The notes under the pieces: generated by a model
Databases searched by the model: none
What the model saw: only the letters and a program-made list of their open reading frames with translations
Told to the model about the DNA's origin: nothing
From: Caldisericia bacterium
GTDB lineage: Bacteria > Caldisericota > Caldisericia > B22-G15
Reading direction: 5' to 3'
Length of the DNA stretch: 64,000 bases
Assembly (NCBI GenBank): GCA_030018355.1
Contig: JASEFN010000002.1
Coordinates: forward strand, 172,699 to 236,698
Translations under genes and position numbers: made by a program
Shown: positions 1 through 64,000 of the stretch, one piece after another
How the letters are laid out: each line of letters starts with the position of its first letter
Numbering within the stretch: the stretch's first letter is position 1

Positions 1-131
1 AAAAGAGGTTTTGTTCTTTTTCTTATTGCTTTTATAATATAATAAAAGAAAATTATAAGGATTAAGATAATTATTGAAAAAATTATATAGGTAAAAATAT
101 TTAACCTTGGATAAAATATCAATTCATTCAT
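1..131 (-). CDS. Membrane protein, N-terminal part only
   Basis: The first 43 or so residues of a protein that runs off the left edge. It begins MNELIFYPRLNIF, then has one long hydrophobic helix rich in I, L and F (about residues 13-33) followed by a basic patch (KAIRKRTK). The ATG overlaps the stop codon of the PH-domain gene in an ATGA junction, and a GGAGGAAG ribosome site lies inside the end of that gene, so it is the last visible gene of the same minus-strand operon. Too little is present to assign a family. Confidence 0.7.
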   Translation of the reverse strand, partial: MNELIFYPRLNIFTYIIFSIIILILIIFFYYIIKAIRKRTKPL

Positions 132-670
132 TTCACTTCCTCCTTAATTTCTTTAACTCTTCTCTCAAGTTCTTTTACAAATTCTTCTTCATTTTGTGGA
201 GTTAAACCATATTTTCTTTTTTTAGTATATACCAATAAAATTTTACTACCCATTGATGTTGCAAACATTCTTACTTTTCCTTCATTTGCAAAGTAACAAT
301 TAAATAAAGCAATTCCAGGCATTCTTAAACTTGAAAGAGGATTGAATTCAAGGTCTTTGTTCTCCCAAGAAACAATATCTTTATAAAAAATTTTATCTTT
401 AAAAGGTCCATATATTAAAAGAAGGTGATTATCTTTAAATTCATATCTTAAAGTATGATATGTTAAAATCAATATTAAAAAAAGTATTGAAAAGGAAATC
501 ATAATAATTAGTATTATTAATAATATTATTGTTATATGAAGTTCAGTTGCGATAATACCATAATCTTTAATTAACATTATTGATGCTATAAAAAAAGTAA
601 GAAATACTATTAATAATGAAATATATGCATAAAATTTATATCTTGCTTTAAAAATTTTATTATTTTTCAT
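128..670 (-). CDS. PH-domain-like membrane protein
   Basis: About 180 residues. Two hydrophobic segments lie near residues 15-35 and 45-70. They are followed by a soluble part with the pattern of bacterial PH-like domains: Y-F-KDNHLLLIYGPFKDKIFYKDI, then NPLSSLRMPGIALF. This is a family pattern, not a known activity. The ATG at 670 is preferred to the one at 676 because AAGGAG lies seven bases before it, inside the end of the upstream mini-gene. It belongs to the operon with the SdpI-like proteins. In other bacteria PH-domain and SdpI/DUF1648 proteins are often neighbours, and some take part in peptide-antibiotic immunity or envelope stress. That role is only suggested here. Confidence 0.65.
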   Translation of the reverse strand: MKNNKIFKARYKFYAYISLLIVFLTFFIASIMLIKDYGIIATELHITIILLIILIIMISFSILFLILILTYHTLRYEFKDNHLLLIYGPFKDKIFYKDIVSWENKDLEFNPLSSLRMPGIALFNCYFANEGKVRMFATSMGSKILLVYTKKRKYGLTPQNEEEFVKELERRVKEIKEEVK

Positions 671-830
671 GCTCAATCTCCTTATTTAAAATTATTTTTC
701 TAATTTTTTTATTTGATGCAAGAGTTGGCACAACTAATAACAATGCTGCATAAAAAACTGCAACTGCAATGACATCAACAAGCACATATCCCCATGCTAA
801 AAACCATGTTTCAGTTTTATACTTTAACAA
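660..830 (-). CDS. Small hydrophobic protein, start uncertain
   Basis: An open frame of about 56 codons between the SdpI-like gene and the PH-domain gene. The product has a polar start (KYKTETW), one long hydrophobic stretch rich in V, A and L (GYVLVDVIAVAVFYAALLLV), then a basic and polar tail (SNKKIRK...NKEIEHEK). No ATG or clear ribosome site precedes it. The nearest candidate is a TTG at 830-828, which overlaps the upstream stop codon and would give translational coupling; a GTG at 875 is possible but lies deep inside the upstream gene. The end overlaps the next gene and carries its ribosome site, which supports it being translated. No family recognised. It may be a small membrane peptide comparable to the one at 1544-1762. 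Confidence 0.45.
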   Translation of the reverse strand: MLKYKTETWFLAWGYVLVDVIAVAVFYAALLLVVPTLASNKKIRKIILNKEIEHEK

Positions 831-1522
831 AATAAGTGAATAAAATAAGTAAATAAAATAGATACTATAATCCACCCTAAAATAATTATTAAATAAATTG
901 GGATATATTTTAGAACAATTTTTGTTTTTTGAATATCATCCTTCTTTAAAACTTTAAGAAACAAGGTTGTGAATATTATACCAATTATAATAAAACCAAT
1001 TCCTGAAAAAGTATTTGCTAATTTCCAAACTCTTTGGTCTTCAAATGTTTTTGCAATCCTTATACCAAATAAAAAATTTTGAGGAATAAATGGTGTAATT
1101 AGTCCGGTTATTATTAAAATGATAGAAAAGATTATTAAAATATAAATTAAACTATTCTTAATAATAAATTGCTCCTTTTCTTTTTTATTTTCTATTGAAT
1201 TTCTTTTAGCATAAATATGAGCATAGATACTAGAAATAATTGTAATTAATACTAACGCAAATAGAAATATGTACACAAGATTGTTTAATAATAAATAATT
1301 TTTATATAAATAGGCAAGAATATTGATAATTGATAGTATTGCTCCAGCAATTATTAAAAGAATACCTGCAAATTTATTAGATTTTATCCAAACTTTTTCA
1401 TTTGATAATGTATCAGTAGTTCTTAAACCTATGATATAGTTAGGTTTTTTAATAAACAACATTGCAATTCCACCAAATATTAATATTAAATTTAAAATTA
1501 AATTACCAATTAAATATTTCAT
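824..1522 (-). CDS. SdpI-family (immunity-like) membrane protein, two repeats
   Basis: A 232-residue polytopic membrane protein made of two similar halves. Each half carries the SdpI signature: IGLRTTDTLSNEKVW near residue 30 and GIRIAKTFEDQRVW near residue 153, each followed by a conserved N-x-x-x-G and a hydrophobic helix. About six membrane segments. In Bacillus subtilis SdpI protects cells from the toxin SdpC and also signals through SdpR; other relatives have no known role. The start has a good AGGAGG seven bases upstream. A broken paralogue lies upstream at 1789-2480 and a 72-residue peptide gene lies between them, so an immunity function toward a peptide is plausible but unproven. Confidence 0.75.
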   Translation of the reverse strand: MKYLIGNLILNLILIFGGIAMLFIKKPNYIIGLRTTDTLSNEKVWIKSNKFAGILLIIAGAILSIINILAYLYKNYLLLNNLVYIFLFALVLITIISSIYAHIYAKRNSIENKKEKEQFIIKNSLIYILIIFSIILIITGLITPFIPQNFLFGIRIAKTFEDQRVWKLANTFSGIGFIIIGIIFTTLFLKVLKKDDIQKTKIVLKYIPIYLIIILGWIIVSILFTYFIHLFC

Positions 1523-1543
1523 TTTAATTCCTCCTAATTATTT

Positions 1544-1762
1544 TTAAATATTAACATCATAATTATAATTTGATGTTGCTGAAGAATTATAATCAACAAA
1601 AGGTGTGTATACAGCACCAACAATAGCAATTGCACCTGCTGCAACATATAAAGCAGCTAAAAGAAATACAGCTAAAATTGCTATAGGTACAACTGTTTGT
1701 GGCTCTATATGATTTGCTAGTCCTCCTGCCACCTCAATTGTTGGAGATTCATAATTTTGCAT
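1544..1762 (-). CDS. 72-aa peptide with YxxPxIxxxGG leader motif, putative RiPP or bacteriocin precursor
   Basis: A small protein between two SdpI-like genes. It begins MQNYESPTIEVAGG, matching the Y-x-x-P-x-(L/I)-x-x-x-G pattern of leaders bound by RiPP recognition elements, such as lasso peptide leaders, and ending in a Gly-Gly that could be a cleavage site. The rest (about 58 residues) has an acidic/polar piece (NHIEPQT), a long A/V/I/L-rich hydrophobic segment, and a Tyr/Asn-rich tail (NYNYDVNI). There are no cysteines. The ribosome site is weak (AGAG, nine bases upstream). No modification enzyme is present in the window. It could instead be a plain small membrane protein. The assignment rests on the motif and the SdpI-like neighbours. 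Confidence 0.6.
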   Translation of the reverse strand: MQNYESPTIEVAGGLANHIEPQTVVPIAILAVFLLAALYVAAGAIAIVGAVYTPFVDYNSSATSNYNYDVNI

Positions 1763-1788
1763 TTTTTATCTCTTTTCTTTGTTCTTTT

Positions 1789-2480
1789 CTAAATAAAATA
1801 TGCAAGCAATACAGAGATTATAGTCCACCCAATAATTAGTAAGATAAAAATTGTTGCAAATTTTACAAAGAGTTTAGTTCTTTCACCTTCTTCTTTTTTT
1901 ACAATATTGAAAAATAGAAGAGTAAATATTAATCCAATTATTATTAAACCTATACCAGAAATTGTATTAACTTTTTTCCAGATAGCAGGATCTGAAAATG
2001 TTTTACTAATTCTTATACCAATATAAGAGTTAGGTAGAATAAAAGGAGATATTAATCCAATAATTATAAGAGTGATTGTAAAAATACACATTATATAAAC
2101 AAAAGTTTTTGTGATAATAATTGGCTTAATTTGAATCTCTTTCTCCTTTTTACGTTTAAGATTTTCACTATAGATAATTCCAAAAACAGCAATTCCTAAA
2201 ACTATAATAATTAATGTTATAGAAAATAAAATGTTAAACCAAATTTTCCAATAAAAAAATATGAGATAAAAGTTAAAATAAATAAGATTGCTCCAGAAAC
2301 AACAATTAATAAACCTGTAACTTTATTAGACCTTTCCCAGATTTCAGGGTCAGAAAGAGTTGTAGAAGTTCTTAATTCAATATATAGATTTCTTTTTACA
2401 TATTGCATTACAATTCCACCCATGATCAAAATAATAGGAAGGATCATATAAATAATATAAGGAAATTTTAAAATTTCTAT
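1789..2480 (-). pseudogene. SdpI-family membrane protein, frameshifted paralogue
   Basis: Two open frames together reproduce the 232-residue SdpI-like protein at 824-1522. The N-terminal half has LYIELRTSTTLSDPEIW and the C-terminal half has YIGIRISKTFSDPAIW. The frames change at a run of seven A (seven T in the coding sense) at 2253-2259; one more T would join them into a 230-residue protein. Upstream of the first ATG (2447) the frame stays open back to an ATA at 2480, nine bases after a GGAGG, and starting there restores the length of the paralogue. It may be a true pseudogene, a phase-variable or slippage-translated gene, or a sequencing error in a homopolymer. Confidence 0.7.
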
Positions 2481-2482
2481 TT

Positions 2483-2566
2483 TTATTCACCTCCTTTCTT
2501 TATTATATTATAATTTAAACTTTGTAAATTAGATTCACTTGGAATTTTAACCTCTAGCAAATCCAT
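2483..2566 (-). CDS. 27-residue leader peptide or mini-protein
   Basis: A short frame beginning MDLLEVKIPSESNLQ and ending KKGGE, directly after a strong ribosome site (AAGGAGG) and a promoter. It is the first frame of the SdpI/peptide operon. Its last codons contain the GGAGG that serves the next gene, so its translation would pass over that site. It is mostly hydrophilic with no membrane segment. It could be a leader peptide that couples translation, or a small peptide precursor. Too short for a family call. Confidence 0.5.
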   Translation of the reverse strand: MDLLEVKIPSESNLQSLNYNIIKKGGE

Positions 2567-2584
2567 TTTACCTCCTTTTTTATA

Positions 2585-2614
2585 ATTTTATTTTATTTTT
2601 TTTAATTTTGTCAA
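2585..2614 (-). promoter_or_regulatory. Sigma-70-type promoter of the SdpI/peptide operon
   Basis: On the minus strand TTGACA (2614-2609) and TAAAAT (2590-2585) are separated by 18 bases. The predicted start of transcription lies just before the AAGGAGG of the 27-residue frame. It is one of the best -35/-10 pairs in the window. Confidence 0.65.
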
Positions 2615-2716
2615 GAGGGTTAAATAAATGGAGTTAGATACAAGTATGTTAATTTGTTTTAAGTAAATTAAATTTTCTATTGAAAAAATTTTGAAAATTT
2701 ATTATTCTTAAAATCA

Positions 2717-4240
2717 ATGTATGCTAAAGTTAAAAGTTTAACTAATATTGGCCTTAAGGTTTATGAAATACTTGTTGAGGTTGATATATCATCTGGTCTT
2801 CCATCTTTTACAATTGTAGGTCTTCCTGATGCTTCAATTCAAGAGGCAAAAGAAAGGGTAAGGGCTGCAATTAAAAATTCTTTTTTTGAATTTCCAACAA
2901 AAAGAATAACTGTTAATCTTGCTCCAGGAGAAATAAAAAAAGAAGGTACTCTTTTTGATTTACCTATTGCTATTGGGATTCTTGTTGCTTCAGGTCAAAT
3001 TAATCAAGAGGAAGTTCAAAAATATTATTTTGTTGGTGAATTAACCCTTGAAGGTGAACTTGGAAAAATAAATGGAGGTTTATCTTTATCTCTTTTTTTA
3101 AAAGAAAGGGAAGAACCTCTTATAATTCCTCAAAAAAATTTATCTGAATGTGCTCTATCAAAAGAGACAAAACTTCTTCCTTTTAAAAATTTAAATGAAG
3201 TAGTTCTTTTTCTAAGAGGAGAGTTAAAGAAAGAAATTTATACAAATTTAAATATAGACTTTCGTGAGGAAAATTTTGATATAGATTTTTCTGATGTGAA
3301 AGGTCAAGCATTTATTAAAAGAGCAATGGAAATTTCTGCAGCAGGAAAACACCATCTTATTATGGTTGGAACACCTGGCTCTGGTAAAACAATGCTTTCT
3401 CAAAGAATGATAACAATTATGCCAGAACTCTCTTTTGAAGAAGCAGTTGAAATCACTGAAATTTATTCAATTGCAGGACTTCTTAAAGAAGATGAGGAAA
3501 TAATAAAAAGAAGGCCTTTTAGAGCACCACATCATACAATTTCATATGCTGGTCTTGTTGGTGGTGGAACAAATCCAAAACCAGGAGAAATTAGTTTAGC
3601 ACATAAAGGAATCCTTTTTCTTGATGAACTTCCAGAATTTAGAAGAGATGTTCTTGAGGTTTTAAGGCAACCTATTGAAGATGGGTATATTACAATATCA
3701 AGAGTTAAAACTACATTAACTTATCCATCAGATTTTTTACTTATTGCAGCAATGAATCCTTGTCCTTGTGGATATTTTGGAGATAGTGAAAAAAATTGTA
3801 CTTGTTCTTTAAATGAAATAAAGAAATATAGAGGAAAAATTTCTGGACCTCTATGGGATAGATTTGATATAAAATTAAAAGTTCCCAGAGTAAAAGAGAG
3901 TGAAGTTTTTAGTAAAGATATTGGAGAAAGTTCAAAAGTTATAAGAGAAAGAGTAAAAAGAGCGTGGGAGATTCAAAAAGAAAGGTTCAAAAAAGAAAAG
4001 ATAAAATTTAATGGAAAACTTACACCAATGTTAATTAAAAAGTATATTCCTATAACAGAAGAAGGAGAGAATACATTAAAAAATGCTATGAGAACTTTAA
4101 ATTTAACATTAAGAAGTTTTCACAAAATTATAAAACTTGCAAGAACAATTGCTGATTTAGAAGGAGTAGAAAAGGTAAATACATCACACCTTCTTGAAGC
4201 AATAAGTTATCAAAGATATGGGTTGATGGATGAGATTTAA
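2717..4240 (+). CDS. comM: ComM/YifB family Mg-chelatase-like AAA+ ATPase
   Basis: A 507-residue AAA+ protein of the ComM/YifB family, which in naturally competent bacteria is a helicase that extends branch migration during integration of transforming DNA. The N-terminal ChlI domain (residues 1-120, with GLPDASIQEAKERV) is followed by a Walker A at about 218-225 (GTPGSGKT), a Walker B (GILFLDELPEF), a four-Cys zinc-binding cluster (NPCPCGYFG...CTC) and the C-terminal Mg-chelatase domain. Full length for the family. The next gene overlaps it by 11 bases. ComEA, ComEC and PilB/T/C elsewhere in the window support a competence role. Confidence 0.92.
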   Translation: MYAKVKSLTNIGLKVYEILVEVDISSGLPSFTIVGLPDASIQEAKERVRAAIKNSFFEFPTKRITVNLAPGEIKKEGTLFDLPIAIGILVASGQINQEEVQKYYFVGELTLEGELGKINGGLSLSLFLKEREEPLIIPQKNLSECALSKETKLLPFKNLNEVVLFLRGELKKEIYTNLNIDFREENFDIDFSDVKGQAFIKRAMEISAAGKHHLIMVGTPGSGKTMLSQRMITIMPELSFEEAVEITEIYSIAGLLKEDEEIIKRRPFRAPHHTISYAGLVGGGTNPKPGEISLAHKGILFLDELPEFRRDVLEVLRQPIEDGYITISRVKTTLTYPSDFLLIAAMNPCPCGYFGDSEKNCTCSLNEIKKYRGKISGPLWDRFDIKLKVPRVKESEVFSKDIGESSKVIRERVKRAWEIQKERFKKEKIKFNGKLTPMLIKKYIPITEEGENTLKNAMRTLNLTLRSFHKIIKLARTIADLEGVEKVNTSHLLEAISYQRYGLMDEI

Positions 4241-4889
4241 ATTGAAATTAATTTTAAAAATCATAACTCTGTTTTTAATTCCTTTAATTTATGAATACAT
4301 AGGAATAAACTATGGTGGACCAATTGGAATAAGGTATTATTATAATCCTTCATTTAAACCACAAATTTTTGGTTTACCAATTTTAGTTTGGCTCTTTTGG
4401 GCAATTTTTATAATAACCTCTTATAATTTATCAAATTCAATGTTGATAAACATTTTCAATAAAGATTATAATCTTTTTTTAAAAGATGGATTAAATTTTA
4501 TATTAATTTCTCTTTTTGATGGATTTATAGTGACAATTTTTGATTTATTTATTGATCCTATTGCTGTTAAATTTGGATTATGGAGATGGGAAAATTTTAA
4601 ATTTTCCTATTTTGGTGTACCAATTGGAAATTTTATTGGATGGTTTATAATTGCAGTGTCGACAACATTTATTTTGAGAATTATTGACTATTTTATTCCC
4701 TCAAAATTGAATTTAAAATTATTGAGATTTACACCATTTATATATCTCTCTTTTATATTTATTTTATTTTTATCTTCAACAATATTATTTGATTTAGAGT
4801 TATCTTTGATGTGTTTATTAATTTCTTCACCAGTTAATTTATTATCAATCTATTTAATTAAAATGAATTTATCCAAAAAGTATTTATAA
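4230..4889 (+). CDS. CruF-like (carotenoid biosynthesis family) membrane protein
   Basis: A 219-residue protein with six or seven predicted membrane helices. The segment DLFIDPIAVKFGLWRW followed by YFGVPIGNFIGW is the hallmark of the family that contains bisanhydrobacterioruberin hydratase CruF (PF04240, often named 'carotenoid biosynthesis protein'). CruF hydrates C50 carotenoid ends, but many family members occur where no carotenoid pathway is known, and no other carotenoid gene is in the window. The start overlaps the comM end, suggesting co-transcription. The substrate is unknown. Confidence 0.65.
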   Translation: MRFKLKLILKIITLFLIPLIYEYIGINYGGPIGIRYYYNPSFKPQIFGLPILVWLFWAIFIITSYNLSNSMLINIFNKDYNLFLKDGLNFILISLFDGFIVTIFDLFIDPIAVKFGLWRWENFKFSYFGVPIGNFIGWFIIAVSTTFILRIIDYFIPSKLNLKLLRFTPFIYLSFIFILFLSSTILFDLELSLMCLLISSPVNLLSIYLIKMNLSKKYL

Positions 4890-4955
4890 AAATTCTCAAA
4901 CTGACTCTCTGTTGCAAAATGTATTTCAAAAGGATTTATGAACTCTATTTTTTGT

Positions 4956-5286
4956 TTAATTCAATAAAAATTTATCTTTTAATTTCTTTTTTAAAACATC
5001 ATTTGAAACAATTAATATATCAATATCTTGAGGATTTTTATTTTTTAAAATTGATCCAAAGATTATAATTTTTGAGTTCTTAAAAACTTTTTTAGATTTT
5101 AAATAGAGATTTCAAAGAGTATGTTGATGGATAAGTTTTAATTTTAAGGAAGATCGTGTATTTTAAAAAAAGTTGAAGTGCTTGCTCTAAATCAAATGCA
5201 GCAAAATCATACATTTCATTATTTATGTGATATTCTGAATTTTTCAAAAATTCGTCTCATCTTTTCTTTAAATATTCAATTTCCAT
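4956..5286 (-). pseudogene. Degenerate HEPN-MNT toxin-antitoxin remnant
   Basis: On the minus strand a start at 5286 reads MEIEYLKKR, an in-frame TGA at codon 10, then DEFLKNSEYHINNEMYDFAA and LEQALQLFLKY, ending at 5092. This is the pattern of HEPN-domain proteins, including the ...YPSTYSLKSL region. Directly after, in another frame, comes IIIFGSILKNKNPQDIDILI, the GS-x-DID core of an MNT-type nucleotidyltransferase, ending at 4956. The HEPN C-terminus and the rest of the MNT domain are missing. It is thus the remains of a HEPN/MNT pair, common in thermophiles, fused by deletion and broken by a stop. A TGA read as tryptophan is unlikely because no other gene here needs it. Confidence 0.75.
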
Positions 5287-5315
5287 GATTTAATTTTACG
5301 TTAAGTTTTAATTAA

Positions 5316-5348
5316 AATAAAAAAAGCCCTCCCAAAAATGGGAGGGCT
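5316..5348 (-). terminator. Rho-independent terminator of the carbamoyltransferase operon
   Basis: On the minus strand AGCCCTCCC and GGGAGGGCT form a perfect 9-bp stem (5325-5348) around a six-base loop, followed by a run of seven T. It lies about 20 bases after the last gene of the operon and is the only textbook intrinsic terminator I see in the window. Confidence 0.9.
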
Positions 5349-5368
5349 AAAGTTATTTTCAAGATTCT

Positions 5369-6385
5369 TTACAGATCACCCATTGTTAGGGCCATTACAG
5401 CTTTTTGAACATGGAGTCTATTTTCTGCAATATCATATATAATAGATCTTGGAGAACTTGCTACTTCATCTTCTACCTCATTTCCTCTATCAACTGGCAT
5501 TGGATGAATAAAGTAAGCATCATTTGTAAGTTTCATAAGTTCCTTTGTCAAGATCCAATCTTTGAATTGACCTGCCATCTCAATTTCTTTTTCTTTTCCC
5601 CATTCATATCTTTTTGGACTCATCCAATTTCTTGAATAAACAACATCTGCATTTTCTAACGCTTTTCTTAAATCATTTAGAGTCCCAGAGATAATTTCAA
5701 AACTTCCATTTGATTTTCTTGCATTATCTTTTACCATTTCCATAACTTCTGGATCAAGATCATATCCAGGAGGATAAACTAGTTTTATATCCATTCCAAA
5801 CATAGAGGAAATGAGAAGATTTGCGTGAACTGAAGACCAACTCCTCACCATTGTTGAATATCCCCACATCATAACGAGTTTTTTCTTTTTTACACAACGC
5901 ATGTGTTCAAGCATTCCCATCATATCAGCAAGTGCTTGACAAGGATGACATTTGTCATGTGCCATTGAAATGACAGGTATATCTGCATATTTTGCATATT
6001 CTCTCAAAATGTAATCTCCATCTCCGTATTTTTCTATTGCATCTTCAAGAATTCTAATTCCAATTCCGACTCCATAACGACTCATTACTTTTGCTGCATC
6101 TTCTATTGTTTCACCTGCTTTACCCTTTTCTCTTAACCTCATTGTTTTTGGTTCAAGAAATTGAGCATGACCTCCAAGTTCGGTTGCAGCTGTTTCAAAA
6201 GATTGTCTTGTTCTTACACTTGGATTGTAAAACATCATAAAGAAAGTTTTATTTTTAAGTGCTTCTCTATAAGAATTTGTGTATCTTGCTCTCTTCATCT
6301 CTCTTGCCACTTCAAGAGTTTCTTCAATCTCTTGAAGTGACCACTCTTGAATTGTAATTAAATCTCTCCCATGTAGTCTATGCAT
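5369..6385 (-). CDS. Knotted-type carbamoyltransferase, first paralogue
   Basis: A 338-residue aspartate/ornithine carbamoyltransferase-fold protein. The carbamoyl-phosphate loop reads FYNPSVRTRQSFE (about residues 52-64), the second motif is HPCQALADM, and the C-terminal substrate loop is HPMPVDRGNEVED, not the HCLPAHRG of ornithine carbamoyltransferase. The WGYSTMVRSW segment lies where knotted enzymes (YgeW, acetyl- and succinyl-ornithine carbamoyltransferases) carry their knot. The natural substrate of YgeW itself is not settled, so the acceptor here is unknown. Last gene of a four-gene operon with carbamate kinase; run in the phosphorolytic direction it would supply carbamoyl phosphate for ATP synthesis. 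Confidence 0.8.
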   Translation of the reverse strand: MHRLHGRDLITIQEWSLQEIEETLEVAREMKRARYTNSYREALKNKTFFMMFYNPSVRTRQSFETAATELGGHAQFLEPKTMRLREKGKAGETIEDAAKVMSRYGVGIGIRILEDAIEKYGDGDYILREYAKYADIPVISMAHDKCHPCQALADMMGMLEHMRCVKKKKLVMMWGYSTMVRSWSSVHANLLISSMFGMDIKLVYPPGYDLDPEVMEMVKDNARKSNGSFEIISGTLNDLRKALENADVVYSRNWMSPKRYEWGKEKEIEMAGQFKDWILTKELMKLTNDAYFIHPMPVDRGNEVEDEVASSPRSIIYDIAENRLHVQKAVMALTMGDL

Positions 6386-6410
6386 ACCACACTCCCTCTA
6401 TTTATAAAAA

Positions 6411-7496
6411 TTACTCTCTTACTATAGTTGTGCCTGCTTTTCCTTCAAGTGTCTCAAGATATTTTTCTGTTAGAGATATATACGCAATTTTACCTCCACC
6501 TTCGAGGAATTTAATTATTGCTAAAATTTTTGGACCCATACTTCCAGGTGGGAAGTGACCTTCAGCATAAAATTTTTTTGCTTCTTCAAGAGTTAGTCTT
6601 CTTAAGTCAACCTGCTTTGGTGTTTGATAGTACAATTTCGCTCCATCTTCTCCTGTGAATATTGTAAATGTAACATCAATGTCTTCTCCTCTTGCTTTTG
6701 CTCTTTGGATTAACATTCTACCAAGAAGTGATGTTGCAAGATCTTTATCAATTACTGCTTCAACTCCATTATAAATTTTTGTTCCCTTTCCATTTTTATA
6801 TACAATATCATAATTACATTTAAATTCTCCTTTTTCATCTGGTTCAACCTCAACAACTGGAATTCCTCCGCCACCAACCGTAATTGGAATGAATCCTTTT
6901 TCTATTGCTGCTTCAACTGCCTCAATTTCAACAATATCTAGTGGTTCTGGAGATGGGACAACTTTTCTCCATATTTCATTTCCTTTATCATCTTTTTTAT
7001 AAAGTTTCATTACCCATCCATCTTTTTTCATTCTTTCTTCTGCCTCTTCTCTTGTATATGATGGTCCAATGTATTTTGTAGGATTCTGAAATGCTGGATC
7101 ATTTTTGTCAACAACAACTTGTGTTACAATTCCAACTATAGTTTTATTTATTCCATTTGCTCTTAATTCATTTCCTAAAATTTGTCCAATCATGTATCCC
7201 ATTGATCCTTGTGTGTCAGATCCACAAACATCAAGTGGAATTGGTGGTAAAATTGGTCTTGAATATTCTGACCTCAAGAAAACATTTCCAACTTGTGGAC
7301 CATTACCATGTGTTATTATGTAGATATCATCTGGAAATTGTTTCATAATTCTTGCAATGTGTTTGCATGTTTCAGATGTTCTTTTCCATTGCATCGCAAT
7401 GTCTGGAATAATTGGTTTACCATTCTTATCTGTTAAACCAACAGGTGAAACTTCATTTCCTCCAAAAGCAAATATTCTGATGTGCTTCTTTGCCAT
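6411..7496 (-). CDS. arcC: Carbamate kinase
   Basis: A 361-residue amino-acid-kinase-fold protein, about 50 residues longer than usual carbamate kinases. It would make ATP from carbamoyl phosphate and ADP, giving ammonia and CO2. Visible motifs are FGGNEVSP (usually GGNAL) at the N-terminus, THGNGPQVGN near residue 60, ITVGGGGIPVVE in the middle and VIDKDLATSLLG for nucleotide binding. The extra length falls in a central insertion (WVMKLYKKDDKGNE). Placed between a PLP enzyme and two carbamoyltransferases, it is the energy-yielding end of the operon's pathway. Confidence 0.88.
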   Translation of the reverse strand: MAKKHIRIFAFGGNEVSPVGLTDKNGKPIIPDIAMQWKRTSETCKHIARIMKQFPDDIYIITHGNGPQVGNVFLRSEYSRPILPPIPLDVCGSDTQGSMGYMIGQILGNELRANGINKTIVGIVTQVVVDKNDPAFQNPTKYIGPSYTREEAEERMKKDGWVMKLYKKDDKGNEIWRKVVPSPEPLDIVEIEAVEAAIEKGFIPITVGGGGIPVVEVEPDEKGEFKCNYDIVYKNGKGTKIYNGVEAVIDKDLATSLLGRMLIQRAKARGEDIDVTFTIFTGEDGAKLYYQTPKQVDLRRLTLEEAKKFYAEGHFPPGSMGPKILAIIKFLEGGGKIAYISLTEKYLETLEGKAGTTIVRE

Positions 7497-7512
7497 AGTT
7501 TTAAATCCTCCT

Positions 7513-8982
7513 TTAAATATAGTTTTTTATAAGACCAACTCTCTCATTAAACTCTCTGATTTTTTCATCCCATATTTTGTACGAATTTAATTTTTCCTTA
7601 AAATAATTTTCATTATTCCATTGCTCTTCTAACTCTTCGACACTCTTTCCTCTCTGTTCTACCCAAGTGAAATATTTTAAATTATGAATTCTTCTTTTAT
7701 CATAATAGGAAAGTTCAAGCATCCAATTTGTTGTTTGGTTAATAAATATATCCTCAAAATCTTTCTCTGCTTGATTTATTGTATATTCTCCTTTTGCTTC
7801 TCTCAATTCAATAATCCTTGAACCATAAAGTTCCATTGAATCAGTAGCAACAGTCATAATTATATCATTTTCTTTAAATTCATAGTACTTTGCAAGTTTA
7901 ATTGATCCAATTAAATTTGCAATGCTTGAGATTCCTAAAAGATTAAGATTTTCAACAAATGTTTCATCGATTTTTATACTTTTAAGAAACTCTTTTCCCT
8001 TTTCTTCATTAAATAACCTTAAAACTCTCATACAATCTTCATCATCAATATCAACTACAATATCAAGATTTTTAACATCCATTACCCATGGTACATGTTT
8101 ATCACCAATTCCTTCTATTCTATGAACTCCATAACCATTTAAAAGAAGCGTAGGACATTGAAGTGCTTCACCTGCTGCAATTTTTATACTTGGAAATTTT
8201 TCTCTTAAATAATTTCCTGAGCCAAGAGTTCCTGCAGAACCTTGAGTTAAGAAAAGTGCTGATAGTTTATCATTCTCTTTTTTAATTTTATAATAAACTT
8301 CTTCCATTGCTGGTCCTGTTACTGCGTAGTGCCATGTGGGATTTCCAAAATCATCAAATTGATTTAAAACAACAACTTCATCTGGATATAATCTTTTTAA
8401 TTCTTCACTTTTGTCAAAAACTTCTTTTACATTACTTTCACTTCCTGGTGTTGGATATATCTCAGCGCCCATACTTTTTAACCATTCAAATCTCTCTTTA
8501 CTCATTCCCTCAGGAAGAACTGCTATACTCTTACATCCAAGAAGATTCGAATCATAAACTCCACCTCTACAATAGTTTCCAGTTGAAGGCCAAAGGGCCT
8601 TGTGTTTTGTTGGATCAAATTGTCCAGTAACAAGAAGAGATACAAGGGGGCCAAATGTTGCACCAACTTTATGTGAACCTGTGGGAAACCATTTACCAAT
8701 AAGCATTACAATTCTTGCTTTAACGCCAGTCAACTCTTTTGGAAATTCTATAAAGTTAACTCCATTAAAACCACCGCCAAATTTTTTTGGTTCATTTTTC
8801 CATGTAATTCTAAATAAATTTCTTGGATGTGTATCCCAAAGTCCAACATTTTTTAACTCTTCTTTAATTTTATGAGGGATCTTTTCTGGATCCCTCATCT
8901 CTTCATAAGTTGGAATAATTATATTTCTCTCTCTTGCTCTTTCAATTGCTTTCTTTAAGATTTCCTCACTTTTAATTTCCAT
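7513..8982 (-). CDS. PLP-dependent enzyme of the tryptophan synthase beta / cysteine synthase fold
   Basis: A 489-residue fold-type II PLP enzyme. WFPTGSHKVGA (about residues 95-105) holds the likely Schiff-base lysine; STGNYCRGGVYD and FLTQGSAGTLGSGNYL are the substrate and phosphate loops. In Escherichia coli the ygeW region carries the related 2,3-diaminopropionate ammonia-lyase YgeX, but this protein is about 90 residues longer and is not clearly that enzyme. Located between carbamate kinase and a YgeW-type carbamoyltransferase, it probably cleaves or deaminates an amino acid linked to the carbamoylated substrate. The exact reaction is unknown. Confidence 0.75.
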   Translation of the reverse strand: MEIKSEEILKKAIERARERNIIIPTYEEMRDPEKIPHKIKEELKNVGLWDTHPRNLFRITWKNEPKKFGGGFNGVNFIEFPKELTGVKARIVMLIGKWFPTGSHKVGATFGPLVSLLVTGQFDPTKHKALWPSTGNYCRGGVYDSNLLGCKSIAVLPEGMSKERFEWLKSMGAEIYPTPGSESNVKEVFDKSEELKRLYPDEVVVLNQFDDFGNPTWHYAVTGPAMEEVYYKIKKENDKLSALFLTQGSAGTLGSGNYLREKFPSIKIAAGEALQCPTLLLNGYGVHRIEGIGDKHVPWVMDVKNLDIVVDIDDEDCMRVLRLFNEEKGKEFLKSIKIDETFVENLNLLGISSIANLIGSIKLAKYYEFKENDIIMTVATDSMELYGSRIIELREAKGEYTINQAEKDFEDIFINQTTNWMLELSYYDKRRIHNLKYFTWVEQRGKSVEELEEQWNNENYFKEKLNSYKIWDEKIREFNERVGLIKNYI

Positions 8983-8986
8983 AAAT

Positions 8987-10033
8987 TTACCTCATAAGAA
9001 GAACCATAATTGCTTTTTGAACATGTAATCTATTCTCTGCTTCATCAAAAACAACAGATTGTGGTCCATCAATAACATCATCATCAACTTCAAAACCTCT
9101 ATCTGCTGGAAGGCAATGCATATAAATTGCATCTTCTTTTGCTAATTTCATCATCTCTTTTGTTGTTTTCCAATGTTTGTTTTTCTCAAAAAGTTCTTTA
9201 GTTTTTTCTAACATTGGTTTATCAACTTCTGGAGGAATGAAATGTTTGCTTGTCCATGATTTTGGATAAACAATATCAGCATCTTTAAATGCTTCTTTCA
9301 TATCATTTACAATTTCAAAACTTCCACCATATTTTTTAACATTTTCTTTTACTGCATCAATTATATTTGGATCAAGTTCTAATCCTTCTGGATGTGCAAG
9401 AGTAATATTTAAACCAAATTTTGAAGCAACTGTTATTGCACTTTGAGGAACTGCAAGGGGTTTTTCAACAGATGGGGAATATGCCCAACTCATTACAAAT
9501 TTCTTTCCTCTTAGATCTCTTCCTTTCTTTTCAATTATTGTCATAATATCAGCCATTGCTTGGCATGGGTGATACATATCGTCTTCCATATTAATTACTG
9601 GTATATCTGCCCAATATGCAAACTCTCTAATCATTCTGTTCGCTTCTCCATAGATCCAATCTACTGGCTCTCCATAACAACGGATTGCAATTCCTTCACC
9701 CATTCTTGATAAAACTCTTGCAACATCAGAAACTCTCTCTGTGGAATATGCAATTTCTCTTCCTGGAAGAGCAGGAGTATAAATCTGTTTTGGATTAAGA
9801 TCATGAGCATGACCACCAAGTTGATGCATTCCTGCTTCGAATGAATTTCTTGTTCTTAAAGATTGATTATAAAAAATCATAAAAAGAGTTTTCCCCTTTA
9901 AAAGTTCGTGTGGTTCACCTGTGGCTCTTTTTCTTTTTAAGTCCCAAGCAACTTCAAGAATTGTTTCAAGTTCTTCTTTTGTATACTCAAGGTCAGTAAT
10001 CCAATCTCTTCCCCTGAAACTCTCTGTTTTCAT
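8987..10033 (-). CDS. ygeW: YgeW-type knotted carbamoyltransferase, second paralogue
   Basis: A 348-residue protein with FYNQSLRTRNSFE (carbamoyl-phosphate loop), HPCQAMADIM, and HCLPADRGFEVDD at the C-terminus. The stretch WAYSPSVEKPLAVPQ, followed by LAHPEGLELDP and FKDADIVYPKSW, matches the knot-bearing middle of YgeW closely from memory of the E. coli protein. First gene of the minus-strand operon, with a good ribosome site (AGGAGG) and promoter. Clearly diverged from the paralogue at 5369-6385, so the two probably use different acceptors. Confidence 0.85.
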   Translation of the reverse strand: MKTESFRGRDWITDLEYTKEELETILEVAWDLKRKRATGEPHELLKGKTLFMIFYNQSLRTRNSFEAGMHQLGGHAHDLNPKQIYTPALPGREIAYSTERVSDVARVLSRMGEGIAIRCYGEPVDWIYGEANRMIREFAYWADIPVINMEDDMYHPCQAMADIMTIIEKKGRDLRGKKFVMSWAYSPSVEKPLAVPQSAITVASKFGLNITLAHPEGLELDPNIIDAVKENVKKYGGSFEIVNDMKEAFKDADIVYPKSWTSKHFIPPEVDKPMLEKTKELFEKNKHWKTTKEMMKLAKEDAIYMHCLPADRGFEVDDDVIDGPQSVVFDEAENRLHVQKAIMVLLMR

Positions 10034-10065
10034 AGAAAACCTCCTGATAGAAATTATTTTATTTA

Positions 10066-10094
10066 AATTTTAAATTCTAATGAATATAAAGTCA
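10066..10094 (-). promoter_or_regulatory. Promoter of the carbamoyltransferase operon
   Basis: Minus-strand TTGACT (10094-10089), a 17-base spacer, then TAAAAT (10071-10066), about 30 bases before the ygeW-type start codon and its AGGAGG site. Confidence 0.6.
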
Positions 10095-10461
10095 ATAAAT
10101 TTCAAATGTTATCTCTCTCAATTTTAAATAGAGGAGAGAATTTATTGGTCATTGATAATTACTTAAATAAATACTTTTTAAATCAAAATTACATTGAACC
10201 ACTTTTAAAATTTCCAATTAAAATTTTTAAATAAGAAAAGATTCATATACTATAATAATACTTTTTAAATTTTAGTTTATTAATGCAACTAAACCTTCGG
10301 ATATGAGTTTTATAGATCGGAATTATATTATAGATGATCTCTCTATTGTTGCATTATACATTTCTAAAGTTTAATCATTTATAAAACATGAATAGTTATT
10401 ATTTTTTCTGCAGTATAATTAAAAATTTTTATTCTTACTCTTTAAAACAAAATTATTTTAA
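10095..10461. other. Intergenic region with an inverted repeat, no gene seen
   Basis: About 370 bases between the end of the Ste24-type gene and the promoter of the carbamoyltransferase operon. I see no plausible coding frame. The notable element is a perfect 9-bp inverted repeat, TAATGCAAC (10281-10289) with GTTGCATTA (10348-10356), enclosing two weaker pairings (AAAC/GTTT and AGATC/GATCT). Another imperfect hairpin (ATCTCTCTC...GAGGAGAGA) lies near 10110-10140. Confidence 0.5.
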
Positions 10462-11703
10462 TCATAATTTCATTAAGTGTTCTATTCTCTCAATAGGTGG
10501 GGGATGGGTGTATTTAAATTTTGAATAGAGTGGGTGTGGAAAAAGATTTGAAAGATTATCTTTAAAGATCCTTTTTAGAGACAGAATCATAGAATCTTTA
10601 TCTGTCAATTTTGCAGCAAACTCATCTGATTCAAATTCAAATTTTCTACATATTGAATTTATTAAAAATTCGATTGGAAAAAGAATACTTGATAAAAAAA
10701 CGCCAGTGTAAATTATTTTTAAATCTATACAAATTTTACATGAATAAAAAACTTCAGAAATCTTTGTATTTATTAAAATATTAAAAAGAAAGAGAATAGT
10801 TATTATAAAAATTGATGAAAGAATAAATGATTTAAAGATATGCCCCTTTTTATAATGACCAAGTTCATGAGCAAATATTGATAAAATTTCATCTTGAGAA
10901 TGATTTTTTATAAGAGTGTCATAAAAAACAATTTTCTTTGTTTTTCCTATTCCTGAGAAAAATGCGTTTGTATGAGTTGATCTTGAGGAGGCATTCATCA
11001 CATATATATTTTCAAATTTAAGTTTTACCTTTTCTAAAATATTAAAAATTTTATTTTTTAAATCATCATTTTCAAGCTTTTCAAACTTGTAAAAAAGAGG
11101 AAGTATAAGCCATGGATAAATAATGTTAATTAAGAATATTATACCAATTATAATTAATGAGAGCGGAATAAAAAATAATTTATAATTTAAAATAAAATTT
11201 ATTAACCCATAAATTAGTGGTAGACCTATTATTAATGATAAAATTATAATTTTTATTTTATCAACGATATACAATTTTTTTGTAATGTTTGAAAAACCAT
11301 ATTTCTTCTCAATTTTAAATGTAAAAATTATGTCAAATGGTAAATCTATAAAGAATATAAATAAACCTAAAAAGACAAAGAATATAATTGATTGATAAAA
11401 TGTGTAATTTTTAAACCCCAAATAATTAATGATTTTTATTGAGATCTTTTCAAATAAAGGAAAGAGATAAATTAAACCAAAACTTACAAAAATTGTTTTT
11501 GTTATTGTTTCAATATTCGATAATTTAACTTTATCTTTAAGATAGTTTAAACTTTTTTCAACAGTTTCTTCTTGAAGAGTGTCTTTAAAAATTTCGGGTA
11601 TTTCTTTTCCTTTATGTATTGCATGCTTTAAATTTAAATTATTTAAAAAAAGTTCCCAGAGGTTGGATATAAGAAAAAGTAAAATAAAAATTATATTAAT
11701 CAT
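10462..11703 (-). CDS. Ste24/CAAX-type M48 zinc metallopeptidase
   Basis: An integral membrane metalloprotease of about 413 residues. HELGHYKKGH is the HExxH zinc site, and FEFESDEFAA supplies the downstream Glu ligand (ExxxD) typical of family M48. About seven membrane helices and an N-terminal CAAX-protease region are visible, as in Ste24. Bacterial Ste24 relatives act in membrane protein quality control; the target here is unknown. I start at the ATG at 11703, which overlaps the cutA stop by eight bases. A longer frame from 11772 would run further inside cutA and adds a basic, non-family stretch. Translationally coupled to cutA. Confidence 0.88.
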   Translation of the reverse strand: MINIIFILLFLISNLWELFLNNLNLKHAIHKGKEIPEIFKDTLQEETVEKSLNYLKDKVKLSNIETITKTIFVSFGLIYLFPLFEKISIKIINYLGFKNYTFYQSIIFFVFLGLFIFFIDLPFDIIFTFKIEKKYGFSNITKKLYIVDKIKIIILSLIIGLPLIYGLINFILNYKLFFIPLSLIIIGIIFLINIIYPWLILPLFYKFEKLENDDLKNKIFNILEKVKLKFENIYVMNASSRSTHTNAFFSGIGKTKKIVFYDTLIKNHSQDEILSIFAHELGHYKKGHIFKSFILSSIFIITILFLFNILINTKISEVFYSCKICIDLKIIYTGVFLSSILFPIEFLINSICRKFEFESDEFAAKLTDKDSMILSLKRIFKDNLSNLFPHPLYSKFKYTHPPPIERIEHLMKL

Positions 11704-12034
11704 TCTCTTCTCTTTTTTCAGTGACTTCAAAAACCCAATCAAAATATTTTTTGAAACTTTTTTCAATATCAAATGCTACAATTTCTGGAACAGTATATGG
11801 ATGAAGTTTTATTAAATACTCTTCAAGTTTCTCATATAAATTTTTTCTTGTTTTTATAAAGATTAACCACTCCTTTGCATCTTCAATTTTGTCTCTCCAA
11901 TAATATATACTTTGAATTGGTCCAACAATTTGAACACATGCACCCAATTTTTGATCAACAATAAATCTTGCAATTTTTTTAGCCTTTTCAAAATCATCAA
12001 TAGTTGTAATTACCATTATTAATTTATCTTCCAT
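11696..12034 (-). CDS. cutA: CutA1 family protein
   Basis: About 112 residues with the compact CutA1 fold signature: MVITTIDDFEKAKKIA, KLGACVQIVGPIQSIYYW, E-W-L-IFIKT, and HPYTVPEIVAF. CutA1 proteins form very stable trimers with structural similarity to PII signal proteins; a role in divalent metal tolerance is named in E. coli but remains vague. The ATG at 12034 has GGAGGAGA just before it and is preferred to the one at 12046, which lies inside that ribosome site. Confidence 0.9.
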   Translation of the reverse strand: MEDKLIMVITTIDDFEKAKKIARFIVDQKLGACVQIVGPIQSIYYWRDKIEDAKEWLIFIKTRKNLYEKLEEYLIKLHPYTVPEIVAFDIEKSFKKYFDWVFEVTEKREEND

Positions 12035-12069
12035 TTTCTCCTCCATTTATTAAAATTATATCAATATTA

Positions 12070-12078
12070 TGATATAAT
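12070..12078 (+). promoter_or_regulatory. Extended -10 promoter before the disulfide oxidoreductase/rpmH block
   Basis: TGA-TATAAT followed by a leader of about 35 bases and an AAGGAGG site. No convincing -35. Probably drives the oxidoreductase gene and possibly rpmH onward. Confidence 0.55.
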
Positions 12079-12118
12079 TTAAAAACTAATTTGAGATTTA
12101 TTAAAGGAGGAATAAGAT

Positions 12119-12799
12119 ATGGGACTTATTCAAGAGAAAGACAAAAGAATAATTAAAGAGAGATTTGATAATGAACTTATTGATGAAGTAAGAATTCTAT
12201 TTTTCAAAAAAAGTGGAGTTGGTCTTTGGACTCCAGATGAAACAGAAGATACAGAGTGTAGATATTGTAAAGAAGCAGAAGAGATTTATACAGATGTTGT
12301 ATCACTCTCCGATAAATTAAAACTTGAAATTTATGAACTTGGAAAAGACAAAGATATATTTGATCAATATAAAGTTGAAAGAATCCCAACAATTGTGATT
12401 TTAGGGAAAAACAAAGGTTTAGTTAGGTATGTAGGAATTCCTGCAGGTTATGAATTTACTTCATTTATAGAAGATATTATTGATGCTTCAAAAGGAGATG
12501 TTGGCCTTAAAGAGGATAATAAAAAGAAAATTGAAGATATAAAAGATAAAGTTCATATTCAAGTTTTTGTTACTCCAACATGTCCATATTGTCCAAGAGC
12601 AGTTAGAACCGCTCATAAAATAGCATTTTTAAATGAAAATATAGTTGCAGATATGGTTGAAGCAACAGAATTTCCAAATTTATCAGATAGATATAATGTT
12701 TATGCTGTACCAAAAATTGTTATTAATGATAAAATAGAATTTGAAGGTGCAATACCTGAAGATGATTTTGTTGATGAAGTTTTAAGAGCAACATCTTAA
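12119..12799 (+). CDS. Protein disulfide oxidoreductase (double thioredoxin fold, glutaredoxin-like)
   Basis: A 226-residue protein with two thioredoxin folds. The N-terminal half has an active-site-like CRYC (about residues 51-54) and the C-terminal half has the classic CPYC in [10 protein letters not shown] (about residues 158-165); cis-proline motifs follow in each (RIPTIV and AVPKIV). This is the PDO family found mainly in thermophilic bacteria and archaea, where it forms or reshuffles cytoplasmic disulfides and may accept electrons from a thioredoxin reductase. No signal peptide. It precedes rpmH by 19 bases and may be co-transcribed with it. Confidence 0.9.
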
Positions 12800-12818
12800 A
12801 CTAAATAGGAGGCATAAT

Positions 12819-12956
12819 ATGAGAACCACATATCATCCTCATAAAGGAAAAAGAAGAAAAGTTCATGGATTTCTAAAAAGAATGAGTACTCCAGGTGGGA
12901 GAAGGGTTATAAAAAGAAGAAGAAGGAAGGGGAGAAAAGTATTAACACCCAGATAA
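12819..12956 (+). CDS. rpmH: Ribosomal protein bL34
   Basis: A 45-residue, very basic protein. [18 protein letters not shown] followed by [15 protein letters not shown] and GRKVLTPR matches bL34 (usually MKRTYQPSKRKR...). An AGGAGG site lies seven bases before the ATG. The stop codon overlaps the rnpA ATG (TAATG), the normal arrangement of these two genes next to the replication origin region in many bacteria. No dnaA or origin is seen upstream here. Confidence 0.97.
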
Positions 12957-13297
12957 TGGGTAAACTTGCAAAAAGACTTACTAAAAAAGAGATTGATGAA
13001 CTCGTGAAAACAGGTATAAAATTTAAAGAAAAAAATATTACCTTTATAGTAAAGAAAAAAAACGAATTGAAGGTGGCTTTTATACCGATAAAAACAAAAG
13101 GTTCTGTTGAAAGAAATAGATTAAGAAGGTTTATAAGAGAGATTTTTTATAGTTATCAAAAATTTTTTGATAAAATATGGGTAGCAATAATAATTCCGCC
13201 ATTTGTTATAAAAAAAAGAAAAGAAGAGATTATGAATGATTTTGAAAAATTTTTGAGGAGATATAACAATGAAAAAATTAGTTCTTGCCTTAATTAA
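12956..13297 (+). CDS. rnpA: Ribonuclease P protein component
   Basis: A 113-residue basic protein carrying the RNase P protein signature RNR-x-(R/K)-R in [15 protein letters not shown] (about residues 57-71). It binds the RNase P RNA and helps it cleave 5' leaders from tRNA precursors. Its start overlaps rpmH and its end overlaps yidD by 29 bases, so the whole block is translationally coupled. Confidence 0.93.
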
Positions 13298-13478
13298 GTT
13301 TTATCAAAAATTTATCTCACCCATTTTTCCACCATCTTGTAGATATACACCAACATGTTCACAATATACATTTGAAGCAGTCCAGAAGTATGGAGTTTTA
13401 AAAGGTCTTTTTCTTGGAATAAAAAGGATCTTAAGATGTAATCCTTTTTTTCCAGGAGGAGAAGACCCTGTACCATAG
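13269..13478 (+). CDS. yidD: Membrane protein insertion efficiency factor YidD
   Basis: A 69-residue YidD protein. It shows [20 protein letters not shown], followed by the SQY-x-x-EA motif and [14 protein letters not shown], including the conserved cysteines. YidD is a small peripheral membrane protein that aids insertion of inner membrane proteins by YidC, encoded just downstream. Order rnpA-yidD-yidC is conserved across bacteria. Confidence 0.96.
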
Positions 13479-13488
13479 AGGAGGAGAG

Positions 13489-14862
13489 ATGAAGAAGTAT
13501 TTACTTTTATTTACAATATTGATTTTTATTTTATTTATTGGAGCAACTTTTGATGAGTTAAATTTAAAAATTACAACAACACCAAGTGAAAAGAAAAATG
13601 TTGGGGATACTTTGTCTTTTGAATTGGTTATTAAAAATCTTGGAGAGGAGAAGAAAAATTTATCAATAGAAATTGATTCTCTTTCCAATTTTTCAGATTT
13701 TGGTCCTTTTGAATTACTTGAGAAGAAAAAGGTCTTAGATTTAATTAAAAAAGATGAAGAGAAAAAAATAACATTTAATCTTAAAATAAAAGATGAAATT
13801 AAACTCGAAGAATATATGTTTTTGGGAACTGTTGAGTTTGAAGAGGGTGGATTAAAGAAAATTTATAAATCTCACTTTCCATTAAGTATTATTGGGAAAG
13901 GCGGATTTCTTCAATTTTCTTCAAAACCTAATGTTAAAGTAACATATGAAACATTAATTGCTCTTTCAGTGAATATTAAGAATACAGGAAATATAGAAGC
14001 AAGAGATCTAAATGTAAGAATTAAAGAAAATGAATATTTTAGTGAATATATTACTGGGAAAAATACATATCTTGAAGAACTTAAACCAGGAAAAAATGCA
14101 ACATTTACATTAAGATTAAAACCAAGTAAAGAAGTTGTACCAAAATCTTTTGAAATTCCTATTTTGGTAAATTACAAAGATTTAAGTGGAAATGAGTATC
14201 ATTTAGAAGAAGATGCAACAATTAATATTGTTAGTAATTCATTTGTCTATTTTGTTAGAAGAGTTCTTGATTTTTTCTATGGAATCATTCCAAATTATGG
14301 AATTGCAATTATATTCTTAACACTTTTAATTAAAATAATAATTCTTCCATTCACAATACAACAAATAAAAAATCTTAGTAAAACTCAAATGATAACACCT
14401 GAACTTCAAGCAATTCAAAAAAAATATAAAGATGATCCAAGAAAAGCCCAAGAAGAACAGATGAAGCTTTATAAAAAATATGGAATTAACCCCACGACAG
14501 GGTGTCTTATGTCAATTCTTCCACTTCCAATTCTATTAATTCTATTCTCTTCACTTAATGGTTATGTAAAATTACTTGATCAAAAATTCTTGTGGATTAA
14601 TAATCTCGCCGCTCCTGATCCAACATATCTTATTCCATTACTTGTAGCACTTACAACTTTACTTCAACAATGGATAACAAGTGGAAAAGATCCTAATGCA
14701 AGAATATTTATGATAATGTTTCCAATTTTAATTGCTTATTGGGCTTTAACATTCCCAAGTGCAATTTCAATCTACTGGATTTTCTATAGTATATTTTCAA
14801 CAATAGAACAAATGGTTATTAATAATAGATATCAGAGAGCATTAAAACAAATAAAGAAATGA
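13489..14862 (+). CDS. yidC: Membrane protein insertase YidC/Oxa1 with an Ig-like periplasmic region
   Basis: A 457-residue insertase. An N-terminal membrane segment (1-20) is followed by about 230 extracytoplasmic residues that look like two Ig-like (CARDB-type) repeats, with VKNLGEEKKNLSIEI-like and NIKNTGNIEARDLNVRI patterns, rather than the beta-supersandwich of Gram-negative YidC. From about residue 252 the Oxa1/60KD_IMP domain is complete (FFYGIIPNYGIAII; helices; KKYGINPTTGCLMSILPLPI; FPSAISIYW). It inserts membrane proteins alone or with SecYEG. A GGAGGAG site lies just before the ATG. Confidence 0.93.
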   Translation: MKKYLLLFTILIFILFIGATFDELNLKITTTPSEKKNVGDTLSFELVIKNLGEEKKNLSIEIDSLSNFSDFGPFELLEKKKVLDLIKKDEEKKITFNLKIKDEIKLEEYMFLGTVEFEEGGLKKIYKSHFPLSIIGKGGFLQFSSKPNVKVTYETLIALSVNIKNTGNIEARDLNVRIKENEYFSEYITGKNTYLEELKPGKNATFTLRLKPSKEVVPKSFEIPILVNYKDLSGNEYHLEEDATINIVSNSFVYFVRRVLDFFYGIIPNYGIAIIFLTLLIKIIILPFTIQQIKNLSKTQMITPELQAIQKKYKDDPRKAQEEQMKLYKKYGINPTTGCLMSILPLPILLILFSSLNGYVKLLDQKFLWINNLAAPDPTYLIPLLVALTTLLQQWITSGKDPNARIFMIMFPILIAYWALTFPSAISIYWIFYSIFSTIEQMVINNRYQRALKQIKK

Positions 14863-15368
14863 TGGAGAAGATTTTTAATGTTAAACTTACTGAAAAAGAT
14901 GTATCTAAAATAGTTAAAGGAATTTTAGGTTTCTTTTTTGAAAAATTTGGCGAAAAAGTTGATTTTGAAATAAGAGAAAAGGATGAAGAGGTATATGTAA
15001 ACATACTGCAACTTCCAAAAGAAAAGCAGGCTTTATTTATAGGAAAGCAAGGAAAAGTTTTAGCCACAATTCAATATCTTCTTAACTCAATCATTCATAG
15101 AAATTTTAATGATAAAAGACTTTTTATTGTTGATATAGCAGGTTATAAGCAAAAACAGATAGATTATTTAAGAAATCTTGCAATAGAGGCTGCAATTAAA
15201 GCAAGAAAAACTAAAAAAGATCAGATTCTTCAACCAATGAGTGCAATGGCAAGAAAAATCATTCATACAACTCTTGCAAACAATCAATATGTTTATACAT
15301 ACTCAATAGGAAAAGAGCCAAATAGAAGAGTAGTTGTTGCTTTAAAATCAACTTTTAATGATAAGTGA
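14859..15368 (+). CDS. jag: Jag/KhpB-type KH-R3H RNA-binding protein
   Basis: A 169-residue protein with a KH domain (about 55-110; FIGKQGKVLATIQYLLNSI is the GxxG-type loop) and a C-terminal R3H domain (MSAMARKIIHTTLANN and GKEPNRRVVV). Jag/KhpB binds RNA in Gram-positive bacteria and affects cell division and envelope synthesis. The separate N-terminal Jag_N domain of longer homologues is largely absent. The start overlaps the yidC stop (ATGATGG). Usual position between yidC and mnmE. Confidence 0.9.
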   Translation: MMEKIFNVKLTEKDVSKIVKGILGFFFEKFGEKVDFEIREKDEEVYVNILQLPKEKQALFIGKQGKVLATIQYLLNSIIHRNFNDKRLFIVDIAGYKQKQIDYLRNLAIEAAIKARKTKKDQILQPMSAMARKIIHTTLANNQYVYTYSIGKEPNRRVVVALKSTFNDK

Positions 15369-16704
15369 TACAATTGTAAACATTGCAACCCCTAGAGGAT
15401 ATGGAGCAATTGGAGTAATAAGAATCTCTGGGGAGAATGCATTAGATATTTTAAAAAAATTAATTCAAAAAGAAACTCACATTGAGCCTAGATTAGCAAA
15501 GCATCTTTTTTTAAAAGATAAAGACAATTCTTTTCTTGGAGATGCTATTGTTATATATTATAAAGCACCCAATTCATATACAGGAGAAGATGTTGTTGAA
15601 ATTCAAATTTTATCTTCTCCAGTTTTGATGGAGAGAATTCTTGAACTTATAATAGAATATGGAGCAAGATTATCAAGACCTGGAGAATTTACTGAAAGAG
15701 CATTTTTAAATGGAAAGATAGATTTAGTAAGAGCAGAATCAATAAATAGAATTGTCTATTCACAAGATTTAGTTGAGTTGAAATCCTCACTGAATAAATT
15801 TTCTGGAAAGTTAACAGAAGAAATTAAAAAAATAATTGAGGAACTCAATGAGATAGTATTAAATATTGAGGCATCAATTTCATTTCCAGATGATGTAGAG
15901 TTGATGAGTGAGGTAGAGTTGTTTGATAAAGTAAAAAGAAATGTTTTGATTATAGAAAAAATTCTTGAAAAACACGAATTATCAAAACCATTTGTTGATG
16001 GTATAAAGTTAACCCTTTTTGGAAAAGCAAATGTTGGAAAATCCTCTCTCTTTAATATTTTTATGGAAGAAGAGAGAGTAATTGTTTCAGAAGTTCCAGG
16101 TACAACCAGAGACATAATAAAAGAAAGAATTTATATAAATTCTCTTCCAATAGATATAATAGATACAGCAGGAGTTATAAGAGAAATTGAAAATGAGCTT
16201 GATAAAATTGCTCAAGAAAGAAGTGAAAAAGTTCTTGATACATCTGATTTGATAATTTTAATGTTTGATGGTTCAAGAGAATTAAATGAAGATGACTTTT
16301 ATGCAATTGAAAAGGTAAAGAAAAAAAATTTTATACCTGTAATAAATAAAAATGATCTTCCAAAAGCATTTGAAAAGGAGGAATTAGAAAAAATTATTGG
16401 AAAAGACATTCTTTCAATATCTTGCTTAACAAAAGATGGAATTGATAAATTAAAGAGAGAAATAACAAAAATTTACCAGAACAGGCCAGAATTAAATGAG
16501 ATTTTTTATATAAATTCAAGAGAAAAAAATCTATTTATTGAAGCAAAAAACTTTTTAAATGAGATTCTTTTTAATAAACCCACAATTGACGAAATCTCTT
16601 TTCTTCTTAAAGATAGTATTAAAAAACTAAAAGAGATAATCGGTGAAGAGTTTAATCAAGACACCCTTAAGGAAATTTTCAGTAAATTCTGTATAGGAAA
16701 ATAA
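15358..16704 (+). CDS. mnmE: tRNA modification GTPase MnmE
   Basis: A 448-residue MnmE/TrmE. N-terminal formyl-THF-binding domain (IVNIATPRGYGAIGVIRISG), a central helical domain, a G domain with GKANVGKSSLFN at about 221, PGTTRD, DTAG and NKND, and the invariant C-terminal FCIGK. With MnmG it modifies the wobble uridine (cmnm5U) of certain tRNAs. MnmG is not in the window. It closes the rpmH-rnpA-yidD-yidC-jag-mnmE block and overlaps jag by 11 bases. Confidence 0.97.
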   Translation: MISDTIVNIATPRGYGAIGVIRISGENALDILKKLIQKETHIEPRLAKHLFLKDKDNSFLGDAIVIYYKAPNSYTGEDVVEIQILSSPVLMERILELIIEYGARLSRPGEFTERAFLNGKIDLVRAESINRIVYSQDLVELKSSLNKFSGKLTEEIKKIIEELNEIVLNIEASISFPDDVELMSEVELFDKVKRNVLIIEKILEKHELSKPFVDGIKLTLFGKANVGKSSLFNIFMEEERVIVSEVPGTTRDIIKERIYINSLPIDIIDTAGVIREIENELDKIAQERSEKVLDTSDLIILMFDGSRELNEDDFYAIEKVKKKNFIPVINKNDLPKAFEKEELEKIIGKDILSISCLTKDGIDKLKREITKIYQNRPELNEIFYINSREKNLFIEAKNFLNEILFNKPTIDEISFLLKDSIKKLKEIIGEEFNQDTLKEIFSKFCIGK

Positions 16705-16705
16705 T

Positions 16706-18088
16706 TTATTTATTTTTTGGGCAAGAAATTAAACAATCTCCACAAACAAAACACTCTTTTGAATCTATTTTATAAGATCCTTTATTTTCATATACACTAT
16801 TTGCATTACACTCTTTTGAGCACTTTTTACATGTTATACATAAAGTGGTTATATCGATTTTTCTTAAATGAAGAATCTCACTAAATTTTGCAACTAATCC
16901 AAGATATGCTCCAAAAGGGCATATAAATCTACAAAATGGTCTGTAGATAAAAATTGATAAGAATAAAAATATTATTGCAAATATAAGAATAAATCCAGAA
17001 CCACTAAAATTATATAAAACTTTAAATGGCTCTACTTCACAAAAATAATTTTTTGTATAGATATAAGAAAGTATTAAAACTGTTAAAAAAACAAAATATT
17101 TTAAATATTTAAAATAACCCTCAATTTTTTTAAATTTATCAAATTTAATTTTATAAATAAACTCTTGAAGAGCACCATGAGGACAAACATAACCACAAAA
17201 AACTCTTCCTTTAAAAAGTGTGATTATTGAAATAAAAATAACAAGAAAAAGGAAAATGTAAAATGAGATTGAAATGAATTGAACACTAAATAGTTTTCCT
17301 ATATAACTTATTGGACATAAACATCCTCCATAATAAAAACCAAGTATTATAAGGGAAAAAAGAAGAGTAAATAATCTTAATTTATAATTTTTAAGTGATA
17401 TAAAAATTAATGAAAGAATAATTAAAATAATATAAAGAAGTGTTTGAGGATTAAAAATATATTTTTCAAGTTCTTTTGAAATTTCACTTTCATCATTTTT
17501 AATATCAGAAATTGTTTCACTGTTTACTTTTTCATCATTAATTTCTATTAAATTATTATTCTCCTTATTGATAGGTTCTGAGTTGGTTGTATCATTTTCA
17601 TTAACAGAATTTGATTCTGTTGGGTTATTAAATTCTGTATTATTATTTATAATGTCACTATTATTATCTGATATATTATTATTTTCTTGCATATTTTGCA
17701 AGTTTTCAATTGTAGTATTTGCAACAACTTTAAATTCTTTTGTTTCAACAATAAGACCACCTTTTGGGCAATCTCTTATAACTTTTATAACTCCTATTCC
17801 AGGATCATTAAATTTAACTACAATCTCTTTTGTATCTTTTACTCCTTTTACCCATTCGCTTTCCTTAACAATCTCTCCATTTATAATCTGAATTTCTGTT
17901 TCTTCAATTGGTAATACACAAGTTTTATGAGTTTTAACTCTTTCAATTACTACATTTATTTCTTCTCCAACAACCACTTCATTTTTATCGACTATAATAG
18001 ATAACTCACATGCAAAAGTGTCCTTAATAAATGCAAATATTATAATTAAAATCAATAGTGTAAAAATTATAAACATTAAATTTTTCAT
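16706..18088 (-). CDS. NapH/FixG-like membrane 4Fe-4S protein with extracytoplasmic N-terminal domain
   Basis: A 460-residue protein. An N-terminal signal/anchor is followed by a beta-rich domain (about 25-125) with CELSI, TCVLP and DCPKGG cysteines, then an Asn/Ser-rich linker (about 125-200) and five or so membrane helices. Two membrane CxxxCP motifs are present (FCGYVCPHGALQE and FCRFICPFGAYLG), as in NapH, NosR and FixG. The C-terminus carries two ferredoxin clusters, CITCKKCSKEC and CFVCGDCLISCPK. It likely moves electrons between membrane and cytoplasm. The partner is unknown, and the N-terminal domain and linker are unusual additions. Confidence 0.78.
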   Translation of the reverse strand: MKNLMFIIFTLLILIIIFAFIKDTFACELSIIVDKNEVVVGEEINVVIERVKTHKTCVLPIEETEIQIINGEIVKESEWVKGVKDTKEIVVKFNDPGIGVIKVIRDCPKGGLIVETKEFKVVANTTIENLQNMQENNNISDNNSDIINNNTEFNNPTESNSVNENDTTNSEPINKENNNLIEINDEKVNSETISDIKNDESEISKELEKYIFNPQTLLYIILIILSLIFISLKNYKLRLFTLLFSLIILGFYYGGCLCPISYIGKLFSVQFISISFYIFLFLVIFISIITLFKGRVFCGYVCPHGALQEFIYKIKFDKFKKIEGYFKYLKYFVFLTVLILSYIYTKNYFCEVEPFKVLYNFSGSGFILIFAIIFLFLSIFIYRPFCRFICPFGAYLGLVAKFSEILHLRKIDITTLCITCKKCSKECNANSVYENKGSYKIDSKECFVCGDCLISCPKNK

Positions 18089-18148
18089 ATTTAATAGAGT
18101 AAATAAAAATTGTTAAGAAAATATTAAAATATATACAAGGAGGTTTTT

Positions 18149-18574
18149 ATGAAAATAAAAACTTTTTTAATCTTATTTTTAATTTTATTTTTATTAACAT
18201 CCTGTATAACAAAAATTGATGTTAATAAAGTTAGAGAATTTGCTGATCCAATAGTAGAAAATTTACTTATTAGTAGAAATGAAAAAGATTATGAAAGATA
18301 TTCAAAAGATTTTAGTGATGAGATGAAGAGAGTTGTGACTAAAGAGAAATTTTTAGAGAGTATAAATTTAATTGAGGGAAAAATCGGTAAATATATCGTA
18401 GGATCCAAGGAATTATATGCTGCTATAAAACAAAAAAATTATATTATTGTAACATATAAAGCAAAATTTACAAATGAAACAAGTGATGTTATTATAAGGA
18501 TTGTTTTTGAGGAAATTAATGGTGAAATGAAAGTAAGTGGTGAGTGGTTTGACTCACCAAAATTAAGAAAATAA
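18149..18574 (+). CDS. DUF3887-like lipoprotein
   Basis: A 141-residue secreted lipoprotein. The signal peptide ends in a lipobox (LLTSC, Cys near residue 19). The mature part reads FADPIVENLLISRNEKDYERY, then MKRVVTKEKF and EGKIGKY, the pattern of DUF3887 proteins with an NTF2-like alpha-plus-beta fold. Function unknown. A strong AAGGAGG precedes the ATG. Confidence 0.75.
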   Translation: MKIKTFLILFLILFLLTSCITKIDVNKVREFADPIVENLLISRNEKDYERYSKDFSDEMKRVVTKEKFLESINLIEGKIGKYIVGSKELYAAIKQKNYIIVTYKAKFTNETSDVIIRIVFEEINGEMKVSGEWFDSPKLRK

Positions 18575-18598
18575 AAGTTTAAACAATTAGGAGGATAT

Positions 18599-19828
18599 AT
18601 GGAAAGGTTACAACTTTTAAAAGAACTCGTTGAAGAGAATAATACGAAAATTTTACTTGTTGTCTTTGATGGTCTTGGTGATATTCCAAGTGTTGAAAAT
18701 AAAACACCTCTTGAGGCAGCAAATACACCAAATCTTGATATATTAGCCAGAGAGAGTGCATTGGGGATGCATATACCTGTTCTTCCAGGTATAACACCTG
18801 GAAGTGGACCTGCACATTTGTCAATTTTTGGATATGACCCACTTAAATATGAAATTGGAAGGGGAATTCTTGAGGCACTTGGAGTTGGTCTTGAGATTAC
18901 TGAAAATGATATTTGTATTAGAGCAAATTATGCAAGAATAGAGGAGAAAAATGGAAAACTTATTGTTGTTGATCGAAGAGCAGGAAGATTATCCACTGAG
19001 GAAAATAAAAAATTAACAGATAAAATAACACAAAATATAAGTGAAATAAATGGTGTGAAAATTTTTATGAAACCTGGAATGGAATATAGATCAGCAGTAG
19101 TTTTAAGATTTCCAGAAAAAGTAAATGAAGATATGTGTCTTCTTTTAGAAACTGATCCTCAAAAGGAGGGAAAAGAAGTTATTTCTCCTGAACCACTTAA
19201 TGAAAAATCACAAAAAACATCAGAAATTTTAAAGGAGTTTTTGAAAAAAGTAAAGGAAATTTTAAAAGATGAAAAAGGAAATTACCTTCTTTTGAGAGGT
19301 TATTCAACTCCACCTCAAATACCAAAATTTAATGAAATTTATAAATTAAAAGCGCTCTCAATTGCAACATATCCAATGTATAAGGGATTAACAAAACTTC
19401 TTGGAATGGAAGTAGTTGATATTAATGGATATTCTATTAAAAATGAGATTGAAGTATTAAAAGAAAATTATAAAAATTATGATTTTATCTATTTTCATAT
19501 TAAAAAAACAGATTCATTTGGTGAAGATGGAGATTTTGTAAATAAAACTAAAATAATTGAAGAATTTGATACTTTTTTACCAGAAATTTTGTCTTTAAAT
19601 TTCGATACTATATGTATTACTGGTGATCACTCAACTCCAACTCCAATGAAGTCTCACTCTTTTCATCCAGTTCCAGTTTTAATAAAATCACCATTTGTTT
19701 TTAAGGGTTTTTCTAATAGATTTACAGAAAGAGAATGTTTAAGAGGAGAAGTTGGAATAATAAAAGGCGAAGATTTAATGCCTCTTCTTTTGGCACATTC
19801 AAGAAGATTAAAAAAATTTGGTGCATAA
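18599..19828 (+). CDS. apgM: 2,3-bisphosphoglycerate-independent phosphoglycerate mutase, archaeal type
   Basis: A 409-residue ApgM of the alkaline phosphatase superfamily. It interconverts 3- and 2-phosphoglycerate. Metal ligands are in VFDGLGDIPS near the N-terminus and in GDHSTPTPMKSHSFHPVP near residue 345; the catalytic serine lies in ITPGSGPAHLSIFGYDP (about residue 66). This form is typical of archaea and some thermophilic or anaerobic bacteria rather than GpmI/GpmA. AGGAGG site five bases before the ATG. Confidence 0.94.
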   Translation: MERLQLLKELVEENNTKILLVVFDGLGDIPSVENKTPLEAANTPNLDILARESALGMHIPVLPGITPGSGPAHLSIFGYDPLKYEIGRGILEALGVGLEITENDICIRANYARIEEKNGKLIVVDRRAGRLSTEENKKLTDKITQNISEINGVKIFMKPGMEYRSAVVLRFPEKVNEDMCLLLETDPQKEGKEVISPEPLNEKSQKTSEILKEFLKKVKEILKDEKGNYLLLRGYSTPPQIPKFNEIYKLKALSIATYPMYKGLTKLLGMEVVDINGYSIKNEIEVLKENYKNYDFIYFHIKKTDSFGEDGDFVNKTKIIEEFDTFLPEILSLNFDTICITGDHSTPTPMKSHSFHPVPVLIKSPFVFKGFSNRFTERECLRGEVGIIKGEDLMPLLLAHSRRLKKFGA

Positions 19829-19831
19829 ATT

Positions 19832-20692
19832 TTGATTAAAATAATTGATACAACTAATGATTTTATAAATTACTATCTTGAGAATTGTTGCAAAAAGAAT
19901 GGGTATATTATTTGGGATGAATTTTATGGTAAAAGATACGATAAATTTTATAAAAAAATTATTGAAGATTTAAAAAAACAAAATATTAATATTAAAGAGT
20001 TGTTCAATTTAAATGAGTTAGATTTAATAAAAAATTTAAAAAATTTTTATGAGATTTCAAAAAATTTTATTAATTCAACTAAAATAGTAGAGAATAAAAT
20101 TAAAAAATTTATTGATTTTGATAAAGATATTAAAATTTTTATTTATTTAGGTTTTAATATTTATGCTGGTTGGGCAACCTTTTTTGATATGAATTTTGTT
20201 ATAATATTCGATTTATTGAAAATTAAAGAATTAAAATGGACGACTTTAAACAAAACACTTGGTCTTCTTTCTCATGAAATTTCTCATATTATACATATGA
20301 ATTTAAGAGGAGATATCGAAAATTTTGAAGAAAATGAAGAATCACATTTTTTACTTTATACCGAAGGATTCGCTCAATGGTTCGGAGAGAAATTAGTAAA
20401 TGAAAATATTTGGTATCCTTTTAATGAAGGTGATTTAAATTGGTGTCAAAAAAATGTTGACTTTTTGAAAAAAGAATTTTTATATAGAATTGAAAAAAAT
20501 TTAAAAACATATGATTTTTTTGGTGATTGGTTTGATATAAAAGGAGTAAGAATGACAGGCTACTTTTTAGGATATAATTTTATAAAATTTCTTGAAAAAT
20601 TTTTAGATTTTAATTCTATTGTTAAATTAAAAGATGAAGAGATAAAATATTATTTAGTAATTTTTTTAAAGGAGGCTGAAGATGTTAGATAA
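19832..20692 (+). CDS. Putative zincin metallopeptidase, family not recognised
   Basis: A 286-residue soluble, Lys/Asn/Phe-rich protein. LGLLSHEISHIIHMN (about residues 143-157) contains an HExxH zinc motif, and LLYTEGFAQWFGEKL about 25 residues later supplies a Glu in a glutamate-zincin arrangement (E-G-x-A). The layout resembles predicted Zn-dependent proteases such as DUF2268, but I cannot place it. The start is a TTG with no ribosome site three bases after apgM, so translation is probably coupled. It overlaps the next gene by 11 bases. Product and role are unknown; the catalytic motif is directly visible. Confidence 0.65.
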   Translation: MIKIIDTTNDFINYYLENCCKKNGYIIWDEFYGKRYDKFYKKIIEDLKKQNINIKELFNLNELDLIKNLKNFYEISKNFINSTKIVENKIKKFIDFDKDIKIFIYLGFNIYAGWATFFDMNFVIIFDLLKIKELKWTTLNKTLGLLSHEISHIIHMNLRGDIENFEENEESHFLLYTEGFAQWFGEKLVNENIWYPFNEGDLNWCQKNVDFLKKEFLYRIEKNLKTYDFFGDWFDIKGVRMTGYFLGYNFIKFLEKFLDFNSIVKLKDEEIKYYLVIFLKEAEDVR

Positions 20693-21836
20693 AGAGTTTT
20701 TGATGATTCCTGGACCAACTCCACTTCCACCAAGAGTTATTGCTGCTATGACGAATCCTATGATAAATCATAGAGGTCCAAAATTTAAAAAGATCTTTCT
20801 TGAATCAATTGAACTATTGAAAAAAATATTAAATACAGATGGAGAGTTATATATGTTTGGTTCTTCAGGAAGCGGAGCAATGGAGCTTGCAGTTCAAAAC
20901 TTTTCTTTAAGAGAAGATAAGGTATTAGTTGTGGATACAGGATTTTTCGGACAAAGATTTTATGAAATTTGTCTCTCTTTTGGAAGAAATCCTATTCGAT
21001 TAAAATTTCCTTGGGGAAAAAGAGCATCAATTGATGAGATAATTAAAATTCTCCAAGAAGAAAAAGATATAAAAACTATTTTTATAACTCATAACGAAAC
21101 CTCAACTGGAATAATTAATGATATTAAAAATATTTCAAAAAAAGTTAAAGAAATAAGAGATGTCTTAATTGTTGTTGATGCTGTTAGTTCAATAGGAATT
21201 TCAGAAATAAATATGAAAGATTGGAATATTGATGTTGTTGTTGCTGCTTCTCAAAAAGGTCTTATGTCACCACCAGGCATTGGTATTGTTGCACTAAATA
21301 ATAAAGCGCTTGAGTTTGCGTTAAAAAACAATACAGATTCATATTATTTTAGTGTAAAAGAACTAAAAAAGAGACATGATTTAGGTCAACCATTTACAAC
21401 TTTTCCAGTTTCTGTTCTTTTTGGCTTAAGAGAAGCACTTAATCTTCTTTTTGAAGAGGGGCTTCAAAATGTTTATAAAAGACACGAAAATTTTAAATAT
21501 CTTTTAAGAGAGTCACTTAAATTGACTAATTTATCTTTTCTTGCTTCCTATGATGATTCATCACCTTGTGTAACTGCAATTTTGCTTCCAGAAAATATTT
21601 CAGGAGATGATTTTGTAAAAATAGTTAGAGAAAGATACAATATTGAACTTGCAGGAATGTTTGGAGACTTTAAAGGCAAAGGTTTTAGAATAGGTCATAT
21701 GGGCTTTATTAACTCAAATGATCTATTAGTTACTGTTGCTGGAATAGAGTGCGCTTTAAAAGATTTAGGACACAACTTTAATTTTGGTGAAGCAACAAAG
21801 AAATTTCTTGAATTGAGAAGAGAGTTTGATATTTAA
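20682..21836 (+). CDS. Class V aminotransferase (serine/alanine-glyoxylate type)
   Basis: A 384-residue fold-type I PLP enzyme. It opens MIPGPTPLPPRV and MINHRGPKF, typical of the alanine-glyoxylate/serine-pyruvate aminotransferase branch; VVDAVSSIG and AASQKGLMSPPG carry the PLP aspartate and lysine (about residue 193). The C-terminus has FRIGHMGFIN. Likely moves an amino group between alanine or serine and a 2-oxo acid such as glyoxylate. In some anaerobes such genes sit with serA for serine synthesis, but not here. Ribosome site AAGGAGG lies inside the previous gene. Confidence 0.85.
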   Translation: MLDKEFLMIPGPTPLPPRVIAAMTNPMINHRGPKFKKIFLESIELLKKILNTDGELYMFGSSGSGAMELAVQNFSLREDKVLVVDTGFFGQRFYEICLSFGRNPIRLKFPWGKRASIDEIIKILQEEKDIKTIFITHNETSTGIINDIKNISKKVKEIRDVLIVVDAVSSIGISEINMKDWNIDVVVAASQKGLMSPPGIGIVALNNKALEFALKNNTDSYYFSVKELKKRHDLGQPFTTFPVSVLFGLREALNLLFEEGLQNVYKRHENFKYLLRESLKLTNLSFLASYDDSSPCVTAILLPENISGDDFVKIVRERYNIELAGMFGDFKGKGFRIGHMGFINSNDLLVTVAGIECALKDLGHNFNFGEATKKFLELRREFDI

Positions 21837-21850
21837 AATTTAAAAAATTA

Positions 21851-21859
21851 TGATATTAT
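21851..21859 (+). promoter_or_regulatory. Extended -10 promoter giving a leaderless deaminase mRNA
   Basis: TGA-TATTAT ends six bases before the deaminase ATG, and there is no ribosome site. Transcription would begin at or next to the start codon. Confidence 0.5.
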
Positions 21860-21865
21860 AAAGCC

Positions 21866-22315
21866 ATGAAAGAGTATTTTGATGAATTTATGAAAATGGC
21901 AATTGAAGAGGCAAAAAAGGGGTTAGAAGAAGGTGGAATTCCTATTGGGTCAGTTTTAGTTAGAAAAGATGGAAAAGTTTTAGGTAGAGGACACAATAGA
22001 AGAGTTCAAGATGGAGATCCACTTGCACATGCTGAAATAGTTGCAATAAGAAATGCTGGTAGAATTGGAAGTTATAAAGATACAATTTTATATTCCACTC
22101 TCATGCCATGTTATCTCTGTTCTGGAGCTATAGTTCAATTTGGAATTAAAAAAGTAATTGTTGGTGAATCAAAAACTTTTTCAGGAGCAAAAGAATTTCT
22201 TGAATCACATGGAGTCGAAGTTATAGATTTGGATCTTCCAGAATGTAAAGAACTCATGGAAAAATTCATCAAAGAGAACCCTAAACTTTGGTATGAAGAT
22301 ATAGGAGAATTATAA
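21866..22315 (+). CDS. Cytosine deaminase-like nucleoside deaminase
   Basis: A 149-residue zinc deaminase of the cytidine deaminase fold. HAEIVA (catalytic His/Glu) and MPCYLCSGA (two Cys ligands) are present. The order GGIPIGSVLV, GRGHNRR, GRIGSYKDTILYSTL, VIVGES and the C-terminal PKLWYEDIGE closely follows the yeast cytosine deaminase Fcy1 (ending WFEDIGE), unlike TadA. It likely converts cytosine to uracil or deaminates a related base. Single gene with its own promoter. Confidence 0.82.
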   Translation: MKEYFDEFMKMAIEEAKKGLEEGGIPIGSVLVRKDGKVLGRGHNRRVQDGDPLAHAEIVAIRNAGRIGSYKDTILYSTLMPCYLCSGAIVQFGIKKVIVGESKTFSGAKEFLESHGVEVIDLDLPECKELMEKFIKENPKLWYEDIGEL

Positions 22316-22318
22316 AGA

Positions 22319-23242
22319 TTACTTTATCTTTTTTGTTAGATTTAAAATAATACTTAAAGGAATAAGCATCGTAGGCCAAGGTATTTGACCTAAAATTACA
22401 ATTAAACTACTTTTTGAATCAAGAAATTGAAGAGAAAGAACCGTTGCTATTGCAATATTATTAAAAGTTTTTGAATTAGATATTGCTATTCTATCTTCTA
22501 TTTTCAAAAAGAAAGGAGCAAAGAAATTAATAATTTGAAATAAAAGAAATTCAAAATAAAGAATTAATATATATTTAATTACAGATAAAGGGTTTTGTCT
22601 TATATAATGTGCAGTAATGGAAATTATTCCAAGTGAAAGAAGAGTAACAAAAATTAAAGTTAAAATTTTGCTATTTTTTCCAACAAAATTTGAAATAGAT
22701 TTTAAATATTTTTTAATTGGAAAAGATAAAATAAGAGGGATAAAAATTAATTTTGAGATTGTTAAAAAGACTTGATAATAATCTAACTTTATTACTCTTC
22801 TAAATAAAATAAAAAAGAAAATTGGTATTAAAACTGGTGCAATAATATGGGTTAATATTGTTATCAAAACTGATAAAAGAGTATTTCCGTTTGAGAGATC
22901 TGTCATAGCAGATGCTGCAACTCCTGTTGGAACTAAAGCAAGAAGCATAATTGCACTTAAAAAATAGTAGTCTGAAGTAAATGATCTAAAAATTAAAAAA
23001 ACTATAATTGGTGTAATGATTGAATTTATTAAAAGAATATAAAAAACAAGCACAGGCTTTTTAATATAAATTTTTATACAATTAAAATCAACTTTTAAAA
23101 ATGTTATTAATAGAATTATCATTAAGAAATAGGTGATATACTTAGATAAAAATCCAAAATATGGAAAGATAATTCCAAGAATTACAACAAAAATTAGAAA
23201 ATAAGAACTATAGTTTTCAATTATACTAATTATCTTTTTCAT
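22319..23242 (-). CDS. Bile acid:sodium symporter (BASS) family transporter
   Basis: A 307-residue membrane protein with nine or ten helices. The segments SAIMLLALVPTGVAASAMTDLSNGN and NSKTFNNIAIATVLSL are the two substrate/sodium-site motifs of the BASS family (bile acid symporters, arsenite exporter Acr3 and relatives). The substrate cannot be read from sequence. It converges with the deaminase gene and lies seven bases after the MATE gene, so it is probably co-transcribed with it. Confidence 0.8.
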   Translation of the reverse strand: MKKIISIIENYSSYFLIFVVILGIIFPYFGFLSKYITYFLMIILLITFLKVDFNCIKIYIKKPVLVFYILLINSIITPIIVFLIFRSFTSDYYFLSAIMLLALVPTGVAASAMTDLSNGNTLLSVLITILTHIIAPVLIPIFFFILFRRVIKLDYYQVFLTISKLIFIPLILSFPIKKYLKSISNFVGKNSKILTLIFVTLLSLGIISITAHYIRQNPLSVIKYILILYFEFLLFQIINFFAPFFLKIEDRIAISNSKTFNNIAIATVLSLQFLDSKSSLIVILGQIPWPTMLIPLSIILNLTKKIK

Positions 23243-23248
23243 ATATTT

Positions 23249-24649
23249 CTAAACTAATACCTCTACTTTCTCTTCAATTACTTTCTTTTTCCAACCACCC
23301 TTTAAAAATAGAAATGTTGCAACTAAGGCAGTTATAAAATTGCTGATAGTCATTCCTATCCAAACACCAGTGGAGTTCAATCTTAATGTGAAGCCAAAAA
23401 TATAACTCAACGGAACTCTTAATCCCCATAATCTTAAGAATGAAATAAACATATTTGGTGCATTGTGTCCTGATGCTTGAAATGCTGACATAATACCTCT
23501 TATCACTCCAAATAATGGGATTGCTGGTGCAAAATAAAGCATAAATCTTCCACCCTCTTCTATAATTTCAATTTCTTTCGGAATAAATAACATAACAAGT
23601 TCTTTTCTAAATAAGACAAGAATAAAAGTTTCAATGCACAAAACTATAAACATAAAAAACATACCCTTTTTTGCTGCAAAAGATGCTCTATCAATTCTAT
23701 CTGCACCAAGAGATTGTCCTATAATTGTCGTGAGACCAGTTGCAAGTCCATCAATTGCAATAAATGAGAAAGAAAGCAGTCTATCTCCTATTCCGTATGC
23801 AGCAATTGCTACTCTTGCGTTGTGTAATCTTCCAATAATTCCAGTCAAAACTACAAAACCAAATGCTTCAGCACTTTGACCAATTGCAGCAGGAATCCCA
23901 ATTTTAAAAATCTTTTTTATCCAATAAAAATCAGGTTTCAGGTACTCTTTTTTTACATGTATACCCCTTTTTCCACTCATTAAAAAATAGAGTGCAATAA
24001 TTGAAGAGATAAACATAGAGAATATTGTTGCAATAGCAGCACCAACTATTCCCATTTTTGGAAATGGGCCCAATCCAAAAATCAAAACTGGGTCTAAAAA
24101 TATGTTTAAAATATTTGTAAAGGTGGTAACATACATTGGTGTTAATGTGTCTCCATAAGATACTAAAACTGCTCTAAAAATTCCATTTAAAAACATAAAT
24201 GGAAAACCTAAAAAAATAACTTTAAGGTATGTATTTGCAACTGATGTAATCTCTTTTGCATTTGTCAATAAATTTATTAAATAAGGAATAAAAAAGAAAC
24301 CTAAAATTCCAAGGAATGTACCAAAAATTAATGTTAAAGTGACAACTTGTGAGGCCGCAATATTTGCTTTTTCATTTTCTCTCGCACCAGTATATTGAGA
24401 TACAAGAGCAACTCCAGCCATTGCAAAACCAGATGCAAAGGATATTAAAAACCACATGCTTGGAAAAGCAAGTTGCAACCCTGCAACAGCATTTCCACTC
24501 TCTCCTTGTGGTAGATGACCAAGCCAAAAGGTATCAGCAAGGTGGTATACTGTTTCAAGAATCGATGAAATCATTACTGGCCATCCAAGTTTCCACATAA
24601 TAGGAAAAAGAGGTTTGTTTAGAATTTCATCAAGTGTTACCTTTTTCAT
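23249..24649 (-). CDS. MATE family efflux transporter
   Basis: A 466-residue protein with twelve predicted helices and two MatE repeats. It opens PLFPIMWKLGWPVMISSILE and continues YHLADTFWLGHLP, the standard MATE pattern. Other blocks include FLDPVLIFGLGPFPKMG and TGLTTIIGQSLGAD. It exports organic cations or drugs using a sodium or proton gradient. A GGAGG site precedes the ATG. Confidence 0.92.
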   Translation of the reverse strand: MKKVTLDEILNKPLFPIMWKLGWPVMISSILETVYHLADTFWLGHLPQGESGNAVAGLQLAFPSMWFLISFASGFAMAGVALVSQYTGARENEKANIAASQVVTLTLIFGTFLGILGFFFIPYLINLLTNAKEITSVANTYLKVIFLGFPFMFLNGIFRAVLVSYGDTLTPMYVTTFTNILNIFLDPVLIFGLGPFPKMGIVGAAIATIFSMFISSIIALYFLMSGKRGIHVKKEYLKPDFYWIKKIFKIGIPAAIGQSAEAFGFVVLTGIIGRLHNARVAIAAYGIGDRLLSFSFIAIDGLATGLTTIIGQSLGADRIDRASFAAKKGMFFMFIVLCIETFILVLFRKELVMLFIPKEIEIIEEGGRFMLYFAPAIPLFGVIRGIMSAFQASGHNAPNMFISFLRLWGLRVPLSYIFGFTLRLNSTGVWIGMTISNFITALVATFLFLKGGWKKKVIEEKVEVLV

Positions 24650-24667
24650 TGGCTATACCTCCAACAA

Positions 24668-24695
24668 TCTATAATAATTTATCATAAATTGTCAA
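24668..24695 (-). promoter_or_regulatory. Promoter of the MATE/BASS genes
   Basis: Minus-strand TTGACA (24695-24690), 16-base spacer, TATAGA (24673-24668), just upstream of the GGAGG site of the MATE gene. Confidence 0.5.
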
Positions 24696-24736
24696 AAAGT
24701 AAACACCCTTCTTTATTATTAAAAGTTAAATTTGGA

Positions 24737-26980
24737 TTAAATATTTTTAAAAAAGAGAATTTTCTCTAATATTAAAATTGCACCCTTTTTATCTAAGGGT
24801 TTATTTTTATTTCCACATTTTGGAGAATAAATACAAGAAGGACAACCGTCTTCACATTTACAATTTTTAATTACATCATAGCCATATGTTAAAAGTTTTT
24901 CTATATAATCAAAACCCTTTTTTGAAAATCCAATTCCTCCAGGATAAGCATCATAGATAAATATTGTTGGTTTATCTGTATCAGAATGAATTGGATGTGA
25001 AAGACCTCCAAGGTCTCTTCTATCACATATTGCAATTAAAGGAAAAACTCCAATTAAAAGGTGCTCTAATGCATGAATTGATCCATTAAAATCTAAACCA
25101 TCTTTTATTATTTCTCTTTTTATTTCTTCATTTATTGTAAACCAAAGTCCTTTTGTTTCAAAAACCATTTTTGGTAAATCAAGTGAATACTCTCCAATTA
25201 AATCATTCGTAAAGTGTTTTCTTTTTTGGTATCCATAAATAAGTGAAGTTACTTCAAGATCTCCATAAAAAATTTGAATTTCTCTCTCTTTTTTATTTTC
25301 GATTGTTTTAATTATTTTTGTTGATACTAATTCAAGAGATTGTGTATAGTAATCAACCTCCTTTTTATCAAGAAAAATTTCTTTATTTCTTATATCAACT
25401 TCTCTAACAACATAAGATTCACCTTCAAAATAGTAAACTGCACCAGGATGTGCTTCAGTATAGGCTCTTCTTTCATCAATTCTTTCAAGTTCTTTTCCAT
25501 TTTCATCATATAAAATAAACTCATCTTCTTCAAAACTTCTAAGTGTTATATTTTTATGTGGAAAATTTATGACATTTGGAATAAATCTTCCATCAATCTC
25601 TTTTAATTTTTCTTCCTTTTTTAAAATTTCACAAATCTCTTTTATAAAAAACTCCTCTTTTTTTTGAATTGGTATTTCATATGATGCACATAAAATATGT
25701 TTTTTCAACAAATTTGGATTTGTTGGATCAATTATTAAATTTTCGCTTCCTTTTTCAAAAATTTCTTCTGGATGATTTACAACATATTCATTTAATGGAT
25801 CTTTGTCTGCGATAAAAATTGTGTAACCTTCTCTTTTTCTTCCTGCTCTTCCACTTTCTTGAAGAAAAGATGAAATTGTTCCAGGGTATCCCACAATTAA
25901 AACTACATCAAGTTCTCCAATATCAATTCCAAGTTCAAGCGCATTTGTCGAGATAACAAAATTTATTTCACCATGAAGAAGTTTTCTTTCAATTTCCCTT
26001 CTTCTCTCTTTTGAATATCCTGCTCTATATGGTAAAACTTTTTTTAAAAGGGTCTCGTCTAATCTCTCTTTTAAATATCTATAAAGAAGTTCTACACCTT
26101 TTCTACTTCTCATAAAAGCAATACCTCTGTAATCTGAATTTATTAATAGTTCTGTTATCCACATTGCTTCAACCAAAATTGATCTTTCGTCTGGAGTTTT
26201 AATAAAAACAAACCTCTTCTTTTTTCTTGGAGTGCCATCGCCTCTAACAATTTTAATTTTCTCTCCAAAAAGATTTTCAAAAAATTCATGAGGATTTCCA
26301 ACAGTTGCAGATGAAAAAACAAATTTAACATCTCTTTCGTAAAAATTAAAAACCCTTTTCATTCTTCTGATTAAAGATGCAACATTTGAACCAAAAACAC
26401 CATTATAGATATGTGCTTCATCAAAAACAACATATGAAAGTCTACTTATAAATCTACTCCAATTTGTGTGATATGGTAAAATTGAATAATGAATCATTTC
26501 AGGATTTGTAAATAAAATTTGTGCACTTTCTCTAATTTTTTTTCTTGATAAAAGATCTGTATCCCCATCATAAACACCTATGTTGATATCGTTGGTCAAA
26601 TTTAAAATTTGTCTCTCTTGATCTCTTGTTAATGCTTTTGTTGGATAAACATAAATTGCTCTTTCACCACTTTTTATAAATTCATAAATTGGAATGTGAA
26701 AAGATAATGTTTTTCCTGATGCAGTGGGTGAAATTATTGCTAAATTTTCTCTATTTTTTATTGATTCATAAACCTCTTTTTGATATTCATAAAAATGAGT
26801 TATTCCAAGTTTTTTTAATTTTTCTTGAATTAAATCATTTAAAAAATCTAATGAGATTAATCTTGGCTGTATTTCTTCTAATTCAATAATATTTCTTATA
26901 TTGTTTTTATAATTTTTCGATTCTATTAATTTTTCAATTAATGGGTCTTTAATTACTCTTTTCCTTTCACCCAACCCCAA
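24737..26980 (-). CDS. MrfA/YprA-like DEAD/DEAH helicase with C-terminal DUF1998 zinc region
   Basis: A 747-residue superfamily 2 helicase. Motif I SPTASGKTLSF (about residue 82), motif II DEAH (about 188), motif III SSATVGNP, and motif VI QESGRAGRKREG. The C-terminal third is a DUF1998 domain, ending in a cysteine cluster CKCEDGCPSCIYSPKC (about 710-725). Bacillus MrfA uses such a domain to repair mitomycin C lesions, so a DNA repair role is likely. Its start overlaps the membrane gene upstream by 28 bases. Confidence 0.9.
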   Translation of the reverse strand: MGLGERKRVIKDPLIEKLIESKNYKNNIRNIIELEEIQPRLISLDFLNDLIQEKLKKLGITHFYEYQKEVYESIKNRENLAIISPTASGKTLSFHIPIYEFIKSGERAIYVYPTKALTRDQERQILNLTNDINIGVYDGDTDLLSRKKIRESAQILFTNPEMIHYSILPYHTNWSRFISRLSYVVFDEAHIYNGVFGSNVASLIRRMKRVFNFYERDVKFVFSSATVGNPHEFFENLFGEKIKIVRGDGTPRKKKRFVFIKTPDERSILVEAMWITELLINSDYRGIAFMRSRKGVELLYRYLKERLDETLLKKVLPYRAGYSKERRREIERKLLHGEINFVISTNALELGIDIGELDVVLIVGYPGTISSFLQESGRAGRKREGYTIFIADKDPLNEYVVNHPEEIFEKGSENLIIDPTNPNLLKKHILCASYEIPIQKKEEFFIKEICEILKKEEKLKEIDGRFIPNVINFPHKNITLRSFEEDEFILYDENGKELERIDERRAYTEAHPGAVYYFEGESYVVREVDIRNKEIFLDKKEVDYYTQSLELVSTKIIKTIENKKEREIQIFYGDLEVTSLIYGYQKRKHFTNDLIGEYSLDLPKMVFETKGLWFTINEEIKREIIKDGLDFNGSIHALEHLLIGVFPLIAICDRRDLGGLSHPIHSDTDKPTIFIYDAYPGGIGFSKKGFDYIEKLLTYGYDVIKNCKCEDGCPSCIYSPKCGNKNKPLDKKGAILILEKILFFKNI

Positions 26981-27663
26981 AGAATATATGTAAATAGTGA
27001 CAATAAAACACTAACAAATGCAAGGTGATAATAAACACCAAAAAACATTTGTGGAACCACAAAGAAAAGTGGAAAACTTACACTCATTAAATTAACTATT
27101 CCGCCTACAAAAATAGAAATAATTGAAGCAAAGAGAGTTGGAAATTTTATTGCTCTCAATAGAGCATAAACAAGGAATGCAACAAAAATTGCACCAACAA
27201 AAAAAGCAAGAGTTGTTAATATTTGAACAGGTCTTCCTGTAATAAGGTATACATAATCAAAAACATTTTTTAATTGAAATTTTTCTGTACCCATAAATGA
27301 TAGTAAATATTCAATAAATACAATTGAAAAGAATAATAGAATAACAAGGATTCTTCCAAAGATTAAAGAGATAGTATAATTTCTACTTATTTCAATATCA
27401 AACATTTCAAAAATTATAAATATTGTTGTTATAACAATTGAAATAAAATATACTGGAATAAGTGGGATTCCTTGAATACTTAAGCCTCTTAATAAAGCAA
27501 GATAACCTGGAAAACTAACAAATTGAATTATTGACAAAACTCCACCTATTAAAAGATAAAAGAAGGCCAAAGATATGCCTCTTCTAATTTTTAAAGAAAC
27601 CAAAATTAAAAATTGAAATATTAAAGCAAGAATTGCTGGATACAAAAAGTTTTGATAATTCAT
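26953..27663 (-). CDS. Seven-helix membrane protein of unknown function
   Basis: A 236-residue, very hydrophobic protein with about seven membrane helices and short basic loops (SLKIRRGIS near residue 24; WVKGKE at the C-terminus). Glycine/proline-rich stretches such as SFPGYLALLRGLSIQGIPLIPV are present, but I do not recognise a family. It abuts the DUF4388 gene (one base apart) and overlaps the helicase start, so the three form an operon. Confidence 0.7.
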   Translation of the reverse strand: MNYQNFLYPAILALIFQFLILVSLKIRRGISLAFFYLLIGGVLSIIQFVSFPGYLALLRGLSIQGIPLIPVYFISIVITTIFIIFEMFDIEISRNYTISLIFGRILVILLFFSIVFIEYLLSFMGTEKFQLKNVFDYVYLITGRPVQILTTLAFFVGAIFVAFLVYALLRAIKFPTLFASIISIFVGGIVNLMSVSFPLFFVVPQMFFGVYYHLAFVSVLLSLFTYILWGWVKGKE

Positions 27664-28488
27664 TCACTCCTCCTTTGTTAATCTTTCAATTGATTTTATT
27701 CTTTCAAGAGAAATATTTGCAATAATTTTTGTTTCCTTGAGAAGTTTTATAAAACAATTTAATATCTCTTTTTGTGAGATCTTTAATTCATTTGCAATAT
27801 CTTGCAAACTTTTAACTCCATCAACTTTAAACAGAACTTTATCACAAGTTGTTTTTGGTTGAGAAAGACCTAAAATTGATAAAGCATCTTTTACAGGAGA
27901 GATTACTCTTTTTGGAATAATTTTTGATAAATCAATTTCCACTTCCTCTGCTTTTGTTAAAAGGTTAAATGATAGCAGTAGATAAATTGATTTAAGAGTT
28001 TCAAATTCAGAAAAAGGAGAAAGTTTAAGAGCATCTTTTATACTTTTCTTTTCTTTAAATAGATTTAAAACTTGCCACTCATCTGCTGATAACCGGATTT
28101 CACTTGCTTCTACATTTGGGTTTGTCTCAAGAAGAGTGTTAAGGTCTGGTATTTTTGAGTATAAAACTTTTATTTCATCTGCCTTTCTAATTGCTTCAAG
28201 TAAAAGATTATCAAAACTTTTATCAATTTTTGGAGTTATATTTATATTTTGGGTTTTGAAAGTAAAATTACCTTCATTCATCAAAAATATAGAATAAAAA
28301 GCCTCCTCTCCTCTCTTTTTTCCACAAACAGCATCAACAATTTTCCCTCCTTGAAAATATATTTCCCCAGTTAATGACTCATCATTTTTCTTGCCAGAAA
28401 TTAAAAGAACTCCTGTTTTTGCTCCAAAGGAGAGAAGATTTAATACATCAATTAAAGGAAAATCTTTAATGTTGCCCTCTATTCCCAT
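27664..28488 (-). CDS. DUF4388 (PATAN-type) domain protein
   Basis: A 274-residue soluble protein. The N-terminal 110 residues (GNIKDFPLIDVLNLLSFGAK, then TGVLLISG, GEIYFQGGKIVDA and GEEAFYSIFLMNEGNFTF) match the DUF4388/PATAN domain, linked to two-component and small-GTPase signalling and to twitching or gliding in some bacteria. The rest contains winged-helix-like segments (DEWQVLNLFKEKKSIKDALK; LQDIANELKISQKEIL). It may be a regulatory or scaffolding protein. First gene of an operon with the membrane protein and the helicase. Confidence 0.78.
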   Translation of the reverse strand: MGIEGNIKDFPLIDVLNLLSFGAKTGVLLISGKKNDESLTGEIYFQGGKIVDAVCGKKRGEEAFYSIFLMNEGNFTFKTQNINITPKIDKSFDNLLLEAIRKADEIKVLYSKIPDLNTLLETNPNVEASEIRLSADEWQVLNLFKEKKSIKDALKLSPFSEFETLKSIYLLLSFNLLTKAEEVEIDLSKIIPKRVISPVKDALSILGLSQPKTTCDKVLFKVDGVKSLQDIANELKISQKEILNCFIKLLKETKIIANISLERIKSIERLTKEE

Positions 28489-28530
28489 GCTTTTCTCCTT
28501 GAATTTAATATATCAATTTTCAATTTTAAA

Positions 28531-28980
28531 TCAAGCAATTTTATTATCAAAATTTTTTAAAAAATTTTCATCAACTATTTCCTCTATTTTAGGTCTTAAA
28601 AAAAGGAATTTATTAGTTAGTCTTATTAATAAAATTGATAAAATTAAAAAAAGAAAGCCAAAAATAATTGAAGATATGTTTTCTCCTTTAAAATATATTT
28701 TACCAAAAATATATTCACCAAATAAAGCACCAATAAACATTGAGAGAATTGGAATTAAATAAATAATAAAAGTTAAAAAAATATACTTTTTTGATGGTAT
28801 GTTTAAAAGAACAAGATCCCCTATTTTTGCATTAACTAAATTTTCTGCTTCAACAATTTTCTCTCTTTCTCTATGAAAAAAACACTTCTCTTTACTTAAA
28901 CAACTTTCGCAATATGATCCACCAACTTCAACTAAAGAAAACTTCTCTTTTGTTCCAATAACTCTTCCAATCTCTTTCAT
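28531..28980 (-). CDS. rseC: SoxR-reducing system / RseC family membrane protein
   Basis: A 149-residue protein of the RseC/MucC family. An N-terminal beta domain contains VEVGGSYCESCLSKEKCFF (four-Cys pattern C-x2-C-x4-C), then NLVNAKIGDLVLLNI and two membrane helices (about 75-95 and 103-125). RseC works with Rnf/Rsx electron transport in some bacteria and with the sigma-E pathway in E. coli. No rnf genes are in the window. Its ribosome site (GGGGGAGG) forms one arm of a long base-paired stem in the preceding leader. Confidence 0.82.
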   Translation of the reverse strand: MKEIGRVIGTKEKFSLVEVGGSYCESCLSKEKCFFHREREKIVEAENLVNAKIGDLVLLNIPSKKYIFLTFIIYLIPILSMFIGALFGEYIFGKIYFKGENISSIIFGFLFLILSILLIRLTNKFLFLRPKIEEIVDENFLKNFDNKIA

Positions 28981-28985
28981 AATAC

Positions 28986-29146
28986 CTCCCCCAGGCTACG
29001 TGAGTAAGGATAGGATTGAACCTGCATCCACGCAGGTGGGATTCTCATTTATAACTCTCCATCCCGGAAGAAGTTATAAAGTATTGAATCCCATTTTTTT
29101 CTGTGTTGGCCCAACCCATCCTTTTCAACACGATAGCCCGAGGGTC
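28986..29146 (-). ncRNA. Structured RNA, rseC leader or 6S-like RNA
   Basis: About 160 bases that fold into a long rod when read on the minus strand. Outer stem: CCCTCGGGCTA-T-CGTG with CACGTAGCCTGGGGG. Second stem: AAGGATGGGTT with AATCC-T-ATCCTT. A small hairpin CCTGC/GCAGG lies on the 3' side. Apical stem: GGGATTC/GAATCCC with inner TTTATAACT/AGTTATAAA. Several pairs are G-U on the minus strand but would be A-C on the plus strand, which supports minus-strand sense. A promoter lies just upstream and the 3' arm contains the rseC ribosome site. A long rod with an internal bubble and a 3'-side hairpin recalls 6S RNA, but the fusion to a ribosome site suggests a regulatory leader. I match no known riboswitch consensus. 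Confidence 0.65.
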
Positions 29147-29152
29147 AATTAA

Positions 29153-29181
29153 ATAATATCAAATTTTTTCATTTTATTCAA
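29153..29181 (-). promoter_or_regulatory. Promoter of the structured RNA and rseC
   Basis: Minus-strand TTGAAT (29181-29176), 17-base spacer, TGA-TATTAT (-10 at 29158-29153). The expected first base (G near 29146) is the foot of the outer RNA stem. Confidence 0.65.
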
Positions 29182-29233
29182 ATAACTTAAATATTATGTG
29201 AATTTTTTGTAAGATTTAAATTAAGAGGATTTA

Positions 29234-29968
29234 ATGAAAGAATGGTTTTTAGATTTTTTTGACGAAAATTATCTTACTCTTTATTTAAAAAAACAAAGAG
29301 AAGAACTTACTTTAAAACAGGTTAATTTTATTATCAATTCCTTATCTCTTAAAAAGGGAATGAAAATTTTGGATTTAGGATGTGGAATTGGGAGACATAT
29401 TATTGAATTGGGGAAAAGGGGATTTTTTGGAGTAGGAGTTGATTTTAATGAAAAATATATTGATATTGCAAATAAATTAAAAGAAGGTCTTCAAAATGTC
29501 AACTTTATAAAAATGGATATGAGAGAAATTTCTTTTTTAGAAGAATTTGATGCAGTTCTTTCTATGTGGACAAGTTTTGGTTATTTTTCTGATGAAGAAA
29601 ACCTCTCTTTACTTAAGAAAATTAACCAATCACTAAAATGTGGTGGAAAATTTTTGTTAGATATTGAAAATATTTTTTATATGCTAAAAAATCTTCCAAA
29701 AGAGAGGTGGGAAAGAGAAGGAGATTTTTATATTCTTGAAAGAAATGAATTAAATTATAAAATTAGTAGATTGAAAACTGAAAGAGTTATTATAAAAGAG
29801 GGAACAATTAAAACATATACAAGAATTTATAGAATTTTTACTTTAAAAGAGATTGAACATTATTTAAATAAATCATATTTTAAAATATTAAATATATATG
29901 GTGGATATGACGGTGAAGAATATTCAAATCAATCAAAGAGATTGATAGTCATCTCAGAAAAGTTATAA
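29234..29968 (+). CDS. Class I SAM-dependent methyltransferase
   Basis: A 244-residue Rossmann-fold methyltransferase. Motif I is MKILDLGCGIGRHIIELGKR (about residues 39-58), followed by VGVDFNEKYID (acidic ribose ligand), FIKMDMREI and AVLSMWTSFGYFSDEE. The C-terminal part (YTRIYRIFTLKEIEHYLN) is like small-molecule methyltransferases. The substrate is unknown. It is read divergently from rseC, and its 3' end overlaps the 3' end of comEC on the other strand by 40 bases. Confidence 0.85.
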   Translation: MKEWFLDFFDENYLTLYLKKQREELTLKQVNFIINSLSLKKGMKILDLGCGIGRHIIELGKRGFFGVGVDFNEKYIDIANKLKEGLQNVNFIKMDMREISFLEEFDAVLSMWTSFGYFSDEENLSLLKKINQSLKCGGKFLLDIENIFYMLKNLPKERWEREGDFYILERNELNYKISRLKTERVIIKEGTIKTYTRIYRIFTLKEIEHYLNKSYFKILNIYGGYDGEEYSNQSKRLIVISEKL

Positions 29969-32106
29969 TTTTTTATTTTTAAGTTATTTTTAAAAATTTC
30001 TATCTCAATCGCACCATCTTTATCAGTTCTAAAAATTTTTGAATTTAAAGATAAAAGTGAAGAAATTATTTCATCTGAAGGATGATTAAAATTGTTTGGT
30101 CCAACAGATATAATTGATATTTTAGGGTTTAAAAGTAAATAAAATTTTAAATTAAACGAGTTTACACTTCCATGGTGAGGGACTTTAAAAATGAAAGTAT
30201 CTTTTAGTTTATCTGGATAAAGTGAGTATATCTCTTCAATTACTTCATTTTCAATATCTCCACTCAAAAGAAATTTATAATTTCTAAATTCACCTATTAA
30301 ACATAGTGAATTATTGTTATCATTTGCTCTTAAATAGTCTTTCCCCCCTTTATATGGATTTAAAACATAAAACTTTAAGCCATCTATTTCAAAACTATCT
30401 CCTCTTTTTAATTTTTCCTTTTTTACATTATTTTCTTTAAGAATTTTTATTAAATCTAATCCATAAGAGTTTAAATTTATATCTGGATAAAGCAAATTTT
30501 TAATTTTTTCTCTTTTTACAATATGAAAAAGACCCTCAATATGATCGCTATCCTCATGGGTAAAAATAAGATAATCAATTTCATTGATTCCTAATCTTTT
30601 TAATGAATTTAAAACTCTAATTCCAGGACTTCTCTTTTCTTTATAAAAAGTCCCACCTCCATCAACTAAAATCGTATAATTTTGAGGTGTTTTTAAAAGA
30701 ATTGAATCTCCCTCTCCAACATCAAAAAATATTATTTTTAATCTTCCAAATTCATTAATATAAGAGTAAGAGAGTGCAAATAAAGATAAAACCAAAAAAA
30801 TAAATAAAAGTTTCTTGGCTTTTTTAAATTCAATTTCTTTAAATAGTATTAAAATAATAAGAAAATAGAGAAGAAAATAGAAAATAATAAAAAGAAAATT
30901 AGGCTTTTTAACTCCAATTGAAGATAAAGGTAAATTAGCAAAAAATGTAATTACTTTCTCAGTTATAAAAGAAATTGGTTTAAGAATTAAAATTATCTCT
31001 TTAATTAATAAAGAAAGAAGTGTAAATAAAAATATAATTGGAAGAAAAATTGATATTAAAGGAACAATTAATAAATTTGAAATAAGTGTTACAAATGAGA
31101 AGAACGGAAAAAAGTATATAAGAATTGGAAAAGAACCAAATGTTATAAAAGATGGAGTAATCAAAAAGTTTAAAATGTTCTTTTTAAATTTACCTGAAAT
31201 TGTAATTATTGAAAGGGTTGATAAAAATGTTAATAAAAAAGATGGTGAAATTATATTTAATGGATTTATTAAAATAAGAAGAATTGCTGAAAATAAGAGA
31301 GTGTTCAATATATCAATTTCTTTTTTAAATAACTTTCCTATTTGACAAAAAGAAAACATAAAAAATGCTCTAACTGCAGAAACAGGAAATAGAATAATAG
31401 AAAGATATATAAAAAGAATTATTATAACAAGTAATGGATCAAGAAAAATTGAGAAAAATCCTCCTAAAATTGCAAGATGGATTCCAGAAATTGCAAAAAG
31501 GTGAATTACTCCACTATATTTAAATAGATCTTTAACCTCACTATCAACGTTTTTTCCACCAAGAATAAATCCTTCAATAAACTCAGATAATTTTCCAAGA
31601 GAATTAAAATTTTCATAAATTTTTTCTCTTATTCTTGATATTAAACCATCATTTCTTTTTATTATTTCTACTTTATTAGCATAAAATTTACTTCTTATTC
31701 CCTCGGTTAATAAATAAATATAATAACTTTCTTCTCCAGGATTACCTTTAGAATCATTTAAAAAATAACCCTCCAAAGAGACAAAATCACCTGGTTTTAT
31801 TGAAAAGGTTTTATTTTTATAAATTAAAATTTTTCCAAAGTCAGTTTTTAATATAAAATTATTTTCTTTCTCATAAGAACAAACAACTCCATTTAAATTA
31901 TTTTCATTAAGTTGAAGAAATTTAGGTGTTCTATAAAAATAAATTCTTATGACTCCTAAAAGTATAAAAATTATGTAAAAAATTAAAAAGTCTTTTCTTT
32001 TTATAAAAATAATTGGAATAAAAAGAAATAATATTAAAATAGGAAATTTAATAGAGAAAAGAGATATAAGAAAGAAAAGAAAAATTAATTTAAATAGTTT
32101 CCTCAA
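29929..32106 (-). CDS. comEC: ComEC/Rec2 DNA uptake channel
   Basis: A 725-residue membrane protein. N-terminal helices and an OB-like segment (about 60-150, FVSLEGYF), the competence domain (FIEGFILGGKN, then FAISGIHLAILGG), and a C-terminal metallo-beta-lactamase-like domain with FFDVGEGDSILLKTP, FTHEDSDHIEG (HxxDxDH) and VPHHGS. In competent bacteria it carries single-stranded DNA across the inner membrane; the C-terminal domain may be the nuclease. It overlaps comEA by four bases. Confidence 0.93.
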   Translation of the reverse strand: MRKLFKLIFLFFLISLFSIKFPILILFLFIPIIFIKRKDFLIFYIIFILLGVIRIYFYRTPKFLQLNENNLNGVVCSYEKENNFILKTDFGKILIYKNKTFSIKPGDFVSLEGYFLNDSKGNPGEESYYIYLLTEGIRSKFYANKVEIIKRNDGLISRIREKIYENFNSLGKLSEFIEGFILGGKNVDSEVKDLFKYSGVIHLFAISGIHLAILGGFFSIFLDPLLVIIILFIYLSIILFPVSAVRAFFMFSFCQIGKLFKKEIDILNTLLFSAILLILINPLNIISPSFLLTFLSTLSIITISGKFKKNILNFLITPSFITFGSFPILIYFFPFFSFVTLISNLLIVPLISIFLPIIFLFTLLSLLIKEIILILKPISFITEKVITFFANLPLSSIGVKKPNFLFIIFYFLLYFLIILILFKEIEFKKAKKLLFIFLVLSLFALSYSYINEFGRLKIIFFDVGEGDSILLKTPQNYTILVDGGGTFYKEKRSPGIRVLNSLKRLGINEIDYLIFTHEDSDHIEGLFHIVKREKIKNLLYPDINLNSYGLDLIKILKENNVKKEKLKRGDSFEIDGLKFYVLNPYKGGKDYLRANDNNNSLCLIGEFRNYKFLLSGDIENEVIEEIYSLYPDKLKDTFIFKVPHHGSVNSFNLKFYLLLNPKISIISVGPNNFNHPSDEIISSLLSLNSKIFRTDKDGAIEIEIFKNNLKIKNYNFSEMTINLFD

Positions 32107-32672
32107 GGACCAACTGTTATTAAATTTTTAATTGCTTCAAACTTTTTATCACCTATTCCCGATACTTTCTTAATATCTTCAATTGTTTGAAAATATCCAT
32201 TAGTTTCTCTATAATCTATAATTTTTTGAGCAAGAGTTGGTCCAATTCCTGGAAGAGACTCAAGTTCTTCTTTTGATGCAGTATTTATATTTATTAGATT
32301 TGATTTTGATTGAGAAGATACGGTTCCTGATTGAGAAATTGATGTCTCATTTTCATTTATGCTCTTTTTCGAAAAAATTATTATCTTCTCTCCATCTATT
32401 AACTTTTTGGATAGATTAATTGAATTTAAATCTGCATTTTCAGTAAGACCACCTGCTTTTTCAACAAGTTGAAAAACCCTATCTCCATTTTCCATTTCAT
32501 ATACACCAGGATATTTTATCTCACCACTTATCTGAACATAAATTTTTTCTTTTGTTTCCACAAAAGATAAATTTTCTTTTGTACTCAATTTTGATGAATA
32601 AAATCCAACAATAATTCCTAAAATAAAAGAAATTATTGAAATAATTATCCATTCTCTTTTTTCTAAAACCAA
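32103..32672 (-). CDS. comEA: ComEA family DNA-binding protein
   Basis: A 189-residue protein. One N-terminal anchor (about 9-27), a SLBB/beta-grasp domain (VQISGEIKYPGVYEMENGDR), a Ser/Gln-rich linker, and a C-terminal pair of helix-hairpin-helix motifs (INTASKEELESLPGIGPTLA and IKKVSGIGDKK). It binds incoming double-stranded DNA at the outer face of the membrane and hands it to ComEC. Located 18 bases after argF and overlapping comEC. Confidence 0.94.
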   Translation of the reverse strand: MVLEKREWIIISIISFILGIIVGFYSSKLSTKENLSFVETKEKIYVQISGEIKYPGVYEMENGDRVFQLVEKAGGLTENADLNSINLSKKLIDGEKIIIFSKKSINENETSISQSGTVSSQSKSNLININTASKEELESLPGIGPTLAQKIIDYRETNGYFQTIEDIKKVSGIGDKKFEAIKNLITVGP

Positions 32673-32690
32673 TTTATCCCCTCCAAATTT

Positions 32691-33611
32691 TTATAATAAA
32701 AGCGATAAAATTCCTTTTTGAATGTGTAATCTGTTTTCTGCTTGATCAAAAACAACAGAATTTGGGCTATCTATAACTTCATCCACAACTTCTTCACCTC
32801 TATGTGCAGGAAGGCAATGCATAAAAATGTAATCTTCTTTTGCATATTTTACAAGTTCTTTGTTTACCTGATATGGAAGAAGTCTTTTCTTTTTAATTTC
32901 ACTATCTTCTTGTCCCATTGATACCCAAACATCAGTATATATAACATCACTATCTTTAACTGCCTCAATCGGATCTTCAATTAAGATCAGTTCACCACCA
33001 TCTTTTTCACATTCCTTAGCCATTTTTATAACCTCTGGATCTGGTTGATACTCTTTTGGGGTTGAAATAACTACTTTAAGCCCCATTTTTACCCCACCAA
33101 TCATTAAAGAATGACATACATTATTTCCATCTCCAACATAAGTTAATTTAATTCCCTCTAATCTTCCCTTTTTTTCTTTTATTGTTAAAAGATCACCTAA
33201 GACTTGACATGGATGAAACTTATCAGATAAACCATTTATAACTGGAATAGTTGAATATTCTGCTAGTTCTACTAAGTTTTTGTGAGAATAAACTCTTGCC
33301 ATTATTCCATCTAAATATCTTGAGAGAACTCTTGCAGTATCAGCAATTGTTTCTCCTCTTTTAAGTTGGAGTTCGTTTGATGAAAGATAAATTGCATGCC
33401 CTCCAAGTTCATACATTGCAACTTCAAAAGATACTCTCGTTCTTGTGGATGGTTTCTCAAAAATCATACCCAACTTTTTACCTGAAAGAATTAAAGTTTT
33501 TTCACCCATTTTTGATCTTAATTTAAGTTCCTCTCCTGCTTGTAAAAATAAATTTAGTTCCTCTTTTGTAAAATCATAAAGAGTTAAAAGATGTCTTCCT
33601 TTTAAACTCAT
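32691..33611 (-). CDS. argF: Ornithine carbamoyltransferase
   Basis: A 306-residue enzyme with the canonical motifs: FEKPSTRTRVSFE (carbamoyl phosphate), HPCQVLGDL, and HCLPAHRGEE (ornithine site with the catalytic Cys, about residues 263-272). Catalyses carbamoyl phosphate + ornithine to citrulline, or the reverse in arginine fermentation. Its neighbours (ornithine racemase, a peptidase, transporters) and the separate carbamate kinase suggest catabolic use, but biosynthesis is not excluded. It is the third carbamoyltransferase of the window. Confidence 0.94.
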   Translation of the reverse strand: MSLKGRHLLTLYDFTKEELNLFLQAGEELKLRSKMGEKTLILSGKKLGMIFEKPSTRTRVSFEVAMYELGGHAIYLSSNELQLKRGETIADTARVLSRYLDGIMARVYSHKNLVELAEYSTIPVINGLSDKFHPCQVLGDLLTIKEKKGRLEGIKLTYVGDGNNVCHSLMIGGVKMGLKVVISTPKEYQPDPEVIKMAKECEKDGGELILIEDPIEAVKDSDVIYTDVWVSMGQEDSEIKKKRLLPYQVNKELVKYAKEDYIFMHCLPAHRGEEVVDEVIDSPNSVVFDQAENRLHIQKGILSLLL

Positions 33612-33620
33612 ACTCCCTCC

Positions 33621-35198
33621 TTATAAAATTGAAACCTCCTTTATTAAATAATCTGGATTGAGAGTTTCTCCTGTTGATTGTATTAAAAGTTCATCCCATC
33701 TCAAACTTGCACCTGGTTTAAAGATTTTATTTATAAAAAATGCACCTATCTTTTTATTGAAAATTTCATCTGATATATTATTTTTTATATAAAATTCCAT
33801 TTGAGAAGCCATCATTTCTCCAAGAAGATAGTTTTGATAGTATACTGGGTTTGTTCCAAAATGAATCTTTGCTGCCCAATCTGGTTTACCTCTTCTCTCC
33901 TCTGGAATATTCAAAAATTGATTTTGAGAAACAAAATCATACCAAAGTGTGTCAATATTTTCTTCTCTTTCATAAAGTTCTCTTTCAAAGAATACAAAGG
34001 TTATAATCCATCTTGCAGAAATCATAAGTTGATCTCTTAAAGATTTAATTAGTTCAATTTCAAACTTTTCAACATCATTTGGATTCATCTTTAATATTTT
34101 TTTATACCATTCAGGTTTTCTTACTAATCTGCCAAAAAACATTGCCACTGCTTCAGTCGTAAAAATATGTGAAGGGGTTCTTAATATTACTGGGAGATTT
34201 TTGTCTATATATTTATCATAAACAGCATGACCCATTTCATGAAGCATTGTTTCAGCCCACTTTTCATTTGGTCTTATATTCGCTAAAATTCTAACATCTT
34301 CTTCTCTATCTATAAAAATACAAAAAGCATGTTGATTTTTCCCTTTTCTTTCATAAAGATCGCTTCTTTTTAAAATCTCTTCAACTTCCATTCCAATTTC
34401 AGAATATGTTTTTTTGGTTAAATCTTCTATATTTCTATTTTTAAAAATTTCATCAAATGGAATATCATAAACATTTGGCGCTTCTTGGTAAAATCTATCA
34501 CTATAATGCCATGGCATTATATCTTGTGATGGAATTCCTAATTTTTCTGAAACCCTTTCATCAATTTCATCTTTTATAATCATAAAAGAAGTATCAGTTT
34601 TTGATTTAAAATCTTTAAATATTTTATGAACTTCATTGACATTTAACTCTTGTAAATCAAACATCATTTCATAATAGTTTGAATAACCAAAGTCTCTTGC
34701 AATAGAATTCCTTAATTTTACAAGTTCATAAATTTTTGGTGCAACTACTTCGCCTATCTCTTTACTTGCTTCCCAAGCCTTTTTTCTTAAAGATGAATCC
34801 TTTTCATTCCTTAAAATTTCAACAATTTCATTATCACTTACTTCTTTACCATCGATTTTCCCCCTAAAATTAACAAAAATTGATTCTATTTCTATTTCTT
34901 TTGTTGATAATTCTTTTAATTTTTCTTCACTTATTTGATTTGGAAGCATTTCATTTCTTAAAAGAAGAAGTTCTCTATGTTCAATCTTTGAGAGGGATGT
35001 ATCTTTAAGATATTTTTCAACAAGTTTAAATTTCTCTTTATCAGAAAGATACTTTCTTAATTTTAAGTCACTTTCCTTTAATTTTTCTTCCCACTTTTTC
35101 TCGCCAGTTGTGGCTAGATTCCAATAATTTAAACTAACTTCTTTAATTAACTCTTTTAATTCACTGTTTACCTTATCTAAAAATTCCTTAATTTCCAT
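33621..35198 (-). CDS. M2-type (ACE-like) zinc metallopeptidase
   Basis: A 525-residue soluble, helix-rich gluzincin. The zinc site is TMLHEMGHAVYD (HExxH, about residues 323-327), with the third ligand in TTEAVAMFFGRL about 24 residues later. Blocks NYWNLATTGEKK, WEASKEIGEVVAPKI, MPWHYSDRFYQEAP and PDWAAKIHFGTNPVYYQNYL are those of bacterial M2/M3-like dipeptidyl carboxypeptidase relatives. No signal peptide, so it is probably a cytoplasmic peptidase that frees amino acids from peptides, which fits an amino-acid fermenter. Confidence 0.85.
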   Translation of the reverse strand: MEIKEFLDKVNSELKELIKEVSLNYWNLATTGEKKWEEKLKESDLKLRKYLSDKEKFKLVEKYLKDTSLSKIEHRELLLLRNEMLPNQISEEKLKELSTKEIEIESIFVNFRGKIDGKEVSDNEIVEILRNEKDSSLRKKAWEASKEIGEVVAPKIYELVKLRNSIARDFGYSNYYEMMFDLQELNVNEVHKIFKDFKSKTDTSFMIIKDEIDERVSEKLGIPSQDIMPWHYSDRFYQEAPNVYDIPFDEIFKNRNIEDLTKKTYSEIGMEVEEILKRSDLYERKGKNQHAFCIFIDREEDVRILANIRPNEKWAETMLHEMGHAVYDKYIDKNLPVILRTPSHIFTTEAVAMFFGRLVRKPEWYKKILKMNPNDVEKFEIELIKSLRDQLMISARWIITFVFFERELYEREENIDTLWYDFVSQNQFLNIPEERRGKPDWAAKIHFGTNPVYYQNYLLGEMMASQMEFYIKNNISDEIFNKKIGAFFINKIFKPGASLRWDELLIQSTGETLNPDYLIKEVSIL

Positions 35199-35225
35199 TC
35201 TATCCTCCTTTCAACTTTTTAAAAA

Positions 35226-35750
35226 TTATAACATTTTAATTAACATAACTCCTATACCCCCAAGAAAAACAATAAAAAGAGGATGAAGATTCTTTTTAAG
35301 AAAAATTAAAATTAAAAGAGACAAAAAAATTAAAAATGTCTTAAAATCAATTATTGAATTTGATGTTATTAAATAAGTTGCAAACAAAACCAATACAGCA
35401 ACACCAACTCTTAAACTCTTATAAAATTTTGAAAGATCATATCTTTTATTTAAAAAATTTAATATTGTTTCCAATAAAATTAAAATTATTATCCCAGGTA
35501 AAATTAAAGCAACAGACGCAAAGAAACTACCAGAAACAGAAGCAAATTTATTTCCAGTGTAAGTCGCAATATTTAAAGCAATAGGACCTGGGGTTATTTC
35601 AGCAATTGAAACCATATCTAGAAATTCTTTTAATGTAATTAATTTATAAATACTTACAAGTTCATCTTTAATAATTGATAAAGCACTCCATCCACCTCCA
35701 AAAGAGAAAAGACCTATTTTAAAGAATATAAAGAAAAGTTTTAAAATCAT
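35226..35750 (-). CDS. chrA: Chromate transporter, second half-size subunit
   Basis: A 174-residue CHR-domain membrane protein. FFKIGLFSFGGGWSALSII and IAEITPGPIALNIATYTG are the signature blocks of the CHR family. Short-chain CHR proteins work as pairs, and the partner is encoded directly upstream with a four-base overlap. They export chromate where studied; the natural substrate in anaerobes is often unknown. Confidence 0.88.
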   Translation of the reverse strand: MILKLFFIFFKIGLFSFGGGWSALSIIKDELVSIYKLITLKEFLDMVSIAEITPGPIALNIATYTGNKFASVSGSFFASVALILPGIIILILLETILNFLNKRYDLSKFYKSLRVGVAVLVLFATYLITSNSIIDFKTFLIFLSLLILIFLKKNLHPLFIVFLGGIGVMLIKML

Positions 35751-36277
35751 TTTTTAACCCTAATTGAAATAAAAATAAAATATAAAAATGTAATTGAAAC
35801 TAGAGTGTAAATTGAATGGAGTTTTAAAAAATAGATTAGTAAAAAACCAAACAAAAGAAAAACAAATTCGTAAATTTTGAAATTTTTAATAATTCCGAGA
35901 AAAAAATTAATCAATATAACAGCAATTCCAACTCTTATTCCTTCAAGAAAATATTGAATATAAAATAAATTTATATATTTTTTAAATAAAGATGCAACAA
36001 TTAAAATAGCAAAAAATGGCGGAATAAATACACCTAAAACATAATAAAAACCTAATAAAATTCCACCAAGTTTCATTCCAATCATAAAAGCAGTATTAAC
36101 CGCAATTGGACCTGGAGCACTTTGTGCTTTTGAAAATAATTTTAAAAACTCCTCTTTATCAATGATATTTTTTTTAATAATTTCCCTCTCAATTATAGGA
36201 ACCATAGCATAACCCCCTCCAAGTGTTAAGGCACTTATTTTTAAAAAAGTAAAAAATAATAATAATTTAAATCTCAT
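35747..36277 (-). CDS. chrA: Chromate transporter, first half-size subunit
   Basis: A 176-residue CHR-domain membrane protein with FLKISALTLGGGYAMVPII and FSKAQSAPGPIAVNTAFMIG. Pairs with the protein encoded at 35226-35750. Its start overlaps the ornithine racemase gene (ATGA), so the three genes are translationally coupled. Confidence 0.88.
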   Translation of the reverse strand: MRFKLLLFFTFLKISALTLGGGYAMVPIIEREIIKKNIIDKEEFLKLFSKAQSAPGPIAVNTAFMIGMKLGGILLGFYYVLGVFIPPFFAILIVASLFKKYINLFYIQYFLEGIRVGIAVILINFFLGIIKNFKIYEFVFLLFGFLLIYFLKLHSIYTLVSITFLYFIFISIRVKK

Positions 36278-37329
36278 TCTTCAATATATACTTTTTCAAT
36301 ATAAGGAGAAGTCATTGCTGATAAAATTCCTGAATAGTTTAATCTCAAAGAGATAATATCTCCAACTTTTAAAAAGTATCTTTTATTTAAATTTATAACC
36401 ATATGATCACTTGATGCTCCTATTACTTTTATATCTTCTTCAGGTTTTATTCCACCTAAATTGATGTCTTGTCTTCCTAAAGAAAGGATTCCTCTAATCA
36501 TTAATCCTTCATCTTTAAACTCAACCTCCTCTCCAAATGCATCTTTTGTTCTTTTACCCCATGGTTTTGATGGTTTCCTTTTTACTTCAATTAATTGTGC
36601 TTCAAGAAGAAATGTATCTTCTCTTAAACCAGGAAGATTTTCTCTATTTATTGCTTCAACACCACAAAAAATTCCTTCTCCTACTCTTATTTGATTAATA
36701 AAATTTGGAAGTTTATGGTCCCAAATCATCTTCAATAAATTAGATCCTCCTCCTGAGATAACTTTAACAGGAATTTTCTCTTCTTCAAGTTTTGATTTTA
36801 ATTCATAAAGTATTTTTAAATTCTTTTCATCTGGAATTATTCCTGAAAAACAAGTTGTATTTGTTCCAAGTCCTAAAAAAATAATATTTGGAAAACTTAA
36901 GATTTTTTTTACAAATGGAATTACATCTTCTGGCATTACTCCTTCTCTTAACTCTCCCACTTCAACCATTACAATAACACCATGTTTTTTACCTTTCTTT
37001 TTTAAGGAGAGTGAAAGTTTTTCAATTGTTGAAAGTTCTGTCTCCAAAGAAATGTCAACTAAATCAACTACTTCATCAATTTCTGAAAAAGAAGGCGCTC
37101 TTAAAAGAAGTTTTTGAACTCTAAGATGAGAAAAATTTTTTATATTTTTTATTCTTGAATCTCCAATGGTTTTAGCACCAAGGGAGATAAGGGTTCTAAC
37201 AATATTTTCGTCACCTCTAACAACTTTTGTAACAGGAATAAGTTCAACTCCTAACTCTTCACACTTTTTTCTTATCTTTAAATAATTTTCACCTATTGCT
37301 TTTAAATTAATAATTAATCTTGGATACAT
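36274..37329 (-). CDS. orr: Alanine/ornithine racemase family PLP enzyme, likely ornithine racemase
   Basis: A 351-residue fold-type III PLP enzyme. LIPVTKVVRGDENIV near residue 35 holds the PLP lysine (TK), and GDSRIKN, VMVEVGELREGVMPED, GLGTNTTCFSG and ISGGGSNLL follow. This is the pattern of the ornithine racemase of Clostridium sticklandii and relatives (also YhfX-like proteins), not Alr. It would convert L- to D-ornithine, the entry to oxidative ornithine degradation, although ornithine aminomutase (OraS/OraE) is not in the window. First gene of the operon orr-chrA-chrA-peptidase-argF-comEA-comEC. Confidence 0.75.
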   Translation of the reverse strand: MYPRLIINLKAIGENYLKIRKKCEELGVELIPVTKVVRGDENIVRTLISLGAKTIGDSRIKNIKNFSHLRVQKLLLRAPSFSEIDEVVDLVDISLETELSTIEKLSLSLKKKGKKHGVIVMVEVGELREGVMPEDVIPFVKKILSFPNIIFLGLGTNTTCFSGIIPDEKNLKILYELKSKLEEEKIPVKVISGGGSNLLKMIWDHKLPNFINQIRVGEGIFCGVEAINRENLPGLREDTFLLEAQLIEVKRKPSKPWGKRTKDAFGEEVEFKDEGLMIRGILSLGRQDINLGGIKPEEDIKVIGASSDHMVINLNKRYFLKVGDIISLRLNYSGILSAMTSPYIEKVYIEE

Positions 37330-37379
37330 AACTCTAAAAATTATAACTCTTTAAAGATTTTCTTTCAATTTGATTAAAA

Positions 37380-38540
37380 TTAATAGTTAATTAAATTTTT
37401 TAACTCCTCTTTTATATTTTCAAAATCATTCTTCGAAATTTTTTCAAAATTTTTAAGAAAACCAAAAAGTTTTTGAAATATTGGTAATATTTCTTTTTCT
37501 TCAGTTAATTTTAATATTAGACTCATCTCAATAACATATACAAGATCTTTAAAATTTTTAAAGAAATCTAAATTTAGAGGTTCATTCAAAATTTTATAAA
37601 TTCTCTTTTTGGCCTCTTCTTTTATCCATTCATCCTCCTTTTTAAAAAATATTTCCAATTCATTTAAATCATCATTAGAAATTTTAAACCCACTTGCTTT
37701 AATATCCTCTTCAAGATGTTCAATATTTGAAGGCCCTATAAGAGCTGTAATTATCTTGTTTTGACATAATACCCAATTTATTGCCATTTGTACTGGGGTT
37801 TTATCATATTTTTTACTTAATTCCTTAAATTTATTATATATTCTTATTGCAGATTCAAATTTTTCATATTGAAATAAAGGATCAAAATTTCTTATATCTT
37901 GTGGCTCAAATTTTTTATTTTCGTTAAATTTTCCAGTTAGAATTCCTCTTCCAGTTGTACTAAAAGCAATAATTCCAATATTATATTTTTCACTTAAAGG
38001 TATTAAATCTCTTTTTGACTCCCTTACAACTGCACTTAATTCAACAAGAAAAGAAAACACATTTCCAATTTTAAAATACTCCTCTACTATAGACATTGGA
38101 AGATGACCAATTCCGTATTCTCTAATTTTCCCTTCTTTTTTTAATTTCTCTAAAGCATTTACTGTCTCTTCAACTGGAGTGTAAGGATCATTAAAATGTA
38201 TTTGGTATAAATCAATATAATCTGTTTTTAAATTTTTTAAACTTTCTTCACATGCTGTTAAGATATAGTCTTCTTTAAGATTGGGTATAACTCCTTTTTT
38301 AATGCCAACTTTAGTAGCAATATAAATATTTTTTCTAAAATCTTTAACAAACTCTCCAAGAATTTTTTCGGCATCTCCGTAAGCCTCTGCTGTATCAAAA
38401 AAATTTATACCCAATTCATATGCTCTATTTATCATTTTCTTAAACTCATTTAAATCTTTTTTACCATAAACACCACTTAATGAATAAGTTCCTATTCCAA
38501 TTTCAGAAATTTTAAATTTTTTATATTCTTTATAATTCAC
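37380..38540 (-). CDS. Aldo/keto reductase family oxidoreductase
   Basis: A 386-residue protein: a TIM-barrel aldo/keto reductase domain (residues 1-310) plus an extra C-terminal helical part of about 75 residues. Catalytic residues are visible: Asp and Tyr in INFFDTAEAYGDAE, Lys in IYIATKVGI, His in YQIHFND. NADPH-dependent reduction of aldehydes or ketones is expected; the substrate is unknown. The start is GTG with AAGGAGG five bases upstream. Confidence 0.87.
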   Translation of the reverse strand: MNYKEYKKFKISEIGIGTYSLSGVYGKKDLNEFKKMINRAYELGINFFDTAEAYGDAEKILGEFVKDFRKNIYIATKVGIKKGVIPNLKEDYILTACEESLKNLKTDYIDLYQIHFNDPYTPVEETVNALEKLKKEGKIREYGIGHLPMSIVEEYFKIGNVFSFLVELSAVVRESKRDLIPLSEKYNIGIIAFSTTGRGILTGKFNENKKFEPQDIRNFDPLFQYEKFESAIRIYNKFKELSKKYDKTPVQMAINWVLCQNKIITALIGPSNIEHLEEDIKASGFKISNDDLNELEIFFKKEDEWIKEEAKKRIYKILNEPLNLDFFKNFKDLVYVIEMSLILKLTEEKEILPIFQKLFGFLKNFEKISKNDFENIKEELKNLINY

Positions 38541-38646
38541 TCTTACCTCCTTTTGAACTAATTTTTGCTAATTTTAACAAAATTAAACATTACATACAAT
38601 AATAAATGACTAATTATATTTTTGTATAAGGAAGCACTAATTTTTA

Positions 38647-38827
38647 ATTAAAGAATCTAAATTTATTTGGATGAATGGTGAATTTGTCAATTGGTGGGAT
38701 GCTAAAATTCATATATTATCTCATGTTATACATTATGGTTCAGGAGTTTTTGAAGGAATAAGGTGTTATAAAACAGATAAAGGACCTGAAATTTTCAGAT
38801 TAAAAGATCACCTTATTAGATTAAAAA
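38647..38827 (+). repeat. Direct repeat copy 1: 5' fragment of ilvE without a start codon
   Basis: These 181 bases are identical to 39404-39584, codons 3-62 of the ilvE gene. Translated in the matching frame they give [20 protein letters not shown] and onward, ending at a TGA just after the repeat. There is no start codon: the 23 bases before it differ from those before the real gene, while a further 13 bases (TAATTATATTTTT, 38611-38623 and 39374-39386) match again. It is a truncated gene copy. Confidence 0.95.
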
Positions 38828-38867
38828 TATGATAATATTATGTTACTATATTAAAAAAGGAGGAAAT

Positions 38868-39293
38868 ATGAAAAAAATAGGATTAATTGATAAAATTATT
38901 GCAATAACAGGTACTGTTCTTATCTGGATACCAATTATAGCGCCTCTATTTTTTGCTTTATTATCATTATTTTATTTTAAAAAATTCAGATTTGATTATC
39001 TAATGACAATGGAGTTTTTTCTTTTAATTTTAATAGGAGTAATATTGTTGATAATAGTTAGTTTAAGAACCAAAAAAAGTATTAAAAATATTGTAATTTG
39101 TTCTTTAGTTTTGATTGGTTCATTTTTTTTACCTCAACTTATTGCACAATTAACAGGTGTTGCATCAGGTGAAACTGAGTTAACTACCACAATGTTTACA
39201 ATTTTAATCACTTTTGTAATAATTTATATATTAGCCTTAATTATTTTAGGAGTTTTTGGAATATTATTAGTTAAAAAATTAGTTAAATCATAG
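38868..39293 (+). CDS. Small four-helix membrane protein, unknown
   Basis: About 141 residues (MKKIGLIDKIIAITG onward) with four predicted membrane helices separated by short loops (FKKFRFDYLM; RTKKSIKNI; TGVASGETELTTT). I do not recognise a family. I take the ATG at 38868 because AAAGGAGG lies seven bases before it; an upstream ATG at 38829 has no such site. The gene sits between two identical copies of the ilvE 5' end and may have arrived with, or been trapped by, that duplication. Confidence 0.7.
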   Translation: MKKIGLIDKIIAITGTVLIWIPIIAPLFFALLSLFYFKKFRFDYLMTMEFFLLILIGVILLIIVSLRTKKSIKNIVICSLVLIGSFFLPQLIAQLTGVASGETELTTTMFTILITFVIIYILALIILGVFGILLVKKLVKS

Positions 39294-39397
39294 AAGTTTC
39301 CCATTTTTATATATAAATAAATTTCACTATCATTTTGAATTGAAATTTAAATAAAATAATATAAAATATTGCTTAATTATATTTTTAAGGAGGAGTC

Positions 39398-40324
39398 ATG
39401 CCTATTAAAGAATCTAAATTTATTTGGATGAATGGTGAATTTGTCAATTGGTGGGATGCTAAAATTCATATATTATCTCATGTTATACATTATGGTTCAG
39501 GAGTTTTTGAAGGAATAAGGTGTTATAAAACAGATAAAGGACCTGAAATTTTCAGATTAAAAGATCACCTTATTAGATTAAAAAATTCTGCAAAAATTTA
39601 TAGAATGGAACTACCATATTCAATTGAAGAGTTAAGGGAAGCAACAAAAGAGTTGATAAGAAAGAATGATTTAGAGTCAGCCTATATAAGACCAATAGCG
39701 TATAGGGGGTATGGAACAATAGCGCCAAATCCCTTGGGTGTTCCAGTAGAAGTGTCTATTATTGCATTTGATATGGGAAAATATCTTGGTGATGAAAATA
39801 TTAAAAAGGGAATAAATGTTTCAGTTTCATCTTGGAGAAAATTTGCTCCTGATACTCTTCCTGCAATGGCAAAAGCAAGTGGAAATTACTTGAATTCACA
39901 ACTTGCCTTAATGGAAACTGTAAGTTATGGTTTTGATGAAGCAATTCTTCTTGATTATTTTGGTTATGTTAGTGAAGGCAGTGGTGAAAACATTTTTCTT
40001 GTTAAAAATGAGATTCTTTATACACCTCCACTTTCTTCTTCAATTCTTGAAGGAATTACAAGAGACACAATTATAAAAATTGCAAAAGATATAGGAATTG
40101 AAGTAAGAGTTGAATTTATTCCAAGAGAGGCACTTTATGTAGCAGATGAAATGTTTTTAGTTGGAACAGCAGCAGAAGTTACTCCAGTTATAAGTGTAGA
40201 TAAAATTCCAGTTGGAAATGGCAGTGTTGGTAAAATAACAAGATTACTTCAAGAAAAATATTCAAAAATTGTTGAAGGAAAAGAAGAAGATAAATATGGA
40301 TGGTGTGATTATGTAAACATTTGA
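39398..40324 (+). CDS. ilvE: Branched-chain amino acid aminotransferase
   Basis: A 308-residue fold-type IV PLP aminotransferase. It opens [18 protein letters not shown] and has [11 protein letters not shown], the PLP lysine in AMAKASGNYLNSQLA (about residue 158), GFDEAILLDYFGYVSEGSGENIF, and GITRDTI. It interconverts valine, leucine and isoleucine with their 2-oxo acids. GGAGGAG site six bases before the ATG. Its first 62 codons are duplicated upstream. Confidence 0.95.
   Translation: MPIKESKFIWMNGEFVNWWDAKIHILSHVIHYGSGVFEGIRCYKTDKGPEIFRLKDHLIRLKNSAKIYRMELPYSIEELREATKELIRKNDLESAYIRPIAYRGYGTIAPNPLGVPVEVSIIAFDMGKYLGDENIKKGINVSVSSWRKFAPDTLPAMAKASGNYLNSQLALMETVSYGFDEAILLDYFGYVSEGSGENIFLVKNEILYTPPLSSSILEGITRDTIIKIAKDIGIEVRVEFIPREALYVADEMFLVGTAAEVTPVISVDKIPVGNGSVGKITRLLQEKYSKIVEGKEEDKYGWCDYVNI
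39404..39584 (+). repeat. Direct repeat copy 2, inside ilvE
   Basis: Second copy of the 181-base perfect repeat, offset 757 bases from the first. This copy is in the intact ilvE gene. Recombination between the copies would delete the small membrane gene and leave ilvE with the upstream flank of copy 1. Confidence 0.95.
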
Positions 40325-40339
40325 TAAAATTTAATTGAA

Positions 40340-41344
40340 ATGAAAGTTTTAGGTGTTGAAACTTCATGTGATGATACATCAATGGCTATTGTTGAAAATG
40401 GAAAACTCATCTCAATGGTAAGAGCAACATCAGAGGATTTTCATAAAAAATATGGAGGAGTGGTGCCAGAAATTGCTGCTAGAAAGCAACTCGAGATTTT
40501 TCCCTATGTTATTGAGGAACTCGAAAAGAAAAGTGGAATTTCAATTAATCAAGTTGAAGGAGTTTCAGTTACAATTGGACCAGGTCTTGTTGGATCTTTA
40601 CTTGTTGGTGTTGAATTTGCAAAAACCCTTTCATATTCTCTTTCAATTCCTCTAATTGGTGTAAATCACTTAGAAGGCCATATTTACTCAATTTTTTTTG
40701 ATCATGATTTAAAGTTTCCATTCTTATCTTTAATAATATCTGGTGGTCATACAATTCTTTTAATTTTTGAAGAAAATTTTAAATATAAATTTTTAGGAGA
40801 GACAGTTGATGATTCAGCAGGAGAGATTATTGATAAGATAGGGAGAAAATTAGGTTTTGATTATCCTGCTGGAAAAGCGCTTGATGATCTTGCACTTAAA
40901 GGAGATCCAAAAAAATATAAATTTTCTATTCCAAAATTCAAAGATAAAGAAAAAAGGTACTCATTTTCATTCTCGGGTTTAAAAACTGAAGTTTTAAATG
41001 TTATAAATAAAGGAGATTTTAAAATTGAAGATCTTGTCTCTTCGATGTTTTATACAATATATGAATCGCTTATGAAAAAAATTGAACTTGCATATGAGGA
41101 GTTTAATATAAATAGAGTATCAGTTGTTGGTGGAGTTTCTGCAAGCAAATTTTTAAGACAATTTTTTAGTTTAAATAATAATTTTGAATTTTATTTTCCT
41201 TCTTTTGAGTTTTCAACTGATAATGGAGGAATGATTGCATTAGTTGGCGAAAGATATTTATTAGAAGGTTATTTTTCTGATTATGATCTTGACGCAGTTG
41301 CATCATTAAAATTAAATACAAATCCATATATAAAGAAAAATTAG
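40340..41344 (+). CDS. tsaD: tRNA threonylcarbamoyladenosine transferase TsaD
   Basis: A 334-residue ASKHA-fold protein. VLGVETSCDDTSMAIV at the N-terminus, HKKYGGVVPEIAARKQLE, the metal motif HLEGHIYS (HxEGH), ISGGHT, DDSAGEIIDKIGR and GGVSASKFLR are all present. With TsaB, TsaE and TsaC it makes t6A37 in tRNAs that read ANN codons. No ribosome site. TGA-TAAAAT nine bases before the ATG could be a promoter giving a leaderless mRNA. Confidence 0.96.
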   Translation: MKVLGVETSCDDTSMAIVENGKLISMVRATSEDFHKKYGGVVPEIAARKQLEIFPYVIEELEKKSGISINQVEGVSVTIGPGLVGSLLVGVEFAKTLSYSLSIPLIGVNHLEGHIYSIFFDHDLKFPFLSLIISGGHTILLIFEENFKYKFLGETVDDSAGEIIDKIGRKLGFDYPAGKALDDLALKGDPKKYKFSIPKFKDKEKRYSFSFSGLKTEVLNVINKGDFKIEDLVSSMFYTIYESLMKKIELAYEEFNINRVSVVGGVSASKFLRQFFSLNNNFEFYFPSFEFSTDNGGMIALVGERYLLEGYFSDYDLDAVASLKLNTNPYIKKN

Positions 41345-41350
41345 GTAAAA

Positions 41351-41359
41351 TGATATAAT
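41351..41359 (+). promoter_or_regulatory. Extended -10 promoter before the class III aminotransferase
   Basis: TGA-TATAAT with a leader of about 26 bases that contains a GGAGG ribosome site. Confidence 0.55.
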
Positions 41360-41391
41360 TTCATTGATAATTAAAAAGTTTGGAGGTTTTT

Positions 41392-42741
41392 ATGGATAAA
41401 AATGAATTAGTAAAAATTGCAGAGAGTAATGTTCTTCCACATTATGCATTTGTTAAAGAAATTAGAGAAAAGGGTCCAAAGATAATTGTTAAAGGAGACG
41501 GTGCAAAAATTTATGATATTGATGGAAAAGAGTACATTGATGGTCTTTCAATTTTGTGGACTGTTAACATTGGACATGGAAGAAAAGAGATAATTGATGC
41601 CCTAAAAGAACAACTTGAAAAAATTAATTATGCAAGTTTGTTTGGCGGATATTTTAATGAACCTGCAATAAGACTTGCTGACAAATTAAGTAAAATTACT
41701 CCATCAACACTTAAAACAACATTTTTTATTTCTGGAGGATCTGAAGCAGTAGAATCAGCAATAAAATTTGTAAGACAATATTGGGCATTAAAAGGTCATC
41801 CTGAAAAAAAGAAAATTATTTCAAGAAGAGAATCATATCATGGAGTCACTTATGGTGCTCTTTCTGCAACAGGTTTAAGAATCTATAGACAACCATTTGA
41901 GCCTCTGCTTCCATTTTTCATTCATATCTCACCACCATATTGCTATAGATGTGATTTTGGAAAAGAACCTGAAACTTGTAATGTTGAATGTGCCAAACAA
42001 TTCAAAGATGTTATTTATTATGAAGGAAAAGGAACGATAGCAGCAATAATTTTAGAACCAGTTATGAGTGCTGCTGGTGCTCTTGTTCCGCCAAAAAAAT
42101 ATTTTGAAGAGATCCAAAACATTGCAAGAGAAAACAACATACTTATTATTGCTGATGAAGTTATAAATGGATGGGGAAGATGTGGAGAACTTTTTGGTTC
42201 TCTTCTTTTTGATCTTGATCCAGATATAATGGTTTTTGGAAAAGGTATAACATCTGGATATGCTCCTCTTGGTGCAATGATTGTCAAAGAAGAATTATTT
42301 GAGGTTTTCATTGATAATATGTTTGTTCATGGTCATACTTTTGGAGGGCATTGTCTCTCAACAGTTGCTGCATTTAAAAATATAGAAGTTATTGAAAAAG
42401 AAAATTTACCAAAAAGGGCCAAAGAAAAAGGTGAGAAGTTAGGAAAACTTTTGATGGAATTAAAAAAACATAAAAGAGTTGGAGATGTAAGAGGAATTGG
42501 ACTCCATTGGGCAATTGAGTATGTTAAAAATAAAGATACAAAAGAGAGAATACCATCTCATATAAGATTTGCAATGAGAGTTGAAGAAGCAGCATATAGA
42601 AGAGGTTTATATTTATGTAGAGCATCAGTTGACAAAACATATGTTGCACCACCTCTTGTAATTGAAGATAAAGATTTAGAGAAAATTGTAGAAATTCTTG
42701 ATGAAGCAATTGATGAAGCAACAAGAAGTGTAGATATTTAA
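41392..42741 (+). CDS. Class III aminotransferase (omega-amino acid/diamine type)
   Basis: A 449-residue fold-type I PLP aminotransferase. YIDGLSILWTVNIGHGRKEI, FFISGGSEAVESAIKF, DEVINGWGRCGELFG, and the PLP lysine in FGKGITSGYAPLGAM (about residue 287) are visible. This subgroup moves amino groups from omega-amino acids or diamines to pyruvate or 2-oxoglutarate. It sits just before the lysine fermentation operon, so a role with lysine-derived amines is possible. The ATG at 41392 follows GGAGGTTTTT; the frame upstream of it is not needed. Confidence 0.85.
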   Translation: MDKNELVKIAESNVLPHYAFVKEIREKGPKIIVKGDGAKIYDIDGKEYIDGLSILWTVNIGHGRKEIIDALKEQLEKINYASLFGGYFNEPAIRLADKLSKITPSTLKTTFFISGGSEAVESAIKFVRQYWALKGHPEKKKIISRRESYHGVTYGALSATGLRIYRQPFEPLLPFFIHISPPYCYRCDFGKEPETCNVECAKQFKDVIYYEGKGTIAAIILEPVMSAAGALVPPKKYFEEIQNIARENNILIIADEVINGWGRCGELFGSLLFDLDPDIMVFGKGITSGYAPLGAMIVKEELFEVFIDNMFVHGHTFGGHCLSTVAAFKNIEVIEKENLPKRAKEKGEKLGKLLMELKKHKRVGDVRGIGLHWAIEYVKNKDTKERIPSHIRFAMRVEEAAYRRGLYLCRASVDKTYVAPPLVIEDKDLEKIVEILDEAIDEATRSVDI

Positions 42742-42758
42742 TTTTTTTTTAAACTTTA

Positions 42759-42774
42759 TGCCAAATTTTAGGCA
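42759..42774. promoter_or_regulatory. Small inverted repeat (TGCC...GGCA), possible operator
   Basis: TGCC and GGCA separated by eight A/T bases, with further A/T symmetry outside. It lies just upstream of the -10 of the regulator gene, about where a -35 or an autoregulatory operator would be. Could also be chance. Confidence 0.3.
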
Positions 42775-42794
42775 AAAATTCTATTTTAAAAATA

Positions 42795-42803
42795 TGTTAT
42801 AAT
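42795..42803 (+). promoter_or_regulatory. Extended -10 promoter of the lysine cluster regulator
   Basis: TGT-TATAAT ends seven bases before the ATG and no ribosome site is present, so the message should be leaderless or nearly so. It may drive the whole kdd-kam-kce operon. Confidence 0.5.
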
Positions 42804-42810
42804 TTTATCA

Positions 42811-44139
42811 ATGGAAAAAATAAAATATTTTCCATGGGAATCTTTAATTGATATATTACTAAACTATGTAGACATAGGAATTCATATTGTTGATAAAAAT
42901 GGCGTTACTCTTTTTTATAACAAGGCAAATTCAAAACTTGAAGGGCTTTCTCCTGATGAGGTTATAGGAAAAAATATCCTTGAAGTTTTTCCATCTTTAA
43001 CTCCAGAAACATCAACTCTTATTAAGGTATTAAAAACGGGTGAACCAATAATAAATAAACTTCAAGTTTTTTTGACTTATAAAGGAAAAGAAATAACAAC
43101 TTTAAATACAACATTTCCTCTTTTTTATGGTGGAGAATTGATTGGTGCAATTGAACTTTCAAGAGATATTACAGAAATAAAAAAGTTGAGCGAAAAGATA
43201 ATTGAATTACAAAGTAGAAAAAATGAAGAGTTAAATCAAGTTAGACCGTTACCAACATTTGATGATTTTAAAACAAAAGACGAGAGATTATTAAAGATAA
43301 AAGAGGAGATAAAAAAGGTTAAGGATTTAGACACTCCAATTTTAATTATTGGCGAATCTCAGGTTGGAAAAAGGCTTCTTGCTCAAATTATTCACTCAAT
43401 ATCGAAAAGAAAAGATAAAAAATTTTTATATTTGAATTGTGCAACTCTTGAAGAGTCATTGCTTGAAGAGATGCTTTTTGGTATTTACAATTCAGATCAA
43501 AAATTAATTAAAGAAGGATTAATTCATATTGTTGAAGGTGGAACACTTTATCTCGCAAATATTGATTCACTTCCATTAAATTTACAAGATAAATTAACAT
43601 TTTTAATTGAAAATGGTGAACTCTCTGGAAGATTAATAACTTCAATTGAAACTCTTCCAATTTTTTCAATAAAAGAGGGTAAATTAAGTAAAGATTTATA
43701 TTATGAAATTTCAAAAATTGAATTTGAAATTCCTCCACTAAGAGAAAGGAAAGAGGATATTTTATTTCTTTCAGATTATTTTCTAAATAAACTAAATAAA
43801 AAATATAAAAAGGATAAAAAATTTGGGGAAGATTTTTTTGAATTTCTACTTACCTTTAACTTTCCAGGAAATGTTGGTGAACTTTTTTACATAATAGAGT
43901 ATGCATATTTACATTCTGAAGGAAAAATTATTAAAAAAGAATCTCTTCCAAAATCTATTTATTATAAAGAACTAAGTTTAGTTGATATCTCTTCTGAATT
44001 TGAAAAAAAGATAATTGAAGAAGTATTACACATTTCAAATAATAATATTTCAAAAGCAAGTAAAGTTTTAAAAATACCAAGACAAACACTTCAATATAAA
44101 ATAAAAAAATACAAAATAGGAGAAAGGAGAAAAGTATGA
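42811..44139 (+). CDS. RocR-like PAS/AAA/Fis regulator with degenerate AAA+ domain
   Basis: A 442-residue protein laid out as a sigma-54 activator: PAS domain (about 15-125), AAA+ domain (about 150-380) and Fis-type helix-turn-helix (NNISKASKVLKIPRQTLQYK). The AAA+ part has lost key features. Walker A keeps GK (GESQVGKRLL). Walker B reads GGTLYLANI where family members have LFLDEI. The GAFTGA loop that touches sigma-54 is absent (LFGIYNSDQKLIKEG). The sensor-II GNVRELxN is GNVGEL. It should thus not hydrolyse ATP or activate sigma-54, and probably acts as a ligand-sensing DNA-binding regulator of the lysine operon it heads. kdd overlaps its end by four bases. Confidence 0.82.
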   Translation: MEKIKYFPWESLIDILLNYVDIGIHIVDKNGVTLFYNKANSKLEGLSPDEVIGKNILEVFPSLTPETSTLIKVLKTGEPIINKLQVFLTYKGKEITTLNTTFPLFYGGELIGAIELSRDITEIKKLSEKIIELQSRKNEELNQVRPLPTFDDFKTKDERLLKIKEEIKKVKDLDTPILIIGESQVGKRLLAQIIHSISKRKDKKFLYLNCATLEESLLEEMLFGIYNSDQKLIKEGLIHIVEGGTLYLANIDSLPLNLQDKLTFLIENGELSGRLITSIETLPIFSIKEGKLSKDLYYEISKIEFEIPPLRERKEDILFLSDYFLNKLNKKYKKDKKFGEDFFEFLLTFNFPGNVGELFYIIEYAYLHSEGKIIKKESLPKSIYYKELSLVDISSEFEKKIIEEVLHISNNNISKASKVLKIPRQTLQYKIKKYKIGERRKV

Positions 44140-45176
44140 AAGGAGATAAATTTGGAAGACATAGAGTTTTAGAACCAGTAGGTTATCTTCCTCAACCTGC
44201 AAAAAAGTTAAACAATGATTTTTCAACTATTTATTCAAATGAAATTCTTGTTAATGTTAAATTTTTAAATATTGATTCATCATCTTTTACTCAAATAAAA
44301 AATGAAGCAAAGGGAGACAAACGAAAAATTGAAGAGATAATTTTAAAGATAGTTGAAGAAAGAGGAAAGATGCATAATCCTATCACTGGTTCTGGTGGAA
44401 TGTTTGTTGGAGTTATTGAGAAGATTGGAGAAGATCTTAAAGATAAAGTTCAAGCAAAAGAGGGGGATCTTATTGCATCGCTTGTTTCTCTTTCTTTAAC
44501 TCCATTAAAAATTGAAAATATAAAAAGCATTGATATTGAAAGAGAACAGGTAGAAATTGAAGGAAAAGCAGTTTTATTTGAAACTGGAGTGTTTACAAAA
44601 ATTCCATCCGATTTTTCTTTAAGAACTGCTCTTTCTCTTCTTGATGTGGCAGGTGCTCCAATACAAGTTTCTAGAATAGTTAAAGATGGTGATAAAGTAT
44701 TGATAATTGGAGCAGGTGGTAAATCTGGCCTTCTTTGTACATATGTTGCAAAAAAATATGTAAAAGAAGGAGTTGTTATTGCTCTCGCTCATTCTGAAAG
44801 ATCAAAAAGAAGGTTAGAGAAATTGGGTTATTACGATTATTTAATTACCGGAAATGCTCAAGATCCAGTAGAAATTTATGAAAAAATAAATGAAATAACT
44901 AAAGGAGAATTGTGTGATAAGGTGATAAATTGTGTAAATGTTCCTGATACAGAACTTTCTTCAATTCTTTCATGTAAAGAGAGAGGTTTAGTTTATTTCT
45001 TCAGTATGGCAACTTCTTTTACAAAAGCAGCACTTGGTGCAGAAGGTGTTGGAAAGGATATTGATATGTTAATTGGAAATGGTTATGCAAAGGGGCACGC
45101 TGAATTTGCATTCAATATTTTAAGGGAGTGTCCTATTTTAAGAGAAATATTTGAAGAAGAGTTTGGAGGTAAATGA
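44136..45176 (+). CDS. kdd: L-erythro-3,5-diaminohexanoate dehydrogenase
   Basis: A 346-residue protein matching Kdd of lysine fermentation: KFGRHRVLEPVGYLPQPAKK at the N-terminus, HNPITGSGGMFVGVIEKIG, and a Rossmann loop IIGAGGKSGLLCTYVAKKY (about 188-206). It oxidises 3,5-diaminohexanoate to 3-keto-5-aminohexanoate with NAD+ and releases ammonia. The start overlaps the regulator stop, and the end carries the GGAGG for kamA. Third step of the pathway, encoded first here. Confidence 0.92.
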   Translation: MKGDKFGRHRVLEPVGYLPQPAKKLNNDFSTIYSNEILVNVKFLNIDSSSFTQIKNEAKGDKRKIEEIILKIVEERGKMHNPITGSGGMFVGVIEKIGEDLKDKVQAKEGDLIASLVSLSLTPLKIENIKSIDIEREQVEIEGKAVLFETGVFTKIPSDFSLRTALSLLDVAGAPIQVSRIVKDGDKVLIIGAGGKSGLLCTYVAKKYVKEGVVIALAHSERSKRRLEKLGYYDYLITGNAQDPVEIYEKINEITKGELCDKVINCVNVPDTELSSILSCKERGLVYFFSMATSFTKAALGAEGVGKDIDMLIGNGYAKGHAEFAFNILRECPILREIFEEEFGGK

Positions 45177-45177
45177 A

Positions 45178-46458
45178 ATGAGAGATTATAGAGAGATAGA
45201 GATTTGGAAAGATGTGAAAGAGGAAGAATGGTATGATTGGCATTGGCAAATGAGAAATAGAGTTATGAATTTAGAAATACTTAAAAAAGTTATAAATTTA
45301 ACTCCAATTGAAGAAGAAGGAGTTAAAAATTCACTAATAAAACTTAGAATGGCAATAACACCTTATTGGATAACTTTAATGGATAAAGATGATCCAGACG
45401 ATCCTATAAGAAAACAGTCTGTTCCAACAATAAAAGAGTTAGATATAAAAGAGGAAGATATTTTAGATCCACTTTTTGAAGAAGTTGATTCTCCTGTTAA
45501 AGGTCTTACACATAGATATCCTGATAGAGTTTTATTTTTAATAACAGATCAATGTGCTATGTATTGTAGACATTGTACAAGAAGGAGATTTGCAGGTGAA
45601 AGAGATAGGGCTAGAACAAGAGATGAACTTTTACAAGGAATTGAATATATTAGAGAGCACAATGAGATAAATGATGTACTTTTATCTGGTGGAGATGCTC
45701 TCTTGGTTTCTGATGATACTCTTGAATTTATATTAAAAGAGTTAAGAAAAATTCCTCATGTTGAAGTTATAAGAATTGGAACAAGAGCGCCTGTAACTCT
45801 TCCAATGAGAATAACTGATAAACTTGTTGACATGCTAAAAAAATATCACCCAATTTGGCTTAATACTCAATTCAATCATTACAAAGAGATAACAGAAGAT
45901 AGTAAAAAGGCTATTTTAAAACTTGTCGATGCAGGTATTCCAGTTGGAAATCAAAGCGTGCTTCTTAAAGGAATAAATGATTGTCCTGTAATTCAAAAGA
46001 AACTTGTAAATGAACTTGTAAAAATTAGAGTTAGACCATATTATCTCTATCAATGCGATCTCTCGCAAGGTATTTCTCATTTTAGAACATCTGTTGGTAA
46101 AGGAATTGAAATAATAGAGAATTTAAGAGGACATGTTTCTGGTTTTAAAGTTCCAACATATATAATTGATACCTTAGGAGGTGGAAAGATCCCAGTTTTT
46201 CCAAATTATCTTATTTCAATGTCTGATAGAAAAGTTGTTTTAAGAAATTATGAAGGTGGCTTTTTCTCATATACTGAACCTGAAGATAAAATTTCAAAAT
46301 GTCCTAAAAATTGTGATTTATGTTTAAAAGAGAGTAATCTCATAAGTAAAGATGGTCCTGCATCAATTTTATCTGGAGAACGACTTTTAATTGAACCACC
46401 TCAATCAGAGAGAATTAAAAGAAGAAATGGATATTATACAAAAACTAAGAGAGAATAA
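45178..46458 (+). CDS. kamA: L-lysine 2,3-aminomutase
   Basis: A 426-residue radical SAM/PLP enzyme that converts L-lysine to L-beta-lysine. The radical SAM cluster is CAMYCRHCTRRR (CxxxCxxC, about residue 126). DVLLSGGDALLV and the PLP lysine in PNYLISMSDRKVVL are present, as is the C-terminal cysteine group (CPKNCDLCLKE) that binds zinc in the clostridial enzyme. I choose the ATG at 45178, about nine bases after GGAGG, over a frame extending back into kdd. Confidence 0.95.
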   Translation: MRDYREIEIWKDVKEEEWYDWHWQMRNRVMNLEILKKVINLTPIEEEGVKNSLIKLRMAITPYWITLMDKDDPDDPIRKQSVPTIKELDIKEEDILDPLFEEVDSPVKGLTHRYPDRVLFLITDQCAMYCRHCTRRRFAGERDRARTRDELLQGIEYIREHNEINDVLLSGGDALLVSDDTLEFILKELRKIPHVEVIRIGTRAPVTLPMRITDKLVDMLKKYHPIWLNTQFNHYKEITEDSKKAILKLVDAGIPVGNQSVLLKGINDCPVIQKKLVNELVKIRVRPYYLYQCDLSQGISHFRTSVGKGIEIIENLRGHVSGFKVPTYIIDTLGGGKIPVFPNYLISMSDRKVVLRNYEGGFFSYTEPEDKISKCPKNCDLCLKESNLISKDGPASILSGERLLIEPPQSERIKRRNGYYTKTKRE

Positions 46459-47374
46459 TATAAAAATATTATCAATAATTGGTCTCTCAAAAAATTGTGG
46501 TAAAACAACCACGCTTAATAAATTAATTGAACTTTTAGAAAAAGAGAATAAAAAAGTTTGTATAACATCAATTGGAATTGATGGAGAGAGCTTTGATCAC
46601 CTTTTTCTTTTTGAGAAGCCAAAAATTCACTTAAAAGAGAATTTTTATGTTGTTACATCAATTGAATCAATTAAAGATAAAAATTTAGAATTTTTTATTT
46701 TAAAAAAATTTGGCATATATACTTCAAAGGGTGAGTTAATTTTAATTAAATTAGAGAAAGAAGGAGATGTTGAAGTATCTGGCCCTTATATTGGAAAAGA
46801 TCTTCAAAGGGTTTTAGATGAGTTAAATGAATTTAATTTTGACATAATACTTATTGATGGTGCAATTGACAGGAAGGTTAGTATAAAGTATTCTGATGGC
46901 ATCATTCTTCAAACTGGTTTAAACATAATTGATAAAAAAGAGGAAATAGTTGAAGAAACTGTTTTTTATAAAGAAATTTTTTCTCTTCCAGAAATTTATG
47001 ATGAAATAAAAGATAGGATAAGAAAAAAAATTAATGAAAAACAACTCAAAAAAATTAACAAGTTGGAGGATGATTTTGTTTTTATTAATGGTGCTCTTAC
47101 AGATTCTATTTTAGAAGAGTTAATTAATGAAAATATTAAAAAAGTGATTGTCGAACACCCATATAATATTTTTATTTCAAAAAAGAAATTTTATGATTTT
47201 AAAAAATTAGACGGTGAAATTTATGTTTTGAAAAAAGTTAATCTTTTGGGTATATCATTTTCCTCCTTTTATCAGGAAGGATTTTTTAATTTAGATGATG
47301 AGATAGAAATTTTTAATACATTAAAAGAGAAATTAAAACCATTTGAAATTTTCGATCCTATTAAAGGAAGGTAA
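46427..47374 (+). CDS. P-loop protein of the lysine fermentation cluster (kamB position)
   Basis: About 315 residues. A P-loop GLSKNCGKTTTLNKLIELLE lies near the N-terminus (about residues 19-38), followed by KKVCITSIGIDGE and DIILIDGAIDRKV, as in MinD/dethiobiotin-synthetase-like NTPases. In clostridial lysine clusters unassigned genes (kamB, kamC) sit between kamA and kamD; this gene takes that place. It may help maintain or load the aminomutases, a role usually given to reactivating ATPases, but this is inference. The ATG at 46427 is used because the only longer start is TTG, deeper in kamA. Confidence 0.65.
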   Translation: MDIIQKLRENNIKILSIIGLSKNCGKTTTLNKLIELLEKENKKVCITSIGIDGESFDHLFLFEKPKIHLKENFYVVTSIESIKDKNLEFFILKKFGIYTSKGELILIKLEKEGDVEVSGPYIGKDLQRVLDELNEFNFDIILIDGAIDRKVSIKYSDGIILQTGLNIIDKKEEIVEETVFYKEIFSLPEIYDEIKDRIRKKINEKQLKKINKLEDDFVFINGALTDSILEELINENIKKVIVEHPYNIFISKKKFYDFKKLDGEIYVLKKVNLLGISFSSFYQEGFFNLDDEIEIFNTLKEKLKPFEIFDPIKGR

Positions 47375-47376
47375 AT

Positions 47377-48915
47377 ATGGAGAGAGGCACTCTTTCCTTA
47401 AATAAAGAAAAAGTTTTTTATGCAAAAGAAATTGCAAAAAGAATTTCAGAGAAAGTTGTAGATGAAATTAAAGATTTCTCAACTGTTTCAATTGAAAGAG
47501 GTATTTTAAGACTGCTTGGAATTTATGGAGTTGATTCAAAGGGAGTTCCTATTGTTAATCTTTTTATTGAGAAACTAAAAAAGGAGAATCTTTTAGCAAA
47601 AGGAGTTCTTTTTACAATATCAAATGGTTTATTAAATTTTAGTTCTTTAAATGTTGAAGAGTTTGTAAAAGGAGTAATTCTTGGTGAAATTAAATTAGAT
47701 AAGATTCCATTTAACGAAAAAGAAAAAATAGAGAAAAGATCAATAGAACTTATAAAAGAGTGCTTTGAGAGAATAAAAAAAAGAAAAGAGGAAAGGGAAG
47801 AGTTTATTCAAAAATATCCTCCTCTTGAAAAACCTTATCTTTATGTAATAGTTGCAACTGGAAACATATATGAAGATGCAAAACAAGCAGCATCAGCCGC
47901 ATATTTAGGAGCAGATTACATTGCAATTATAAGAAGCACTGCACAATCTCTTCTTGATTATGTACCTTATGGTTTAACTACAGAAGGGTATGGTGGAACA
48001 TATGCAACTCAAGAAAACTTTAGATTTGTAAGAGAAAAGTTAGATGAAGTTACCCATAATGTGAAAAGATATATAAAACTTGTCAATTACTCTTCAGGTT
48101 TATGTATGCCAGAAATTTCAATAATTGCTTCTCTTGAAAGATTAGATCTTATGGTAAATGATGCTTTATACGGAATTTTATTTAGAAATTTAAATCCGAT
48201 TAGAACAATGATTGATCAAAAATTCAGTAGATATATTCTATCACTTTCGGGTATTCCAATTGTTACAGGAGAAGATAATTTAATAAAAACAGTTGACTCT
48301 TTTGAATATTATTACACAGTTATTGTTTCACAACTTATTAATGAACAACTCGCAAAACTCTCCAATATGGATGAAAGTTTAATTGGTTTGGGTCATGCAT
48401 TTGAACTTGACCCAAATTTAGAAAATGGTTTCTTATATGAAATTGCACAGGCTCAACTTGTAAGAGAACTATTCCCAAATTCACCTATAAAATATATGCC
48501 ACCAACAAGATATAAGACTGGAAATATATTCCTCTCTTATGCAATGGATACATTATTTAATATTGTCTCTATTTTAACAGATCAAGAAATTGTTCTTCTT
48601 GGAATGTTAACAGAAGCGCTTCACACTCCATTTGTACAAGATAGATATCTTGCAATCGAAAATGCAAAATATATTAGAAATAATTTAAAGGATATATCAA
48701 AAGAGTTTTTAATTAAAAGTGGTGGACTGATTGAAAAAAGAGCAAAAACTGTTTTTGATAAAGCAGTTCAAACTCTTGAAGAAATTGAGAGTTTAGGTCT
48801 TTTTAATGCACTAGAAAAAGGATATTTTTCAAATATTAAAAGACCAAAATTTGAAGGAAGAGGGTATGATGGTGTTTTCAAGAAAGATAAAGATTATATT
48901 GAATTTAAAATTTAG
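47377..48915 (+). CDS. kamD: Beta-lysine 5,6-aminomutase alpha subunit
   Basis: A 512-residue TIM-barrel subunit. Typical blocks are RGILRLLGIYGVDSKGVPIVN, YLGADYIAIIRSTAQSLLDY, GLTTEGYGGTYATQENFR, YSSGLCMPEISIIASLERLD and GLGHAFELDP. With KamE it moves the terminal amino group of beta-lysine to give 3,5-diaminohexanoate, using adenosylcobalamin and PLP. Same operon as kamA, two bases after the P-loop gene. Confidence 0.95.
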   Translation: MERGTLSLNKEKVFYAKEIAKRISEKVVDEIKDFSTVSIERGILRLLGIYGVDSKGVPIVNLFIEKLKKENLLAKGVLFTISNGLLNFSSLNVEEFVKGVILGEIKLDKIPFNEKEKIEKRSIELIKECFERIKKRKEEREEFIQKYPPLEKPYLYVIVATGNIYEDAKQAASAAYLGADYIAIIRSTAQSLLDYVPYGLTTEGYGGTYATQENFRFVREKLDEVTHNVKRYIKLVNYSSGLCMPEISIIASLERLDLMVNDALYGILFRNLNPIRTMIDQKFSRYILSLSGIPIVTGEDNLIKTVDSFEYYYTVIVSQLINEQLAKLSNMDESLIGLGHAFELDPNLENGFLYEIAQAQLVRELFPNSPIKYMPPTRYKTGNIFLSYAMDTLFNIVSILTDQEIVLLGMLTEALHTPFVQDRYLAIENAKYIRNNLKDISKEFLIKSGGLIEKRAKTVFDKAVQTLEEIESLGLFNALEKGYFSNIKRPKFEGRGYDGVFKKDKDYIEFKI

Positions 48916-48924
48916 AGGTTAAAT

Positions 48925-49683
48925 ATGAAAGAGAAAGATTTAATTGTAAGACCTTATGGTGATCTACCAAATGATGGGATGGTTCAGGTATCTTTTTCTC
49001 TTCCTATTAAACTTTCAAATCTTTCAAGAGAGATAGCAAGAAAAATTGCAAGAGAGATGAATTTAACTGATGAAATAATTGTTTTTGAAAAAGATCTTTA
49101 TGAAAATTTTTCATTTTTCATCCTCTATGGAAAATTTAAAAAAGGAGTACAGGTTTCAAAAATTGAGATAAAAGAAGAAGAGAAAAAGAAACATGAATAT
49201 CATGAAGTTTTGGAATTTGGAGAAAAAGTTTTAAGTAAAAAAATAAAAATAATTGCAGCAACAATTGGTTCAGATGCCCACACGGTTGGGCTTGATGCAA
49301 TAATTAATGCAAAAGGATATAAAGGAGATTCTGGACTTGAAAGATATCCATTTTTTGAAATTTTAAATTTAGGTGCACAGGTACCTCATGAATTTTTAAT
49401 TTCAAAAATTTTTGAATTTAAACCAAATGTTGTTTTAATATCTCAAACTGTCACTCAAAGAAACATTCATCTTAAAAATCTAACTCATCTTGTAGAACTT
49501 CTTGAAGCAGAAAATATAAGAGATAAACTTTTATTAATTTGTGGTGGATTTAGAATCACAAAAGAACTTGCACATGAATTAGGTTATGATATGGGTTTTG
49601 GTAGTGATACATATCCATCTGATGTTGCATTTTATATAATAAATGAAGTTATAAACAGAAATTTGTTAGATAAATGGAGTTAA
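48925..49683 (+). CDS. kamE: Beta-lysine 5,6-aminomutase beta subunit (B12-binding)
   Basis: A 252-residue subunit. An N-terminal dimerisation region (DLIVRPYGDLPNDGMVQVSF) is followed by the cobalamin-binding Rossmann domain with DAHTVGLD (DxHxxG base-off motif, His ligand, about residue 120), VLISQTVTQRN and LLICGGFR. In homologues a lysine of this subunit binds PLP. The gene follows kamD by nine bases. Confidence 0.95.
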   Translation: MKEKDLIVRPYGDLPNDGMVQVSFSLPIKLSNLSREIARKIAREMNLTDEIIVFEKDLYENFSFFILYGKFKKGVQVSKIEIKEEEKKKHEYHEVLEFGEKVLSKKIKIIAATIGSDAHTVGLDAIINAKGYKGDSGLERYPFFEILNLGAQVPHEFLISKIFEFKPNVVLISQTVTQRNIHLKNLTHLVELLEAENIRDKLLLICGGFRITKELAHELGYDMGFGSDTYPSDVAFYIINEVINRNLLDKWS

Positions 49684-49685
49684 AA

Positions 49686-50504
49686 ATGGAAAAATTAATT
49701 ATTACAGTCGCCCCTGTTGGGGCTGAGGTAACAAGAAAAGATACACCATACCTTCCATTAACACCAGATGAGATTGCTGATGAAGTTTTAAGGTGTTATA
49801 ATGCAGGAGCAACCGTTGTTCATCTTCATGCAAGAGATGAATTTGGTAATCCAACCCAGAAAAAAGAGAGATATAAAGAGATAATTGAAAAAATAAAAGA
49901 AAAGGTTCCAGATATTATAATTCAAATTTCGACTGGTGGAGCAATAGGAATGAGTTTTGAAGATAGAGCAGAGCCACTTGAACTAAACCCCCCTTTCGCT
50001 TCTTTGACTGTTGGGACTGTAAATTTTGGAGACGGAGTTTTTTATAATCCACCAGATTGGATAAGAAAATTTGCCATAATAATGAAAGAAAAGAATATAA
50101 AACCTGAACTTGAAATTTTTGAAGCAGGAATGATTGATAATGCAATGAGATTATTAAAAGAGGGTTTAATTGAAGAACCGCTTCATTTTGATTTTGTTCT
50201 TGGAGTTCCAGGAGGCATGAGTGGAGACCCAAAAAATTTAATTTTCCTTGTTAACTCAATTCCTAAAAATTCAACTTGGATGGTTGCAGGAATAGGTAGA
50301 TATGAGTTTCCTCTCAGTATAATTGCCGTTACTCTTGGAGGTCACACTCGTGTTGGTTTTGAAGATAATATCTATTTAAAAAAAGGTGTCTTAGCGAAAT
50401 CAAATGCTGAACTGGTTGAAAGAGTAGCAAAATTTAGTATTGAGTTTGGAAGAGATATTGCAACAGTTGCTGAAGCGAGAAAAATCTTAAATTTAAAGAG
50501 ATAA
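49686..50504 (+). CDS. kce: 3-keto-5-aminohexanoate cleavage enzyme
   Basis: A 272-residue Zn-dependent TIM barrel (BKACE family). TVAPVGAEVTRKDTPYLPLT, ATVVHLHARDEFGNPTQ (HxH zinc ligands, about residues 46-48), QISTGGAIGMSFEDR and GGHTRVGFEDN are visible. It condenses 3-keto-5-aminohexanoate with acetyl-CoA and splits it to acetoacetate and 3-aminobutyryl-CoA. The ATG at 49686 follows TGGAG; 49674 would start inside the ribosome site. Last gene of the kam operon. Confidence 0.93.
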   Translation: MEKLIITVAPVGAEVTRKDTPYLPLTPDEIADEVLRCYNAGATVVHLHARDEFGNPTQKKERYKEIIEKIKEKVPDIIIQISTGGAIGMSFEDRAEPLELNPPFASLTVGTVNFGDGVFYNPPDWIRKFAIIMKEKNIKPELEIFEAGMIDNAMRLLKEGLIEEPLHFDFVLGVPGGMSGDPKNLIFLVNSIPKNSTWMVAGIGRYEFPLSIIAVTLGGHTRVGFEDNIYLKKGVLAKSNAELVERVAKFSIEFGRDIATVAEARKILNLKR

Positions 50505-51152
50505 TTAAATTTCCATAACTTTAAGGTCTTTTGAAATATTTAATTTTGCTTCAGTTTTTGAAATAACTTCATCTACAGTAGTAAATGGACTAATTTCTTT
50601 TAGAAGAAGTCCATCATTTTTAACTTCTATTACAGCAAGTTCTGTGACAATAAGATTTACTCTCTTTTTTGCAGTTAATGGATAGGTGCACTTTTTTAAA
50701 ATTTTTGGTTCGCCTTTTGCAGTATGTTCCATAGCAACAATCAGTTTCTTTGCACCAACTGCAAGATCCATTGCTCCTCCAATTCCTGCAATCATTTTTC
50801 CTGGGATTATCCAGTTTGCAAGATTCCCCTCTTCATCAACTTGAATGCCTCCAAGAACTGTTACATCGATATGTCCTCCTCTAATCATTGTAAAAGACAT
50901 GAATGTATCAAAAAATGAAGAAAAAGGCAGTGTTTTTACTGGGACATTACCAGCATTTGTAACCTCAAGATCAGGATTTTCTTTATTAATTTCACCAATT
51001 CCTAAAATACCATTTTCTCCTTGAAAGATAACTCTTACTCCTTTTGGAATATAATTTGAAACTAAAACTGGAATTCCAAAACCTAAATTTACAATATCAC
51101 CATCTTTTAACTCCTTTGCGACTCTTTTTGCAATTATTTCCTTTGGCTCCAT
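50505..51152 (-). CDS. 3-oxoacid CoA-transferase subunit B
   Basis: A 215-residue subunit. [19 protein letters not shown] and [10 protein letters not shown] carry the catalytic glutamate (about residue 46); [24 protein letters not shown], with [19 protein letters not shown], is typical of ScoB/AtoA/CtfB. It abuts the end of kce tail to tail, and with subunit A would transfer CoA to acetoacetate from butyryl- or acetyl-CoA, the next step after Kce. Confidence 0.92.
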
Positions 51153-51154
51153 TT

Positions 51155-51817
51155 TTAAATTCCTCCCTTTACTATATAATCAATAAAAATTCCAGGAGTT
51201 TCGATTTCATTTGGATTCATTTCCCCAATCTCAACTAAATTTTCAACTTCAGCAATTACTTTTTTTCCAGCGAGTGCCATTACTGGATTAAAGTTTCTTG
51301 CTGTTCCATAATATTTTAAATTTCCAAATTTATCCCCCCATTTAGCCTTTATAATTGAAATGTCTCCTCCAAGAGGTAGTTCTAATAAATACTCTTTTCC
51401 ATTTATTAAAAATTTTTGTTTCCCTTCCTCAACAACTGTTCCAACACCAACTGGGGTTAATATTCCGCCTAATCCTGCTCCATATGCTCTTAATCTTTCA
51501 ATGAGTGTTCCTTGCGGAACAAATTCAACTTCAATTTCTTTGTTTATATATTGTTTTTGAGTTTCTGGATTTGTTCCAATATGAGTTGTTATTACTTTTT
51601 TTACCCTCTTCTCCTTTATTAACTTTCCGACTCCTTTATCAGGATAAGATGTATCATTACAAATAACAGTGAGTTCTCTTACTCCTAAATCTAAAATTGC
51701 ATCTATTAATATTTCGCTTGTACCATTTGCAAGAAAACCTGCAATAAGAAGAGTTGAACCATCTTTTAAACCAGATAAGAGAAGTGCTTCTTTTGGATCT
51801 CTCACTTTCTCAAACAT
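51155..51817 (-). CDS. 3-oxoacid CoA-transferase subunit A
   Basis: A 220-residue subunit. [21 protein letters not shown], the oxyanion-hole block [22 protein letters not shown], and [22 protein letters not shown] are those of ScoA/AtoD/CtfA. It lies two bases before subunit B. The pair faces the kam-kce operon, which suggests use for acetoacetate formed from lysine. Confidence 0.92.
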
Positions 51818-51866
51818 TTACACCTCCCAAAGAAGATTTTTAACTCTATTTTATCAAAATTTCTTA

Positions 51867-51875
51867 TGATATAAT
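51867..51875 (+). promoter_or_regulatory. Extended -10 promoter of alaS
   Basis: TGA-TATAAT followed by about 30 bases and an AAGGAGG ribosome site for alaS. Confidence 0.55.
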
Positions 51876-51917
51876 AATTAGAAAAGTTAATTTTTCTCTT
51901 TAAGGAGGTTAGAGATT

Positions 51918-54512
51918 ATTACTTCAGATAAGATAAGAAATGATTTTTTAAAATTTTTTGAAGAAAGAGATCACTTAATTTTACCCTCTTTTTCTTTGAT
52001 CCCAAAAGATCCAACTCTTCTTTTTACAGCAGCAGGAATGGTTCCGTTAAAATCTTACTTTCTTGGTGAAGAGGAACCTCCAAAAAGAAGAATAGCCACA
52101 TGTCAGGCTTGTTTAAGAACAAACGATATAGAACAAGTTGGTAAAACAATAAGACATCACACTTTTTTTGAAATGCTTGGGAATTTTTCGATTGGTGATT
52201 ATTTTAAAGAAGAGGCAATCTCTTGGGCATATACTCTTCTTACCAAAAATTGGGGTTTAGATAAAAATAGAATTTGGATTTCAATTTATCCAGATGATGA
52301 GGAGGCACTTAATATTTGGAAAAAAATTGGTATTCCTCAAGAGAGGATTGTTAAACTACCAGATAACTTTTGGCAGATGGGAGAGGAAGGACCATGTGGT
52401 CCTGATTCTGAAATTTATTATGACTTAGGAGAGGAATTTTATTGTAACGATCCTTCATTAGGTCCAGCATCCGAAGGAGATAGATTTATTGAGGTGTGGA
52501 ATCTTGTTTTTACTCAATTTGATAGAAAAAAAGATGGAACACTTAATCCGCTTCCAAGAAAAAATATAGATACTGGAATGGGTCTTGAAAGAATAACAAT
52601 GATTTTACAAAATAGGAAAAGTAATTTTGAGACAGATATATTTTTTCCAATAATAGAGAAGATAACAAAGGTTCTTAAATGTGATTATGATGAGAAAACA
52701 AAAATAAATATTAGAGTCATTGCAGACCACATTAGAGCAATTACATTTTTAATTTCTGAAAATCTATTTCCATCAAATGAAGGAAGAGGTTATGTTTTGA
52801 GAAGATTAATAAGAAGAGCCTTTTCTTCTGGATGGGCTCTTCAGGCAAGAGAACCATTTTTATATAAAATCTATCCTGTAGTTGTTGAAAAATTTAAAGA
52901 GCCTTATAAATTTTTAAGAATTGATGAAAAAATTGAGAAAGTTATTTTAAGTGAAGAAAAAACATTTATTGAGACACTTGAGAAAGGAATTGATATAATT
53001 GAGAATTTGGTAGAAAAAGCAAAAGAAGAGGGTAAAACCGAAATTTCTGGAAAAGATATATTTTTCCTTTATGACACATATGGTTTACCAGCAGAGGTTA
53101 TTGAAGATATTTTATCAACAAGAGGTCTTTCTTATAATAAAAAAGAATTTGAGGATGCTTTAAATCAGTCAAGAGAAAGAAGTAGAAAAATTGCAAAAGA
53201 ATCGAAAATATTTGAAGAGAGTTTAGATTACATAAAAATAAAAGAAGAATTTGGTGAGACAGAATTTATTGGATATGATACTTTAGAGAGCGAAGGAAAA
53301 GTTCTACTTTTAATGAAAAACGGTGGAAGAGTTCAAAAACTATCAAAAGGTGAAGAAGGATTGCTTATTCTTGACAAAACTCCATTTTATGGCGAAAAAG
53401 GCGGTCAAGTTGGAGATATTGGTGAAATAAAAGGAGAAAATTTATATATATCTATCTTAGATACAAAATCACCAGTTGAAAATTTAATAGTTCATATAAT
53501 AAGAGTTTTAGATGGAGAGATAAGAGAGGGAGATAAGGTTTATTCTTATGTTAATAGAAAAAGAAGAGAGGGAATAAAAAGAGCCCACACAGCAACACAC
53601 CTTCTTCATAAAGCATTAAGAGAGGTTCTTGGAGAACATGCAACTCAAAAAGGATCTCTTGTTTCAGAAGACTATTTAAGATTCGATTTTTCTCATTTTT
53701 CAGAAATTTCAGATGAAGAGTATCATGAAATTGAAAGAAAAATAAATAATTGGATTTATGAAAGTTTACCCGTTATAGTAAATTTTAAAAATATTGAAGA
53801 AGCAAAAAGAGAAGGTGCAATTGCTTTATTTGGTGAAAAGTATGGACAAATTGTAAGAGTTGTTTCTGTGGATGAACTAACAAAAGAGTTTTGTGGTGGA
53901 ACACATGTATCTAACACAATTGAAATAGGTGGTTTTAAAATAATTTCTGAAAGAGGAATTGGAACAAATTTAAGAAGAATTGAAGCAATAACTGGTCTTA
54001 AGGTTATAGATTATTTAAACAAACTCTCAAAAGATTTTAAGAATTTGTCTCTTTCTCTTTCTGCAAAAGATGATGAAGTCATCTTGAAAGTTCAAAAATT
54101 AAAAGATAATATAAAGGAACTTGAAAATATTATTAGAGTTTTAAAAGAAAGATATTTTGATCTTTTACTTGAAAATGCAATAAAAAATTCAATTAAAATT
54201 AAAGAATCAAAGTTAATTTTAATTCAAGATAAGATTCTAAATCCACAAGATAGCTTCTCTATCTTTGATAAATTAAAAGAGAGAGAAAAAGAATTTATAT
54301 TTATTTTCCTTTCAAATAAAGACTTAAAAAATATTTCTATATTTATTTCAGATTTATTAAAAGAAAAAATTTCAGCAAAAGAGATTCTTAACTTTTTAAA
54401 TTCAAAATATGGAGGCAAGGGAGGAGGTAAAGAGGATATTGCACAAGGAAGAATTGAAAAGGTTGAGTTAGATTTAAATTTGATAAAAGAATTTTTAATT
54501 GGAAAAATATAA
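51918..54512 (+). CDS. alaS: Alanyl-tRNA synthetase, apparent AUU start
   Basis: An 864-residue AlaRS. The class II core has DPTLLFTAAGM (motif 1 region), RHHTFFEMLGNFSIGDYFK (motif 2) and GMGLERI (motif 3). The editing domain has HTATHLLHKAL (HxxxH) and the zinc partner CGGTHV. The C-terminal C-Ala domain ends with GGGKEDIAQG. The first canonical start codon (TTG, 51996) lies inside the conserved core, yet the frame is open upstream and reads TSDKIRNDFLKFFEERDH, which matches the universal AlaRS N-terminus. The only start choices after the AAGGAGG are ATT at 51915 or 51918 (six or nine bases away). Confidence 0.95.
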   Translation: MTSDKIRNDFLKFFEERDHLILPSFSLIPKDPTLLFTAAGMVPLKSYFLGEEEPPKRRIATCQACLRTNDIEQVGKTIRHHTFFEMLGNFSIGDYFKEEAISWAYTLLTKNWGLDKNRIWISIYPDDEEALNIWKKIGIPQERIVKLPDNFWQMGEEGPCGPDSEIYYDLGEEFYCNDPSLGPASEGDRFIEVWNLVFTQFDRKKDGTLNPLPRKNIDTGMGLERITMILQNRKSNFETDIFFPIIEKITKVLKCDYDEKTKINIRVIADHIRAITFLISENLFPSNEGRGYVLRRLIRRAFSSGWALQAREPFLYKIYPVVVEKFKEPYKFLRIDEKIEKVILSEEKTFIETLEKGIDIIENLVEKAKEEGKTEISGKDIFFLYDTYGLPAEVIEDILSTRGLSYNKKEFEDALNQSRERSRKIAKESKIFEESLDYIKIKEEFGETEFIGYDTLESEGKVLLLMKNGGRVQKLSKGEEGLLILDKTPFYGEKGGQVGDIGEIKGENLYISILDTKSPVENLIVHIIRVLDGEIREGDKVYSYVNRKRREGIKRAHTATHLLHKALREVLGEHATQKGSLVSEDYLRFDFSHFSEISDEEYHEIERKINNWIYESLPVIVNFKNIEEAKREGAIALFGEKYGQIVRVVSVDELTKEFCGGTHVSNTIEIGGFKIISERGIGTNLRRIEAITGLKVIDYLNKLSKDFKNLSLSLSAKDDEVILKVQKLKDNIKELENIIRVLKERYFDLLLENAIKNSIKIKESKLILIQDKILNPQDSFSIFDKLKEREKEFIFIFLSNKDLKNISIFISDLLKEKISAKEILNFLNSKYGGKGGGKEDIAQGRIEKVELDLNLIKEFLIGKI

Positions 54513-54526
54513 AATAAGGATTAAAA

Positions 54527-54946
54527 ATGAAAAGAATTTTAGGTGTTGATTGGGGAGAGAAAAAGATGGGTGTAAGTATCTCTGATGAATTAAAGATTTC
54601 AGCAAATGGAATTGGTGTTTTTTATGGAGATTTTGAAGAAAAGTTGAAAGTTCTTAAAGAATTAACAGAAAAGTATGAAATTGAAAAAATTGTTTTGGGA
54701 ATTCCAATTTCACTTTCAGGTGAGATTAATAAAGAGGGTGAAAAGATTTTAAAAGTTAAAGATGAAATTGAAAAAAGATTAAGAATTCAAGTTGAACTTA
54801 TAGATGAGAGATTTACAACAAAAATAGCAAAAGAAAGATTTTCTTTTGAGAAGAAAAAAAGACAGAAAATAAAAGAAAAAAAGATTCAAGATGATTTGAC
54901 AAGTGCAATTATAATTTTAAACTCATATCTTGAGAGGATAAAATGA
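54527..54946 (+). CDS. ruvX: RuvX/YqgF family Holliday junction resolvase-like RNase
   Basis: A 139-residue RNase H-fold protein. LGVDWGEKKMGVSISDE (first catalytic Asp), VLGIPISLSGEINKEG, LIDERFTTKIAKER and DDLTSAIIIL (last Asp) are all present. YqgF processes the 5' end of pre-16S rRNA in E. coli; Holliday junction cleavage is also proposed. The alaS-ruvX-mltG order is common in bacteria. It overlaps mltG by four bases. Confidence 0.95.
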   Translation: MKRILGVDWGEKKMGVSISDELKISANGIGVFYGDFEEKLKVLKELTEKYEIEKIVLGIPISLSGEINKEGEKILKVKDEIEKRLRIQVELIDERFTTKIAKERFSFEKKKRQKIKEKKIQDDLTSAIIILNSYLERIK

Positions 54947-55929
54947 GAATTTTGAAGATATTAACAATAATTTTTATAACTATTCTTATTATTCTTCTCT
55001 CATTAAGTTTATATGCTTATGAAGAATTTAAACCACCAAAAGATTTTGAACCTAAGAAAGTTTATATCAAAGATGGTCTAACTCCAAGAGAAATTGGTAA
55101 ACTATTGAAAGAGAATAAAATAATCAAAAATGTCGAATTTTTTGTTATTTTTGCAAAATACTATGAAATTGATGATAAACTGAAATCAGGAATTTATGAA
55201 TTTAACGAAAAAATGAATCTAAAAGAAGTCCTTTTTAAATTAACTCAAGGAGGAATTCCGCCATTTATAAAAGTAACAATAAAAGAAGGATTTACCATAA
55301 AAGATATAGCAAAAACTTTTGAAGAAAATGGATTATGTACAAAAGAGAAATTTTTAGAAGAGACAACTAAAATAGAAAAATATAAAGATTATATTTTTGA
55401 AGATGCAAAATCGCTTGAAGGATTTTTATATCCAGATACATATTATTTTGAAAGAGATAATTTAGAAAAAAATATTATAATGATGCTTGAAAATTTTAAT
55501 AAAATATTTTTTGAAGTTTACAAAAATTATAATGGATCACTTAATAAATATGACATTTTAAAACTTGCATCAATTGTTGAGAAAGAAGCGATGGTTGATG
55601 AAGAAAGAGATATTATTGCTGGAGTTTTTATGAATAGACTCGAAATAGGTATGCCACTTCAAGCAGATCCAACCCTAAAATATATTCTTGATAACCCATC
55701 ATATACACTTTCTTCAAAAGAACTTGAAATCGATTCACCATATAATTCTTATAAATATAGTGGCCTTCCTCCAACACCAATATGTAATCCTTCAATTAAA
55801 TCAATAATTGCTGTTTTAAATCCTAAAAAGACAGATTATCTTTATTTTGTGGCTGATGGAAATGGAAAACATCTTTTTGCAAAAACTTTTGAAGAGCATT
55901 TGAGAAATATACATAAGGTTATGCCATGA
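54943..55929 (+). CDS. mltG: Endolytic murein transglycosylase MltG
   Basis: A 328-residue protein with one N-terminal membrane helix (about 5-27) and a YceG-like domain. [26 protein letters not shown] contains the catalytic Glu (about residue 212), and [29 protein letters not shown] and [19 protein letters not shown] complete the family pattern. It cuts nascent glycan strands and so sets their length, which implies a peptidoglycan cell wall. Confidence 0.95.
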
Positions 55930-56540
55930 AAATAATGTTTATTGGAATTGCTGGAGGAACTGGATCTGGAAAAACAACAGTTGCTCATAATATAAAAGAA
56001 AAAATTGGTGAGGATATTTTAATATTAGATATGGACTCATATTATAAAGATAATTCTCATATACCTTTTGAAGAAAGATTAAAAATAAATTATGATCATC
56101 CAGATGCTTTTGATATACCCCTTCTAAAATCTCATATTGAGGCTCTTTTAAAAGGTGAAAGCGTCAAAAAACCAATTTACTCATTTGTTGAATATACAAG
56201 ACTTAAAGATTATGAAGAGATAAGACCCAAAAGAATAATTATTCTTGAAGGTATTTTCGCTTTATTTTTTGAAGAGATAAGAAAACTTATGGATATAAAA
56301 ATTTATGTTGATACAGATGCAGATATAAGACTCATTAGAAGATTATTAAGAGATATAAAAGAAAGGGGGAGAACAATTGATTCAGTTATAAAACAGTATA
56401 CTGAAGTTGTTAGACCTATGCATATTCAATTTGTTGAACCAACAAAAAGATTTGCTGATATAATTATTCCAGAAGGTGGTTTTAATATAGTTGCAATTGA
56501 TATAGTTGTTAGTAGAATAAAAGAATTTTTTAGGGAGTAA
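55926..56540 (+). CDS. udk: Uridine kinase
   Basis: A 204-residue P-loop kinase. [17 protein letters not shown] (Walker A), [23 protein letters not shown] and IILEGIFAL are canonical, as is [18 protein letters not shown] (lid). It phosphorylates uridine and cytidine for pyrimidine salvage. Start overlaps mltG in ATGA. Confidence 0.95.
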
Positions 56541-56545
56541 AATTA

Positions 56546-56782
56546 ATGAATGAAACTATTTTAAGATTATTTTTTCCAAAAGAAAACATAATGATACTTC
56601 AAACATTAATTGAATCGCTCGAAGGTAAAGCGATGATTTTATACACTTATGTTGATGACAATTTAGGAATAATGGATATATCTTTTGACAAATCCTTAAT
56701 GAATGATATGATATCTTTTTTAAAAGAGGTTTCTGAAATATTACCTTTAATTTATGAACCATTAAATTATGGTAATGCTTAA
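56546..56782 (+). CDS. DUF4911 family small protein
   Basis: A 78-residue soluble protein. The pattern of an N-terminal LRLFFPKENIMILQTLIES, then LEGKAMILYTYVDDNLGIMDISF, and a C-terminal helix fits DUF4911, small proteins usually next to yqeG in anaerobes. Function unknown. GGGAG site precedes the ATG; the end overlaps the HAD gene. Confidence 0.72.
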   Translation: MNETILRLFFPKENIMILQTLIESLEGKAMILYTYVDDNLGIMDISFDKSLMNDMISFLKEVSEILPLIYEPLNYGNA

Positions 56783-57278
56783 AATTTTTTATCCAAAAGA
56801 ATTTTATAAAAGAGTAGAAGATATAAATTTAAATTTAGATAAATATATTTCATATGAGGGTATAATTTTAGATCTTGATAATACATTAATAAAAAGAGGA
56901 GATACTTTTATAGAAGAAGAAACTTTTAACTGGTTAAAAAGGGCGAAAGAGAGTTTTAAAATAGGAGTTATTTCAAATAATAGAAAAAAAAGAGAAATTG
57001 AAAAGATAAAAGAACTTAATATTCCTATAATTTTTAATGGATTAAAGCCACTCCCTTTTTCTTTTTATAAAATGTTAAAGATTTTAAATTTAAAAAGAGA
57101 TAAGATAATTTTAATTGGAGACCAAATTTTTACAGATATTTTAGGTGGTAATGTTTTAGGTTTTTATACAATACTTGTTGAACCAAAAGACAAAAATAGA
57201 GATTTTATTTTAACAAAATTTCAGAGATTTTTTGAGAAATCAATTTTAAAAAAAATTAAAAATTGTGTTATGCTATAA
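56769..57278 (+). CDS. yqeG: YqeG family HAD-IIIA phosphatase
   Basis: A 169-residue HAD phosphatase. ILDLDNTLIKRGD (DxDxT, about residues 33-41), IGVISNNRKKREIEKI (motif II), and LIGDQIFTDILGGNVLG (motif IV, GDQ-x-x-TD) match YqeG. Its substrate is not known; it often co-occurs with ribosome and sporulation genes. Starts inside the DUF4911 gene. Confidence 0.9.
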   Translation: MVMLKIFYPKEFYKRVEDINLNLDKYISYEGIILDLDNTLIKRGDTFIEEETFNWLKRAKESFKIGVISNNRKKREIEKIKELNIPIIFNGLKPLPFSFYKMLKILNLKRDKIILIGDQIFTDILGGNVLGFYTILVEPKDKNRDFILTKFQRFFEKSILKKIKNCVML

Positions 57279-57279
57279 T
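57271..57279 (+). promoter_or_regulatory. Extended -10 promoter of the pilB-pilT-pilC operon, leaderless
   Basis: TGC-TATAAT ends six bases before the pilB ATG, with no ribosome site. It lies across the yqeG stop codon. Confidence 0.55.
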
Positions 57280-57285
57280 TAGTTT

Positions 57286-58998
57286 ATGGATAAATACTCT
57301 CAATTCGGCACTAATTTAATAACTGATGGAATAATAACAGAAGATCAACTCAAAACTGCTCTTGAAGAGAGTAAAAAAAGTGGTGAGCCACTTCTTGACA
57401 CTTTAAAAAGATTGAAATATATAAATGAAGAAACATATGCAAATCTTTTAGCCAGACAATGGGGTTTTCCTTATATTGATCTTTCAACTGTTGAAATTGA
57501 TAAAGAGATAGTTCATCTTATATCTGAAGAAATTGCAAGAAGATACAAAGCAATTCCTTTTGGAAGATCAAGAGATGATAAAATTATGGTTGCAATTGCA
57601 GATCCAACTGATATTGTTGCAATAGATTATCTTAGAAATTTTATACCAAATATAAAAATATTTGTTGCATCCTATGAATCAATTTTAAGAAATATTGAAA
57701 AATATTATGCAATGGAAACAACTGTTAAAGAAGCTGTGAAAGAGATGGCTGGTGGTGCAATTGAAGTTGAAAAAGAAGAAGTGAAAGATGTTGAATTATC
57801 AATTGATGAGGCGAAAAGTTTAGCAGAAACAGCACCAATAATTAGACTTATGAATCAAATAATAACTGAAGCAATAACTTCAAATGCATCAGATATACAT
57901 ATTGAACCACAAAAAAGATTTTTAAGAATAAGATATAGAATTGATGGAATTTTAAGAGATGCTATGAATCTTCCCAAAAATATTCAACCAGGTTTAATTT
58001 CAAGAGCAAAAATTATGGCAAATTTAGATATTGCAGAAAGAAGGAGACCACAAGATGGAAGAATAAATTTAAAATTTAGAGGAAGAGAAGTGGATTTAAG
58101 AGTGTCTGTTCTTCCTGGAATCTTTGGAGAGAAAGTTGTTTTAAGAATTCTTGATAAGGAAAGATCTTTAATTCCTCTTGAACAATTAGGCTTCTCAGAA
58201 CAAAGTTTAGAGATTTTCAAAACTCTTATTAAACAACCATATGGTATGATTTTAATAACAGGACCAACAGGTTCTGGAAAATCCACTACTCTTTACGCAA
58301 TTTTAAGAATTTTGAATACTCCAGAAGTAAATATATTGACAGTAGAAGATCCTGTTGAATATCAACTTGATGGCATAACACAAGTTCAAGTTAATCCAAA
58401 AATAAATTTAACTTTTGCAAACGCTTTAAGAGCATTTTTAAGACAAGATCCAGATATAATTCTTGTGGGTGAGATAAGAGATAGAGAAACAGCACAAATA
58501 GCAATGGAAGCAGCATTAACAGGTCACCTTGTTTTTTCAACTCTTCATACAAATGATTCTTTTTCAGCACCAACAAGATTAATTGATATGGGAATTGAAC
58601 CATATTTAATTGCGTCGTCTTTAATTGGAGTTACTGCTCAAAGATTAGTAAGAAAAATTTGTAATGAGTGTAAAGAGGAGTATAAACCAAATAAATTTAT
58701 TTTAAAACAGATTGGAATAGAGGATTATGACGGAGTTTTTTATAGAGGTAGAGGATGTCAAGTATGTGGAAATAGTGGATATAAAGGAAGAATTGCAGTA
58801 CAAGAAGTTTTAAAAATTGATGATACAATAAGAGAGATGATTCTTCAAAGAAAATCATCAACAGAGATAAAAGATTATGCTGTTAATAATGGAACAATAA
58901 CTCTTCTTCAAGATGCTATTGATAAGGCTAAAAAAGGAATTACAACAGTAGAGGAAGTTATAAGAGTAATTTCAACAGTTGAGGTGTTAGAAGGATGA
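57286..58998 (+). CDS. pilB: Type IV pilus assembly ATPase PilB
   Basis: A 570-residue GspE/PilB ATPase. An N-terminal GSPII_E domain (about 10-150; ARQWGFPYIDLSTVEID), then the CTE core with RYRIDGILRD, Walker A GPTGSGKSTTLYA (about 326-334), Asp box DPVEYQLDGITQVQVN, Walker B LRQDPDIILVGEIRD, His box TGHLVFSTLHTND, and a four-Cys zinc group (CNECKEEY...CQVCG). It powers pilus extension or DNA-uptake pseudopili. Confidence 0.96.
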   Translation: MDKYSQFGTNLITDGIITEDQLKTALEESKKSGEPLLDTLKRLKYINEETYANLLARQWGFPYIDLSTVEIDKEIVHLISEEIARRYKAIPFGRSRDDKIMVAIADPTDIVAIDYLRNFIPNIKIFVASYESILRNIEKYYAMETTVKEAVKEMAGGAIEVEKEEVKDVELSIDEAKSLAETAPIIRLMNQIITEAITSNASDIHIEPQKRFLRIRYRIDGILRDAMNLPKNIQPGLISRAKIMANLDIAERRRPQDGRINLKFRGREVDLRVSVLPGIFGEKVVLRILDKERSLIPLEQLGFSEQSLEIFKTLIKQPYGMILITGPTGSGKSTTLYAILRILNTPEVNILTVEDPVEYQLDGITQVQVNPKINLTFANALRAFLRQDPDIILVGEIRDRETAQIAMEAALTGHLVFSTLHTNDSFSAPTRLIDMGIEPYLIASSLIGVTAQRLVRKICNECKEEYKPNKFILKQIGIEDYDGVFYRGRGCQVCGNSGYKGRIAVQEVLKIDDTIREMILQRKSSTEIKDYAVNNGTITLLQDAIDKAKKGITTVEEVIRVISTVEVLEG

Positions 58999-60080
58999 TA
59001 TATAAATTAGATGATTTATTGAAGATTTGTAAAGAGAAAAATGCTTCAGATCTTCATTTAACAGCAGGTCTTCCACCTGTATTTAGAATAAAAAAGAATT
59101 TAATTCCATTAAAGGGCGATCCATTAACACCTGAGGAGATTGAGGAGTTAATTTATCCAATAATGAATGATGAACAAAAAAGAGTTTTCGAAGAAAATTG
59201 GGAAATAGATTTTTCTTTTGGTGTACCGCATGTTGGAAGATTTAGAGTTAATGTATTTAGACAGAGACAAACAGTTGCGGCAGCATTTAGAGTGATACCT
59301 TGGGAAATTCCAACATTTGAAGAGTTGGGTCTTCCACCTGTTATGAATAAAGTAGTTGAACTTGAAAAAGGCTTTGTATTGGTAACTGGTGCAACAGGTT
59401 CAGGAAAATCAACGACTCTTGCATCTATAATTGATAAAATTAATGCAACAAAAAGCGTTCATATAATAACAATAGAAGATCCTATTGAATATCTATTTAG
59501 ACACAAAAGGAGTATTGTTGTTCAGAGAGAACTTGGTTCTGATACAAAATCTTTTCCAAATGCATTAAGAAGTGTTTTAAGAGAAGATCCAGATGTGATC
59601 CTTGTTGGTGAAATGAGAGATCTTGAAACTATTTCAGCAGCAATAACTGCAGCAGAAACAGGTCATCTTGTTTTTGCAACACTCCACACAAATACAGCTG
59701 CACAATCTATTGATAGAATAATAGATGTTTTTCCACCATATCAACAACAACAGATTAGAATTCAACTCTCAAATAACTTATCTGCAATTTTTTCACAACA
59801 ACTTATTCCAAGAAAAGATGGTCAAGGTCTTGTTCTTGCAACTGAAGTTTTAATAGTAACACCCGCAGTAAGGAATCTTATAAGAGAAAATAAAACATAT
59901 CAGATAAATACAATAATTCAAACTTCAAGAGATATTGGTATGCAAACAATGAATCAATCTTTAAAAGATTTATATGATAGAGGATTAATCACTTATGATG
60001 ATGCAATTAAATATTCTTATGATAGGGAGGAGATGATTAAAATATTAGGAAGAGAGAGTTATGGCAAAGTTCAAATATAA
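58995..60080 (+). CDS. pilT: Type IV pilus retraction ATPase PilT
   Basis: A 361-residue PilT. ASDLHLTAGLPPVFRI at the N-terminus, Walker A GATGSGKSTTLASI (about 135), LREDPDVILVGEMRDLETI, TGHLVFATLHTNTAAQSIDRI, and the AIRNLIRE-like signature (PAVRNLIRENK). It depolymerises pili for twitching and DNA uptake. Overlaps pilB by four bases and pilC by 20. Confidence 0.96.
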   Translation: MIYKLDDLLKICKEKNASDLHLTAGLPPVFRIKKNLIPLKGDPLTPEEIEELIYPIMNDEQKRVFEENWEIDFSFGVPHVGRFRVNVFRQRQTVAAAFRVIPWEIPTFEELGLPPVMNKVVELEKGFVLVTGATGSGKSTTLASIIDKINATKSVHIITIEDPIEYLFRHKRSIVVQRELGSDTKSFPNALRSVLREDPDVILVGEMRDLETISAAITAAETGHLVFATLHTNTAAQSIDRIIDVFPPYQQQQIRIQLSNNLSAIFSQQLIPRKDGQGLVLATEVLIVTPAVRNLIRENKTYQINTIIQTSRDIGMQTMNQSLKDLYDRGLITYDDAIKYSYDREEMIKILGRESYGKVQI

Positions 60081-61278
60081 AGGAAGAGATAGTTATGGAA
60101 AAGTAGTGGAGGGTGTTTTAGAAGCATCTAATGCAGAAGAACTCGAATCAACTCTTAAAAAAAGAGGCTTAATTCCAATTAAAATTGAAAAAAGCGAAGA
60201 GAGTGGAATAGCAGGAATTTTATATAGATTTTTTGGTAAAAGGGGAGTTAGCATTAAAGATCTTCTTTTCTTTACAAGACAATTCACTACTATGCTTAAA
60301 GCAGGACTCCCCTTAACAAGAATTCTTGATATACTCTCATATCAATCACCAACTAAAAAATTAAGAGAAGTTGCAAAAGAATTAAAAAGAAATGTTGAAT
60401 CTGGAATTCCATTATCAACAAGTTTAATGAATTATCCAACAATTTTTTCAAATCTTTATGTAAGTATGGTAAGAGCAGGAGAAGTCGGAGGAACACTTGA
60501 TAGATCTTTAGAAAGAATAACTGAGTTTCTTGAAAATGATTATAGATTAAGACAAAAAATAAAAAGTGCAATGAGTTATCCAATGTTTGTTCTTATTTTC
60601 GCATTATCTCTTGGATTTTTTATGCTAACAATTTTTGTTCCAAGATTTGCAGGATTTTTTGCAGATTTAAATGTTCCACTTCCTGCTATGACAGCATTTA
60701 CACTCAATCTTTCAAGAACACTTATTAAATATTGGTGGTTAATATTAGGTGCTTTAATAGGTGGATTTGTAGTATACAATGCATATAAATCAACTCCATT
60801 TGGTAAAGAAAGAGTAGATAGGGGAAAACTTAGAATGCCAATTCTTGGAAAAGTAAATCACCTTACAATAATGGCAAGATTTACAGGAACCCTTTCTTCT
60901 CTTCTTGCTGCTGGTGTTCCACTTCTTCAAGCATTAGACACTGTTGCTTCAACTGTTGATAATGTGATAATTGAAAGAGAAATAACAAAAATCGAAGATA
61001 GAGTAAGAAGAGGAGAAACTCTTTCTAAACCAATGGAAGATTCGGGACTTTTTACTCCAATGGTTGTTCAAATGACCGCAGTTGGTGAAGAAACTGGAGA
61101 ATTGGAGGGAATGCTTAAAAAAGTATCAGAATTTTATGAAGAAGAGGTAGATAGAGCAGTGGGGCAATTAACATCAATGGTTGAACCACTTCTCATAATT
61201 TTTGTTGGAGGAATTATTGGATTTATAGTAATTTCTCTTTATCTTCCAATTTTCTATATGGTTGGTCAAATTCAATAA
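60061..61278 (+). CDS. pilC: Type IV pilus inner membrane platform protein PilC
   Basis: A 405-residue GspF/PilC protein. FKYKGRDSYGKVVEGVLEA is the N-terminal motif, followed by two T2SSF domains (each with LLFFTRQFTTMLKAGLPL- or FTGTLSSLLAAGVPLLQAL-type openings) and three membrane helices (about 172-192, 220-240 and 375-398). It anchors the motor ATPases. No pilin, PilM-Q or prepilin peptidase gene is in the window. Confidence 0.96.
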   Translation: MAKFKYKGRDSYGKVVEGVLEASNAEELESTLKKRGLIPIKIEKSEESGIAGILYRFFGKRGVSIKDLLFFTRQFTTMLKAGLPLTRILDILSYQSPTKKLREVAKELKRNVESGIPLSTSLMNYPTIFSNLYVSMVRAGEVGGTLDRSLERITEFLENDYRLRQKIKSAMSYPMFVLIFALSLGFFMLTIFVPRFAGFFADLNVPLPAMTAFTLNLSRTLIKYWWLILGALIGGFVVYNAYKSTPFGKERVDRGKLRMPILGKVNHLTIMARFTGTLSSLLAAGVPLLQALDTVASTVDNVIIEREITKIEDRVRRGETLSKPMEDSGLFTPMVVQMTAVGEETGELEGMLKKVSEFYEEEVDRAVGQLTSMVEPLLIIFVGGIIGFIVISLYLPIFYMVGQIQ

Positions 61279-61297
61279 AAAAGTGGAGGATTTTTAG

Positions 61298-62056
61298 ATT
61301 AAAGATAAAGATTTTCTTGGTTCACAAGGAAAATTAATTGATATTTTAGAATTTATTTTTTTAAAAGATGAACCATATATTGATTTAAGTGAGATATCAG
61401 ATCTTTTTAAATTAAGTAAATCTGGAAGTTATAGAATTTTATCCATTTTAGTAAAAAAGGGTTTTTTAGAACATAAAAAGGGTGATGCCAGATATTTTTT
61501 AACAAAAAAAATTTTTGATATTTCTAAAAAATTAATTTTTAAAGAGCCAATCTACTTTATCATAGAAAATATTTTAGTTGAATTAGGAAATAAATTAAAA
61601 GAAGAAATATACTTTTTAAAAATTGAAAATAGTGAATTAAAAATTATCTATTCAAATTCAAAGAAAAACAATTATGAGTTTTTTCCTATTCATGCAACAT
61701 CATTTGGCAAAGTAATTTTATCCTTTTTAGATAATTCAAAAAGAAAAGAGATTTTTAATAAAATTAATTTTGAAAAGTATACTATTTATACAAAAGATAA
61801 TTTAAATGAATTTTTAAAAGAAATAAAAAAGATAAAAAAAGATGGATTTTCTTTATCAATTGAAGAATTTACTTATGGAATATGTGATTTATCATTTCCT
61901 ATTTTTGACAATGTTCAAGATAAAGTTTATTCTCTGGGAGTTAGATTTTCAAAAACAAAACTATCTGAATTATATCTTAATGAGATGATTCAAGTTTTAA
62001 AACAAACAAAAGATTTATTGGAAAAAAATCTAATTAACTTTTACAAATTTAAATAA
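61298..62056 (+). CDS. IclR family transcriptional regulator, apparent AUU start
   Basis: A 252-residue intact frame with no ATG, GTG or TTG until close to its end. An N-terminal winged helix (KLIDILEFIFLKD, DLSEISDLFKLSKSGSYRIL, KGDARYFLT) is followed by an effector domain (FFPIHATSFGKVILSFL; FSLSIEEFTYGICDLSFPIF) in the order seen in IclR regulators. A TAG stop lies directly before the ATT at 61298, and GGAGG lies eight bases before that ATT, so ATT is the natural start. It may be co-transcribed with pilC, 20 bases upstream. Target genes unknown; the GH99-like gene downstream is a candidate. Confidence 0.82.
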   Translation: MKDKDFLGSQGKLIDILEFIFLKDEPYIDLSEISDLFKLSKSGSYRILSILVKKGFLEHKKGDARYFLTKKIFDISKKLIFKEPIYFIIENILVELGNKLKEEIYFLKIENSELKIIYSNSKKNNYEFFPIHATSFGKVILSFLDNSKRKEIFNKINFEKYTIYTKDNLNEFLKEIKKIKKDGFSLSIEEFTYGICDLSFPIFDNVQDKVYSLGVRFSKTKLSELYLNEMIQVLKQTKDLLEKNLINFYKFK

Positions 62057-62378
62057 ATATAAACGCCATAAATTCAAAATATATTGACTTCATTGAAAGC
62101 ATAAGATTTATCTAATTTTTGTATTTATATGAAGATAAAAAGAGAATTAAAAATTTTCTTCTTTTTTGAAAAATATGGATTATAAGTAAACCTAAATTTA
62201 TATTTTTCTATGCCTGTTTTAATCTTAGTAAGTAAATTGATATTCTATTAAATATTAAATTAGATGATACAATATAGGTAGATTTTTTTAAATTTTTAGC
62301 GTGTTTGGACTTATATTAAAAATATGAGATTTTATCAAAAATAAATAAATAAAAAATAGAAAAATGGAGGTAAAAAAG
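62057..62378. other. AT-rich intergenic region, no gene seen
   Basis: About 320 bases of very AT-rich DNA between the IclR-family gene and the GH99-like gene. All frames are interrupted. It ends with the ATGGAGG ribosome site for the GH99-like gene. It must hold that gene's promoter, but no -35/-10 pair stands out. Confidence 0.5.
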
Positions 62379-63857
62379 ATGAAAAACAAAAAAATATTAA
62401 TTAAAATTACAATTTCTATTTTAATAGTAATTGGATTTATATTTTGTGTTCAAATACCTATTATAACAACCTTTTCGTCTATAAATAATTCAAAGCCACC
62501 TTCTTTAGCTAATTTTAATATCCCAATTTATATTGATTATTATCATCTTAGAATAGAATATTTAACAACTTCAGATTGGACAACTCTTGAATTAGTTAAT
62601 ATGGTAGAAACAATTTTAACTATGAGATTTATTGAGAAAATAGGAATACCAACTCATATTGGATTGGAATATAATATGTTAAGTTTAAACCAACCACTTG
62701 AAGAATCTATTAAAGAAAAGATGGTAGGTATGAAAGTTGATTTTGCAATTTCTTCAGAAAAAATTACTCAACCTCTTTTTTTCATTCTTAAAAAGGGTAA
62801 TTTGGGAAAAAGCATTGTAAGAATTTTTATTATTACAAATGAAAAGATCCAGATTATTAAAGAAATTACGCATATTGGTGAAGTTCCAGGTAGTGAAGGA
62901 TTAAATCCCATATCATTTGAAATTGATCTAAAATTACTAAAAAATCTTTCACATACTCAAATAGTAATTAATCGTCCTACTAAAAAAATGATTCTGTCTT
63001 TTTATTATCCATGGTATCATGAATATGATTGGTCAAGTCCTATGCTTAGAGATAGACCATTAAAATTATATTCTTCAAATGACCCAAAGGCAATTCTTCG
63101 CCAAATTACACAGGCTCAACAAGCAGGAATAGATGGTTTTATCTCTTCATGGTGGGGGCCAAAACATTATGAAGATCAAAATTTAGAAATACTTCTAAAT
63201 TTAGCACATAAAAAAAATTTCTCTATCTCAATCTATTTTGAAACCTTAACTGAAACTGGTCCTCGAGATGAGGAAGAAATTTATCAAATGCTTAAATATA
63301 TTATTGATAAATATGGAGATCATCCAGCATTTTTAAAAATTGATGGTAAACCTGTTATTGTTATTTGGGCATCACAAGAAGTTCCACTTAAAACATGGGA
63401 AAATATTTTTACAAAACTAAGAAATGAAGGAAGAGATGCTATTTATATTGGGTGCGGCTATAATATTGATAATCTTAATGTATTTGATGGAATACATGAA
63501 TATGGAATTTTTGGTTTCAAAGATCTTAATGAAGTTTATAAAACTGTAAGTTCTTATACTCGTTATTTTTCATTGTTATCAGATGAGCCTAACAAATCAA
63601 AAATTTGGGTTGCAACTGTTCAGCCGGGTTATGATGATCGACTTATACCAGGAAGAATAGGTTATGTAAAAGATAGAGAAAATGGTTGGTGCTATTGGAA
63701 TACATTTGAAGCAGCAATAGAAAGTGATCCAGATTTAATTTTTATAACTACATGGAATGAATGGTGGGAACATACATATATTGAGCCAAGTGAACTTTAC
63801 GGGGGTATATATTTATGGATAACCTATGTATTTGCTAGCAAATGGAAAGGCCATTAA
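62379..63857 (+). CDS. GH99-like (endo-alpha-mannosidase fold) exported protein
   Basis: About 492 residues with an N-terminal signal anchor (about 7-27). The C-terminal 280 residues resemble glycoside hydrolase family 99-like proteins: MILSFYYPWYHEYDW, AGIDGFISSWWGPK, SIYFETLTETGPRD, YGDHPAFLKIDGKPVIVIWAS, and FITTWNEWWEHTYIEPSE. GH99 enzymes cut alpha-mannosides; GH99-like proteins also occur in polysaccharide loci with unknown specificity. The N-terminal 190 residues are beta-rich and unassigned. I use the ATG at 62379, eight bases after ATGGAGG; the ATG at 62364 lies within the ribosome site. Confidence 0.75.
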   Translation: MKNKKILIKITISILIVIGFIFCVQIPIITTFSSINNSKPPSLANFNIPIYIDYYHLRIEYLTTSDWTTLELVNMVETILTMRFIEKIGIPTHIGLEYNMLSLNQPLEESIKEKMVGMKVDFAISSEKITQPLFFILKKGNLGKSIVRIFIITNEKIQIIKEITHIGEVPGSEGLNPISFEIDLKLLKNLSHTQIVINRPTKKMILSFYYPWYHEYDWSSPMLRDRPLKLYSSNDPKAILRQITQAQQAGIDGFISSWWGPKHYEDQNLEILLNLAHKKNFSISIYFETLTETGPRDEEEIYQMLKYIIDKYGDHPAFLKIDGKPVIVIWASQEVPLKTWENIFTKLRNEGRDAIYIGCGYNIDNLNVFDGIHEYGIFGFKDLNEVYKTVSSYTRYFSLLSDEPNKSKIWVATVQPGYDDRLIPGRIGYVKDRENGWCYWNTFEAAIESDPDLIFITTWNEWWEHTYIEPSELYGGIYLWITYVFASKWKGH

Positions 63858-63926
63858 CTATTATTTCATAATTTAAAACAGCATATTAACAAAATCGAAT
63901 ATGTTGTGTACTCATGTAATTTATAC

Positions 63927-63955
63927 TTGACAAATTTATAAATTTAATTCATAAT
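63927..63955 (+). promoter_or_regulatory. Promoter of the gene that starts at the right edge
   Basis: TTGACA (63927-63932), 17-base spacer, CATAAT (63950-63955). Immediately downstream AATTGTGTTA occurs twice (starting 63953 and near 63975), which could be a binding site or a product of slippage. Confidence 0.55.
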
Positions 63956-63996
63956 TGTGTTATGAATTTTAAAAATTGTGTTACAAAGGAGAAGTT

Positions 63997-64000
63997 ATGG
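63997..64000 (+). CDS. Start codon of a gene cut by the window edge
   Basis: AAAGGAG followed five bases later by ATG at the last bases of the window. Nothing of the product can be read. An in-frame alternative ATG at 63962 would put the ribosome site inside the gene and is less likely. Confidence 0.5.

Follow-up and report, generated by a model that had tools for sequence, protein, structure and literature searches.

A 6S RNA gene in front of rseC in a Caldisericia bacterium and some of its relatives

Introduction

Directly upstream of rseC in a Caldisericia bacterium lies a stretch of DNA that was described in an earlier note as encoding, on the minus strand, a promoter-driven structured RNA of no known class, and which raises the question of what this RNA is and whether it acts upon the gene that follows. 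Two readings were offered in that note, namely a translational riboswitch that controls the ribosome site of rseC and, with regard to the rod-like shape with its bubble, a 6S RNA. The 6S RNAs are a well-known family whose members jam the bacterial RNA polymerase. The rseC gene concerned (28531..28980, minus strand, 149 aa) is identified by PF04246 RseC_MucC (E 1.2e-22, 80.7 bits, cut-off 24.4) and is the sole copy in the genome to which the window belongs, whereby the window denotes the whole analysed stretch of 64,000 nucleotides.

Identification of the RNA

The 6S family model RF00013 matches positions 29148-28983 of the minus strand over its full length (model positions 1-187) with 51.4 bits and E = 1.1e-9, which exceeds the gathering score of 46.4 bits by only 5 bits, and within the whole genome this locus is the only RF00013 match. 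The family match, the single copy, the class-wide conservation, the covarying stems and the conserved central-bubble sequence together support that the RNA (28983..29148, minus strand) is almost certainly 6S RNA, encoded by the ssrS gene of the Caldisericia bacterium and transcribed from a promoter of its own. It is thus an ordinary member of an already known family, and the earlier statement that no known class could be recognised was mistaken. The 6S alternative of the same note was borne out by the full-length match above the gathering score, by conservation and by covariation; the Rfam/Infernal search proposed therein found the 6S match, which according to the note itself removes the riboswitch idea.

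An Rfam scan of the whole window with fast filters and gathering cut-off returned no matches and missed the 6S locus, and likewise the strict-filter RF00013 scan of the class missed the window genome (G000). As RF00013 reaches the score given above under laxer filters, both misses look like filter losses, and the case illustrates how a fast-filter scan overlooks a genuine family member. Matches to OmrA-B, SCARNA3 and SOX2OT stayed far under their respective gathering scores and were attributed to chance, and ARAGORN identified neither tmRNA nor tRNA in the window.

Fold and conserved parts

The 166 nt of the matched RNA fold with -69.9 kcal/mol as compared to -45.1 +/- 4.3 kcal/mol for 200 dinucleotide shuffles, none of which was as low (z -5.76), which documents that the structured RNA described before is real; for the 201-nt interval of the earlier note, z was -6.73. 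Folding is less favourable for the plus strand (-59.2 kcal/mol, z -5.27), in agreement with the minus-strand sense assigned earlier.

The closing stem is formed by the 5' arm CCCUCGGGCUA (29134..29144, minus strand), continued by CGUG at 29132-29129, and by the 3' arm UAGCCUGGGGG (28988..28998, minus strand), preceded by CACG at 29002-28999, with both arms being defined by fold and covariation and with the GGGG of the 3' arm being invariant (21/21 aligned sequences). Next to it the P2 helix is located on the minus strand (about 29123-29113 with 29016-29005), and the central bubble has a 5' side (29093..29112, minus strand) that is mostly unpaired from A42 on and contains the conserved block GGGCCAACAC, nearly invariant in the alignment of 21 loci. 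Opposite to this, the 3'-central-bubble hairpin CCUGC-GUGGAU-GCAGG (29021..29036, minus strand) was identified by alignment to the RF00013 consensus; with this hairpin enforced the fold has -69.1 kcal/mol, as against -69.9 kcal/mol for the free fold, and judged by eye from the alignment a hairpin of other sequence is kept at this place in families f2 (CUGC..GCAG) and f3 (GUCC..GGAC). The internal (apical) stem and its loop, with GGGAUUC/GAAUCCC at the base (29038..29092, minus strand), again follow from fold and covariation. The 3'-side hairpin, the bubble and the apical stem of the earlier note hence correspond to the 3'-central-bubble hairpin, the central bubble and the internal stem of 6S RNA. 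These parts and the own promoter are shared with RF00013 and its representatives ssrS of E. coli and bsrA of B. subtilis, as is the closing stem, with the window RNA being short in comparison (166 nt versus 187 model positions). The small 3'-bubble hairpin, which is predicted in the free window RNA, is reported as a feature of B. subtilis 6S-1 and not of the E. coli RNA (PMC8876501).

Covariation was analysed with 31 matches (26 distinct) that were aligned to R1, a class model built from 21 aligned loci, with near-identical or duplicate ones omitted, and an RNAalifold structure. Within the stems 92.0% of 624 cells hold standard pairs, as compared to 39.6-48.1% when partners were slid by 1-3 columns, 13 of the 24 stem pairs show a change of both partners in at least one sequence, and covariation was scored at 0.426 versus 0.211 for shuffles, figures which all lean toward structure since the alignment was fitted to it. 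The number of further pair types did not exceed that of the shuffles (37 versus 35.6; 156 of 500). In the class alignment, 93.7% of the closing-stem cells are paired and 8/17 of its pairs changed on both sides, as did all five pairs at the base of the internal stem. The closing and internal stems around the central bubble are thus kept by compensatory change, and the covariation analysis suggested earlier came out in favour of the structure.

Promoter and probable read-through into rseC

In front of the RNA, a consensus scan identified a sigma-70-type promoter (29153..29181, minus strand) with the -35 box TTGAAT (29181-29176), a spacing of 17 nt and the -10 box TATTAT (29158-29153), the latter being preceded by TG. 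Transcription from this promoter would begin a few nucleotides ahead of the first stem, at a predicted start of about 29146-29144. The same scan yielded 12 promoter-like sites in a 1-kb stretch where 5.2 were expected, and taken alone it is therefore weak evidence; inspection by eye revealed similar AT-rich boxes at the equivalent position in the family relatives, which agrees with the promoter reported in the earlier note.

Between 28400 and 29400, terminator-like sites were absent from the minus strand. As the closing stem and the start codon of rseC are 7 nt apart, with no terminator found in between, the primary transcript probably continues into rseC. Judged from this spacing, such a read-through transcript may be processed, with mature 6S RNA being cut out of it as for ssrS in the 5' UTR of ygfA. 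The gammaproteobacterial ssrS-ygfA arrangement, described for Coxiella (PMC4064990), is alike in that the 6S gene lies within the 5' UTR of a protein-coding gene and differs in the downstream gene, which here is rseC or a DUF948-like/YtxH operon instead of ygfA.

Distribution within the class and phylum

With strict filters RF00013 gave matches in 27 of the 49 genomes of the class, which exceeded the cut-off in 14 and stayed under it in 13 and thereby left 35/49 without a match over the cut-off; in the family relatives of the window genome it scored 55.5, 43.7 and 41.7 bits (three genomes) and 42.0 bits in a fourth. The class model R1 matched 49 of the 54 phylum genomes at E <= 0.001, a count that includes the 21 training sequences, which match by construction. 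A single match was obtained in 48 of these genomes and two in G040, where the second one is partial and located at a contig end. The five genomes of family f7, which stand outside the class and outside the training set, match R1 with E 8.4e-16 to 1.8e-11, and so do several f2, f3, f4 and f5 genomes that did not contribute to the training set. A scan for a 6S-like DNA pattern revealed at least 117 stretches, and the 80 loci listed among them, 76 of which lie outside the class, all match R1 at E <= 0.01; as the pattern had been designed to resemble 6S RNA, these loci are not an independent test. In the NCBI taxonomy, Cryosericum is placed in a separate phylum within the Caldisericota/Cryosericota group.

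Among the 54 phylum genomes, the R1 search found nothing in G011, G015, G012, G020 and G027, and in G012 and G020 RF00013 gave no match at E <= 1 either. Without filters, R1 aligned over its full length in the latter two, directly upstream of rseC, with insignificant scores (6.3 and 8.2 bits; E 0.45 and 0.14). By eye, both sequences hold TATAAT followed by CCCTGCG and a run of G at the end, and they look like diverged 6S RNAs, which would be located in the two f5 genomes at 449-625 of L175 (minus strand) and 1314-1490 of L176 (plus strand). The gene order, i.e., 6S followed by rseC or by a DUF948-like/YtxH pair, hence provides a search handle, which led to these two weak candidates where the models failed. 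6S RNA is now filled in for a thinly studied phylum in which RF00013 often falls below its cut-off.

Gene neighbourhood

The gene downstream of the 6S RNA was examined in 47 loci, with G030 and G044 being omitted as their 6S RNA is located at a contig end. According to PF04246 coordinates, rseC comes next in all 21 loci of families f1 (5), f2 (13), f5 (2) and f6 (1). In the loci of f3 (18) and f4 (3) a small membrane protein resembling DUF948 comes next, followed by a YtxH-like protein; the two DUF948-like proteins that were tested reached 35.8 and 19.9 bits, below the Pfam cut-off of 37.2, and the YtxH-like protein of one f3 example reached 71.0 bits. In 16 of the 18 f3 genomes rseC is located elsewhere, e.g., about 22 kb away in G018, which is presumably Caldisericum exile. 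The PF04246 search revealed no rseC in f4 or f7 (5 genomes each), and in the five f7 loci the 6S RNA is followed by neither rseC nor a DUF948-like gene. Where f2 loci extend far enough, the DUF948-like and YtxH genes follow rseC, and this order suggests that 6S-rseC-DUF948-YtxH may be the older arrangement. In f3 loci (L030, L031 and others), a gene for a GTP-binding-like protein was by eye often seen after the DUF948-like/YtxH pair. Behind rseC, the window encodes a DUF4388 protein (PF14332, 27664-28488, minus strand), and the same protein follows rseC in 5/5 f1 genomes, the domain match having been obtained for the window.

Conservation of the 6S neighbourhood at family level is likewise described for rarA-6S-uspA of lactic acid bacteria (PMC8414754), where the neighbours are different ones and where a terminator is reported to follow 6S RNA in most species. 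A literature search found nothing that joins 6S RNA with rseC or Caldiserica, whereby the main 6S surveys lay outside this search and the linkage may hence be in print, and for the phylum nothing was found on small RNAs of Caldisericum or Cryosericum.

The ribosome site of rseC and alternative readings

The Shine-Dalgarno site of rseC, GGGAGGU (28984..28990, minus strand; anti-SD duplex of -11.1 kcal/mol for GGGAGGUA), has a mean unpaired probability of 0.59. The earlier claim that it is held by the 3' arm of the outer stem thus applies to its first three G, which are paired, and fails for AGGU, which is free. A comparison of 12 leaders placed the ribosome site within the 6S stem in four, all from genus g1, the genus of the window, where the start codon follows the 6S model match at a distance of 2-6 nt and the best anti-SD stretch is situated inside the closing stem or overlaps with it (mean unpaired probability 0.59 for the window and 0.06, 0.16 and 0.12 for its three relatives). 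In G004, which belongs to the same family, the best site is free (0.94), and in the seven leaders from other families it resides in the spacer after the 6S RNA or just touches the model end, often being partly paired with other sequence (0.26-0.62). The overlap of Shine-Dalgarno site and closing stem is hence specific to the genus, and partial in the window. A translational riboswitch of unknown class, which would hide and free this site by means of a competing GTGTTG/CAACAC helix, draws some support from the first G being placed in the closing stem and from the largely paired sites of the three relatives. It is rendered highly improbable by the full 6S match, by the confinement of the overlap to one genus and by family f3, which keeps the RNA although its next gene is not rseC. 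As to the competing helix, the 6 bp complementarity does exist in the window, as had been noted, yet across the alignment its cells are paired no more often than in shuffles (67.9% versus 67.3%; 34.6% for the two inner pairs). The full 6 bp were found in the window and L003 only, by an unaligned count in which at least three rows (L026, L027 and L031) are mis-anchored, an earlier GTG having been taken. On the basis of the aligned comparison, a riboswitch using this helix as its switch was rejected.

A further reading is a second role in cis, in which the 6S RNA at the same time serves as the rseC leader of the genus and its folding or maturation lowers rseC translation, with the cut removing the Shine-Dalgarno site. 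The short distance to the start codon and the location of the best anti-SD stretch in the four g1 genomes speak for it; the lack of conservation beyond the genus speaks against it, and the overlap could simply have arisen as the spacer became shorter, given that the 3' end of the 6S RNA is rich in G throughout. This cis role is considered unlikely. Its stricter form, according to which 6S RNA and rseC mRNA are fused so tightly in this genus that each transcript becomes either mature 6S RNA or translatable rseC message and not both, is likewise considered unlikely; if true, it would tie the amount of an envelope or redox protein to that of a polymerase regulator. Finally, chance structure, or a terminator that serves the plus strand between divergent genes, can practically be dismissed: one terminator-like site does occur on the plus strand (29027-29040; 0.4 expected), but the methyltransferase gene (29234-29968, plus strand) begins only past this site and is oriented in the direction leading away from it, and fold z-score, covariation and family match all point to the minus strand.

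Proposed mode of action

For 6S RNAs elsewhere, the literature (PMC8876501) describes a rod whose central bubble mimics an open promoter and whose 5' bubble side is the template on which RNA polymerase makes a short product RNA, upon which the P2 helix is unwound and the complex dissociates. By analogy, the 6S RNA identified here would mimic an open promoter and occupy the housekeeping RNA polymerase as growth slows, and would be set free once a short product RNA has been transcribed from the 5' bubble side. Of the corresponding parts, those present are the bubble, P2, the 3'-bubble hairpin and a conserved CCAACAC template; the 5' bubble stretch is the predicted template, with copying expected to start at C44 (29105) or C46 (29103) and the product accordingly predicted to begin with GUUGG or GUGUUGG. 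When the template was held unpaired in the fold, the closing stem stayed intact and the 3'-bubble hairpin was completed, so release by product RNA is not expected to open the ribosome site of rseC. Under the same constraint, a helix of the B. subtilis 6S-1 type, which collapses the central bubble, was absent in the one energy model used, which is no proof of its absence.

Further genes within the window

Two further loci on the minus strand of the window were recorded. The DEAD-box helicase at 24737-26980 carries an MrfA zinc-binding domain (PF09369) and is by its domains a repair helicase of the MrfA type. At 29929-32672 a competence pair is located, in which a ComEA-like SLBB/HHH protein precedes a ComEC-like protein (PF03772 plus metallo-beta-lactamase), and which by its domain content suggests that genes for DNA uptake are present in this lineage.

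Follow-up and report, generated by a model that had tools for sequence, protein, structure and literature searches.

An alanyl-tRNA synthetase gene almost certainly initiated at AUU in a Caldisericia bacterium, and the recurrence of AUH starts in its lineage

Given that alanyl-tRNA synthetase (AlaRS) is an essential enzyme, an alaS gene without an ordinary start codon ahead of its conserved sequence raises the question of where, and by what means, its translation begins. Such a gene lies in a stretch of 64,000 nucleotides (hereafter the window; G000:C2:172699-236698, 27% G+C) from the 1.4 Mb draft genome of a Caldisericia bacterium. The original prediction placed the start at AUU, regarding two consecutive ATT codons behind an AAGGAGG as the only candidates, and offered deliberate throttling or an unusual initiation system as explanations. 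We compared the locus in the window genome (G000) with those of three members of the same genus (G001, G002 and G003), of a further member of the same family, f1 (G004), and of a sister family, f3. AUU, AUC and AUA are collectively written as AUH, and the coordinates of the relevant features are collected in Table 1.

Table 1. Features of the alaS locus and of a second AUU-started gene, in window coordinates
Feature	Position	Strand	Details
Likely extended -10 promoter element TGATATAAT	51867..51875	+	From sequence; kept in 4 genus members (alignment)
Shine-Dalgarno AAGGAGG	51902..51908	+	Invariant in five relatives (alignment)
alaS, alanyl-tRNA synthetase	51915..54512	+	865 codons + stop; Pfam tRNA-synt_2c, tRNA_SAD, DHHA1
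First ATT, preferred start	51915..51917	+	6 nt after GGAGG; ATC at same position in G001, G002
Second ATT, possible alternative start	51918..51920	+	9 nt after GGAGG
First canonical codon TTG, rejected as start	51996..51998	+	26-27 codons into conserved AlaRS sequence
IclR-family regulator, second AUU-started gene of the window	61285..62056	+	GGAGG 61285-61289, TAG 61295-61297, ATT 61298

The encoded protein contains the class II (A) catalytic, SAD editing and DHHA1 domains (Pfam), and has no full-length counterpart elsewhere in the genome, where a second match (C1:255951) covers only the editing/C-terminal part; the rare start codon is indeed found in an essential gene. From the upstream stop codon to the TTG at 51996 the frame contains no ATG, GTG or TTG, which leaves the two ATT codons as the only candidates, as had been proposed. 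The in-frame stretch 5' of this TTG reads IITSDKIRNDFLKFFEERDHLILPSFS and matches the N-terminus of solved AlaRS structures, aligning from Thr3 onward with the solved chains (e.g. 1riq from its residue 4), and this N-terminal part is conserved and aligned without internal gaps in the five family genomes. With G000 as reference, 9 of the 15 changes in the 25 codons 5' of the TTG fall in third positions in the comparison with G003, 13 of 20 with G001 and 14 of 21 with G004, and dN is lower than dS across these codons in all four comparisons of G000 with its relatives. These patterns indicate that the region before the TTG is coding and evidently under protein-level selection, in agreement with the claim that the first TTG lies inside the conserved core and that the true N-terminus is encoded upstream of it. 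As a control we used alaS from other bacteria: of 80 loci, the rule used assigned a canonical start to 79, and the remaining one has an ATG 9 codons up. Since canonical starts are found throughout the control loci, the missing canonical start in G000 is not a matter of chance.

The Shine-Dalgarno (SD) sequence ahead of the two ATT codons has a duplex energy of -11.8 kcal/mol, a value within the top 15% by strength for 749 genes (with the anti-SD assumed, the 16S rRNA being absent from the assembly). A search with the bacterial SSU model found no 16S rRNA gene in the G000 assembly, despite its stated completeness of 100%. In G000 genes ATG most often follows GGAGG at 5-6 nt, with 80 of 333 genes at 6 nt, 25 at 9 nt and 4 at 3 nt; the first ATT is therefore favored over the second, the spacing of 6 being the commonest in the genome and that of 9 less so. 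The second ATT is also not conserved, its place being taken by CTG in G003, CTC in G001 and G002, and AAG in G004. Taken together with the coding evidence, alaS almost certainly initiates at AUU behind a strong SD, with no normal start codon. Judging from the extended -10 element, the transcript would have a leader of about 30-35 nt; an automatic promoter scan gave just one weak match near alaS, which overlaps this element. Searches for Rfam leaders (T-box, riboswitch) gave no match in the window at the gathering score and none near alaS at a relaxed threshold, and the folding of the leader is not above that of shuffled sequences. Elsewhere in the window, a short frame at 38641-38832 repeats the first part of an aminotransferase-like gene at 39398 without its start codon, and resembles a partial duplicate or a remnant.

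An ungapped comparison of the start sites in the family gave AGGAGG TTA GAG ATT ATT ACT in G000, AGGAGG TTT GTT ATC CTC AGT in G001, AGGAGG TTT ATC ATC CTC AGT in G002, AGGAGG TAT ATG AGT CTG ACT in G003 and AGGAGG TAA ATG ATT AAG ACA in G004. At spacing 6, G000 and G004 carry ATT and G001 and G002 carry ATC, the latter two both showing AAGGAGG-N6-ATC at the aligned position. AU, the first two letters of the start codon, is kept in G000, G001 and G002, and the third letter varies. G003 and G004 have an in-frame ATG at 3 nt from GGAGG, a spacing that occurs in about 1% of genes. Thus, among the five family genomes AUH without ATG is confined to G000, G001 and G002, and the non-AUG start of alaS is not family-wide. 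Comparison with relatives, proposed as a check by the original prediction, consequently speaks for a genuine AUH start where G001 and G002 are concerned, but not in G003 and G004, which have the closely spaced ATG. Given that spacing, initiation of alaS may be weak in these two genomes as well. The likely history, whose direction we infer from the sequences, is that an ancestral, ill-spaced ATG disappeared both from G000 and from the line of G001 and G002, leaving the better-spaced AUH codon as the start. In the sister family f3 alaS has ATG, GTG or TTG.

To place alaS in a genomic context we read G000 over 1.20 Mb and G003 over 1.12 Mb, obtaining 922 ortholog pairs, and accepted AUH starts in G000 where an SD precedes an AUH codon at a conserved N-terminus without a usable canonical alternative. 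This kind of scan, also suggested at the outset, recovered about six genes, alaS among them, i.e. approximately 0.5% of genes or six per 1.4 Mb. One is infC, with an ATT start in all five f1 genomes, and another, found via G003, codes for a PhoH-like ATPase (the family being named by eye), with ATA behind GGAGGTG likewise in five of five. A gene at C1:123346 for a DUF58-like membrane protein, so named from a reading of resemblance as it has no Pfam match, has AAGGAG followed by an ATC start in each of the four genus members and apparently overlaps the end of the preceding gene. A transglutaminase-like gene at C2:164793 has ATT in both G000 and G003, with a weaker SD. Finally, the ortholog of the IclR-family regulator in the window displays GGAGG-N8-ATA in G003; this regulator confirms the expectation of a second such gene within 64 kb, a dense local occurrence when set against about six per 1.4 Mb. 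The SD energy is -12.3 kcal/mol for infC and ordinary, at -9.3 to -5.8 kcal/mol, for the other three AUH genes (anti-SD assumed). Several candidates were rejected, namely C4:96122/D5:72542, where the GGAGG lies inside the 3' end of the upstream gene (which we take to be rtcB), C3:210545 and C3:26739, which have an ordinary ATG close by, and many antisense or internal frames emerging from the SD scan.

Reading 400 kb of G018, a member of f3, yielded two further AUH genes, named by eye as ffh and a histidine kinase. The ffh (SRP54) gene has ATT in all six f3 genomes (G018, G022, G026, G014, G010 and G006), preceded by AGGAGG at spacing 6 in five of them and by gggaggg 7 nt upstream of the ATT in G006, and the spacer bases between SD and ATT have diverged among these genomes; elsewhere it has ATG (three f1 genomes) or GTG (one f2 genome). 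The f3 ffh is one more essential gene beginning at AUU, and annotations probably truncate it. The histidine kinase (G018:C1:576178-577473, - strand) has an apparent ATT start behind AAGGGGGG. The 80 control loci, with 510 ORFs, showed no convincing AUH start, numbers too small for a significant difference in rate. As these starts are common to relatives and recur in further genes, they represent a real habit of the lineage. For comparison, a published reconstruction covering 36 groups, with 61,358 ancestral AUG starts, recorded a single change from AUG to AUU (PMC5622118), such counts being dependent on annotation.

Two readings would restore a canonical start to alaS. One of the ATT codons might be a miscalled ATG, GTG or TTG, the genomes being draft assemblies; however, such a base or assembly error is excluded for practical purposes by G001 and G002: these are separate assemblies, at a protein identity of about 70%, and likewise have no canonical codon but ATC at the matching position. 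The pattern also recurs over many assemblies in the PhoH-like, DUF58-like and ffh genes, making this reading highly improbable. Alternatively, translation might begin at the TTG at 51996, a legal start and the one chosen by a mechanical ORF caller, to give an AlaRS shorter by 27 residues. Yet there is no SD pairing before this TTG (duplex energy +3.7), conserved residues of the solved AlaRS structures would be deleted, the strong upstream SD would be left purposeless, and G003 has TTA at the equivalent codon, all of which render such a start very unlikely.

If initiation occurs at AUU, the machinery itself might be unusual, as the original prediction had entertained. An initiator-type tRNA with a CAU anticodon and the GGG/CCC anticodon stem is present in G000, and no initiator tRNA with a changed anticodon was found in 1.2 Mb of this genome (85% of the assembly). 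Its one infC gene, also singled out for inspection, codes for a full IF3 with both domains. Given this tRNA, the intact infC and the restriction of AUH starts to a small fraction of genes, there is no evidence for a novel initiation system. The IF3 residue at the position of E. coli Arg116 may matter for fidelity. It is Asp in G000 and G003, Glu in G001 and G002 and Lys in G004, and Arg or Lys in E. coli, G. stearothermophilus and T. thermophilus. The Asp or Glu of the genus, which we treat as a lead only, would fit a lineage-specific relaxation of IF3 (or of the ribosome) under which AUH codons would serve almost as ordinary starts and build up through drift; but the rarity of such starts, and the AUH-started infC and PhoH-like genes of G004 despite its Lys, make this improbable. 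Instead, alaS in the genus is very probably translated from a near-cognate AUH codon by ordinary machinery, aided by the strong SD. Under this mechanism the AAGGAGG helix would position the 30S subunit with the AUU at 51915 (less likely that at 51918) in the P site, where the ordinary fMet-tRNA(CAU) would read it with the third codon base mismatched, so that the protein would still start with Met. As IF3 normally disfavors AUH, the output of AlaRS would be lower and possibly IF3-dependent. The lineage has fixed such starts in several unrelated genes, special initiation machinery being unnecessary. We infer the use of AUU by ribosomes, the reduced output and any role of IF3.

To our knowledge, few bacterial genes besides infC have an AUU, AUC or AUA start. 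In E. coli, infC and pcnB start at AUU, with inefficient, IF3-modulated initiation (Binns and Masters 2002, as cited in PMC13009471). Like alaS these are AUU-started chromosomal genes, but they code for IF3 and poly(A) polymerase, whereas alaS specifies an essential aminoacyl-tRNA synthetase and has either AUU or AUC depending on the species. Staphylococcus aureus has AUH starts in infC (AUA), cvfC1 (AUU), ccpN (AUA) and citZ (AUA), and where its AUU/AUA sites have extended SDs, they reach about 10%, and up to 30%, of AUG output (PMC13009471). The parallels extend to the occurrence of several AUH starts with strong SDs in an AT-rich genome, mostly kept in relatives, and to a transcription regulator among the genes concerned, comparable to the IclR protein; the S. 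aureus cases, however, rest on ribosome profiling and reporters and ours on comparative evidence, and the genes differ except for infC. The AUU start of Borrelia burgdorferi pncA/BBE22 (PMC13398362) was similarly missed by annotation, leaving the protein listed in an N-terminally truncated form although the full form is required for function; unlike alaS it is a single case on a plasmid, with a solved structure. In Streptomyces, sigR has a genus-conserved, non-canonical GTC start behind AGGAGGTG that is repressed by IF3 (PMC5472188), the GTC codon and the demonstrated repression being features of sigR and not of alaS. The reduced output at S. aureus AUH sites and the holding down of the Streptomyces GTC start by IF3 make throttling likely, and the AUU start probably lowers AlaRS output. 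A search of the open-access literature, subscription papers being outside its scope, turned up no bacterial alaS or ffh described as starting at AUU. Thus, single AUU-started genes are already known in other bacteria, and what is added here is a lineage that repeats AUH starts in several core genes.

These precedents also bear on whether the AUH starts are regulatory, with alaS, infC and the PhoH-like gene (and ffh in f3) responding to the level of IF3 or the supply of initiator tRNA, which would couple translation capacity to initiation fidelity. The inclusion of the AUU-started infC in the set, the repression of sigR by IF3 and the retention of AU with a changing third letter in G000, G001 and G002 are consistent with this possibility; but the set differs by family, with ATG in the f1 ffh and canonical starts in the f3 alaS, and the same pattern could arise by drift where an AT-rich genome is combined with strong SDs. 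We therefore entertain it tentatively, as a complement to near-cognate initiation by ordinary machinery and not as a replacement for it. That in this class of bacteria AUU, AUC and AUA starts mark a small core gene set (infC, alaS and the PhoH-like gene, with ffh in f3) as a standing regulon, read out through the choice of start codon and with its translation depending on the level of IF3 or the fidelity of initiation, is more doubtful.

Gene callers that assume ATG, GTG or TTG would shorten proteins of this kind, AlaRS by about 27 residues, and AUH starts are for this reason probably undercounted in AT-rich lineages with strong SDs. Scanning for conserved coding sequence before the first legal start makes their number testable. 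If they prove regulatory, the AUH starts of these bacteria would connect IF3 with aminoacylation and protein targeting.

Follow-up and report, generated by a model that had tools for sequence, protein, structure and literature searches.

We identified, in the 64,000-nt stretch of DNA analysed here (the window), an open reading frame (ORF) that most probably encodes a functional transcription regulator of the IclR family, with translation beginning at an AUU codon at position 61298; on the strength of sequence comparisons, we assign this reading a probability of roughly 0.83. AUU initiation is well supported by the protein family match, by purifying selection on the gene, by conservation that begins at the ATT, and by other genes of the source genome with AUU or AUC starts, infC and the essential alaS among them.

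The iclR frame and its product

The iclR-family coding sequence occupies 61298-62056 on the plus strand, with 252 sense codons from the AUU and a TAA stop at 62054-62056. The proposed ATT start codon (61298-61300) is abutted on its 5' side by an in-frame TAG (61295-61297), and a GGAGG Shine-Dalgarno (SD) element (61285-61289) is separated from it by an 8-nt spacer (61290-61297). These coordinates bear out the first-pass annotation, which had described a TAG directly before the ATT, GGAGG eight bases ahead of it, and an open 252-codon frame with no canonical start until near the C-terminus: beyond the TAG, an in-frame ATG, GTG or TTG (NTG) is first met at codon 230 (61985). "No canonical start" here means none after the TAG; an in-frame GTG (61283-61285; TTG in the congener G003) lies 5' of the TAG and overlaps the GGAGG, and would be unusable as a start without readthrough.

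Among 766 coding ORFs, taken from stretches covering about 60% of the source genome (G000), the iclR ORF and one other had no NTG in their first 130 codons; that other ORF (G000:C2:93605-94507) looks frameshifted. Given the codon usage of the source genome, the probability that one ORF would run for 229 codons without NTG is about 0.0035, and that of a GGAGG lying 5-9 nt before a random site is about 0.0034. RNA folding of the iclR start region revealed no significant structure, and a scan for promoters and terminators returned nothing above chance.

The proposal that the gene is intact and of the IclR family was upheld by a Pfam family match, a full-length fold match and purifying selection. 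The C-terminal effector-binding domain (IclR_C, PF01614) matched at 69.8 bits against a cut-off of 24. The N-terminal winged helix-turn-helix (HTH_IclR, PF09339) reached 18.4 bits, short of the 22-bit cut-off; a winged helix-turn-helix of the IclR type is consistent with both the predicted model and the Foldseek matches over the full length. The best solved relative was Thermotoga maritima IclR (PDB 1mkm), aligned over residues 11-242 (Foldseek to 1mkm_A, E 2.4e-15, 246 columns); the overall TM of about 0.6 reflects domains that are placed differently. The two proteins are alike in domain order and fold, with 25% identity in the structural alignment, whereas the genomic settings of their genes differ. 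Our structure model, built from four sequences, had a mean pLDDT of 78.7, low at residues 1-8, and its helix 1 spans residues 7-22. Because the protein aligns to 1mkm and the match of its model to IclR structures extends over the whole length, the AUU-started product appears to be complete. It is the sole IclR homologue found in the source genome.

The iclR gene lies directly 3' of three pilus genes, all on the plus strand: a pilB-like ATPase gene (T2SSE, MshEN; 57286-58998), a pilT-like ATPase gene (58995-60080) and a pilC-like (T2SSF) gene (60061-61278), whose stop is 19 nt before the iclR ATT. It follows pilC immediately in all four genomes of the genus that were compared (in G001 the iclR gene is divided over two contigs). 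The next gene in the window (62364-63857, plus strand) codes for a protein resembling glycosyl hydrolase family 99 and is not a conserved neighbour: different genes lie 3' of iclR in G003.

The start site in congeners

Comparison with G003 showed 62% identity, with a dN of 0.23, a dS of 0.93 and a dN/dS of about 0.25. Counted from the ATT of the source genome and the ATA that occupies the matching codon in G003, residues 1-18 are the same in both proteins, and the nucleotide differences there are all synonymous. The G003 ATA stands 8 nt after TGGAGG, and an in-frame TTG is also present upstream, which might be used as the start in place of the ATA. G001 and G002 instead have ATG, offset by one codon and 3 nt after the pilC stop. 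Across the genus, then, the start has shifted between AUG, AUU and AUA (or UUG), and the gene has remained under purifying selection.

The first-pass annotation had asked whether relatives conserve the ATT, and had named ATG in relatives together with decay of this copy as the mark of a mutation. The alignment gave a mixed answer to both points. The codon position is kept in G003, as ATA (with the upstream TTG as well), but ATT itself is not; ATG does occur in two congeners, one codon away, but no decay accompanies it, and the third congener has ATA. The absence of decay and the ATA in that congener make a mutation followed by decay, or a sequencing error, a poor explanation.

It is improbable, for related reasons, that iclR is a young pseudogene that has lately lost its start codon. 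A very recent loss would leave no other trace, and two congeners do have an ATG nearby; against this stand the low dN/dS, a frame free of internal stops and frameshifts, a good and properly spaced SD element, and the ATA at the same codon in a congener.

The comparison also bears on the GTG at 61283, which could be the true start if the TAG four codons later were read through or recoded. The GTG and the TTG of G003 align codon for codon, and the GAG that comes next is present in both genomes. That GAG, however, is the one codon kept between GTG/TTG and ATT; the intervening codons are otherwise not conserved, and one of them is the TAG. The GTG runs into the GGAGG and lacks an SD element of its own. 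TAG is the normal stop of 83 of the 766 ORFs, a tRNA with a CUA anticodon was not found in about 60% of the genome, and alaS and infC have AUU starts without any GTG-TAG arrangement. On the conservation boundary, the ordinary use of TAG and the lack of a CUA tRNA in the sample, we rejected readthrough from the GTG as very improbable.

Other probable AUU, AUC and AUA starts and their likely effect

A stronger case than iclR itself lies 7 kb upstream, in alaS (51915-54512, plus strand). Its ATT at 51915, followed by a second ATT at 51918, lies 6 nt after an AAGGAGG SD element (51902-51908). No canonical start precedes the conserved core: the first NTG is a TTG 27 codons downstream of the ATT, and in the protein read from the AUU the match to the synthetase Pfam domain opens at residue 6, with profile position 1. 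The start site reads ATC in G001 and G002, and ATG in G003 and G004; relatives in the wider class use ATG, TTG or GTG. The gene is essential, and one full-length copy was found in the source genome, with two further hits that cover only part of the profile. Since this single copy lacks a canonical start, AUU must be a usable start codon in the source bacterium.

Two further genes point the same way. The infC gene starts with ATT behind GGGGGTGA in each of the five family genomes (source copy G000:C3:56205-56702, minus strand). In none of the four genomes of the genus does an NTG occur near the start of a membrane protein gene (G000:C1:123319-124236) whose product we take by eye from its sequence to be DUF58-like and which had no Pfam match at E 0.001. 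The 3' end of a moxR-like gene overlaps the ATC of the DUF58-like gene, with its AAAGGAG, and the moxR-like stop shares bases with an ATT as TAATT. With this arrangement either codon could start the DUF58-like gene, and part of the conservation of its NTG-free start is due to the overlap. A transglutaminase-like gene (G000:C2:163345-164799, minus strand) is a weaker candidate for an AUU, AUC or AUA (AUH) start: in G000 and G003 its N-terminus is NTG-free over a long stretch, and an AUA comes just after the stop of the upstream gene; no SD element is suitably spaced, and a TTG may be the start in G001 and G002.

These recurrences leave little room for sequencing or assembly error as the origin of the iclR start codon. 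The source genome is a draft of 14 contigs, but AUH codons occur at the same sites in independent genomes (three for alaS, four for the DUF58-like gene and five for infC), and we regard error as extremely unlikely. There was likewise no sign that an altered IF3 or anti-SD sequence causes the AUU starts: the IF3 of the source genome is ordinary by sequence and the 16S of G001 carries a standard anti-SD, although a search for 16S in G000 did not find it.

Under SD-directed AUU initiation, the GGAGG 8 nt upstream would bring the iclR AUU into the ribosomal P site, to be read by fMet-tRNA with pairing at the first two bases and a mismatch at the third. Initiation would then be inefficient, keeping the regulator scarce, and may vary with IF3 as it does for infC; ribosomes finishing pilC 19 nt upstream could plausibly help to feed the site. 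To our knowledge, established bacterial genes with AUU, AUA or AUC starts are few, and most come from model organisms. In Staphylococcus aureus, ccpN (AUA, a transcription repressor) and cvfC1 (AUU, a putative regulator) have SD-directed starts conserved in relatives, and AUU and AUA reporters give about 10% of the AUG yield, with ccpN reaching up to 30% in rich medium (PMC13009471). Like iclR, these are regulators with AUH starts and SD-directed initiation; their SD elements are extended and their starts were mapped by ribosome profiling, whereas iclR has a weaker 5-nt GGAGG match and its evidence is comparative. From these published measurements on comparable starts, the AUU start is expected to lower the yield of iclR.

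IF3 control of iclR is a plausible hypothesis. The AUU start of Escherichia coli infC is subject to autoregulation by IF3 (PMC5472188); there, as in iclR, the AUU stands behind an SD element, and infC of the source genome also has AUU. However, infC encodes IF3 itself whereas iclR encodes a regulator, and the feedback loop is known for infC only. In Streptomyces, IF3 represses the GTC start of sigR (PMC5472188), so that a non-canonical start limits the dose of a regulator; the codon there is GTC rather than AUU, and IF3 repression is demonstrated for sigR and hypothetical for iclR. In vitro, IF3 accepts nothing but Watson-Crick pairing at positions 1 and 2, and more IF3 decreases the fraction of full-length product from AUU/CAU (PMC10158994). 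E. coli pcnB is reported, through a citation, as a chromosomal AUU-start gene besides infC (Binns and Masters 2002, cited in PMC13009471); the start is alike, and the product is a poly(A) polymerase rather than an IclR regulator.

It is quite possible, though we hold the view tentatively, that AUU initiation at iclR is real but neutral, AUG drifting to AUU, AUC or AUA and back in an A+T-rich lineage without any regulatory role. Such drift would account for starts that vary among AUU, AUA, AUC and AUG between congeners, and for the small number of genes affected. Less easily reconciled with it are the strong cut in yield caused by AUH starts in S. aureus (PMC13009471) and the recurrence of non-AUG starts, which alaS shows in three of four congeners and the DUF58-like gene in all four (with the overlap with moxR noted above). 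A more ambitious proposal, which we consider doubtful, is that AUU, AUC and AUA starts define a group of genes in this lineage that IF3 senses (infC, alaS, iclR, the DUF58-like gene and perhaps the transglutaminase-like gene), through which initiation fidelity would jointly tune alanyl-tRNA supply, a regulator adjacent to a pilus operon, and IF3.

Scanning for further AUH-started genes

The kind of gene to which iclR would belong is already defined by ccpN and cvfC1 of S. aureus, sigR of Streptomyces, and pcnB and infC of E. coli. For specialists, the notable features are the recurrence of AUH starts in one lineage and their reach to an essential tRNA synthetase gene. Gene callers restricted to ATG, GTG and TTG would drop iclR and truncate alaS, and the number of such genes is probably underestimated as a result; a search across relatives for conserved NTG-free N-termini behind SD elements finds AUH genes from sequence alone.

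As a control, genomes were scanned for ORFs with an NTG-free N-terminus, an SD core and an in-frame codon at 5-9 nt. Five AUH genes were listed for G000, and none in 387 kb of G003 or in 400 kb of G018; this control is limited, the scan being blind to the G003 iclR gene (upstream TTG) and to the G003 DUF58-like gene (cut by the edge of the sample). One of the five, a gatB-like ORF with an SD element and ATT (C1:173624-175084), is probably false, as its homology begins at a later ATG. In a screen of orthologs for further AUH starts, nearly all of the flagged pairs listed proved to be leaders conserved ahead of an ordinary start.

Three ORFs of G000 with late NTG codons, C2:93605-94507, C2:137760-138650 and C2:171077-171613, look frameshifted or broken rather than AUH-started. 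In the window itself, a 177-codon open frame on the minus strand (1789-2322) has its first NTG at codon 78 and is possibly frameshifted; no SD-placed AUH codon was found in it. The ORF at C2:137760-138650 (minus strand) is HD-GYP-like and has no NTG before codon 104; an upstream ATG in another frame together with an A7 T5 run suggests a frameshift or a phase-variable site.
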